Source: Enterobacterales bacterium (GTDB taxonomy: Bacteria; Pseudomonadota; Gammaproteobacteria; Enterobacterales; Enterobacteriaceae). From it: a DNA stretch of 35,696 nt. The position numbers and the translations under genes were made by a program. Positions 1 through 35,696 of this stretch are shown here, one piece after another. The stretch covers positions 1-35,696 of the forward strand of contig JAATGH010000066.1 in assembly GCA_015654745.1 (NCBI GenBank). The letters are read 5' to 3'. How positions within the stretch are numbered: the stretch's first letter is position 1; the number at the start of each line of letters is the position of its first letter. The notes below the pieces were generated by a model that did no database searches, was not told the origin of the DNA, and was given only the letters and a program-made list of their open reading frames with translations.

Positions 1-222
1 AAGGTTATCCCATAGATCTGTGGATAACATGGTGTAAGATCCTGTTCATTGTTGCCGACTTCTAGTGCACAACCCGCCGCCGTCCGGTTACGGAAAGCAT
101 GATGCCATAAAAAAAAGGGTGTTAAATCATGCTATTATTATGCCCGGATTAATTTATTACGCTTAAACAATTTGAGCTAACCGTCATAGATTACTATTTA
201 AACAGTAGAGGAGCCCTCGACA
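1..222. other. Intergenic region upstream of mutH
   Basis: No ORF is convincing here. The left edge has an inverted pair of GTTATCC/GGATAAC arms (4-10 and 22-28) containing one perfect DnaA box. Positions 120-200 are AT-rich and should hold the mutH promoter, but no -35/-10 pair stands out. A good ribosome binding site (AGAGGAG, 207-213) precedes the mutH ATG at 223. Confidence 0.5.
19..27 (-). promoter_or_regulatory. Perfect DnaA-box sequence
   Basis: The plus strand reads TGTGGATAA, so the minus strand is TTATCCACA, an exact match to the high-affinity DnaA box. GATC (Dam) sites lie at 15-18 and 38-41. Nine-base matches occur by chance across a genome, so any role in replication or in mutH control is unproven. 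Confidence 0.3.
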
Positions 223-915
223 ATGAGCCTGCCCAAGGTATCAACCGTTGTGGCGCCGCCGGCCGATGAAACCGAACTGTTGGCACGCGCCCGCATGCTG
301 GCCGGGTACTGCCTGGGCGAATTGGCGGCCCATGCCGGCCTGGTGGCGCCAGCCAATCTTAAGCGTGACAAAGGCTGGATTGGCGTATTGCTGGAACGTT
401 ACCTCGGCGCCAGCGCCGGTAGTAAGCCGGAACAGGATTTTGCCGCCATCGGCGTGGAGTTGAAAACCATTCCGGTAGACAGCGCCGGTTGGCCATTGGA
501 AACGACCTTTGTCTGCGTCGCCCCGCTCACCGGCAATAGCGGCGTTACCTGGGAAACCAGCCACGTAAGGTATAAATTGGCGCGGGTACTCTGGATTCCG
601 GTGGAAGGCGCGCGCGAGATCCCCCTATCCCGGCGGCGCATAGGGTCGCCATTGTTGTGGAGCCCCAGCGCCGCGGAAGAGGAGTTGCTGCGCCGCGATT
701 GGGAAGAGCTGATGGATCTTATCGTGCTGGGAGAGGTTGAGCACATTACCGCCCATCATGGCGAGGTGCTGCAGCTACGGCCAAAAGGCGCCAATAGTCG
801 AGCCTTGACCAAAGCCACGGGCGAATTCGGCCAGCCGATCATGACCTTGCCGCGCGGCTTTTATTTAAAAAAAACCTTTACCGGACCGATGCTAGCCCGC
901 CATTTCCTGGTTTAA
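223..915 (+). CDS. mutH: DNA mismatch repair endonuclease MutH
   Basis: MutH nicks the unmethylated strand at hemimethylated GATC sites after activation by MutS-MutL, directing repair to the new strand. The protein has 230 residues, against 229 in E. coli. The metal-binding restriction-endonuclease-like motif D-(x6)-E-x-K is visible as D72, E79 and K81, with an upstream acidic E58 matching the fourth active-site residue. The C-terminal half keeps the conserved stretch around RPKGANSR and the FYLKKTFT motif. The start is supported by AGAGGAG ten bases upstream. It is followed by ygdQ as in E. coli. No disruption is seen. Confidence 0.97.
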
Positions 916-997
916 ATCAATTTTCATTGCCCGCAGGCCTTTATACCTGTTTATAATGCTCGTTTAAGATTCGTTTAAGTTTGGGTAATTGACCATA

Positions 998-1732
998 ATG
1001 TTTGATTGGATCGTGGCCCCCGATGCCTGGTTGGCGTTGGGGACACTCACTATATTGGAAATCGTTCTTGGCATCGATAACATCATATTTCTATCGCTGG
1101 TGGTGGCGAAACTGCCGGTGGCGCAACGAGCCAAGGCGCGTCGCCTCGGCTTGCTCGGCGCCATGCTTATGCGTCTTGGCCTGCTGGCGTCCATTTCTTG
1201 GGTCATTCGGCTAACGTATCCGCTGTTTGCCATTCTCGATAATCCAATTTCCATCAGGGACTTGATTTTGATGTTAGGGGGATTATTTCTGATTTGGAAA
1301 TCCTGTGGTGAAATCCACCAAACCCTCGAAGGCAGCGAATCCTCGCAGCACAGTAATGTCAGTTCATTTTTGGGCGCCATCGTACAGATCATGTTGCTGG
1401 ACGTTATTTTTAGCCTTGATTCAGTGATCACCGCCGTCGGTTTGTCTAATCATCTGTTCATTATGATGGCGGCGGTGGTGATTGCCGTCGGGGTGATGAT
1501 GTTCGCCGCGCGACCGATTGGAGAATTTGTCGCCCATCACCCTTCCGTCAAGATGCTGGCACTGGCGTTTTTAATACTGATCGGTTTTACTTTGATTTTG
1601 GAAAGCGTTGATGTTCATGTGCCTAAGGGCTACATTTATTTCGCGATGTTCTTTTCCATGGGTGTCGAGGCGCTGAATTTGATCAGAAATAAAAAAGTCA
1701 GCCGCACCCGGCGCTCAGCCTCCAAGGTTTGA
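998..1732 (+). CDS. ygdQ: TerC-family inner-membrane protein YgdQ
   Basis: A polytopic integral membrane protein of the TerC family (UPF0053), related to proteins implicated in metal ion handling; its exact substrate is not established. It has about 244 residues (E. coli YgdQ 237). The TerC signatures are present: an N-terminal EIVLGIDN segment and a second, repeat-like FSLDSVITAVG segment, each with an acidic residue inside a membrane helix. An in-frame TTG at 989 would add three residues, but ATG at 998 gives the family-typical start MFDWI. It lies downstream of mutH and 11 bases before ygdR, probably co-transcribed with ygdR. Confidence 0.92.
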   Translation: MFDWIVAPDAWLALGTLTILEIVLGIDNIIFLSLVVAKLPVAQRAKARRLGLLGAMLMRLGLLASISWVIRLTYPLFAILDNPISIRDLILMLGGLFLIWKSCGEIHQTLEGSESSQHSNVSSFLGAIVQIMLLDVIFSLDSVITAVGLSNHLFIMMAAVVIAVGVMMFAARPIGEFVAHHPSVKMLALAFLILIGFTLILESVDVHVPKGYIYFAMFFSMGVEALNLIRNKKVSRTRRSASKV

Positions 1733-1743
1733 TAGGAATAAAT

Positions 1744-1962
1744 ATGAAAAGATACGCGATGTTGGCGGCAGTGTTGGCATTGGCCGGCGTACTGTCGGGC
1801 TGTGCCAGCGACTATGTTATGTCCACTAAGGACGGCCGTATGATTTTGACCCAGGGTAAGCCTGAGCTGGATAAGTCCACCGGTTTAATTCGGTATACTG
1901 ATGAACGTGGCAATCACATGCAGATTAACGGTAGTGAAGTATCGCAGATGATCGTGCGCTGA
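1744..1962 (+). CDS. ygdR: YgdI/YgdR family lipoprotein (DUF903)
   Basis: A small envelope lipoprotein of unknown function, 72 residues, the same length as E. coli YgdR. The N-terminus is a lipoprotein signal peptide ending in the lipobox LSGC with the lipidated Cys at position 20. The mature part keeps the DUF903 core (SDYVMSTKDGRMILTQGKPE). ATG at 1744 is preceded by AGGA (1734-1737), so an in-frame TTG at 1729 that overlaps the ygdQ stop is not needed. A strong terminator follows at 2030-2062. Confidence 0.93.
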   Translation: MKRYAMLAAVLALAGVLSGCASDYVMSTKDGRMILTQGKPELDKSTGLIRYTDERGNHMQINGSEVSQMIVR

Positions 1963-2029
1963 TTATCATAAAAACCGACCCCATCCACCCATTTTGCGCT
2001 TTTCCCCGCAGCCTGGCTTGGTTATAGTC

Positions 2030-2062
2030 AAATCAGGCGGCGCTTAATAACGCCTGATTTTT
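2030..2062 (+). terminator. Rho-independent terminator after ygdR
   Basis: A perfect 10-bp inverted repeat, AAATCAGGCG (2030-2039) and CGCCTGATTT (2051-2060), with an 11-base loop and a short T run. It lies between ygdR and tas and should end transcription of mutH-ygdQ-ygdR or ygdQ-ygdR. Confidence 0.85.
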
Positions 2063-2086
2063 ACCGACACTAAGGAACCAGCCTCA

Positions 2087-3127
2087 ATGCATTATCACCG
2101 TATTCCTCATAGTTCTCTTGAAGTCAGCGTATTGGGATTGGGCACCATGACCTTTGGCGAACAAAATACCGAGGTCGAGGCCCATGCACAATTGGACCAC
2201 GCGGTAGCGGCCGGGGTGAATTTTATCGACACGGCGGAAATGTATCCGGTGCCGCCTCGTCCAGAGACCCAAGGATTGACAGAAACCTATATCGGTAGCT
2301 GGCTCAAGCGACACGGACAGCGGGAAAAGATCGTGCTGGCCAGCAAAGTGGCCGGACCGTCCCGGGGTAACGACGCCGGCATTCGGCCGCAACAGATATT
2401 GGATCGCAAGAATATTCGCTTAGCTCTTGAGGATAGCCTGCGTCGCTTGGGCACCGATTATCTTGACCTCTATCAGGTGCATTGGCCGCAGCGCACCACC
2501 AACTGTTTCGGTAAGCTTAATTATCAGTTTACTGATGAAAAACAGGCGGTAACCATTTTGGAAACCCTTGAGGCCCTTAATGAGCAGGTGCGGGCAGGTA
2601 AGATCCGTTATTTGGGGATCTCCAACGAGACGCCTTGGGGAGCCATGCGGTATTTGCAGTTGGCGGACAAGCACGATCTGCCGCGGATAGTCACGGTGCA
2701 GAATCCCTATAGTTTGCTGAACCGTAGTTTTGAAGTGGGCATGGCGGAAATTAGTCAGTTTGAAGGGCTTGAGCTGTTGGCCTATTCGAGTCTTGCGTTC
2801 GGCACGCTGACCGGTAAATACCTGAACGGCGCCCGTCCCGCCGGAGCGCGTAACACGCTGTTTAGTCGGTTTACCCGCTACAGTTCGCCGCATACCGAGC
2901 AGGCGATTGGTGAATATGTGGCGCTGGCCCACCGCTATGGGCTGGATCCGGCGCAGATGGCGCTGGCGTTTGTGCGTCAACAGCCGTTTGTGGCCTCGAC
3001 GTTGCTTGGCGCGACGTCGGTGGAACAGCTTGAGACTAATCTGGCGAGTTTGGAGTTGACGTTGGGTGAGGAAATTATTGGCGAGCTGGAGAGGATTCAT
3101 CAGCGGTTTACCTTTCCGGCGCCTTGA
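2087..3127 (+). CDS. tas: NADP(H)-dependent aldo-keto reductase Tas
   Basis: A cytosolic aldo-keto reductase with a (beta/alpha)8 fold that reduces carbonyls with NADPH; the physiological substrate is unclear. E. coli tas was found as a suppressor of tyrosine auxotrophy. The protein is 346 residues, identical in length to E. coli Tas. The AKR catalytic tetrad is intact: D48, Y53, K87 and H132. The cofactor-binding region near GATSVEQLETNL at the C-terminus is also conserved. A ribosome site AAGGA (2072-2076) precedes the ATG. It has its own transcription unit after the terminator at 2030-2062 and is convergent with lplT. Confidence 0.95.
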   Translation: MHYHRIPHSSLEVSVLGLGTMTFGEQNTEVEAHAQLDHAVAAGVNFIDTAEMYPVPPRPETQGLTETYIGSWLKRHGQREKIVLASKVAGPSRGNDAGIRPQQILDRKNIRLALEDSLRRLGTDYLDLYQVHWPQRTTNCFGKLNYQFTDEKQAVTILETLEALNEQVRAGKIRYLGISNETPWGAMRYLQLADKHDLPRIVTVQNPYSLLNRSFEVGMAEISQFEGLELLAYSSLAFGTLTGKYLNGARPAGARNTLFSRFTRYSSPHTEQAIGEYVALAHRYGLDPAQMALAFVRQQPFVASTLLGATSVEQLETNLASLELTLGEEIIGELERIHQRFTFPAP

Positions 3128-3202
3128 GTGGTGCGGTGTCTTTGGCACGGCTCGCTGTTGAATCGACGATCGCGGGCCTGGCGTGCCGTGGGACGGTATT
3201 TA

Positions 3203-4408
3203 TCAGGGTACGATTTTTTTGGCGCGGGTGACTATCCATAGCAGGAGGATCGCCGCTGAGAACAGGACGCCGAATCCTATGCCGATGGCGACGGCGGCCG
3301 CCCCGAGCTTTACGACTAGCGAATAGAGGCCGAGCATCAGCAGCATGGCCAGGTTTTCACCAAAGTTTTGTACCGCAATGGCATTGCCCGCGCCAACGCT
3401 CTCTTTGCCGCGCTGTTGCAGTAGCGCGTTTAGCGGGACGATAAAAAAGCCACCTAGAATACCGATCAGCGCCAGGAGTAGATAAGCCGGCAATAAGTGG
3501 TGCTGTACGCTTAGCCCGACCACCACCAGCCCCATCAGGATGCCGGCGGGCATGCAGCGTTGTACCGTTTCCAATCGCACCAGTTTGGCCGCCGCGCCGG
3601 CGCCGAACACGATGCCTACCGCCACCATGGCGTTGAGCGTGGTGGGCGTCGCATTATCCGTAATACCCAGCGCCGCCGGCACCCAGAGTACCAGCAGGAA
3701 GCGTAGGGTAACGCCGGCGCCCCAAAACAGGCTGGTGCCGATGATTGAAAAGCGGGTTTCGCCATTTTGCCAAAGCACCCGGCAGGCGGCGGTGAAATTG
3801 CCGATCAAACGCGCCGGATGCCAGGAACCGGCGCGCCTGGCCGCCGGCAGTCGTGGAATAAAGAGATTGGCCGCGACGGCGACGCCGAACGTCAGGGCGC
3901 ACAAGCCTAGCGCCACGCCCAGATGCCAGTCCGCCAGGACGCCGCCGGCCAAGGATCCGAGCAGGATGGCGGCAATGGTTGAGGCTTCTATTAGGCCGTT
4001 GGCCTTGACCAGTTGATCGCCTTGGGTCAATTCGCCCAATATGCCGTATTTGGCCGGCGAATAGGCGGCGGCGCCGATTCCCACCAGGCAGTAGCCGAGA
4101 AAAGGATTAAATCCGAAGCAGATAAACAGCGCACCGGCAAGCTTTAGGCTATTGGCCACCATCATGACCCGCCCCTTGGCAAAACTGTCGGCAAACTGGC
4201 CGACAAAGGGAGCAAGTACGATATAAGCACCGACAAATAGCATCTGCAGCACCGGCTGGCTCCAGGCTGGATAAGCCTGCTGCTTAATCAGTGCCAGGGT
4301 GGCAAATAGCAGCGCATTATCGCCAAAAGCCGAAAAAAACTGGGCGCACATCACCGCCATCATCGGCCGGGTCAATAAACCGGCCGATGTGGTCCGGGGT
4401 AGGCTCAT
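3203..4408 (-). CDS. lplT: Lysophospholipid transporter LplT
   Basis: A major facilitator superfamily flippase that moves lysophosphatidylethanolamine across the inner membrane to the cytosolic side, where Aas re-acylates it. The protein has 401 residues (E. coli 397) and about 12 hydrophobic helices. The N-terminal [17 protein letters not shown] segment and the [12 protein letters not shown] segment are typical of the family. The start codon overlaps the aas stop by four bases (ATGA), which indicates translational coupling. It is convergent with tas. Confidence 0.94.
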
Positions 4409-6561
4409 AAGTGATTCTCCGGGGCGTTGGCCATATTTTTCAGGGCGACAAAATCGAGTTTGCCGCTGCCCAGCAGCGGCAGCTCGTCGATATGGCGGAT
4501 GTCGCGCGGCACGGTAATTTCCGGCAAGCCATCCTGATGAGCTTGTTTTACCAGTTGGTCGCGGGTTAAGCCCGCATCGGTGGTAAACAATACCAATACC
4601 TCTCCTTTGGCGTTGTCGCTTTTAGCCGTGGCGCCATGGCGGGCGTCGGGCGACACCCGAAGCGCCAGTTGTTCGACGCTCTCGAGGGAAATCATCTCGC
4701 CGGCCAGTTTAGCAAAACGTTTAACCCGCCCCTGGATGGCGCAGAATCCCGCCGCATCGAGAGTAACGATGTCCCCAGTGTCATACCACCCTTCATCTAC
4801 CACCCCCGCGCCATTATCCGCAGCCGGCGTTTCCAGGACGCCGGGGCGCTCAACCCGCAGATAGCCTTTCATGATATTAGGCCCGCTCAGCTGCAGTTGC
4901 CCCCCCTGTTCAATCCCCGGCACCGGGATCAATCTCGCCTTCATGCCAGGCAGGATCTGGCCGACCGTATGCACTTTCGCCGCCAGCGGGACGTTAATCG
5001 CCACTACCGGCGCGCATTCCGTCACGCCATAGCCTTCCAGGATGCGAATACCGAACTTTTCTTGCCATAGCAGCCGGGTTGTTTCCGCGAGTTTTTCCGC
5101 CCCGGCGACCACATAACGCACCCGGGCAAAGTCATATTGGTGAGCCATTCGGCCATATTGCGCGAGAAAAGTAGAGGTGCCAAACAGCACGGTACAGTTT
5201 TGGTCGTATACCAGCTCCGGTATTACCCGGTAATGCAGCGGGCTGGGATAGAGCAGCACCCGCGCGCCGGTCAGCAATGGCGTGAGTAATCCAACCGTCA
5301 GGCCAAAAGCGTGAAACAGCGGCAACGCTGACAAAAATTTATCGCGTGGGGTGAAATCCGCGACCGAGCGTATCTGTTCAATATTAGCCAAAATACTGTC
5401 ATGGGAATGGACTACGCCTTTCGGCGTTCCTTCCGAACCGGAGGTAAAAAGTACCAGCGCACTCTCATCAGGCCGTTGCGCCAGTTCCGCACGGGCCGGA
5501 TAAAGTAGATGGCCGATGACCCATAACTTGTCCGCCAGCGTCACGGTGTCTTTCAGATCTTCCAGATAGACCCAGCGCACACCGATCACCGCCAACGGCA
5601 GCGCGGTAAGTTTGGCTTTATCCAGGAATTGCCGGGAGCTGACGATGGTTTTAATGGACGCGGCTTTGACCGCGTTATTGATGCCGTTTGCCCCTGAGGT
5701 GTAATTTAGCAGCGCCGGAATCCGCCGGCGTAATCCCGCCCCCAGGATGGTGGCGGCGGAGATGGTGGCGTTGGGCAGCAATAGGCCCACATGTTCTCCA
5801 GGGGCGGTAAAGCGCTCCAGGATGCGGCTGACGCCGAAGATTTTTTTCAATAATCCGCGGTAACTGTCCGCTTTAAAGGCGATATCCTCAATACAGGGTT
5901 TGGCGTCGCCATAGCGTCGAGACGCGGCCAGCAATGCCTGATAGAGCGTCAGACGCGGGCGGGAGGCCATGCGGGCGTCCATCATGATGCGATGCAATTG
6001 TTCCCCGGCGATGCGCCGACGTTCGCGCGCCTTTAGCGCTTGGGGCATGGGCAGGCTGACCGGGGTTTGCAGATGTATGGTGATTTTGGGAAACCAGTGA
6101 CGCTTGATGATGCCGCCCATGCGGCTAAACGGCGTCAGTTCAGGGCCATCCAGCCAGATGGGCACCACGGTGGCACCGGTGCGCGACGCGACGAACGCCG
6201 CGCCGTCATAGATTTTCATCAGCGATCCGGTGACCGTGATCCGGCCTTCGGGAAAGACCACCACCGGCCTCCCGTGACCAATATGCTTGATTAATTGCTT
6301 GATGCTCAGCGGCTTGGTGGGATTGAGCGGGATGATGTCCACATAGCGTTTGACTACCCGCATATACCAGGCATCGGTAATGGTTGAATAAATGGCGAAC
6401 ACCGGTTTGACCGGCAAAAATAGCGCCAGCAGGACCCCATCAAGAAAGGAGACATGATTGGGCGTGATCATGACCTTCTGCTGTTGCAATACCCGTGGAT
6501 CGCCGACCACATCCACGCGATACAGTAGCCGGAAAATCTGGCGCAATACGGAAAAAAGCAT
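4405..6561 (-). CDS. aas: Bifunctional acyl-ACP synthetase / 2-acyl-GPE acyltransferase Aas
   Basis: Aas activates a fatty acid onto acyl carrier protein with ATP, then transfers it to 2-acyl-glycerophosphoethanolamine, recycling lysophospholipid imported by LplT. It has 718 residues (E. coli 719). The N-terminal acyltransferase domain carries the HX4D motif as H36 and D41 (NHVSFLDG) and a later FPEGR motif. The C-terminal AMP-forming domain has the P-loop-like [12 protein letters not shown] and the downstream [10 protein letters not shown] and YDTGD motifs. A strong ribosome site AAGGAG (6567-6572) precedes the ATG. It forms an operon with lplT. Confidence 0.96.
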
Positions 6562-6656
6562 GCCATCTCCTTATAGGTTAATTATGCCGACCGGCTAACG
6601 CATTCGAACCCACTTCACGTTATCGGCCCCGTGTTGCCACCCTAGTATAGGCGAGG

Positions 6657-7385
6657 TCAAGGCTTCACGATCGATTCCTGCATAAACGCCGCCAACGGCC
6701 TGCACTGCCGTCCCTGATGGTCGAAATTGCCGGGTGCCAGCCAACCGTCCAGTGCCCGGGCGAGCGCCGGCCATTCGCTGTCGATGATGGAATACCAGCA
6801 GGTGTCCCGATTGTGGCCTTTGACGACCATGGCCTGACGGAATGTTCCTTCGTACTGAAAACCAAGGCGTTTTGCCGCCTGGTTGGACGCCAGGTTGAGG
6901 CTGTGACATTTCCATTCGCAGCGCCGATAGCCCAGCCGGTCAAAGGTATAGCTCAACAGCAGCGATATGGCTTCGGTGCCGAGAGCCGAGCGCTTCATCA
7001 GCGGCGACCAGTTGACCCAGCCGATTTCCAACACCCCATTGCCCGCATCGACCCGCATCAGCGCCACCGATCCCACCGCCCGTTCGGTGGCCAGGTCGAT
7101 AACCGCGAAATGCAGCGGGTCATGGGAGGCGGCATTGGCGGCGATCAGGGCATCGCATTGTTGCCGGGTTTCCGGGCGGGAATGGGAAAAATAGGTCCAA
7201 TCGCGGCCATCATCGATACGGTGCCAGGCCATAAACAGCGCTGGACCGTGCACCATAGACAAAGGTTCCAGGCGGCAAAAACGTCCCGCCAAGGTGACTT
7301 TTTGCACCGGAGGGCGGGGTCGCCAGTCCGGCAGCGCCGCGCCGACGGGTTGTTGATACTGATTTACCCCATTCCCCTGGTCCAT
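6657..7385 (-). CDS. GNAT family N-acetyltransferase, RimJ/RimL type
   Basis: A predicted cytosolic acetyl-CoA-dependent acetyltransferase of 242 residues; the acceptor is unknown. The central fold resembles the RimJ/RimL and spermidine acetyltransferase branch: a WVNWSPLMKRSALGTEA acetyl-CoA-binding region, then RCEWKCHSLNLASNQAAKRLGFQYEGTFR, which is split here only by normal spacing and is the usual RimL-like C-terminal signature. The N-terminal 30 residues, rich in Gln and Pro, look like a family extension. The start is supported by AGGGGG upstream. It lies between aas and the Omr sRNA, where E. coli has no gene. Confidence 0.85.
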   Translation of the reverse strand: MDQGNGVNQYQQPVGAALPDWRPRPPVQKVTLAGRFCRLEPLSMVHGPALFMAWHRIDDGRDWTYFSHSRPETRQQCDALIAANAASHDPLHFAVIDLATERAVGSVALMRVDAGNGVLEIGWVNWSPLMKRSALGTEAISLLLSYTFDRLGYRRCEWKCHSLNLASNQAAKRLGFQYEGTFRQAMVVKGHNRDTCWYSIIDSEWPALARALDGWLAPGNFDHQGRQCRPLAAFMQESIVKP

Positions 7386-7568
7386 GCTTCTGCCCCCTAA
7401 ATAGAATGTATGCTGACTGCGTCCACGCCCGGCACGTCATAGATGCGCCCATCGCGCATCCAACGAACGGAAAAACGGCAAACAGGCGACGAGATATCCT
7501 CATCGCCTCAAAAACGGCAAGTTTAACATGGGATAATTCACCGTAGCGTGAAATCCTGGATTGCAGCC

Positions 7569-7597
7569 AAAAAAAAACCTACGCATCCGCGTAGGTT
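7569..7597 (-). terminator. Intrinsic terminator of the Omr sRNA
   Basis: Arms AACCTACGC and GCGTAGGTT form a 9-bp stem with a four-base loop (7576-7597), followed on the minus strand by a run of nine T. This stem and its tail are also the likely Hfq-binding 3' end. Confidence 0.92.
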
Positions 7598-7661
7598 GGT
7601 GCAACTGAAATGGTCTCAACACACAAAGTGTGTTGATTTCTCACCAATCAATACCTCTGGG
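7569..7661 (-). ncRNA. omrA: OmrA/OmrB-type regulatory sRNA
   Basis: Read on the minus strand, the RNA starts with CCCAGAGGTATTGATTGGTG, essentially the conserved 5' end of enterobacterial OmrA/OmrB, which pairs with target mRNAs such as ompT, cirA and csgD. It is about 93 nt, with an internal hairpin (7617-7635, 8-bp arms) and a terminator hairpin before nine U. The position between aas and galR is the same as omrA/omrB in E. coli. A TATAAA element (7671-7676) about ten bases upstream may serve as -10. Only one copy is present, so the choice between the A and B names is arbitrary. In E. coli these sRNAs are OmpR-activated and Hfq-dependent. Confidence 0.92.
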
Positions 7662-7974
7662 ACTACATACTTTATAGACCGTGACATGATTAAACCACCG
7701 CATAATCGCAAGATAACCGCTCGAAATGAAACCAACTGTAAATTTCCCCCCATGATTAATTCCGGACGGCATTCTTGTCGATTTTCTTACGCCGCGCATA
7801 GGGTTCAGCACCGATCGGCAGTAACGCGCGCCAAGCACCAAACCGATTTTCAAGACTAATTCGCAATAATCCCGATCCGATCGTCAAACCTGTGCGCCAG
7901 CGCCTTGCATCGAATGGCCATTTCCGTAAAATTTATCAATGTAACCGATTACCCTAAGAGAGCTTAAAAGCGAT
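7662..7974. other. Intergenic region between omr sRNA and galR
   Basis: This 313-base stretch should hold the divergent promoters of the minus-strand sRNA and of galR. A GalR-type operator is visible next to the galR start. I see no credible ORF; short frames here have no family features. No clear OmpR site could be assigned by eye. Confidence 0.5.
7939..7954. promoter_or_regulatory. Probable GalR operator (autoregulation)
   Basis: ATGTAACCGATTACCC matches the GalR/GalS consensus GTGKAANCGNTTNCAC at 14 of 16 positions, including the central CG and both half-sites. It ends 20 bases before the galR start, where binding would block transcription or its start. This suggests negative autoregulation. 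Confidence 0.6.
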
Positions 7975-8979
7975 ATGGCCACCATAAAGGATGTAGCTAA
8001 GTTGGCGGGGGTATCTGTCGCCACGGTCTCACGCGTTATCAATAATTCGCCCAAAGCCAGTATCAGTTCGCGCCAGGCGGTGCTGGGCGCCATGGAGGAA
8101 TTGCAATACCACCCCAATGCCAACGCCCGTGCGCTGGCGCAGCAATCCACCGAAACCCTTGGCCTTATCGTGGCGGATGTGTCCGATCCCTTTTTCGGCG
8201 CCATGGTCAAGGCGGTGGAACAGGTAGCTTACCGCACCGGCAACTTTTTGCTGATTGGCAATGGGTATCATATTCTCGACAAGGAACGGCAGGCGATCGA
8301 GCAGTTGATACGCCACCGCTGCGCGGCGCTGGTGGTGCATGCGCAAATGATTCCCGAGGAGGAACTGAACGGGCTGATGGCGCATATTCCCGGCATGGTG
8401 CTGATCAACCGCATTTTACCCGCCTATGCCAATCGCTGCGTGGCGCTCGACGATCGATACGGCGCTTGGCTGGCGACCCGCCATCTGATTCAGCAGGGCC
8501 ATCGCCGGATCGCCTGTATCTGTTCAAGTCACCCGATTTCAGATAGCACCGACCGGTTGCAAGGGTATCTGGATGGACTCAAGGATCATAATATTGCGGT
8601 GGATGATAAGCTGATTGCCTATGGGGAACCGGACGAGGTGGGCGGCGAACAGGCCATGACCGACCTGTTGGGACGCGGCAGGAACTTCACCGGCATCGCC
8701 TGTTATAACGACTCCATGGCCGCCGGCGCGCTGGCGGTGCTTAGCGACAACGGCATTGAAGTACCGGAAGAGATCTCGCTGGTTGGCTTTGACGATGTGC
8801 TCATTTCCCGCTATCTGCGCCCGCGCCTGACCACTATCCGTTATCCGGTGGTGGCAATGGCCAACCAGGCCGCGCGGCTGGCGTTGGCGCTGGCCAACGG
8901 CGATCCGCTGCCGGAGGTGACCAACACCTTCAGTCCGACCCTGGTGCGCCGCCATTCGGTCGCGCCGCCGCCGTCCTGA
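7975..8979 (+). CDS. galR: Galactose operon repressor GalR
   Basis: A LacI/GalR family repressor of galactose uptake and catabolism genes that releases DNA on binding galactose. It has 334 residues (E. coli 343). The N-terminal helix-turn-helix MATIKDVAKLAGVSVATVSR is diagnostic and fixes the start at 7975. The following hinge region is AALAQQ-like and leads into a periplasmic-binding-protein-like sensor domain. The first residues match E. coli GalR, and the position after aas and the Omr sRNA agrees. Its final 50 bases overlap the convergent GNAT gene. Confidence 0.92.
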   Translation: MATIKDVAKLAGVSVATVSRVINNSPKASISSRQAVLGAMEELQYHPNANARALAQQSTETLGLIVADVSDPFFGAMVKAVEQVAYRTGNFLLIGNGYHILDKERQAIEQLIRHRCAALVVHAQMIPEEELNGLMAHIPGMVLINRILPAYANRCVALDDRYGAWLATRHLIQQGHRRIACICSSHPISDSTDRLQGYLDGLKDHNIAVDDKLIAYGEPDEVGGEQAMTDLLGRGRNFTGIACYNDSMAAGALAVLSDNGIEVPEEISLVGFDDVLISRYLRPRLTTIRYPVVAMANQAARLALALANGDPLPEVTNTFSPTLVRRHSVAPPPS

Positions 8980-9457
8980 GCTTTGGCGCCGGGGATTCGG
9001 CTCCTTGCGCCAGATGATAAATAAACACCGGCTTATCGGGGTATTCGATACCATCGGCCAGATATTGCCAACCTTCGCGCTCGTAATAACCGCGAAAGGT
9101 GGCGTACAAATAAAGATGCTCGTATCCCGCCCGGCGGCCGTACGCTATCACAAACCGCTGCAATGCCCTGCCCAGGCCCCTGCCGCGCCAGCTTTCATCC
9201 ACATAGAGCGCCGCGAGCCAGGGCGTAAGATCCTGGCGGGTAAGCAGATCGCACCGCCATAGTCCCACGGTGCCCACCGGCCGGCCGCCGTCAAGCGCGA
9301 TAAACGCCATCGGCAGTCCCTCGCGGCGCATGCCGTTGTCGACCATGGCACTGTAAAATCGCCGACCGGTGTCTTGGCCGAAAGCCCGCCACAGCCAGTC
9401 GATCGTCAATTCGCGATATTGGGGATAATCGGCCAGCGGGGCGATAACCCAGGCCAT
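8930..9457 (-). CDS. GNAT family N-acetyltransferase
   Basis: A predicted acetyl-CoA-dependent acetyltransferase of 175 residues with unknown acceptor. Motif A, which binds acetyl-CoA pyrophosphate, is clear as ESWRGRGLGRALQRF, and a C-terminal YYEREGWQYL segment is the common GNAT ending. The last 17 or so residues are Ala/Pro/Gly-rich and are encoded opposite the galR 3' end (50-bp overlap), so the tail may have been acquired by run-on after insertion of this block. Its ATG overlaps the GntR stop as TAATG, so the two are translationally coupled. Confidence 0.85.
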   Translation of the reverse strand: MAWVIAPLADYPQYRELTIDWLWRAFGQDTGRRFYSAMVDNGMRREGLPMAFIALDGGRPVGTVGLWRCDLLTRQDLTPWLAALYVDESWRGRGLGRALQRFVIAYGRRAGYEHLYLYATFRGYYEREGWQYLADGIEYPDKPVFIYHLAQGAESPAPKLRTAAARPNGGAPGSD

Positions 9458-10212
9458 TAGACTAGCTTGCCCTGAAAAATCGGTACGGATTCAAACAGAT
9501 ACCCATCAAATTCCGGCGCGTCGGCATCGGAAATTTCCATTAGGGTATTTTTGACGCTTTCCATATGCTGCCACATACTTTGATAGGACCCCATAACATC
9601 CCGCCGGCGCAAGGCCACCAGAATATTTTGATGATCCGCCAGCCAGCGCAGGCGTAGCGAACGCGTATCGATATGGCTGTAGAGCTGCTGCCATAACGCG
9701 CTCGACTCCTGGCGCAACCAGATGGACTTAACCGTTTCCAGCAGCATCTGATTTTGCGTGGCGCCGGCGATCAGCTCATGAAACAGCTTATCGTTATTGA
9801 CGCTGCGTTCGTTGGTCGTGATATCGCGCTGCTCCTGCTCCAGGGAGCGCCGCAGATTTTCTATATCCATTTTAGTGGCCATTTTGGCGGCGAAGGCCGC
9901 GATATTGCTCTCCAGCAGCTGGCGAGCCTGCAGCAGTTCAAATGGCCCCACTTCACTCTCGTAAATGGCCGGTTCGCCCGCATCCTCAAGAGGAATACGG
10001 GTTACATAGACGCCGGATCCCTGGCGGATATCGACAATGCCTTCCAGCTCGAGCATCAGCAACGCTTCGCGGATAATGGTACGGCTCACGCCGTAGGTTT
10101 CCGCGATATTACGTTCGGGGGGCAAACGCGCGTTCACCGGGTAATCGCCCGAGGTGATCTTTTGACGCAGATCCCGGCCAATTTCCTGATACTGTTTTTT
10201 TTCCTGCAACAT
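9457..10212 (-). CDS. GntR-family (FadR/FCD) regulator of the adjacent PTS genes
   Basis: A DNA-binding repressor of 251 residues from ATG at 10212. The N-terminal winged helix carries ARLPPERNIAETYGVSRTII and REALLMLELEGIVDIRQGSG, very close to the UxuR/ExuR recognition region. The C-terminal half looks like an FCD ligand-binding domain (ELLQARQLLESNIAAFAA). A GTG at 10248 would extend it by 12 residues, but the ATG has a good ribosome site (GAGGG). UxuR-like proteins bind TTGGTATACCAA. Three similar palindromes lie between the PTS IIC and IIA genes, so it probably controls this PTS locus. The effector may be a phosphosugar; this is inferred. Confidence 0.88.
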   Translation of the reverse strand: MLQEKKQYQEIGRDLRQKITSGDYPVNARLPPERNIAETYGVSRTIIREALLMLELEGIVDIRQGSGVYVTRIPLEDAGEPAIYESEVGPFELLQARQLLESNIAAFAAKMATKMDIENLRRSLEQEQRDITTNERSVNNDKLFHELIAGATQNQMLLETVKSIWLRQESSALWQQLYSHIDTRSLRLRWLADHQNILVALRRRDVMGSYQSMWQHMESVKNTLMEISDADAPEFDGYLFESVPIFQGKLV

Positions 10213-10262
10213 CACGCCCTCTTCCCCTAGCCATGCGAACGAACCCACGTCGTTACATCAGG

Positions 10263-10580
10263 CTAGTGTAACAAACCCAGAGCCTGATCGAGTACCTTTG
10301 CGCCGTTTAAAGTACCATAAGCCACGGAATCGATAACCGCGATGGGAATCTGATATTCATCGGTTAGCTTTTTATTTGCCACTAGCTTGAAACGGACCTG
10401 GGGACCCAGCAGCACCACCACGATGTCGTTACCGTAAGTCTGCAACTCGTCGCGCAGATTTTGCTCCGGGATGGCGTAGATCAAATAATCCAACGACCGT
10501 ATGGCCGCTTCTTTTTCCATTTTAGTGACCACCAGCGAGGTGGACATGCCCGCCGAGCAGGCCAGAATAATACGTTTCAT
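10263..10580 (-). CDS. PTS Lac/cellobiose-type EIIB component
   Basis: The soluble phosphocarrier that passes phosphate from IIA to the sugar during transport through IIC. It has 105 residues (ChbB 106). The phosphorylated cysteine is C8 in ILACSAGMSTS, the standard Lac-family IIB loop. An upstream in-frame ATG at 10607 overlaps the glycosidase gene, but ATG at 10580 has AAGGA six bases before it and gives the family length. It lies 10 bases after the GH1 gene in one operon: IIC, GH1, IIB, gntR, GNAT. Confidence 0.94.
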   Translation of the reverse strand: MKRIILACSAGMSTSLVVTKMEKEAAIRSLDYLIYAIPEQNLRDELQTYGNDIVVVLLGPQVRFKLVANKKLTDEYQIPIAVIDSVAYGTLNGAKVLDQALGLLH

Positions 10581-10590
10581 GGTCTTTCCT

Positions 10591-12027
10591 TTATTTATAT
10601 TGATCATCGAGCGTTAACGTTAGGGTACGGGTGGTACTTAACCGGCCGAACCAGGCGGCGGATTTTTTCGGCTGCCGCCGCAGTTGGTGGTCGATATCAA
10701 TCTCAATCAGGCCATAGCGATTTTTAAAGGCGTTCATCGGCGATACGTTATCCGTAAAAGCCCATAACATATATCCCAAACATTTAGCCCCCTCTTCACG
10801 GGCTTTTAATGCCCAGTAAAGATGTTCGGCAATAAAATCGATACGGTAATCGTCCTGTATCTCACCTTCCTGATTTTTGAAATCCGTCTCGTTTTCGATT
10901 CCCATGCCGTTTTCAGCGATAAACCAGGGCATATTGGGATAATCCCGGTTCATGCGCTGCGCCATGTCATAGACAATCTTCGGCTGGATTTCCCAGCCGC
11001 GGGATTTATTCATCCGCCGCCCCGGCAGCTCGAAAGGATCATAATAATAGGCCGGATGAAACGGCGTATGTTCATTCCATTGATGGCTAGGCGCTTTGAC
11101 CCGATGCGGATAATAGAGATTTAGACCGACCTCATGTACCGGATAGCGGCGGATAATATCCAGCTCCCGATCGTCGTAGTCCCATGCCACCTGATGCTTG
11201 GCCAGCAGTTCGATAAGCTCCGCCGGATATTCCCCCAGCAATAACGGATCGAGAAATACCCGGTTGTAGAACAGATCATAGTAATGGGCGGCCAACCGAT
11301 CGTGGGGCGCACTGGATCGAGGATAGGTCACTTCCGGATTGAGGATCACGCCCATCGATCCACCCTCGCGGCGATAGCCTTGCTGCTCGAACAGCTGCAC
11401 CACGCGGGCGGTGGCCAGGTTTTTATGGTGGTTCCACTGCATCCATTTATGGGTATTTTGCTCGTAGGGATAACGCAGGGCGTCGAGATAAACCCGCGTC
11501 TGCACCACTATAGGTTCATTAAACGAATACCAGCGTTTTACCTTCCCGGCATAGCGGGCGAAGACCTGCTCCGCATAACGCACAAACAGTTCCACCACCT
11601 GCTTGGATTGCCAACCGCCATATTTTTCCAGCAACACGGCAGGCAGTTCATAATGCTCGAGGCAGATCATCGGTTCGATGCCCTGGCGCAGCAGCTCGTC
11701 CAAAAATTTATCAATATATAAGGCGTATTCCTCATCCACGATCGCCTGCTCATAATCCAGCAGGAAGCGCGACCAGTTAATGGAGGTACGATAATGGGTC
11801 AGGCCGGCCAGCTTCATTAAGGCCACGTCCTCGGGATAACGATGGATAAAGTCCGTGGCCACCGCTGGACCCACGCCGTTATGCCAGACGTGGCGATCCT
11901 GTTTATACCAAATATCAAGATAGGAATCCTGGCCCGGTTTCTTGCCGCTCCAGCCTTCGGTCTGCCAGGCGGAAGCGGCGGCCCCAAGGATAAAATCAGC
12001 GGGAATGGGCATTGAGACCTTACTCAT
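10591..12027 (-). CDS. 6-phospho-beta-glycosidase (GH1)
   Basis: A cytosolic glycoside hydrolase that splits a phosphorylated beta-disaccharide or aryl-glucoside delivered by the PTS. It has 478 residues (E. coli BglA 479). The acid/base glutamate is E171 in FNEP and the nucleophile is E372 in AENG. A late KKS-x-x-W motif is the usual phosphate-binding loop of 6-phospho enzymes. ATG at 12027 has GAGG seven bases upstream and overlaps the end of IIC by eight bases; a GTG at 12039 is a weaker alternative. Phospho-glucosidase versus phospho-galactosidase specificity cannot be settled by eye. Confidence 0.93.
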   Translation of the reverse strand: MSKVSMPIPADFILGAAASAWQTEGWSGKKPGQDSYLDIWYKQDRHVWHNGVGPAVATDFIHRYPEDVALMKLAGLTHYRTSINWSRFLLDYEQAIVDEEYALYIDKFLDELLRQGIEPMICLEHYELPAVLLEKYGGWQSKQVVELFVRYAEQVFARYAGKVKRWYSFNEPIVVQTRVYLDALRYPYEQNTHKWMQWNHHKNLATARVVQLFEQQGYRREGGSMGVILNPEVTYPRSSAPHDRLAAHYYDLFYNRVFLDPLLLGEYPAELIELLAKHQVAWDYDDRELDIIRRYPVHEVGLNLYYPHRVKAPSHQWNEHTPFHPAYYYDPFELPGRRMNKSRGWEIQPKIVYDMAQRMNRDYPNMPWFIAENGMGIENETDFKNQEGEIQDDYRIDFIAEHLYWALKAREEGAKCLGYMLWAFTDNVSPMNAFKNRYGLIEIDIDHQLRRQPKKSAAWFGRLSTTRTLTLTLDDQYK

Positions 12028-13387
12028 CAGTGACCTCACGGCGTTTTAAGGTTTCCGTACGGGAAGAATCATTCATTTCAGCAATAATCTGCGCCTGATC
12101 CGCCCGCCGGGACGCGACCTGGACAAACGGCAGATAAACCAGGAACGACACCACAATGCAGCCAAGTTGGGTTATCACCGCCCCCATGGAGCCGGCGGTG
12201 GATAGCCAGGCGTTAATCAGCGGCGGCGTGGTCCAGGGCACCATGACCACGGCTTTGCCGGCAAAACCCAGGCTGGTGGCAAAATAACCGATAGTACCGG
12301 TAATCAGCGGGGTAATGATAAAAGGAATGGCCAGGATAGGATTGAGCATGATCGGCATACCGAAGATCACCGGCTCATTGATGTTAAATACCGACGGGCC
12401 AAGGGATAATTTGGCGATTTCCTTCATCTCCTTGCGCCGCGACGTAAACAGTACCGCCAGCAACAGCCCGATGGTCAGCCCGGAACCGCCGATGCTCATG
12501 TAGACGTCCCAGAAGGGCATGGTGATGATATTGGGAATATCCTTGCCTTGCTCAAAGGCGGTCATGTTGACGGTAATCGCGCCCAGCAACAGCGGTTCGC
12601 GGATGGGTTTGATCATCTGATTGCCGTGGATGCCTATCACCCAGAACATCTGTGCGACGAACATCAGCACCAGGATACCCGGCAAGCTTTGCACCACGGA
12701 TTCCAGCGGTTCCTGCACCACTTTATAGACGGCATCGTAAAGATACATTCCGGTCAGGCGCTGGAAGACAAAACCGAAGGTGGCCAGCAGCACCACGGTA
12801 ATGATCGCCGGGATGAGCGCGGTAAACGAGGCCGATACGTTAGGCGGCACGCTATCGGGCATTTTGATGCGAAATTGGTCGACTTTCTCCAGGCGGGAAT
12901 AAACCTCAACCGAAAGAATCGCCATAAACATGCCGAGAAACAGGCTCTTGGTATCGGAAAACTGGCGCGCCAGTACGTCCTTCACCACCATCATCTGGTC
13001 GCCGACCATTAACTGTAAGGTGGTCGGCGTGACGGCGATAAAACAAATAACCGCCAGCAGGCCGGGGAACAAGGTACGCGAACCGTTAAGCCGACCCAGT
13101 TCGATACCGATCAAAAATACGGCGCCGATGGTTAAGAAATTGAGCGTGGCGTAATTGATGCTGGCCATAATCGGCTTTAACGTCGCCAGCGGGGCAAAAA
13201 ATCGAAAACTGGCCAGCCCATTAACCGGATCCAATACCATGTTGGAGATCAAGACCGAAAATGCGCCGACGATAATCACCGGCATCAACGTGATGAAAGC
13301 CGCCTTGATCGCCATGATATATCTAAAGCTATTAAACTTGCTGGCAAACGATCCCAGAGAATCGATCATCCGATCCTTAAAAGACAT
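12020..13387 (-). CDS. PTS Lac/cellobiose-type EIIC permease
   Basis: The membrane channel of a Glc-superfamily PTS that moves a beta-glycoside across the inner membrane during phosphorylation. It has 455 residues and about 10 hydrophobic segments. The substrate-site signatures of the ChbC/CelB/LacE family are present: GIHGNQ in the middle and NINEPVIFG in the C-terminal half. GAGGTGG (13392-13398) precedes the ATG. It is the first gene of the operon, next to three candidate operators, and its partner IIA is encoded divergently. Confidence 0.95.
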   Translation of the reverse strand: MSFKDRMIDSLGSFASKFNSFRYIMAIKAAFITLMPVIIVGAFSVLISNMVLDPVNGLASFRFFAPLATLKPIMASINYATLNFLTIGAVFLIGIELGRLNGSRTLFPGLLAVICFIAVTPTTLQLMVGDQMMVVKDVLARQFSDTKSLFLGMFMAILSVEVYSRLEKVDQFRIKMPDSVPPNVSASFTALIPAIITVVLLATFGFVFQRLTGMYLYDAVYKVVQEPLESVVQSLPGILVLMFVAQMFWVIGIHGNQMIKPIREPLLLGAITVNMTAFEQGKDIPNIITMPFWDVYMSIGGSGLTIGLLLAVLFTSRRKEMKEIAKLSLGPSVFNINEPVIFGMPIMLNPILAIPFIITPLITGTIGYFATSLGFAGKAVVMVPWTTPPLINAWLSTAGSMGAVITQLGCIVVSFLVYLPFVQVASRRADQAQIIAEMNDSSRTETLKRREVTDE

Positions 13388-13463
13388 GGCACCACCTCAT
13401 TTATTGGTGAGTTGAATAGGTAAATTTCGCGTTTAACGGTGGCCGCAATACAGTTTTGGTTAT

Positions 13464-13475
13464 CTGGCATACCAA
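13464..13475. promoter_or_regulatory. Candidate GntR operator 1
   Basis: CTGGCATACCAA, a near-palindrome of the form TTGG-N4-CCAA, resembling the UxuR site TTGGTATACCAA. It lies 76 bases upstream of the IIC start, closest to the IIC promoter. Confidence 0.55.
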
Positions 13476-13524
13476 AAACTAGCGGAATTGAATATTTTTT
13501 CTGTGATCCCCTTCTCACATGTCG

Positions 13525-13542
13525 ATATTGGAATTCCAATAT
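13525..13542. promoter_or_regulatory. Candidate GntR operator 2 (perfect 18-bp palindrome)
   Basis: ATATTGGAATTCCAATAT is perfectly self-complementary and has the same TTGG-N4-CCAA frame as its neighbours. Its left arm (TTGGAA, 13528-13533) could act as the -35 for the IIA gene, with TCTTAT near 13552 as -10. Confidence 0.55.
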
Positions 13543-13558
13543 GATGGAAACTCTTATT

Positions 13559-13570
13559 TTGGCATACCAA
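13559..13570. promoter_or_regulatory. Candidate GntR operator 3
   Basis: TTGGCATACCAA, one base from the UxuR consensus, located 12 bases before the IIA start codon where binding would block initiation. Its centre is 31 bp from operator 2 and 95 bp from operator 1. Confidence 0.6.
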
Positions 13571-13582
13571 TAGGGATCCTGG

Positions 13583-13918
13583 ATGAACGAAGACTTTGAA
13601 CAAACGGTAATGGAATTACTGATTAACGCCGGGGAAGCCCGATCCAACGCCATGGGCGCGATTCAGGCCGCCCGCGATACCAATTGGGACCAGGCGGATG
13701 CGCTAATGGCGGCGGCGCGCGAAGCCTCCCGTCAGGCCCATATCATTCAGACCCGGCTGATCGGACTCGATGAGGGGATCGGTAAAGTACCGGTCAATCT
13801 GATTATGGTGCATGCACAAGATCATCTAATGACCGCGATGTTATGCCAGGACCTGGCCGAAGAGCTGATTTTATTACGCCGCGAACTGGCAGAGCGACAT
13901 GGGCAGGCGCAAGGGTAA
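13583..13918 (+). CDS. PTS Lac/cellobiose-type EIIA component
   Basis: The soluble trimeric phosphocarrier that receives phosphate from HPr. It has 111 residues, typical of the LacF/ChbA family. The phosphorylated histidine is H77 in MVHAQDHLM, with the metal-coordinating aspartate three residues later. It is divergent from the IIC-GH1-IIB operon, an uncommon split arrangement, and shares a 195-bp promoter region with three candidate operators. AGGGA (13572-13576) is the ribosome site. Confidence 0.95.
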   Translation: MNEDFEQTVMELLINAGEARSNAMGAIQAARDTNWDQADALMAAAREASRQAHIIQTRLIGLDEGIGKVPVNLIMVHAQDHLMTAMLCQDLAEELILLRRELAERHGQAQG

Positions 13919-14048
13919 CTGACTTATTGGATCGAAAAGCAACGTCATGTATTAATTTTTAACAACATTGTGGTGAGCGAGAGCTTGGCGTGCGGAGGTG
14001 GTGGCGATATCATGCGGATCACTCCTTTTCATTAACATAAAAATTACT

Positions 14049-14855
14049 ATGTCGTTTCATTCACCTAAAGAAGTTGCAGCAATCGCCGTACAAACCGGCG
14101 TGACAAAAAGTCGCGCCCCTTTACCTTATTTACTGGTGCTCGGTAGCCTGGCGGGGGCCTATATTGCGCTCGGTTTTATGCTGGATATCCATGTTACCGC
14201 CAGCCTGCCGGCGGAGTGGGGTTCGTTCGGCGTATTTTTAGGCGCATCGGTGTTTCCGGTGGGCCTGGTCCTGACCATCATTGCCGGAGGGGAATTGCTG
14301 ACCGGCAATATGATGACGCTACCCATTGCCTGGCTCGCGCAACAGATCTCGCTATTTTCACTGGTCCGTAATTGGTTTTGGATCACTATCGCCAATTTTA
14401 TCGGCAGTATTCTGATTGCCTGGTTTTTTGGCCATGTGCTTGGTCTGACCGAAGGTGCGTTTTTGGCCAAAACCGTCGGCACCGCCCAAGCCAAAATTTC
14501 CGCGGATTTTCTGCATGCGTTTATTTCCGGTATCGGGTGTAACTGGCTGGTGAGCCTGGCGGTATGGTTGGCTTATAGCGGCAAGGATGTGGCCAGTAAA
14601 ATTCTGGGCATCTGGTTCCCCGTGATGGCGTTTGTGGATTTAGGCTTCCAGCATGTGGTGGCCAATATGTTCGTGATCCCGGCGGCGATATTTTCCGGTC
14701 ATGCGACCTGGTCGCAATATTGGGGCAATTTCCCGGGGGTCTTCCTCGGTAACGCCGCCGGCGGCGCCATCTTTGTCGCCTTGGTCTATTATGTGGCCTA
14801 TCGCCCGATGGCGGCGGAAACGCTCGTCACCGTCGTGGAACAAGGTAAAGCCTAA
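14049..14855 (+). CDS. Formate/nitrite transporter (FNT) family channel
   Basis: A pentameric inner-membrane anion channel of the FocA/NirC type, 268 residues, six helices. The FNT signatures are present: GGELLTGNM after helix 2, SGIGCNWLV in the middle, and DLGFQHVVANMF with the pore histidine. Whether formate, nitrite, hydrosulfide or another monocarboxylate is carried cannot be read from the sequence. The ATG at 14049 gives the family-typical start but has no clear ribosome site. An upstream in-frame GTG at 13998 would add 17 atypical residues. It follows the IIA gene by 130 bases on the same strand and may be a separate unit. Confidence 0.88.
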   Translation: MSFHSPKEVAAIAVQTGVTKSRAPLPYLLVLGSLAGAYIALGFMLDIHVTASLPAEWGSFGVFLGASVFPVGLVLTIIAGGELLTGNMMTLPIAWLAQQISLFSLVRNWFWITIANFIGSILIAWFFGHVLGLTEGAFLAKTVGTAQAKISADFLHAFISGIGCNWLVSLAVWLAYSGKDVASKILGIWFPVMAFVDLGFQHVVANMFVIPAAIFSGHATWSQYWGNFPGVFLGNAAGGAIFVALVYYVAYRPMAAETLVTVVEQGKA

Positions 14856-14920
14856 GCTGGACCGCCGGGGTCAATCAGCGAACGAGGGAATAACGCCATC
14901 GTTTGGCACCCGGCCCGGAC

Positions 14921-16204
14921 CTATTGTCCTGGCAGGGCGCCGTCAACCCGCTCTAGCGCCAGCAGTTCGTCCAGGGTTTGGCGGCGGCGAATCTCGCGCG
15001 GCCGCCCCTGTTCAAACAATACCTCGGGTAACAATGGACGGGAGTTGTAATTCGAGGACATCGATGCGCCGTAGGCCCCGGTATCATGGAATACCAGATA
15101 ATCGCCCACCTGGACGTCGGGCAGTAACCGCGGCGCCATCCCGCCGCCGGCCAATTGCGTAAACACATCCCCCGATTCGCATAGCGGCCCACCCACCACC
15201 GTTTCGCGGGTGGTCCAATCGGCCCGATAGGCGCCATCGGCCGGAATGGCTGAAATATGATGATAACTGCCGTACATGGCTGGACGCATCAGATCGTTAA
15301 AACCGGCGTCAACCAATACAAAGTGGCGACGGCCCATGTCCTTCACCGCCCGCACCTGCGCCACCAATACGCCGGATTCCGCCACCAAAAAGCGGCCGGG
15401 CTCGATCTCCAGCGTCACCGGATGGCCCAGATGACGGGCAATCGTCTGGCGGGCGGCGTCCCACAAGCCAAAATAGTGTTCGGTATTAATGGCCTCCTCG
15501 CCAAACCGGTAAGGCACCGATAGGCCGCCGCCGGCCGAGATGGCGTGCACATCCTGGCCCGAATCAATAACCTGTCGTACCATTGCCTCACACACCTGTC
15601 GCAAATGGTCATAGTCCACGCCCGAACCGATATGCATGTGAAGACCAATAAGCTTCAGGTTATAGCGGCGCAACTGTTCAATGGCCAGCGGCAGGTCATC
15701 ATGCCAGATGCCATGCTTGCTATTTTCGCCACCGGTATTGGTTTTCTGGCTGTGACCATGGCCGAAACCAGGATTAATCCGCAGCCAGACCCCATGCCCC
15801 GGCGAAAGCCGCCCCAACTGCTCCAGCATATCCACCGATCCGGCATTGACCGGAATGGCCAACTCCACCACCCGGCGCAATGTGGGCAGGTCAAAAACAT
15901 CGGCGGTAAACACAATATCACCCGTATCGGGACCGGGCAGGTACCCCGCCGCCATGGCGCGTTCTATTTCACCGAGGGAAACGGAATCCACCTTGACTCC
16001 CTGCTCGCGCATCAGCCGCAGGATATGGACATTGGAACAGGCTTTCTGCGCAAAGCGGATCACGTCGAATTGGCGCAATTGGCTGATACGTTCGACGATA
16101 ACCTCGCTCTCGTACGCCCAAACCGGGCCACCATAACGCTGGGCCAGATGGCGCAGATTGACCGCGTTTAACGCGCCTTGGGTGGTGTACAGACTTTGAG
16201 GCAT
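14921..16204 (-). CDS. lysA: Diaminopimelate decarboxylase LysA
   Basis: A PLP-dependent alanine-racemase-fold decarboxylase that makes L-lysine from meso-diaminopimelate, the last step of lysine synthesis. It has 427 residues (E. coli 420). The Schiff-base lysine is K54 in RFAQKACSN, the same number as in E. coli. GGGLSVPY, IEPGRF and the C-terminal GPLCESGD motif, which supplies a cysteine to the partner active site, are all intact. GGAGAAATC lies before the ATG. lysR is divergent, and LysR activates lysA in E. coli. Confidence 0.97.
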   Translation of the reverse strand: MPQSLYTTQGALNAVNLRHLAQRYGGPVWAYESEVIVERISQLRQFDVIRFAQKACSNVHILRLMREQGVKVDSVSLGEIERAMAAGYLPGPDTGDIVFTADVFDLPTLRRVVELAIPVNAGSVDMLEQLGRLSPGHGVWLRINPGFGHGHSQKTNTGGENSKHGIWHDDLPLAIEQLRRYNLKLIGLHMHIGSGVDYDHLRQVCEAMVRQVIDSGQDVHAISAGGGLSVPYRFGEEAINTEHYFGLWDAARQTIARHLGHPVTLEIEPGRFLVAESGVLVAQVRAVKDMGRRHFVLVDAGFNDLMRPAMYGSYHHISAIPADGAYRADWTTRETVVGGPLCESGDVFTQLAGGGMAPRLLPDVQVGDYLVFHDTGAYGASMSSNYNSRPLLPEVLFEQGRPREIRRRQTLDELLALERVDGALPGQ

Positions 16205-16338
16205 GATTTCTCCGTCGCTCGACGCGGCTAAAAAAAGATAATTTCAGCGATTATTCAGTAAATAAAGCTATTAATAAAATATCTTTTTTAGCGTCATCTA
16301 TTCAATTATGATATGGCTTTATTCGTACGGGAGCTATC
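16205..16338. promoter_or_regulatory. lysA-lysR divergent control region
   Basis: The 134-base AT-rich spacer separates divergent lysA and lysR, as in E. coli, and should carry both promoters and the LysR site. AATAAAGC (16261-16268) and GCTTTATT (16316-16323) form inverted arms 47 bases apart, candidates for LysR contacts. No single T-N11-A box can be picked by eye. Confidence 0.45.
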
Positions 16339-17259
16339 ATGTCCGCCATTTCCCTACGCCACATCGATATTTTTCATGCGGTCATGACCACCGGCAGTCT
16401 GACCGAAGCCGCCGCGCTGTTGAACACCTCTCAGCCGACGGTAAGCCGTGAACTGGCGCGGTTGGAGCAATTACTGCGTTTCACGCTGTTCGAGCGGGTA
16501 AAGGGCCGGCTTAAGCCGACCGGCGAGGGGTTGCGGTTATTTGAAGAGGTTCAGCGCTCTTACTATGGGTTGGATCGTATTATTAGCGCCGCCCATGCCA
16601 TTCGCGAATTCCGTCAAGCACAGCTATCGGTAGCCTGCCTGCCGGTCTTTTCCCAATCGTTGTTGCCGCTGGTGTGCCGGGAATTTTGCCAACGTTTTCC
16701 CGGCGTCAGCCTGAACGTGGTGCCCCAGGAGTCGCCGCTGCTGGAGGAATGGCTTTCGGCGCAGCGCCACGACATCGGTCTTACGGAAAATACCTTGACG
16801 CCGGCGGGCACCGAACGGGAAACCTTGATGACGCTTAACGAGGTATGCGTGCTGCCGGCCGGCCACCCATTTGCCAGCCGGCCGGTGTTAACGCCGGGTG
16901 ATTTTAACCGCCAGCCATATATCAGTTTGTCCGCCACCGACGGCTATCGTCAACTGCTGGATCGCCTGTTTGCCCGGGAGAATGTCGAACGGGAGATGAT
17001 TATCGAAACCCATAGCGCGGCGTCGGTATGCGCCATGGTGCGCGCCGGGGTCGGCGTCTCCATCGTCAACCCGCTCACCGCGCTGGATTATGCCGCCAGC
17101 GGCGTGGTGCTGAAAACCTTCAGCCACCAGGTCCCCTTCACGGTAAGCCTGATCCGTCCCCTTCACCGGCCGCCTTCGGCCCTGCTCAGCCACTTTATCG
17201 ATGACCTGCGCGACATCGCCGCCGGCGTGCCCGCCAGGCTGGCCGAGGCGATGGCCTAA
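16339..17259 (+). CDS. lysR: Transcriptional activator LysR
   Basis: The founding LysR-type regulator; it activates lysA when lysine is scarce and represses itself. It has 306 residues (E. coli 311). The N-terminal winged helix SLRHIDIFHAVMTTGSLTEA is followed by LNTSQPTVSRELARLE, the recognition helix, then a linker and a two-lobe effector domain. GGGAG (16329-16333) precedes the ATG. The divergent arrangement with lysA confirms identity. Confidence 0.95.
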   Translation: MSAISLRHIDIFHAVMTTGSLTEAAALLNTSQPTVSRELARLEQLLRFTLFERVKGRLKPTGEGLRLFEEVQRSYYGLDRIISAAHAIREFRQAQLSVACLPVFSQSLLPLVCREFCQRFPGVSLNVVPQESPLLEEWLSAQRHDIGLTENTLTPAGTERETLMTLNEVCVLPAGHPFASRPVLTPGDFNRQPYISLSATDGYRQLLDRLFARENVEREMIIETHSAASVCAMVRAGVGVSIVNPLTALDYAASGVVLKTFSHQVPFTVSLIRPLHRPPSALLSHFIDDLRDIAAGVPARLAEAMA

Positions 17260-17270
17260 GCGCGCGTTGC

Positions 17271-18428
17271 CTAAGCCGTCAACGGCCGACCCGGCGCACG
17301 GTAAAAGGTTAACCAGCCGACCAGCAAACCCGCGACGGCCATCAAGGCCGCGGCCAGCGGGATGGCCACCAAGCCCATGCCTGCGTTGATCACCATGCCG
17401 CCGGCCCAGGCCCCGAGCGCATTGCCAATATTAAAGGCGGATATATTCAGCGTGGACACCAGATTAGGGGCGTCGTTACCATGGCTAACCACGTTTATTT
17501 GCAACGCCGGAACGGTACTGAACGTGGCCAGCGCCCAGAAGAACAAGGTGATTTCCGCCGGCAGCAGCCTATGGCTGGTCCAGTAAAATAGCACCGAAAA
17601 TAGCGCTATCATGGCGAAACTCAACATCAGGCTGGCGGAAACGCGCCAGTCCGCCAGACGCCCGCCAATCAAATTACCCAGCGTCAAGCCCGCGCCGATT
17701 AAAAACAGTGTCCAGCTGACGCCGCGGTTGCCGACGCCGGTGACCTGCAGCAGTAATGGCGCAATATAGCTAAACAGGGTAAACATCGCGGCGGCGAAAC
17801 AGATCGTCATCAACAGCGACAGCACCAAGCGGCCGTTACGCAACGCGGCAAACTCCCGGGTCAGATCGGCGGGAGCCGCGTCGTGCTGGGGCGGCAGGCT
17901 CGCCAGCAGCGCAACCAAGCCCACCACGCCCAGGACCGAGACGCCCCAGAACGTGGCCCGCCAGCCGTACAGCTGTCCCAGCCAGGTTCCCAAAGGGACG
18001 CCCAGTACATTGGCCAGCGTCAGGCCGGTAAACATCAACGCCACCGCCGAAGCCCGCCGATGGGGCGGTACCAGACCGGCGGCCACCACGGCGCCGATAC
18101 CGAAAAACGCGCCGTGACTTAGCGCCGTCACCACCCGCGCCAACATCAGCAGGCGATAGCCATATGCCAAGGCGCACATAACGTTGCCGATAATGAAAAT
18201 GGCCATCAGCAGCGCCAGACAGGTTTTGCGCGGCATACGGGCGGTCAACACCGCCATAATGGGCGCCCCCACCGCCACGCCGATGGCGTAACCGCTGATT
18301 AACCAGCCGGCATCCGGCAGCGATACCGACAGGCTGGCCGCTACCTGAGGTAACAAACCCATAATGACAAATTCGGTGGTGCCGATGGCAAACGCGCTCA
18401 GCGCCAGGGCTAAAAGGGCGATAGGCAT
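17271..18428 (-). CDS. MFS exporter, AraJ/YdhP-like (DHA1 family)
   Basis: A 385-residue inner-membrane transporter of the drug:H+ antiporter-1 family with 12 predicted helices. The start FAIGTTEFVIMGLLPQVA and GYAIGVAVGAPI are hallmarks of the AraJ/YdhP/YdeA branch; SHGAFFGIGAVVAA is the family motif in helix 5 and NIGNALGAWAGG is the C-terminal motif. The substrate may be a drug, sugar or purine and is unknown. GGGAG lies seven bases before the ATG. It is convergent with lysR with 11 bases between stops; E. coli has ygeA at this position. Confidence 0.87.
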   Translation of the reverse strand: MPIALLALALSAFAIGTTEFVIMGLLPQVAASLSVSLPDAGWLISGYAIGVAVGAPIMAVLTARMPRKTCLALLMAIFIIGNVMCALAYGYRLLMLARVVTALSHGAFFGIGAVVAAGLVPPHRRASAVALMFTGLTLANVLGVPLGTWLGQLYGWRATFWGVSVLGVVGLVALLASLPPQHDAAPADLTREFAALRNGRLVLSLLMTICFAAAMFTLFSYIAPLLLQVTGVGNRGVSWTLFLIGAGLTLGNLIGGRLADWRVSASLMLSFAMIALFSVLFYWTSHRLLPAEITLFFWALATFSTVPALQINVVSHGNDAPNLVSTLNISAFNIGNALGAWAGGMVINAGMGLVAIPLAAALMAVAGLLVGWLTFYRAPGRPLTA

Positions 18429-18576
18429 AAAAAAACTCCCATGGATGATCCTGCCCGGGGGCCGGGATGATTGGCGTTAACCAGGAAAACGAGTGATGGG
18501 TAGGATGAGGGCTATCTATTGTTATAGTTCGGTTAAAATACCATACCGGATTGATACCGCCAACGACGTTGCGTGC

Positions 18577-19320
18577 TTAATCGCGCGATACCCGGATGAA
18601 ATCGCCGCTGGCCCGGACGTTCATACCGAATCCGCAATCACCTGCAACCGTATCCAGATGCACCCGCTCAGGGGTAAACGCCAGCTCCACACGGCACGAT
18701 GCCTCCGCGTCCCGATCGTCCTGCCGGTAGACCGCCCGGCCGGCCACAATCGTCTCCACGGCGGAAAAATCCCCCCTATTCGGGCCATAATACATACCCA
18801 TGGCCGGCATATAATAGCCGCTAAACGCAATCCGCCAACGTTCCCCTTCCGGCTGCACCGATACCGAACTCCATACCCCCAAACCGGCATAGCGCCAGTA
18901 CTCCCCTCTGGGACTCGCGGCCAACGCCGGCTGCAGGCCGGCGAGCGCAGGTTGCAACAGCGCCAGGTTGGCCACGCTTTCATTGTCTTCCGGCACCAGG
19001 GCAATCCAGGCCCGGGCCTTTAGCGGCTCCCCGACGCGCAGCAACGCCAGCGCAATATTATTATAAGCCATGGCAATGGAGGCCCGCGGGAGACGGCAAA
19101 ACTCGCTCCAGGCAGCCTGGGCGGTATAGTCGTCCACGGCGCGGCTCCAATTCTGTTGCCGATACGCCGCATCACCGGCCTGCGCGTAATGGCTGATTTT
19201 TTCACAATCGGTGGTAATCTGCCGGTCTTGCGCGGTGATATCGGCAGTATCGCCGGCAGCGTGACAAAAGACGCTATAGGTCGCCGCGGCGACAACGAAG
19301 ACTGTCAGTTTCCGATTCAT
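18577..19320 (-). CDS. Secreted hypothetical protein with TPR-like helices
   Basis: I do not recognise this family. From ATG at 19320 the protein has 247 residues. It starts with a Sec signal peptide (positively charged MNRK, hydrophobic core, probable cleavage near CHA-AG), so it is likely periplasmic. Residues about 45-105 form helical TPR-like repeats (AGDAAYRQQNWSRAVDDY, then NNIALALLRVGEPLKA). The C-terminal half is beta-rich, with aromatic strands such as GLGVWSSVSV and FSGYYMPAMG, and has several cysteines. A start at 19356 would add 12 residues before the signal and has no ribosome site. It is divergent from the P450. Confidence 0.7.
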   Translation of the reverse strand: MNRKLTVFVVAAATYSVFCHAAGDTADITAQDRQITTDCEKISHYAQAGDAAYRQQNWSRAVDDYTAQAAWSEFCRLPRASIAMAYNNIALALLRVGEPLKARAWIALVPEDNESVANLALLQPALAGLQPALAASPRGEYWRYAGLGVWSSVSVQPEGERWRIAFSGYYMPAMGMYYGPNRGDFSAVETIVAGRAVYRQDDRDAEASCRVELAFTPERVHLDTVAGDCGFGMNVRASGDFIRVSRD

Positions 19321-19360
19321 CCAAGGTCCACAGGCTAAGGGGGGTACAGAATTCATTAAA

Positions 19361-19379
19361 GAAAATGATAATGAAGCGC
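19361..19379. promoter_or_regulatory. Weak Fur-box-like motif
   Basis: GAAAATGATAATGAAGCGC agrees with the 19-bp Fur consensus at 13 of 19 positions, with one perfect and one near-perfect GATAAT hexamer. It lies 41 bases upstream of the secreted TPR-like gene. The match is degenerate and may be chance in AT-rich DNA. Confidence 0.2.
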
Positions 19380-19697
19380 CGCAAGCAATAAGTAAAGGTA
19401 CTATGATGCGGGCTCAGGGCATTTATCCGCGGGCCGGATGCTCCGGGCCATTGCTAAAGAAGGCAACGGCAATAATGCCGGTTAATGACTTCGCGATGGC
19501 TCGCTATGGTTAGGTTAATGAATATTCGCCACTAAAATTAAGCAGTATTATTAAATTACTTTTTTTCAGGTCACGCGATATATTAATTTTATATTCATCC
19601 TTTAATCCTGGATGAATATATGTATTAACGTCAATACTTGTCCATGCTCTCCCTAATATTAACGCCAGGTATATATTTCCCTTACTGGAGCGCAACT
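19380..19697. other. Intergenic region between the TPR-like gene and the P450
   Basis: This stretch of about 318 bases is non-coding as far as I can see. Its left half has ordinary composition, and its right half (19510-19690) is strongly AT-rich. It contains an 11-bp inverted repeat at 19590-19620 that may be an operator for the P450 gene. No sigma-70 promoter pair could be assigned with confidence. Confidence 0.5.
19590..19620. promoter_or_regulatory. 11-bp perfect inverted repeat upstream of the P450
   Basis: Arms TATATTCATCC (19590-19600) and GGATGAATATA (19610-19620) are perfectly complementary with a nine-base spacer. There is no T run, so a terminator is unlikely. A two-turn dyad 78 bases before the start fits a dimeric regulator site. 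Confidence 0.4.
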
Positions 19698-21284
19698 ATG
19701 CAAAGAAGACAATTTTTAAAAGGCGCGGCCGTGCTGGGTGTGACAACGGGCAGCTCGGCAACCCGCGTATTCGCGGCGGGCACTGCGGCGGCCCAATGCC
19801 AGGCGGACGTACCGACGCCCATTGCCGCCGCGGTGGCGCGTTTTCGTCAGACCATTCCCGCTAATTTCGATGCTACCTATGTTGAAAATGCGGTAATCCC
19901 TTTTTTTCTTGCCAGCCTTTATGAGGGCGAAAGACCGTTACTGCCTATTATTGATGCGGCATTGAGTAAGGAAAATGCGCTGCCCCATGATTTATGGGGA
20001 CTCATATATAAAGACTGGCGCCCCACCCCGGAAGAGGGCAGTACGGTATTTCTCCAAGGCCTGGAAAACCGCGGCGAGGATAATTTGCGAAAGCGTATCT
20101 ATTTCAGCGCCGTCACGCCCGATCTCTACAAACCGATGTATCAGGGCAAGGTGGTGGCGTTTTTTGATCGTTTATTAGACAAAAAATATGCCAACCAGCC
20201 CTTTATGCGCCATTATCTCGATGACTATTTTGATATTTACTGGGACCTGCACCTGGGGGTCAGCGGCAAGGCCATCCCGGCGCAGGTCAGAGAAATCGGC
20301 GAAGCCTTTAATACCGTGCTGGCGTATCGCAATCCGCTGGACCCGATTGTCTATGAAAATTATATGAAGGTCCGGCAGCATCTCGATTTTCTAAAAAAAT
20401 GGATCGACGACCGGGTAGCCGATATCAAAAACGGCCGCACGCCCCATCCGGAAAAAACCATGGTTTGGTACTGGCTGAAAAATGCCGGTGATGGCAAGCA
20501 TTTCGGGATCAAAGATATTGTATTTGAATGTTTCCATAATTTTGTCGCCTTTAGTCAATGGGGCAACTCCATTTACGGCATTATGTCGCGGCTGAGCGAA
20601 CAGGGAGGCGATGCCAAAGTGCGGGAAGCGTTCAAGACCACCATGAGCGGCGATTACGATAACGCCGGCGACGCCGTTTATACTCCCCTGGAACTCTTGG
20701 TTATGGAGCTGTTTCGCACCATTTCCCCCAATGGCGGCAGTATTTCCTCGGTAGTGGACGCCCGGGTATCGGCCTATGGCGAGTCCCCGCATGCGCGCTT
20801 CGGACTGCCGTTTGAACGCCATAGTTTTATCGTCACGCCACATGTCGACACCAGCAATAACCCGGTCCTGTGGCGCGAACCGGAACGATTTGATCCCGAT
20901 CGCTACCGCGATGTTCCCACCAGCGCCGACATTACCGAAGAAAAGATCCAGGATCTCGGGTTGGCCCGCTGTCCCTTCGCGATTACCAAACTGGATGTCA
21001 ACGATGGCCGTAACGTCAGCATCACCAACAGCGGTTTCGGTACCGTATTCGCCACGGTGGAAGGAAAACCCAAGCCGGTATGCGACTATGCGGGCTTTGC
21101 CCCCTTTGGCTTTAGCTACCGCCGTTGTCCCGGCGAGCAGCTTACCATCCAGGTCTTCGAGGATTTCCTGCGTAAGGTCTGGCGCGACAAGATTACGTTC
21201 CGCAAACTCGATCTGGCAAAGGTCGGACGTGTCCCCATCGGGCCGGTAGCGGTCATTGACGATAATATCGGCTTTAGCCGTTAA
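19698..21284 (+). CDS. Cytochrome P450 with a twin-arginine (Tat) signal
   Basis: A heme-thiolate protein of 528 residues from ATG at 19698, which has GGAG seven bases upstream. An in-frame start at 19638 would bury the signal and has no ribosome site. The N-terminus MQRRQFLKGAAVLGV, ending near RVFA-AG, is a Tat-type leader, so the folded, heme-loaded protein is probably exported to the periplasm. P450 landmarks appear in order: ExxR (E337-R340, K helix), PERF (395-398) and the heme loop FGFSYRRCPGEQ with ligand C477. The expected I-helix region (near NFVAFSQWGNSIY) lacks the acid-alcohol pair needed for O2 activation. No ferredoxin or reductase gene is nearby. Peroxide- or hydroperoxide-using chemistry is possible; the substrate is unknown. 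Confidence 0.85.
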   Translation: MQRRQFLKGAAVLGVTTGSSATRVFAAGTAAAQCQADVPTPIAAAVARFRQTIPANFDATYVENAVIPFFLASLYEGERPLLPIIDAALSKENALPHDLWGLIYKDWRPTPEEGSTVFLQGLENRGEDNLRKRIYFSAVTPDLYKPMYQGKVVAFFDRLLDKKYANQPFMRHYLDDYFDIYWDLHLGVSGKAIPAQVREIGEAFNTVLAYRNPLDPIVYENYMKVRQHLDFLKKWIDDRVADIKNGRTPHPEKTMVWYWLKNAGDGKHFGIKDIVFECFHNFVAFSQWGNSIYGIMSRLSEQGGDAKVREAFKTTMSGDYDNAGDAVYTPLELLVMELFRTISPNGGSISSVVDARVSAYGESPHARFGLPFERHSFIVTPHVDTSNNPVLWREPERFDPDRYRDVPTSADITEEKIQDLGLARCPFAITKLDVNDGRNVSITNSGFGTVFATVEGKPKPVCDYAGFAPFGFSYRRCPGEQLTIQVFEDFLRKVWRDKITFRKLDLAKVGRVPIGPVAVIDDNIGFSR

Positions 21285-21296
21285 CCTCCCGTGAAT

Positions 21297-21337
21297 AGCC
21301 CATCCCGCCGTTGACGTTTGTCGCCGGCGGGCATGGC
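21297..21337. terminator. Bidirectional terminator-like hairpin
   Basis: CCCGCCG (21304-21310) pairs with CGGCGGG (21325-21331), and the stem extends outward with AGCC/GGCT arms and one bulge. It lies between the convergent P450 and oxidoreductase genes. It lacks a U tract, so efficiency is uncertain. Confidence 0.4.
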
Positions 21338-22369
21338 TCACTCGGATAGCAGGTCGGCGTAGGCAGGGGTCACCAGCATGATTTTACCGATATGCGTGCT
21401 CCCTTCCATCAGCGTGTGGGCATCACACGCCAGATGTAAGGGAAAGGTCCGATCGATCAACGGCCTGATCTTTCCGGCGGCCAGCAGCGGCCAGACCTGT
21501 TGCTCCAAATCCGCGGCGATGAGGGCTTTTTCCGCCACCGCGCGCGGCCGTAGGGTCGAGCCGGTATGGGTTAACCGTTTAGCCAGCATCATCATCAGAT
21601 TCAACTCCTTCGCCGGGCCGTTTTGGACGCCGATTTGTACAATCCTGCCGTCCACCGCCGCCGCCGCATAGTTACGGGCCACGTAGTCGCCGGCGATCAA
21701 ATCGACGATCACGTCCACACCATGCCCCTCGGTCAGGCGCCGGGTCTGCGCGACAAAATCCTCCGTATGGTAGTTAATCGCGCCATCGGCCCCCAGTTTC
21801 AGCACCGCCGCGCATTTGTCGGCGGATCCGACGGTGGCGAACACCGTGGCGCCAAACGCTTTCGCCAGCATAATGGTCACCGTACCGATGCCGGACGTTC
21901 CACCATGAACCAGCAGAATCTCCCCCGCCCGCAGTTTGCCACGCTGAAAGACGTTGGTCCAGACGGTAAAAAACGTCTCTGGCAGCGCCGCCGCCTGCAG
22001 TAAGGACAGCCCCCGCGGCACCGGCAATGCATTGGTTTCATGCACCACGCAGTACTCCGCATACCCGCCACCGGCAATCAGGGCGCAAACCGCATCGCCC
22101 ACGGCGTAGCGCCGCACGCCGGCGCCCAGCGCCACCACTTCCCCCGCAATTTCCAGGCCAGGCAGCTCCGAGGCACCGGCGGGAGGCGGATACACGCCCT
22201 TGCGCTGCAATACGTCGGGGCGGTTAACGCCGGCCGCGGCGATCTTGACCAGCAAATAGCCAGGATCCGGCCGGGGCACCGGTACGTCGACTCTAATCAG
22301 TTGTTCTGGACCGCCGGGCTGTTGGATGGCGATAGCCTGCATTGAGGCGGGAATAGCAGATGAATTCAT
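21338..22369 (-). CDS. NAD(P)H quinone oxidoreductase, zinc-independent MDR family
   Basis: A cytosolic medium-chain dehydrogenase/reductase of 343 residues, close to the PIG3/QOR group that reduces quinones or alpha,beta-unsaturated carbonyls with NADPH. Landmarks are the AAGVNRPDVLQRKGVYPPP substrate loop, LPGLEIAGEV, and the nucleotide-binding HGGTSGIGTVTIMLAKAFG. Catalytic and structural zinc-binding cysteines are absent, as expected. AGGA lies ten bases before ATG at 22369; a second ATG nine residues in has no ribosome site. It is convergent with the P450, and there is no evidence that it serves as its redox partner. Confidence 0.88.
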   Translation of the reverse strand: MNSSAIPASMQAIAIQQPGGPEQLIRVDVPVPRPDPGYLLVKIAAAGVNRPDVLQRKGVYPPPAGASELPGLEIAGEVVALGAGVRRYAVGDAVCALIAGGGYAEYCVVHETNALPVPRGLSLLQAAALPETFFTVWTNVFQRGKLRAGEILLVHGGTSGIGTVTIMLAKAFGATVFATVGSADKCAAVLKLGADGAINYHTEDFVAQTRRLTEGHGVDVIVDLIAGDYVARNYAAAAVDGRIVQIGVQNGPAKELNLMMMLAKRLTHTGSTLRPRAVAEKALIAADLEQQVWPLLAAGKIRPLIDRTFPLHLACDAHTLMEGSTHIGKIMLVTPAYADLLSE

Positions 22370-22675
22370 AGTGGTTGTCCTATCTGAAAGGGGAAAGCCA
22401 GACTAGCAAGCATAGCGGACCTGCCGCCGGCCGGTTTGCCATAATAGAGCTTATATCCCATAGATAATTGATTACGCGCTGCGGCGATGTTAGCCAAATA
22501 TAATGCAAATAAAATAATAAACAAAGAAAACTAATAGTATTCGTAGTTAATTGAACCGCCTCATTTTTTCTTAATAATAAAAATTATTTTTTTTGATCCT
22601 TACTTATCAGCCATCTACTCTCTACCGCCGTCTTTTTGCCGCACGCCCTACTTTTCAACGCTGATAATTTATTTA
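22370..22675. other. AT-rich intergenic region upstream of umuDC
   Basis: This region of about 306 bases is unusually AT-rich, with many A and T runs, and has no credible ORF. It separates the divergent oxidoreductase and umuDC genes. Apart from the SOS promoter elements at its right edge I see nothing assignable. Confidence 0.5.
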
Positions 22676-22695
22676 TACTGGACACATAAACAGTA
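22676..22695 (+). promoter_or_regulatory. LexA (SOS) box of umuDC
   Basis: TACTG-N10-CAGTA with an AT-rich spacer is an exact consensus SOS box. It overlaps the probable -10 hexamer TATACT (22674-22679) and ends 16 bases before the umuD start, as in E. coli umuDC. LexA binding there would block RNA polymerase. Confidence 0.92.
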
Positions 22696-22711
22696 CTAAT
22701 GAGTCATATAA

Positions 22712-23143
22712 ATGCGCATCCTGACCGCCATGTTTACACCGGGCGACACGCCGCCGGTCCTTTCCCTGCCGCTGTTCGCCGACCGGTGCCGCGCGGGTTT
22801 TCCCTCACCGGCCCAAGACTATGTTGAAAAGACGCTGGATCTGAATGAGTACTGTATCCGCCACCCCAGCGCCACCTATTTTGTGCGCGCCAGCGGAGAA
22901 TCCATGACCGAGGCGGGCATCGGCGATGGAGATTTATTGGTGGTCGACCGAGATGAAACGGTGGGCCATGGCGATATCGTCATTGCCGCCGTGGCGGGAG
23001 AATTTACCGTAAAACGCTTATGTCTCCGTCCTCGGCTGGCCCTTGAGCCAATGAACCCCGCCTTCCCGACCCTCTATCCCGATCCCGACGAATTAGAGAT
23101 ATTTGGGGTGGTACTTTACGCCGTGCATAATACCCGAGACTGA
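22712..23143 (+). CDS. umuD: UmuD, translesion polymerase V accessory subunit
   Basis: RecA filaments trigger self-cleavage of UmuD to UmuD', which joins UmuC to form DNA polymerase V. It has 143 residues (E. coli 139). The serine-lysine dyad of the LexA-like peptidase is S64 (ASGESM) and K101 (FTVKRL), 37 residues apart as in E. coli S60/K97. The cleavage bond aligns with A28-G29, Ala-Gly instead of the Cys-Gly of E. coli UmuD. It is controlled by the adjacent LexA box. Only a weak ribosome site is seen. Confidence 0.95.
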
Positions 23144-23145
23144 AT

Positions 23146-24414
23146 GTGTTCGCCCTGGCTGACGTAAACAGCTTTTATGCCTCGTGTGAAACGGTATTTC
23201 GCCCAGACCTGCGCGGGCAGCCGATTGTGGTGCTCAGCAATAATGACGGCTGTGTTATTGCCCGTTCGGCCGAGGCGAAAAAACTCGGGATCAACATGGG
23301 GCAGCCCTACTTCCAACTGGGTGAACTGCGACGCCAGCGGCGGATCGTGGTATTTTCCTCAAATTACGCGCTCTACGCCGATATGTCGGCACGGGTCATG
23401 TCGACACTGGAATTCCTGGCGCCCCGCACCGAGGTCTACTCCATAGATGAAGCCTGGATGGACGTTACCGGTCTCGGCACGGCCATGGACTATGCGGATT
23501 TTGGCCGGCAGGTGCGGGAAAGGGTGCTGCGCGTGACCGGACTCAACGTGGGTGTCGGTATCGCCCGCACCAAAACCCTGGCAAAACTGTGTAATCACGC
23601 GGCTAAACGCTGGCCCGCTACCGGAGGTGTGGTCGCCCTGGACGATCGGACCCGGTTGCGCGCCTTGATGTCGCGGGTCCCGGTGGAGGATGTGTGGGGG
23701 GTTGGCCGGCGCATCGCCAAAAAGCTTAATTCCATGGGGATCCATACCACGCTGCAGTTGGCCGATGCGAATACGCAGTTTATCCGCAAGACCTTCAGCG
23801 TGGTGCTGGAGCGCACGGTGCGGGAATTACGCGGTGAACCCTGCATCAGCCTAGAGCAACAGCCGCCGGCGAAACAGCAGATTGTCTGTAGCCGCTCCTT
23901 TGGCACCCGGATCACGACGTTGGTCGAAATGCGTCAGGCGGTCTGCCGCCATGCCGAACGCGCGGCGGAAAAACTGCGCCAGGAAAAGCAATATTGCCGG
24001 CAGGTGGCGGTGTTTATCCGCTCTTCGCCCTACGGGGTAAACGAGTCCTATTATGGCAATGGCGCCAATGAAACGCTGGTCATCGCCACCCAGGATACCC
24101 GCGATATCGTCGCGGCCGCCATGGCCGCGCTGGACCGCATCTGGCGCGCCGGGCCGCGCTATGCCAAGGCCGGCGTGATGCTAAATGATTTTTCCGCCAC
24201 CAGGCAAGCCCAGCTGCAGCTGTTTGACCCATGCCCTCCCCGCCGATTCAGTGAGGAACTCATGAACGTGGTAGATCGGATTAACCACACCGGTGTGGGA
24301 CGGATCTGGTTTGCCGGACAAGGCATCGAACCCGCCTGGGCGATGAAAAGAGAGTTGTTATCGCCCGCTTATACCACGCGCTGGCGAGAATTACCCATCG
24401 CCAAAATCAACTGA
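23146..24414 (+). CDS. umuC: UmuC, catalytic subunit of DNA polymerase V
   Basis: A Y-family DNA polymerase for translesion synthesis, 422 residues, identical in length to E. coli UmuC. Palm-domain metal ligands are D6 (ADVNSFYASCE) and D101-E102 (YSIDEAW). The C-terminal QLQLFD is the beta-clamp-binding motif. It starts with GTG two bases after the umuD stop; the ATG at 23144 is out of frame. Translation therefore probably depends on coupling to umuD. It is SOS-regulated with umuD. Confidence 0.96.
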   Translation: MFALADVNSFYASCETVFRPDLRGQPIVVLSNNDGCVIARSAEAKKLGINMGQPYFQLGELRRQRRIVVFSSNYALYADMSARVMSTLEFLAPRTEVYSIDEAWMDVTGLGTAMDYADFGRQVRERVLRVTGLNVGVGIARTKTLAKLCNHAAKRWPATGGVVALDDRTRLRALMSRVPVEDVWGVGRRIAKKLNSMGIHTTLQLADANTQFIRKTFSVVLERTVRELRGEPCISLEQQPPAKQQIVCSRSFGTRITTLVEMRQAVCRHAERAAEKLRQEKQYCRQVAVFIRSSPYGVNESYYGNGANETLVIATQDTRDIVAAAMAALDRIWRAGPRYAKAGVMLNDFSATRQAQLQLFDPCPPRRFSEELMNVVDRINHTGVGRIWFAGQGIEPAWAMKRELLSPAYTTRWRELPIAKIN

Positions 24415-24544
24415 CGACTGCCGTTAATCTATTGCCAGCCGCGATATTTGCCGGTACAAATGACACCTCTGGCAAGCGCAAGGCTGGGCAACGACCGTAT
24501 AACACACTCCGCTGATAAAAAAAGACCATAAGGATACACCTTTC

Positions 24545-25474
24545 ATGTTAGCCAAAATTACCCGCCTGTTTCCCCTGTGGGCCGTATTGTTATCCATCGC
24601 CGCTTATTTTTCTCCCGGCAGCTTTACCCCGGTCGGACCTTATGTCAGCACGCTGCTGATGTTGATCATGTTTGCCATGGGAGTCACGCTAAGGCTAGGC
24701 GACTTCAAACGGGTACTGTCGCGCCCGGCGCCGGTCATTGCGGCCACCTTCCTGCATTATCTGGTGATGCCGCTGGCCGCCTGGGTGCTGGCTAAACTGT
24801 TTCATATGTCGCCGGATCTCTCGGCGGGGATGATTCTGGTCGGCAGCGTCGCCAGCGGCACCGCCTCCAATGTCATGATCTATCTGGCTAAAGGCGACGT
24901 CGCCCTCTCGGTGACCATATCCGCCGTATCAACGCTGGTCGGGGTTTTCGCGACACCGCTGTTAACCCGGCTCTACGTTGATGCGCATATCAAAGTAGAC
25001 GTGGCGGGCATGCTGCTAAGCATCCTGCAGATTGTGGTCATCCCGATTTTCGCCGGTCTGGTACTCCATCATCTGTTTACCCGCGCGGTTAAACGAGTGG
25101 AACCTTTTTTACCAGCCTTCTCGATGATCTGCATCCTGACGATTATCAGCGCGGTGGTTGCGGGCAGCCAGGGCTTTATCGGTTCCGTGGGGCTGGTGAC
25201 GATCGTCGCCGTGATCCTGCATAACGGTATTGGTCTGTTAAGCGGCTATTGGGGCGGCAAGCTGTTCGGTTTTGATGAAACCACCTGCCGTACCCTGGCT
25301 ATGGAAGTCGGCATGCAAAATTCCGGACTGGCGGCCACGCTGGGCAAGATCTATTTCTCCCCCCTGGCCGCCCTGCCCGGCGCGTTATTTTCGGTATGGC
25401 ACAATCTCTCAGGCTCGCTGCTGGCGGGTTACTGGTCAGGACGCCGCATCCCGCCGACCCAAATACCAGAGTAA
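24545..25474 (+). CDS. Bile acid:sodium symporter family transporter, PanS-like
   Basis: A 309-residue inner-membrane carrier with about ten hydrophobic segments. It belongs to the BASS superfamily. Family motifs are [13 protein letters not shown] in the first inverted repeat and [13 protein letters not shown] in the second, each forming the crossed-helix sodium site. The closest characterised enterobacterial member I recall is PanS, which imports ketopantoate; pyruvate and other anions are possible for relatives. AAGGA (24530-24534) is the ribosome site. It is probably its own unit after umuDC and is convergent with the oxidoreductase at 25497. Confidence 0.85.
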
Positions 25475-25496
25475 CCCCCCGGGGCTCGCCAACGCG

Positions 25497-26783
25497 CTAT
25501 CGTCCCCGAGTGACCTCAAATTCATCGATATTGACCGGCGCCTGGCGCTGCATGGATAAGTTAGCCGCCACGCCGGTCAGAATCGACAGGGCTCCCGCCC
25601 GGTGGTCGGCGGCGCGTTGTAACGGATCGATACCCGGCTCGCCAAAAAGATCGTTAAGCATCACGTTATCACCCCCGCCATGTCCACCTTCCCCATAGGC
25701 CACCGGGGCCTCCCAAGGCTCGGCGAACATGGGGTAAACCATAATCTGGCAGGACTCCAGCCCCCCCTCATCTGCTCGCTGTCCTCCCGCGTTGACATAC
25801 GATGTTTCGATAACCTTCATTTCCATACGCCCCTGGCTACCGTTAAAGACCACGTTGAGACCTTCCAGCGGTAGGTAAGCATTCAGCGAGTAGGTTAGCA
25901 GCGCCCGGTTTTTATACTTCACCAGCACCGACATCGTATCTTCGATATTGATACCATCACTAAAGACGCTTTGATCGCGGTAATAGCCATCTTCGAACTC
26001 CGCAGCCAAATACAGTGCGGTTAAGGATTCCGACTGCTCAAGATGTAGGGCAAAGGGATCGTTTTCAGCCTGTTTGCACCCATGGGCGCGGGAATAAAAT
26101 TGCTTAACGCCGCGTAACTCCGCATTTTCCCGCCCATAAAATCGCAACGCGCCTTGGGCGTAAACCGTTTCCGGTTCAGTGCCCAACCAAAAATTGACCA
26201 GATCAAAATGATGTGTCGCTTTATGTACCAGCAACCCGCCGCTGTTGCGCTTGTCGCGGTGCCAGCGCCGGAAATAGTCCGCGCCGTGCTGGGTATTAAG
26301 CATCCATTCGAAATGCACCGAATACACATCTCCGATCGTGCGCTTCATCAGTAATTCCCGCACCTTGCTATGATGAGGGGCATAGCGGTAATTAAACGTG
26401 ACCCGCAATGATTTACCGGTTTTCTTGATAGTATTAACAATATTAAGCGCCCGGTCAGCATCAATGGTCATGGGTTTTTCGCTAATAACATCACATCCCA
26501 ATTCCATGGCCCTGATGATGTAATGATCATGGGTTCTGTCGATACTGGTGACAATCACGACATCGGGGTGCAACGTGTTAATCATGGCATCGAATTCCGA
26601 CGCAGACCAGGTCGGTACCGCCGCATGGCCATATTTTGTTATTATGCTATTGGCATAATTCATTCTGGTCTGATTGGTATCGCAAAAGGCAACCCATCTT
26701 GCGTTTTCACGGTAATCGCGCGCAATGGCCTCCAAATATAATCCTGAACGTCCTCCGGTACCCACTAAGGCATAGCTTTTCAT
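25497..26783 (-). CDS. Gfo/Idh/MocA family oxidoreductase
   Basis: An NAD(P)-dependent sugar or sugar-acid oxidoreductase of 428 residues. The N-terminal Rossmann domain starts with LVGTGGRSGLY, and the family EKP motif is present as SEKPMTID. The C-terminal domain carries the mixed-sheet substrate-binding region, with a lysine-histidine-rich stretch LVHKATHHFDLVNFW. ATG at 26783 is preceded by GGAG, while the ORF could begin at 26801 inside the porin stop region. It is the last gene of the rhiT-rhiN-porin cluster and probably handles a product of that pathway; the exact substrate is unknown. Confidence 0.85.
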   Translation of the reverse strand: MKSYALVGTGGRSGLYLEAIARDYRENARWVAFCDTNQTRMNYANSIITKYGHAAVPTWSASEFDAMINTLHPDVVIVTSIDRTHDHYIIRAMELGCDVISEKPMTIDADRALNIVNTIKKTGKSLRVTFNYRYAPHHSKVRELLMKRTIGDVYSVHFEWMLNTQHGADYFRRWHRDKRNSGGLLVHKATHHFDLVNFWLGTEPETVYAQGALRFYGRENAELRGVKQFYSRAHGCKQAENDPFALHLEQSESLTALYLAAEFEDGYYRDQSVFSDGINIEDTMSVLVKYKNRALLTYSLNAYLPLEGLNVVFNGSQGRMEMKVIETSYVNAGGQRADEGGLESCQIMVYPMFAEPWEAPVAYGEGGHGGGDNVMLNDLFGEPGIDPLQRAADHRAGALSILTGVAANLSMQRQAPVNIDEFEVTRGR

Positions 26784-26800
26784 CGAGAGTTTCTCCATCA

Positions 26801-27904
26801 TTAGAAATAATAGATCAGCGCAACGGCCAGAACATTATCAACATTGATGCCGCTATTGTCGGTAAAGCTATTTTTATGAAGCAAATTGACTTTATATATC
26901 ACGTCGGCCGACATGTTTTTATTAAAAAAATAGGCTCCCCCTAAAGCAATATATTTTAGTATTGCCTGGTCGCCGTATCCCTCAATATTTTTGCCATCGG
27001 TCTGTAGATAACCGACTATCGGCGCCAATCCCGAGAGGAACTGATACTGCGCAATCAGCTCCAGTACATGTGCCTGGTTAGCAAACCCATAGGCCGCATG
27101 GCTGGAACTGCCAAACGGAGTTGCATTGTAGGTCTGGGTATAGGTCGCGGCCAGATAAACCTGATTGGCATCGTACTTAAGACCGGCGCGATAGGCTTCC
27201 GCCTTATCTCCACGGCCGTAATCGATACCATTTTGCCCTTGGGTGCGATCGGAGGAGGAAAACGCCGCGCCGGCGCTCACGCCCGCGCCCAGATCATAAA
27301 TCAACGACATACCATAACCGTCGCCGTTTTGTTGCTGCACCCCTCGGCTATTATTGGTTTCGCCTGGACCGCCATTTCGGCCTTGATACTGCAGGGTGAA
27401 TTTAAGCCCATCTGCCAAACCAAACAGGTTTTTATTGCGATAGGTGAGTAAGCCGGTGGTGCGTTTAAACATAAAATTATCGATACCGTAGGCATCACCA
27501 CCGAATTCCGGTATCACGTCGGTCCAGGCGCCAAGATCGTATAACACGCCGAAATTACGGCCATAATCCACAGAACCATATTTACCGAATCTTAGCCCAG
27601 AATAACCTAAACGGGTCACGCTCGTATTGGTGCTACTTTCGGCCTGATTCGCGTTTATCTGTTGTTCCCACTGGCCGTAACCGGTGATCAGATCGTTTAC
27701 CTGCGTTTCGCCACGAAACCCGAAACGCATATAGGATTGATCGCCATCGATTCCCGTATTATCAGAAAACATATGTAGCGTATCTACTTTACCGTAAAGC
27801 TCGAGCTTATTTCCATCTTTATTAACCAGCACGGCCGCCATGCTGCCATTTAACCACAGACAAAGGGATATTGCTAATGTGAGGCCTGTAAATTGAATTT
27901 TCAT
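26801..27904 (-). CDS. OmpC/OmpF-type general porin
   Basis: A trimeric 16-strand outer-membrane beta-barrel of 367 residues. A Sec signal peptide (cleavage near SMA-AV, about residue 23) is followed by the diagnostic mature start [15 protein letters not shown]. Loop L3 carries PEFGGDAYG, the constriction motif of OmpC/PhoE, and the protein ends in YYF, with terminal Phe needed for assembly. General porins are usually monocistronic. Here the gene lies inside a minus-strand cluster for rhamnogalacturonide use, 93 bases after rhiN and 17 bases before the oxidoreductase start, so it probably provides an entry route for that substrate. Confidence 0.92.
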
Positions 27905-27948
27905 ACGAACCCTTATAAAGGTAAGAATTATAATTTTTATAATAGCTA

Positions 27949-27972
27949 CCTGGGGGATATAACATCCCCAGG
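27949..27972 (-). repeat. Intergenic hairpin between rhiN and the porin gene
   Basis: CCTGGGG (27949-27955) and CCCCAGG (27966-27972) form a 7-bp GC-rich stem with one extra G. No T run follows on the minus strand, so it looks more like an mRNA-stabilising or attenuating hairpin than a full terminator. Confidence 0.45.
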
Positions 27973-27997
27973 CGTATATAACATGTAACCTATATAA

Positions 27998-29140
27998 TTA
28001 AATATAAATATTAAGATATTCTGAAAGGCTTAGAATTGCCATTGCCTGACCGTAAGGCATCGACGTTAATGGAATCTGGCGATAATAATCAAGAGAGCTG
28101 CCCATCGCCGTACCAAAAGACACCTTGGTTAATTCACCCTGAGGATTAATATTGGCGATAACGCCACGAATGGCTTTTTCAGCCATGGGAAAATACGTAG
28201 GGGCGATATAACGTTTACGTACGGCCTTCAATATGCCATAAGCGAAGCCGGCGGTTGCCGAGGATTCCAGGTAAGAATCGGCATCATCCAATAGCGTATG
28301 CCATAACCCGCTTTCATCTTGACATGCCGCCAACGCATCAATTTGGCTTGCGAGGACTTGCAGTAAATAACGGCGGGTGGCGTTATGCTCGGGAAGTTCG
28401 AGCAATTCAATAAACTCCGGGATCGCCACGGTCAGCCAACTGTTGCCGCGCGCCCACCGGGCACGGGCAAAATTATGCTTACCATCAAAATTCCAGCCAT
28501 GGAACCATAGGCCGGTCTCACGATCCATCAGATATTGCGTATGCAATAAAAACTGGTAAGTAGCTTCTTCGACAAACTCGGGCCGATTAAGCAATTTCCC
28601 TATTTTCGCCAAGGGTAGAACGCTCATCATTAACGTGTCATCCCACATTTGCTGGTGGTTTTCACTGTTATAAACAATGTGCTGCAAACCCTGTTTTTCG
28701 GTGCGCGGCATTTCATACATTACCCATTCCGCCCAGCGTTCCAAATAGGGGCGCCACTCCGGCCGGGGGGTTTCTTCATACAGATAAGCAAGCGTAAGAA
28801 ACGGGCACATGGTATTGACGTTTTTGGTCGGGGTCCCGGCGGCCAGGCTGGCGGTAAACCACCGATCCAAAATGGCTCGCATCGTTTTATCCCCGGTCTG
28901 GCGATAATATTGATAAATGCCGTATAGCCCAATCCCATGCGTCCATTCCCATCCAGCTGCCCATCCTTTGGTATCAATGACCCGGCCATCGTCAAGCCGC
29001 AGTAGAAATTCGCCGGTGGTATCTTCAATATTGATCAAATCATCGGTAATTTTGCAAATCAACGCTTTAAGCTCATCCCGTGAAATAAAATGTTCAGGCT
29101 GACGCAATAAGGCACTGTGTTTTACATTGAATACTGTCAT
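27998..29140 (-). CDS. rhiN: Unsaturated rhamnogalacturonyl hydrolase (GH105)
   Basis: A cytosolic (alpha/alpha)6-barrel hydrolase that removes the unsaturated galacturonate from disaccharides made by rhamnogalacturonan lyase, giving rhamnose and an unsaturated uronate. It has 380 residues. Family markers are the catalytic D168 (MWDDTL) and H214 (WFHGWN), 46 residues apart as in Bacillus YteR D143/H189, and ARGNSW. ATG at 29140 with AAGGA upstream is chosen over 29173, which overlaps rhiT. It directly follows rhiT, matching the Dickeya rhiTN operon. GH88-type specificity is less likely. Confidence 0.88.
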   Translation of the reverse strand: MTVFNVKHSALLRQPEHFISRDELKALICKITDDLINIEDTTGEFLLRLDDGRVIDTKGWAAGWEWTHGIGLYGIYQYYRQTGDKTMRAILDRWFTASLAAGTPTKNVNTMCPFLTLAYLYEETPRPEWRPYLERWAEWVMYEMPRTEKQGLQHIVYNSENHQQMWDDTLMMSVLPLAKIGKLLNRPEFVEEATYQFLLHTQYLMDRETGLWFHGWNFDGKHNFARARWARGNSWLTVAIPEFIELLELPEHNATRRYLLQVLASQIDALAACQDESGLWHTLLDDADSYLESSATAGFAYGILKAVRKRYIAPTYFPMAEKAIRGVIANINPQGELTKVSFGTAMGSSLDYYRQIPLTSMPYGQAMAILSLSEYLNIYI

Positions 29141-29169
29141 CATCGTTCCTTTCTTTACTGTAATATCAA

Positions 29170-30732
29170 TCAAACATGGTTTAACTGAGCAGCTTTTTCC
29201 GGCACACCCTTGGCGCGATTTAAATAGCCGATATTGTTATTTCCCCACAGCGATTCATATTTCATGCCGACCAGCATTTCAACGGTTGCCCGGGCTTCGG
29301 GAGTAATATCTTGTGGCACCGGCTGATTAGCCACCCGCATCTTATGGATTTCCTGTTGTAACACTTGATGGGTTTTCAGATTGAGTTTGAAACGCAGGGA
29401 AATATAGAAACCGATACAAAGCACCACCAGTGTTCCCAAACACAAGACGGCTAACAGCGTGTGTTTGACGCCCGGTGTTTGCATACTTTGCCCGGAAATA
29501 AACCCTGACAGTTGTAATACTATCCCAACCAACATCACCGCGCCGGCCTGGGACGCTTTGCGCGTCAGGGTCATAATGCCGGCAAACACCCCTTCGCGCC
29601 GTTGCGCTGTGATCGCTTCATCCACATCGGCAATGTAGGTGTAGATATTCCAGGGAACATAGTTAATACCGCCGCGGCCCAACCCAGCGATAGCGGAGAT
29701 CACCATTAATACCAGGAAATTGTAATCAAGACTTAAGTAGTACAGCGCGCCGTAGGACACGACCGCAATACCGAACAGCGTCACCACCAACCGGTAGGAA
29801 GGCGCGGGCCCAAGGCGAATACACAGAGGGATCATACAAAGCACGGCAACCAATTGGAGAATCGACATCACGCCCATCAGTTGCGAGGCCACCGTTGCGC
29901 TTTGCATCAGGACAAAGACCACGTAATAGGTAAACACCGCATTAAAAATGTCCTGTGCGATATATCCACCCAGATACAATCCCAAATGCTGCCGGAAAAT
30001 CCGAATTCGAAACGTAGATGACAGTTCAATATGCAGCCGTTTCAGGCTTTGCGCCAATGTCAGTTGCTGCTTTTCCCGTTCGAGCTTAAGCGTGGCTTCC
30101 GACTTGAGTTCCGCGGGTCGTTCCCAGGTAAACAGGTAAACCAAGGTCAACATAATGGCGCACAGGGTCGAGAACACCAGGCTAGCGTAAAAAAAGGAAA
30201 TCGCGTTATCTTTACCAAAATGAGCCAATAATACGCCAGGTAAGAAAGCCGCCAGTATGGCGGAGGTTTGCGCCAGGGCAATGCGGGCACCAGAAAATTT
30301 CGCCTTCTGTTTGAAATCGTCGGTCATCTCCGGTACTAACGTTTCATAAGGCACCAGTATCATGGTGTAAACCGAGTCAAACAATAAATAGGTGACCAGG
30401 TAATACCAAAACTCCATATGCCCCATCCACATCAGGCTATAGCTAAATACGCAAGGAATACCTAACAAGATGAAAAATTTACGCCGGCCAAAATGCCTGC
30501 CGAGCCAGGTATTGCCGAAATTATCCGTCAAAAATCCCATTAATGGACTCAGAATCGCATCCAGCACACGCGCCGCAAAAAAGATAAACGTCGCTTCTAT
30601 TGCCGTTAAACCGCAGAAGGTGGTGTAAAAATACAGTAGCCATGCCGAAGTGAGGGCCGTGGTCCCGGCACCTAAAAAGTCACCCGAGCCGTAAGCCAGG
30701 TAATTGTGTAAGCGTATTATTCGTTTTGTCAT
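29170..30732 (-). CDS. rhiT: Rhamnogalacturonide transporter RhiT (GPH/MFS)
   Basis: A cation symporter for rhamnogalacturonan oligosaccharides in the inner membrane. From ATG at 30732 it has 520 residues and 12 predicted helices. Markers of the glycoside-pentoside-hexuronide family are NYLAYGSGDFLGAGTTAL, the DAILSPLMGFLTDNFG loop, and RREGVFAGIMTLTRKASQAG in the C-terminal half. It agrees with remembered RhiT sequences in these regions. The 30777 start would place 15 odd residues before the TKRIIRLHNYL beginning. It is first in the cluster with rhiN, a porin and an oxidoreductase. Confidence 0.85.
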   Translation of the reverse strand: MTKRIIRLHNYLAYGSGDFLGAGTTALTSAWLLYFYTTFCGLTAIEATFIFFAARVLDAILSPLMGFLTDNFGNTWLGRHFGRRKFFILLGIPCVFSYSLMWMGHMEFWYYLVTYLLFDSVYTMILVPYETLVPEMTDDFKQKAKFSGARIALAQTSAILAAFLPGVLLAHFGKDNAISFFYASLVFSTLCAIMLTLVYLFTWERPAELKSEATLKLEREKQQLTLAQSLKRLHIELSSTFRIRIFRQHLGLYLGGYIAQDIFNAVFTYYVVFVLMQSATVASQLMGVMSILQLVAVLCMIPLCIRLGPAPSYRLVVTLFGIAVVSYGALYYLSLDYNFLVLMVISAIAGLGRGGINYVPWNIYTYIADVDEAITAQRREGVFAGIMTLTRKASQAGAVMLVGIVLQLSGFISGQSMQTPGVKHTLLAVLCLGTLVVLCIGFYISLRFKLNLKTHQVLQQEIHKMRVANQPVPQDITPEARATVEMLVGMKYESLWGNNNIGYLNRAKGVPEKAAQLNHV

Positions 30733-30764
30733 CGTTAATCTGCCAATAGTTGAACCATTAGAAA

Positions 30765-30778
30765 CGTGCTCAAGCACG
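30765..30778. repeat. 14-bp palindrome upstream of rhiT
   Basis: CGTGCTCAAGCACG has perfect 6-bp arms with a two-base centre. It lies 33 bases upstream of the chosen rhiT start and inside the alternative longer frame. An operator is possible; no family could be named. Confidence 0.35.
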
Positions 30779-30829
30779 CATCTTGCCCTTGACTATCAAT
30801 CTATGGCTCACGATATCGCGGCGACTTAA

Positions 30830-30849
30830 CAAAAACCTGCCGGTTTTTG
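30830..30849. repeat. Inverted repeat in the rhiT upstream region
   Basis: CAAAAACC and GGTTTTTG form an 8-bp stem with a TGCC loop. It has A and T flanks in both directions, like a weak bidirectional terminator or a regulator site. Confidence 0.35.
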
Positions 30850-30928
30850 CCATGCTGATGCATGATATGGCAGTAGCACGAAGATTTAGCCGATCAAACT
30901 CAAAATTATGAAAGGTTAGTTTATAAAA

Positions 30929-30947
30929 AAAGAAATGTAGTTTTATT
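30929..30947. promoter_or_regulatory. KdgR-like box
   Basis: AAAGAAATGTAGTTTTATT agrees with the KdgR consensus AATRAAAYRYYRTTTYAYT at 17 of 19 positions as I recall it. KdgR represses pectin and rhamnogalacturonan catabolism genes in Dickeya. It is nearer to the DJ-1 gene (about 49 bases) than to rhiT (about 197 bases). Confidence 0.4.
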
Positions 30948-30995
30948 AATGATAGGATTTCTCCCGTAATTTATAGTGACATGGGGAGTGTAATA

Positions 30996-31568
30996 ATGAT
31001 GAAAACAGCGATTTTACTCGCACCGGGGTTTGAGGAAGCAGAGGCGATAATCACGATCGATTTTCTACGGCGCCTGGATATCGAAGTAGATATATTGGCG
31101 TGCCAGGACGACTTGAAGGTGGTGAGTTACCATAATATTCCGATGTTCGCCGACCATAGCCTGTCAAGCGTGCAGACGACGCTATACGATGCGATCATCC
31201 TGCCCGGTGGTCCCGCCGGGAGCGTAAACCTGGCGGCAAATCCGCAGGTGTTGGCCTTTATACGCCGGCATGACGCGGCGCAACGGCTGGTCTGCCCCCT
31301 CTGTTCCGCCGGAGCACGGGTGTTAGGCGCGCATAACTTACTACGAGGACGCCGTTATGTCTGCTCGGGGGACCTTTATCAGCAGGTTGCTGACGGTATC
31401 TATGTAGATAAACCGGTAGTGGAAGACGGTAATCTGATTAGCGGCAAAGGCCTGGGCGTGGCATTCGAATTTGCCGCAGCTATCGCCTACCGCCTGACCG
31501 GTAACAAAGAAAAGATCGATTTTCAGCTTAGCCATATTTATTACAAAGAAGATCAACCCGCGGCGTAA
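30996..31568 (+). CDS. DJ-1/PfpI (ThiJ/YajL-like) superfamily protein
   Basis: A cytosolic flavodoxin-like fold protein of 190 residues. The family cysteine sits in the nucleophile elbow LVCPLCSAGARVLGAH, and the partner glutamate is in APGFEEAEAI near the N-terminus; LPGGPAGSVNL is a conserved loop. Members act as chaperones, glyoxalase- or amidase-like enzymes, or stress proteins, and the particular role here is unknown. The ribosome site GGGGAG lies before ATG at 30996, so a start at 30981 is less likely. It is divergent from rhiT across a region with a KdgR-like box. Confidence 0.85.
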   Translation: MMKTAILLAPGFEEAEAIITIDFLRRLDIEVDILACQDDLKVVSYHNIPMFADHSLSSVQTTLYDAIILPGGPAGSVNLAANPQVLAFIRRHDAAQRLVCPLCSAGARVLGAHNLLRGRRYVCSGDLYQQVADGIYVDKPVVEDGNLISGKGLGVAFEFAAAIAYRLTGNKEKIDFQLSHIYYKEDQPAA

Positions 31569-31640
31569 CCGCCCATGGCCTTAGCCGTCCGCTGCCCAAT
31601 CCGACGCCAGGCGTCGACGCGGGCTGGCCAGCGGGCGGTT
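31568..31640 (+). terminator. Structured GC-rich region after the DJ-1 gene
   Basis: AACCGCCC (31568-31575) and GGGCGGTT (31633-31640) can close a long stem. Two inner dyads are CGACGCC-A-GGCGTCG (31602-31616) and GCTGGCCAGC (31623-31632). It starts within the stop codon region and may act as a complex terminator, though there is only a short T tail. Confidence 0.35.
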
Positions 31641-31874
31641 TATCTGTGCACCTTTTCCGGCTAAAAATTCATCATCACCAGGCCCATTTCAGCACACATT
31701 CCCACTTAACCTAAATTTATTCCTGCCAACATACTATTATTCATTGCCCGCCGTGTATGGTTACAGTTATTTACTAAAATTGATAAGTAATTAAACACAA
31801 TTTGGGTGTTAAATCTCACGTTTTCCTTATGACCGAGCTTATAGCAACGCATTTGCCACACATGATATCTAACG
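31641..31874. other. Intergenic region upstream of the YejM-like gene
   Basis: This AT-rich stretch of 234 bases has no ORF that I can support. It should contain the promoter of the YejM-like gene, but no consensus hexamers or recognised operator stand out. No strong ribosome site precedes the ATG at 31875. Confidence 0.45.
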
Positions 31875-33725
31875 ATGAAACTTCAATTGAATGCTCTTAA
31901 TTCAATTAAACCCAATATAAAATGGGCAACGGTATTCTGGCTGCTGAACATTTTTTTACTTACCGCGATCAGCTTTCGCTACTGGCAGTGGATCAGTATC
32001 CCCCAAGGGGATATCCGCGCCATCATCTACCTGCTGACCACCCAATATGGTCTGTTTGGCGCCTTCTGCCTGCTGGCACTGGCAGCCCATTGTCTGTTGT
32101 GCTGGCTGCCCGGCAGGCTATTTCGCGGCGTCGGTGTCCTACTGGGTTTTGGCCTGACCGGACTGCTGGTCATTGACACGCTGGTCTTTGCGCAGTACCG
32201 GTTCCACCTTAATGGGGTCGTGCTGGAAATGCTGTTTGAAGGGCGCGATGTGATAGAACTGTCCTGGTTCACCTGGCTGGTGGGCGGCGGCATAGGCCTG
32301 CTGTTACTCGGCCTGCAGTGCGTGTTTAACGCTTTGCCGCGTATCCTGCCGGGGTTAAGCCGCGTCAGAAAACCCGCTTATAGCCTGCTGGCGATCGGCA
32401 TCCTGATCAGCCAGGGCATGCATGTATGGGACGATGCCAACTATAAAACCCAAATTCCCAGTTTTACTCATGATTTCCCCTTATATTATCCGCTAACCGC
32501 CAAATCCCGTTTGCTTGCCTGGGGGTGGGTAGACCCCTCCTTGGCGTTGAATAAAGAGAACAACCTGCAGGCAGCCCCCGAGAGCGTGCTCAATTATCCG
32601 CTGCGGCCCGTCGTTTATGACCAGCCTGCACGGCAGCTCAACGTGCTGTTTATCCTGATCGATGCCTGGCGCTACGATGATGCCAACGATCGGGTAACGC
32701 CCAACGTCAGCCGCTTTGCCCAGCAAGCGCTGCGCTTTCATCAGCACCGCAGCGGCGGCAATGCCACCGAACCGGGCATTTTCAGCCTTTTCTATAGTCT
32801 GCCGGATACCTATTGGCTATCAATACGCAATAGCGGCAAGCGACCTCAGCTAATGCAGACCCTGGCGGATGAGGGGTATGAGTTCGCTATCCATAGCTCG
32901 GCGGAGCTTAACCATCCACCGTTTGACCGCACGGTGTTTTCCCATATTCCCAATTTAACCATCAGCAACTCCGCTCCCTCGCCGGCGCTGCGCGATCGGC
33001 AAATTACCGATGACTTTACCCAGTTCATCGACCATCGCGATGGTAAAAAGCCCTTCTTTGGCTTTTTATTTTATGACGCCGCCCACGGTTACGATTTGCC
33101 GCCCAATGCGGATACGCCCTTTACTCCCTATTGGGCACGGGTGGATCATATTAAGCTCAATAATGATTTCGACCCCACGGAATACCATAACCGCTACCGT
33201 GACGCCCTTTACTATGACGATCGGTTAATCGGTGAGGTATTAGACAAATTAACCCATGCCGGGTTGGATAACGATACGCTGGTGATCATCACCTCGGACC
33301 ATGGTGAAGAATTCAACGATCATAAAAAGAATTACTGGGGGCACGGCAGCAATTTTAGCGACGTGCAAATCCACGTGCCAATGTTTATGAAAGTGCCTGG
33401 GATCGCGGGCGCCGACATTAACCGACGCACCAGCCATTTTGACGTGGTACCAACGCTCATGGAGAATATTGCCGCCGTGAAAACACCGGCCCGCGATTAT
33501 AGCGTGGGAAACAATTTACTTAATCCGAATGCGCCACCCAGCGAAGATCTGATTGTAGGCAGTTACTATAACTACGCGGTGGTCTCTTCCGATCGGATAG
33601 ATGTCGTGTATCCTGGCGGTATCTTCGAGACCTTTACGCCGGACCTCAAGCCCAACGGCAGTCACCCTATTCCGAGCGATCGCCTGCGCGACGTGATAAA
33701 CCTCATGTCGCGATTCAATAAATAA
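31875..33725 (+). CDS. YejM/PbgA-like inner-membrane protein (DUF3413 + sulfatase fold)
   Basis: A 616-residue protein with five N-terminal membrane helices (about residues 17-180), a linker, and a periplasmic alkaline-phosphatase/sulfatase-fold domain. This is the layout of YejM/PbgA, the LPS sensor that controls LpxC turnover in E. coli (586 residues). It differs from YejM in keeping what look like complete metal-site residues: D263 (LIDAWRYDD), T298 (GGNATEPG), D475-H476 (TSDHGEE) and H490 (WGHGSN). E. coli YejM has lost the DH motif. It may therefore be an active phospho- or sulfo-transferase/hydrolase. The neighbours differ from the yejM locus, so it is likely a paralogue. Confidence 0.85.
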   Translation: MKLQLNALNSIKPNIKWATVFWLLNIFLLTAISFRYWQWISIPQGDIRAIIYLLTTQYGLFGAFCLLALAAHCLLCWLPGRLFRGVGVLLGFGLTGLLVIDTLVFAQYRFHLNGVVLEMLFEGRDVIELSWFTWLVGGGIGLLLLGLQCVFNALPRILPGLSRVRKPAYSLLAIGILISQGMHVWDDANYKTQIPSFTHDFPLYYPLTAKSRLLAWGWVDPSLALNKENNLQAAPESVLNYPLRPVVYDQPARQLNVLFILIDAWRYDDANDRVTPNVSRFAQQALRFHQHRSGGNATEPGIFSLFYSLPDTYWLSIRNSGKRPQLMQTLADEGYEFAIHSSAELNHPPFDRTVFSHIPNLTISNSAPSPALRDRQITDDFTQFIDHRDGKKPFFGFLFYDAAHGYDLPPNADTPFTPYWARVDHIKLNNDFDPTEYHNRYRDALYYDDRLIGEVLDKLTHAGLDNDTLVIITSDHGEEFNDHKKNYWGHGSNFSDVQIHVPMFMKVPGIAGADINRRTSHFDVVPTLMENIAAVKTPARDYSVGNNLLNPNAPPSEDLIVGSYYNYAVVSSDRIDVVYPGGIFETFTPDLKPNGSHPIPSDRLRDVINLMSRFNK

Positions 33726-33754
33726 GCCGTCGTCCTGCGGCTTGCAGAACGCGC

Positions 33755-33792
33755 CGCGCCGGCAAAATCCTTTCGTGATTGATGCCGGCGCG
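33755..33792. terminator. Hairpin between convergent YejM-like and yfaZ genes
   Basis: A perfect 10-bp inverted repeat, CGCGCCGGCA and TGCCGGCGCG, with an 18-base loop, sits between the two stop codons. It has no T run, so it is a possible bidirectional terminator rather than a certain one. Confidence 0.45.
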
Positions 33793-33797
33793 AACGA

Positions 33798-34343
33798 TCA
33801 GAAGTTAAACGCGCCGCCAATATAGGGACCATCGGCCAAGACACTGTCGCGATGACCATCTTTGCCGTCCAGGGTCATATAACGATAGCCTACGCTTACG
33901 GTGACCATGGGGATGGCGGTCAATCGCAGGCCGGCATTGGCTTCGGTATAACTGTCAATGCCGCTGGAGAGGGAGTCGGGGGCATAGTAATATTCGCCAT
34001 ACAGACCGAACAGGCTGCCAACCGGCAGCTGCAGGCCACCGCCCAGCGCTGCGGCATACCCGTCACCACCGTCTTTCGGCCCCACGTACATACCTTTGCC
34101 ACCCAGCGTCACCATAAACGGGTTAAGTGGAATATTGTATCCCAAGCCCAAACCGGCGGAGTCGCCGTTGTCTTCGTTATGCGCCCAGTTGCCGCTTAAT
34201 GCCAGCCCCGGGGTGGCGGTGCCGAAACCAAAACCGACATTGGTGTAATGTTCGCCAACGTCGCCGTTGATGCTGACAGCATCGGCTGAAGCCGTGGCAA
34301 AAAACAGGCTGGCGGCAACGCCAGCGGCAAGAATGGTCTTCAT
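33798..34343 (-). CDS. yfaZ: YfaZ-family outer membrane protein
   Basis: A small beta-barrel outer membrane protein of 181 residues (E. coli YfaZ about 180). A Sec signal peptide with cleavage near ADA-VS is followed by alternating beta strands, among them GDVGEHYTNVGFGFGT and the YfaZ-typical KGMYVGPKDGGDGYA and LYGEYYYAPDSL. It ends in GGAFNF with a terminal Phe, the outer membrane assembly signal. Its function is unknown; it may be a porin-like or structural protein. It is convergent with the YejM-like gene and downstream of the DUF3606 gene on the same strand. Confidence 0.9.
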   Translation of the reverse strand: MKTILAAGVAASLFFATASADAVSINGDVGEHYTNVGFGFGTATPGLALSGNWAHNEDNGDSAGLGLGYNIPLNPFMVTLGGKGMYVGPKDGGDGYAAALGGGLQLPVGSLFGLYGEYYYAPDSLSSGIDSYTEANAGLRLTAIPMVTVSVGYRYMTLDGKDGHRDSVLADGPYIGGAFNF

Positions 34344-34456
34344 GAGTTATCCTGAATCGTTAGACATGGCCGTAAAAAAAAATGACTGCCGAAGTTTAAC
34401 GCAAAAGGATGGCAACTGTAATGAGATTAATGGCTTAAATTGCGAAGCGGCTACTA

Positions 34457-34633
34457 TTACTTGCCGCAATGCGATTTGACGTCCTTGGTACCGTTGCCTA
34501 CGGCCCGGATGGCGGCTGAGAGTTTCTGCTTGGTCACCCCTAAGGTGTGCGTCCAGTACTCGACTTCCCAAGGTTCTCTCAGGCTGATGAAGTTTTTATC
34601 TTGCGGCTCTTGAATATGAAGTTTTTCACTCAT
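34457..34633 (-). CDS. DUF3606 domain small protein
   Basis: A 58-residue protein. It begins MSEKLHIQEPQDKNFISLRE and carries the DUF3606 core, EVEYWTHTLGVTKQKL and then AAIRAVGNGTKDV, a short helix-turn-helix-like fold. The family is common in proteobacteria and its function is unknown. The ATG at 34633 is preceded by AAAGAA, a weak ribosome site. It lies about 110 bases upstream of yfaZ on the same strand. Confidence 0.85.
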   Translation of the reverse strand: MSEKLHIQEPQDKNFISLREPWEVEYWTHTLGVTKQKLSAAIRAVGNGTKDVKSHCGK

Positions 34634-34866
34634 TTCTTTATGTCCCTGGATATGGGAATAGCCCCAACCTAGTTATATCTTCATCATCCTTAATAACAAT
34701 CAATATAATTTAACTATCGGAGCTGGATCATGGCTACGATAAAATAAACGGTCATATTTGCAAACTGTGAAAAGGATCGCAGTAACCCGAGCGTCATGCT
34801 TGGAAATGGTGGCCACTATCAAGCCCACCGGCGGTTTGCAATAGGCCGGTATACCCTATCTACGCT
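34634..34866. other. Intergenic region, no gene seen
   Basis: This stretch of 233 bases separates the DUF3606 gene from the SDR remnant. It contains a short frame MATIK followed by a stop, preceded by a GGAG, which is too short to be a gene. I see no terminator, RNA gene or operator that I can name. Confidence 0.45.
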
Positions 34867-34962
34867 TTAACGCCGATCGGCGGCCGCGATATCTGCGGAC
34901 AGCGCGATGGTCCTTTGCGCCTCCAGACTCTGCAGCCGCTGTTGCAATGACGCCCGAATGTG
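34867..34962 (-). pseudogene. Lost C-terminal end of the SDR gene
   Basis: Continuing the SDR frame past its TAA (34963-34965) gives 31 in-frame codons ending at a TAA at 34867-34869. The encoded end HIRASLQQRLQSLEAQRT and a following ALSAD resemble the normal SDR tail (LGSDA, then a coiled segment, then a STDF-like end). No frameshift is needed, which points to a single-base nonsense change or a read-through stop. Confidence 0.6.
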
Positions 34963-35696
34963 TTAATAAGCCGTGCTGCCCAAGGCTAGCCGCCGGGGTG
35001 CGGCGTGGCCGTCGGCGCAATCAATCATGGCGCGCACCATTTTCATTGGGTCGCCGGTAAGGGCAAACTGGCCGCTATCCACGGCGCGCCTGACATCCCC
35101 GGCCGGGGTGGCGTCATATTCCGCCATGGACGGCGGTCGCACCAGCCCGTCGGCAAACCCGGTTTTGGCCGGCCCTGGCTCAATCAGGGACATGGCGATA
35201 TTAAACGGCGCCACCTCCTGCGCCACCGCCTCGACAAAACCCTCTATGCCCCATTTGGTCGCGTGGTACAGGCTAAAGTTGGCGTACGCGGTTTGCCCGC
35301 CTTCCGATGAGACCTGCAGGATATGTCCGCCGCCTTGATGGCGCAGATGGGGCAACGCGGCGCGGATAACCTGGATTGAACCGACCAGGTTAGTCTCGAT
35401 TTGGCGGTGGATCTGCTCATCGCTGGCCTCCTCCGCCGCGCCAAATACGGCATATCCCGCATTGCTCACCACCAGGTCGATATGCCCCCAATGGGCAAAC
35501 GCGCTATCCATAACGCGGCGCACGGCCTGGGTATCGGTGACGTCCAGGGCGGCGACCCATAGCCGGTCGCCATATTGCGCCCGCAGCGGATCCAGCACCT
35601 CCACCCGGCGCAGGGTAGCCGCGACGCGATCGCCGCGCGCCAGAAGCGTTTCCGTCAGTTGGCGGCCAAGGCCGGAAGACGTGCCGGTAATAAACC
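34963..35696 (-). CDS. SDR family oxidoreductase, partial and C-terminally truncated
   Basis: A short-chain dehydrogenase/reductase; the 5' end lies beyond the right window edge. The frame stays open to 35696 and reaches the Rossmann motif TGTSSGLGRQL, so the first few residues are missing and the GTG at 35604 is not the true start. The catalytic set is present: VSNAGYAVFG (Asn), QVSSEGGQ (Ser) and YHATKWG (Tyr-x3-Lys). The substrate is unknown. The gene ends at TAA just after LGSTAY, about 31 residues before the expected family end, so the product may be partly or fully inactive. Confidence 0.8.
   Translation of the reverse strand, partial: FITGTSSGLGRQLTETLLARGDRVAATLRRVEVLDPLRAQYGDRLWVAALDVTDTQAVRRVMDSAFAHWGHIDLVVSNAGYAVFGAAEEASDEQIHRQIETNLVGSIQVIRAALPHLRHQGGGHILQVSSEGGQTAYANFSLYHATKWGIEGFVEAVAQEVAPFNIAMSLIEPGPAKTGFADGLVRPPSMAEYDATPAGDVRRAVDSGQFALTGDPMKMVRAMIDCADGHAAPRRLALGSTAY

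Follow-up and report, generated by a model that had tools for sequence, protein, structure and literature searches.

The window analysed in this study, i.e. the whole stretch of 35,696 nucleotides of enterobacterial DNA, encodes a protein of 528 amino acids (19698..21284, + strand, from the ORF list and its translation; the protein begins MQRRQFLKGAAVLG) which is well supported, by its modelled fold and its motifs, as a very divergent cytochrome P450. A Tat-type leader on this P450-like protein is likewise well supported by sequence comparison, and the protein would be expected to bind heme and to be actually exported through Tat. The reading to which we give slightly better than an even chance is that of a periplasmic, partner-independent heme-thiolate enzyme which would convert a peroxide or an organic hydroperoxide. 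Partner independence, the type of chemistry and the substrate are what we infer from the features described below, and the substrate class is a guess.

Results

The ATG of the gene is preceded, 7 nt to its 5' side, by a Shine-Dalgarno-like GGAG (19687..19690, + strand) read from the sequence, which is a plausible ribosome-binding site. The ORF could alternatively start in frame at a TTG (19638); in the relatives the start codon also stands immediately ahead of the twin Arg, as called by a script that favoured starts at the expected place. Along the + strand, the frame holds the twin-arginine leader MQRRQFLK...VFA (residues 1-26, 19698..19775, the cleavage site being inferred by eye), an I-helix groove FECFHNFVAFSQWGN (residues 276-290, 20523..20567) which replaces A/G-G-x-D/E-T according to profile alignment and conservation, the ExxR of helix K (E337-L-F-R340, 20706..20717) and a PERF-type motif ERFDPDRY (residues 396-403, 20883..20906), the last two placed from family alignments. 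PERF is literal in the window protein, within R-E-P-E-R-F-D-P-D-R-Y. A family-specific longer stretch with the conserved C425 and C462 (residues 404-465, 20907..21092, + strand) leads from PERF to the heme-Cys loop APFGFSYRRCPGE (residues 468-480, 21099..21137, + strand), in which C477 is the presumed thiolate ligand. The loop reads F470-G-F-S-Y-R-R-C477-P-G, with Ser473 where most family members have the Gly of FGxGxRxCxG.

The sequence-only reading had called this protein a P450 from its ExxR, PERF and Cys motifs, and the call is borne out by the PF00067 matches of the family, by profile-profile comparison and by an AlphaFold2 model. It had also named PF00067 as a check, a missing match counting against a P450; here the window protein alone scored 16.4 bits and did not reach the Pfam gathering cut-off of 22.8, which is a curated threshold and no biochemical feature, but this verdict is overturned by the family, all 61 of 61 scanned members matching PF00067 at E <= 0.01 (best 2.8e-8). 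A scan of the protein's own genome with PF00067 reported no match at E <= 0.001. The PDB sequence search with the single protein gave weak P450 matches only (best E 0.06). With the family profile, CYP1A2 (E 2.4e-4) was the only sequence below E 0.001, and the 49 sequences found up to E 1 were P450 or P450-like except for two matches at chance level (E 0.017 and 0.05) to an unrelated bacterial toxin; the alignments listed pair the ExxR, PERF and Cys-loop regions. Further, a single profile-profile comparison with 21 conventional P450s from genomes of the host's family gave a probability of 96.9% and E 1.8e-10, with the I helix, ExxR, PERF and Cys loop matched in order.

The AlphaFold2 model of the window protein (pLDDT 84.8, pTM 0.85) found 1098 PDB matches in Foldseek at E <= 0.001, and the best 50 of the 1098 are all P450s. 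Structural comparison of the model gave VIA Z values of 22.9-25.1 for the best 50 entries at 10-16% identity, the top match being CYP109E1 (Z 25.1 over 340 residues at 3.6 A). Moreover, 77 of the 78 aligned members retain the Cys pocket, ExxR and the PERF-type motif; the exception is a frameshifted copy. This conservation argues against an exported heme-binding protein that performs no redox catalysis and serves as heme carrier, sensor or peroxide sink. Such a role would agree with the iron-type ABC transporter genes adjoining the P450 in Yersinia frederiksenii, but the neighbour families that recur do not include FecCD-type genes, and we give this explanation hardly any weight.

The scan of a genome collection confirmed 93 relatives, from which 80 loci were kept at 48-81% identity. 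With a genome search added the loci total 85; 78 of them could be aligned near full length and 7 partial or broken copies failed the length filter and were left out. From these loci, 61 sequences (the window protein and 60 relatives) were hand-picked for an alignment whose mean column identity is 54%. The 60 relatives are 48-81% identical to the window protein and thus lie above the 40% identity that defines one CYP family (extract of PMC10813956). Members occur in Pseudomonadota, Actinomycetota, Cyanobacteriota, Chloroflexota and Myxococcota. They are also present on MAG contigs labelled Verrucomicrobiota, Acidobacteriota and Nitrososphaerota; these labels may reflect contamination, and are doubtful because the copy in an Acidobacteriaceae MAG is nearly identical to an alphaproteobacterial one. 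Two family copies were seen in some genomes (Mycolicibacterium komossense, Ktedonobacter racemifer, Massilia and Mesorhizobium soli), the two-copy cases including L034 and L043 on one contig as well as G731, G737 and G724.

A sample of 52 genomes was assembled from the genomes for 46 of the 80 kept loci and six genomes of the host's genus, among them G005, which is without the family. The family profile matched in 51 of the 52, full-length members scoring 731-919 bits. Three short pieces, perhaps fragments of family members, followed at 27-38 bits, and no other match at E <= 0.1 exceeded 18 bits; in genomes with many first-look candidates, part of them were scored. Against 398 genomes drawn from the phylum, the profile returned only the window's own matches. 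By this score gap and the result in the 398 genomes, the family is rare and discrete, and no forms intermediate between it and conventional P450s were seen in these samples. It is also nearly invisible to annotation: two of three plasmid records label the product 'twin-arginine translocation signal domain-containing protein', and the third 'hypothetical protein'. The earlier view that P450s are rare in Enterobacterales is right only in part: PF00067 matches in 46 of 295 genomes of the host's family, none of these 46 belonging to the genus.

The N terminus MQRRQFLKGAAVLGVTTGSSATRVFA comprises the twin Arg, F-L-K, an uncharged stretch of 14 residues with low hydrophobicity, an R and V-F-A. Pfam TAT_signal covers residues 1-17 of the window protein at 19.9 bits, below the cut-off of 22.7, and reaches E <= 0.01 in 7 of the 61 scanned members. 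This check therefore falls short for the single protein, but the leader is conserved across phyla. By our own sequence pattern, on which all the leader counts rest, 45 of the 78 aligned members have a twin Arg, 8 have a twin Arg together with a lipobox Cys and 25 have no leader, the 8 lipobox members (of 53 bearing the leader) lying in the mycobacterial branch. A midpoint-rooted tree was built from 74 rows, after removal of 3 duplicates and of L057, a frameshifted row without the Cys loop. It contains a clade of 49 rows (support 100/100), 48 of which have the leader; the sole leaderless row of the clade is Mycobacterium neglectum, with a start that is perhaps miscalled. The other 24 of the 25 leaderless rows fall outside this clade, where cyanobacterial, chloroflexotal, myxococcal, streptomycete-type and Massilia forms are found. 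The above counts uphold the leader proposed earlier, and TatC was found in 6 of 6 genus genomes, including that of the host. Both the leader and the P450 motifs are conserved across phyla and hence do not go back to chance. The Falsiroseomonas member (L069:5881-7413) has a Tat-like leader on a long branch among leaderless relatives and is perhaps an independent gain of export.

A leader that is not used, in a protein staying in the cytosol like its leaderless relatives, would be in line with the TAT_signal scores and with the cyanobacterial, actinobacterial and Chloroflexota leaderless relatives, which share the whole catalytic domain. We consider it very unlikely. The leader is kept throughout a large clade, a lipobox has been gained in the mycobacterial branch, and the members linked to an outer-membrane barrel (see below) all have the leader where the N terminus is readable; residues 1-38 of the model have a pLDDT under 50. 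Survival of the leader across families and the lipobox gain make its use the best explanation. As the leaderless relatives keep the same catalytic residues, the chemistry would be independent of export.

The distal side of the predicted heme pocket differs from that of conventional P450s. The I-helix segment FE(C/V)FHNF(V/L/I)A(F/L)(S/N)QWG is present in 78 of 78 aligned members, with (F/L)-(S/N)-Q-W-G in place of the acid-alcohol pair in every one of them; in the 61-row alignment H280, N281, Q287, W288 and G289 show no variation, and N290 hardly any. Profile-profile alignment sets AFSQ-WGN on AGEDTTAN of the conventional P450s, so the acid-alcohol pair is absent however the one-residue gap is placed. 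The acid-alcohol pattern was found in 23 of 29 P450s of host-family genomes, the other 6 conventional ones also deviating. We know of no described P450 with the distal motif HNFxAx(S/N)QWG.

These residues also bear on the possibility of an H2O2-dependent, CYP152-like peroxygenase acting on a fatty acid or other carboxylate. The CYP152 enzymes (CypC, OleT) share the P450 fold with the window protein and, if our main reading is right, also the partner-free use of peroxide; their structures are among the good matches of the model (VIA Z about 23), and no NCBIfam family other than CypC gave a match at E <= 0.01. However, this Z value is tied with those of many other P450s and the CypC score is 16.4 bits where the cut-off is 600. 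CYP152 peroxygenases have an Arg-Pro pair in the I helix, which is missing from the conserved segment of the window family, and a CYP152-like enzyme thus appears distinctly unlikely.

On the proximal side, 74-76 residues separate the PERF-type Arg from the Cys in the 78 aligned members, in comparison to 15-29 in the 21 conventional P450s, a count whose starting point, the PERF column, is out of register in part of those rows. The family has about 53 extra residues ahead of the Cys loop, and the stretch before this loop lies in P450s by the proximal face where redox partners dock; the extra residues may cover or reshape the docking face. The FG(F/Y)(G/S)YRRC loop itself is of normal length in 77 of the 78 members, the exception being the frameshifted copy. 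A disulfide between C425 and C462 was considered as proof of a periplasmic site and rejected, both Cys being kept in leaderless members too (24/25 and 21/25).

The window and G004 share the gene order lysA-lysR-MFS-259aa-P450-PIG3; no MFS gene was found at the corresponding place of G003. The continuation umuD-umuC-panS is shared by the window and G005. The divergent neighbour, conserved in the genus, encodes 259 amino acids (18577..19356, - strand), and the convergent one a PIG3-type NAD(P)H quinone oxidoreductase (21338..22369, - strand); both are probably outside the P450 system. The 259-aa product has no Pfam or NCBIfam match at E <= 0.01; its N terminus is signal-peptide-like and the gene holds the same place in the genus. 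In the sister genome G005 the PIG3 and 259-aa genes lie about 150 bp apart with the P450 missing. This empty site marks the P450 as a single-gene insertion or loss, and both neighbours, which remain there, were rejected as P450 partners. In two plasmid records the family gene lies among transposase genes. GC3 of the gene is 0.61 as against 0.67-0.77 for seven neighbours, which is weak evidence because two other window genes have 0.62-0.63. Elsewhere in the window (25497-29173) an inositol-dehydrogenase-like gene, a gram-negative porin and a GH88 hydrolase stand in a row, possibly with a role in plant cell-wall sugars.

Around the P450 loci 186 neighbour ORFs were listed and most of the longer ones were scanned. 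The scan comprised 142 rows in two sets (77 and 65), among which are a single duplicate, some frames that overlap and a few manual additions. The tables of neighbour families cover the commonest 25 of 67 and 25 of 82 families. In the set of 77, PF13557 and AraC-type regulators (5 each) were the only families found in more than two ORFs, and in the set of 65 there was no such family. No recurrent redox partner was found among the 142 scanned rows. For the window, the earlier statement that no reductase lies nearby holds good, the adjacent PIG3-type oxidoreductase being no P450 reductase and persisting in the P450-less G005. Some frames called beside the P450 were set aside as probably spurious, namely c10 in mycobacteria, which has no Pfam match, and a 1067-aa frame in L031, which overlaps the barrel gene.

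A few loci do have redox genes close by, and these favour an exported conventional O2-activating monooxygenase which would take electrons from a membrane or periplasmic donor such as a ferric-reductase-like flavocytochrome, a quinol- or PQQ-linked chain or cytochrome c. A transmembrane flavocytochrome of this type (PF01794 with FAD and NAD domains) lies near the P450 in Yersinia frederiksenii (L006:2849-4165, - strand) and Mycolicibacterium hodleri (L032:3699-5051, + strand), the two being 44% identical to each other. Upstream of leaderless members there is a flavodoxin-fold gene in Ktedonobacter racemifer (L063:5061-5717, 157 bp away) and a PQQ dehydrogenase in Massilia (L082:1462-3906, 23 bp away). 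However, the flavocytochrome is near the P450 in those two distinct loci only. Homologues 72-78% identical occur in G002-G005, of which G005 is without the P450, and the P450-bearing G000 and G001 have only weak ones (best E 2.1e-8 and 6.5e-11). This distribution does not track the P450, and the protein was rejected as an obligate donor. The missing acid-alcohol pair makes O2 activation less likely; electron-transfer partners could be encoded elsewhere in the genome. On balance we regard an exported monooxygenase as unlikely, though deserving of some weight. Lipoxygenase (PF00305) was likewise rejected as a general hydroperoxide-making partner, being found in 4 of the 52 genomes and absent from the host genome. 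In Yersinia frederiksenii, the iron-type ABC transporter genes (Peripla_BP_2, FecCD and ATPase) follow the P450 at L006:7940-11671.

The one dedicated neighbour of the family, as judged from gene context, would be an outer-membrane barrel of PF13557. It adjoins the P450 in 10 of the 85 loci (L006, L007, L009, L018, L019, L020, L021, L031, L035 and L077), many of the 85 being incomplete at their ends, and also on a Serratia fonticola plasmid (L087). The pairs occur in three relative orientations, and wherever the N terminus of a barrel-linked member is readable, the leader is present. At an identity of at least 54% the barrel was found in 8 of the 52 genomes and in 0 of 398 controls (Fisher p 1.9e-8), a contrast biased by a query taken from these loci, by 52 genomes that were chosen and related, and by controls from one phylum, and partly circular because the barrel was found in these P450 loci. 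Weak matches of 24-38% identity were all that 33 of the 398 controls contained. The barrel occurs in one of the six genus genomes, G003, where it is unlinked to the P450, and none was found in the host genome (495 contigs, assembly 83.7% complete); the window's enzyme would therefore work without this channel or with another one. By name only, PF13557 hints at aromatic or hydrophobic compounds. In G003 the barrel relative has a type III polyketide synthase gene at a distance of 0.6 kb (L146:7717-8637 and 9223-10392). This synthase accompanies the unlinked barrel but is missing from all the P450 loci analysed, and was rejected as a partner. After the P450 and barrel of the Serratia fonticola plasmid come an S-type pyocin-like gene and an immunity gene (L087:11330-13946).

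Discussion

As a periplasmic hydroperoxide-converting enzyme, the P450 would fold with its heme in the cytoplasm and be carried in the folded state by Tat to the periplasm, where it would work without ferredoxin or reductase. The peroxide reacting there with the heme-thiolate iron would more likely be an organic or lipid hydroperoxide which is the substrate itself, in chemistry of the isomerase, dehydratase or lyase type as in CYP74, PGIS and fungal LDS; H2O2 as the oxidant of a hydrophobic substrate would be less likely. In several lineages a dedicated outer-membrane barrel probably imports the substrate. The periplasm is not known to contain NAD(P)H, and this, together with the travel of the gene alone, the lack of a recurrent partner and the missing O2 motif, leads to the partner-independent reading. 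The last three features, as judged from sequence and gene context, also make peroxide use by a self-sufficient enzyme likelier.

In comparison to the P450 superfamily (PF00067), the window family shares the fold and the order of ExxR, PERF and the Cys loop. The window protein differs from it in scoring below the gathering cut-off and in having only 10-16% identity to the solved P450s listed, and its family differs in the lost acid-alcohol pair, the extra residues and the leader. The CYP74 clan (AOS, HPL, DES and EAS) also has a non-canonical I-helix groove with amides, and independence of O2 and of partners is presumed to be common to both. The groove of plant AOS is given as FATcFN321TwGGMKI with Asn321 in a self-sufficient enzyme (extract of PMC13049297), and the clan has a bacterial member, MnHPL of Methylobacterium nodulans (extract of PMC10813956). 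The nine-residue insertion in the heme-binding domain of CYP74 (extract of PMC8124189) is, however, absent from the window family, whose long insertion precedes the Cys loop. CYP74 enzymes conserve a catalytic Asn in the I-helix groove, and the groove of the window family contains N281 and N290. No chain named CYP74 is among the 49 PDB sequences at E <= 1, and the clan was compared by its described features.

The QWGN of the window protein may also be compared with CYP8A1 (PGIS) and the fungal LDS and EAS domains, which perform a self-sufficient O-O rearrangement and have an amide in SRS4. PGIS has LQlWATQGN287MgPA with Asn287, and fungal LDS and EAS are counted among the self-sufficient enzymes with such grooves (both in extracts of PMC13049297). 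Unlike these enzymes, the window protein is predicted to be exported and has no dioxygenase fusion. None of them appears by name in the list of 49 PDB sequences (E <= 1), and no CYP74 or CYP8A1 structure is among the best 50 structural matches listed, which excludes nothing. TXS and several fungal AOS cleave the O-O bond with no axial amide (same extracts of PMC13049297), so the chemistry cannot be read off the I-helix sequence. A periplasmic route through fatty-acid hydroperoxides is known from the oleate-diol synthase PA2077/PA2078 of Pseudomonas aeruginosa, whose enzymes have type I signal peptides and make and convert fatty-acid hydroperoxides (extract of PMC4496055); they belong to the di-heme cytochrome c peroxidase family, unlike the window P450.

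Among the matches listed from open-access PMC titles and abstracts, a scope outside which subscription papers and preprints lie, there is no report of an exported bacterial P450. We put forward tentatively, at somewhat under an even chance, that the family is the first recognised exported P450 lineage: partner-free, mobile as a single gene, periplasmic or a surface lipoprotein in mycobacteria, fed by a barrel in several lineages, and converting lipid or aromatic hydroperoxides.

The P450s of bacteria are regarded as enzymes of the cytosol which depend on partners fed by NAD(P)H. If a conserved exported branch is real, P450 chemistry would be possible where NAD(P)H is unavailable, and the family would be a natural source of catalysts that need no partner, fold with their heme and pass through Tat. 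It would also point to extracytoplasmic metabolism of hydroperoxides or aromatic compounds in environmental bacteria.
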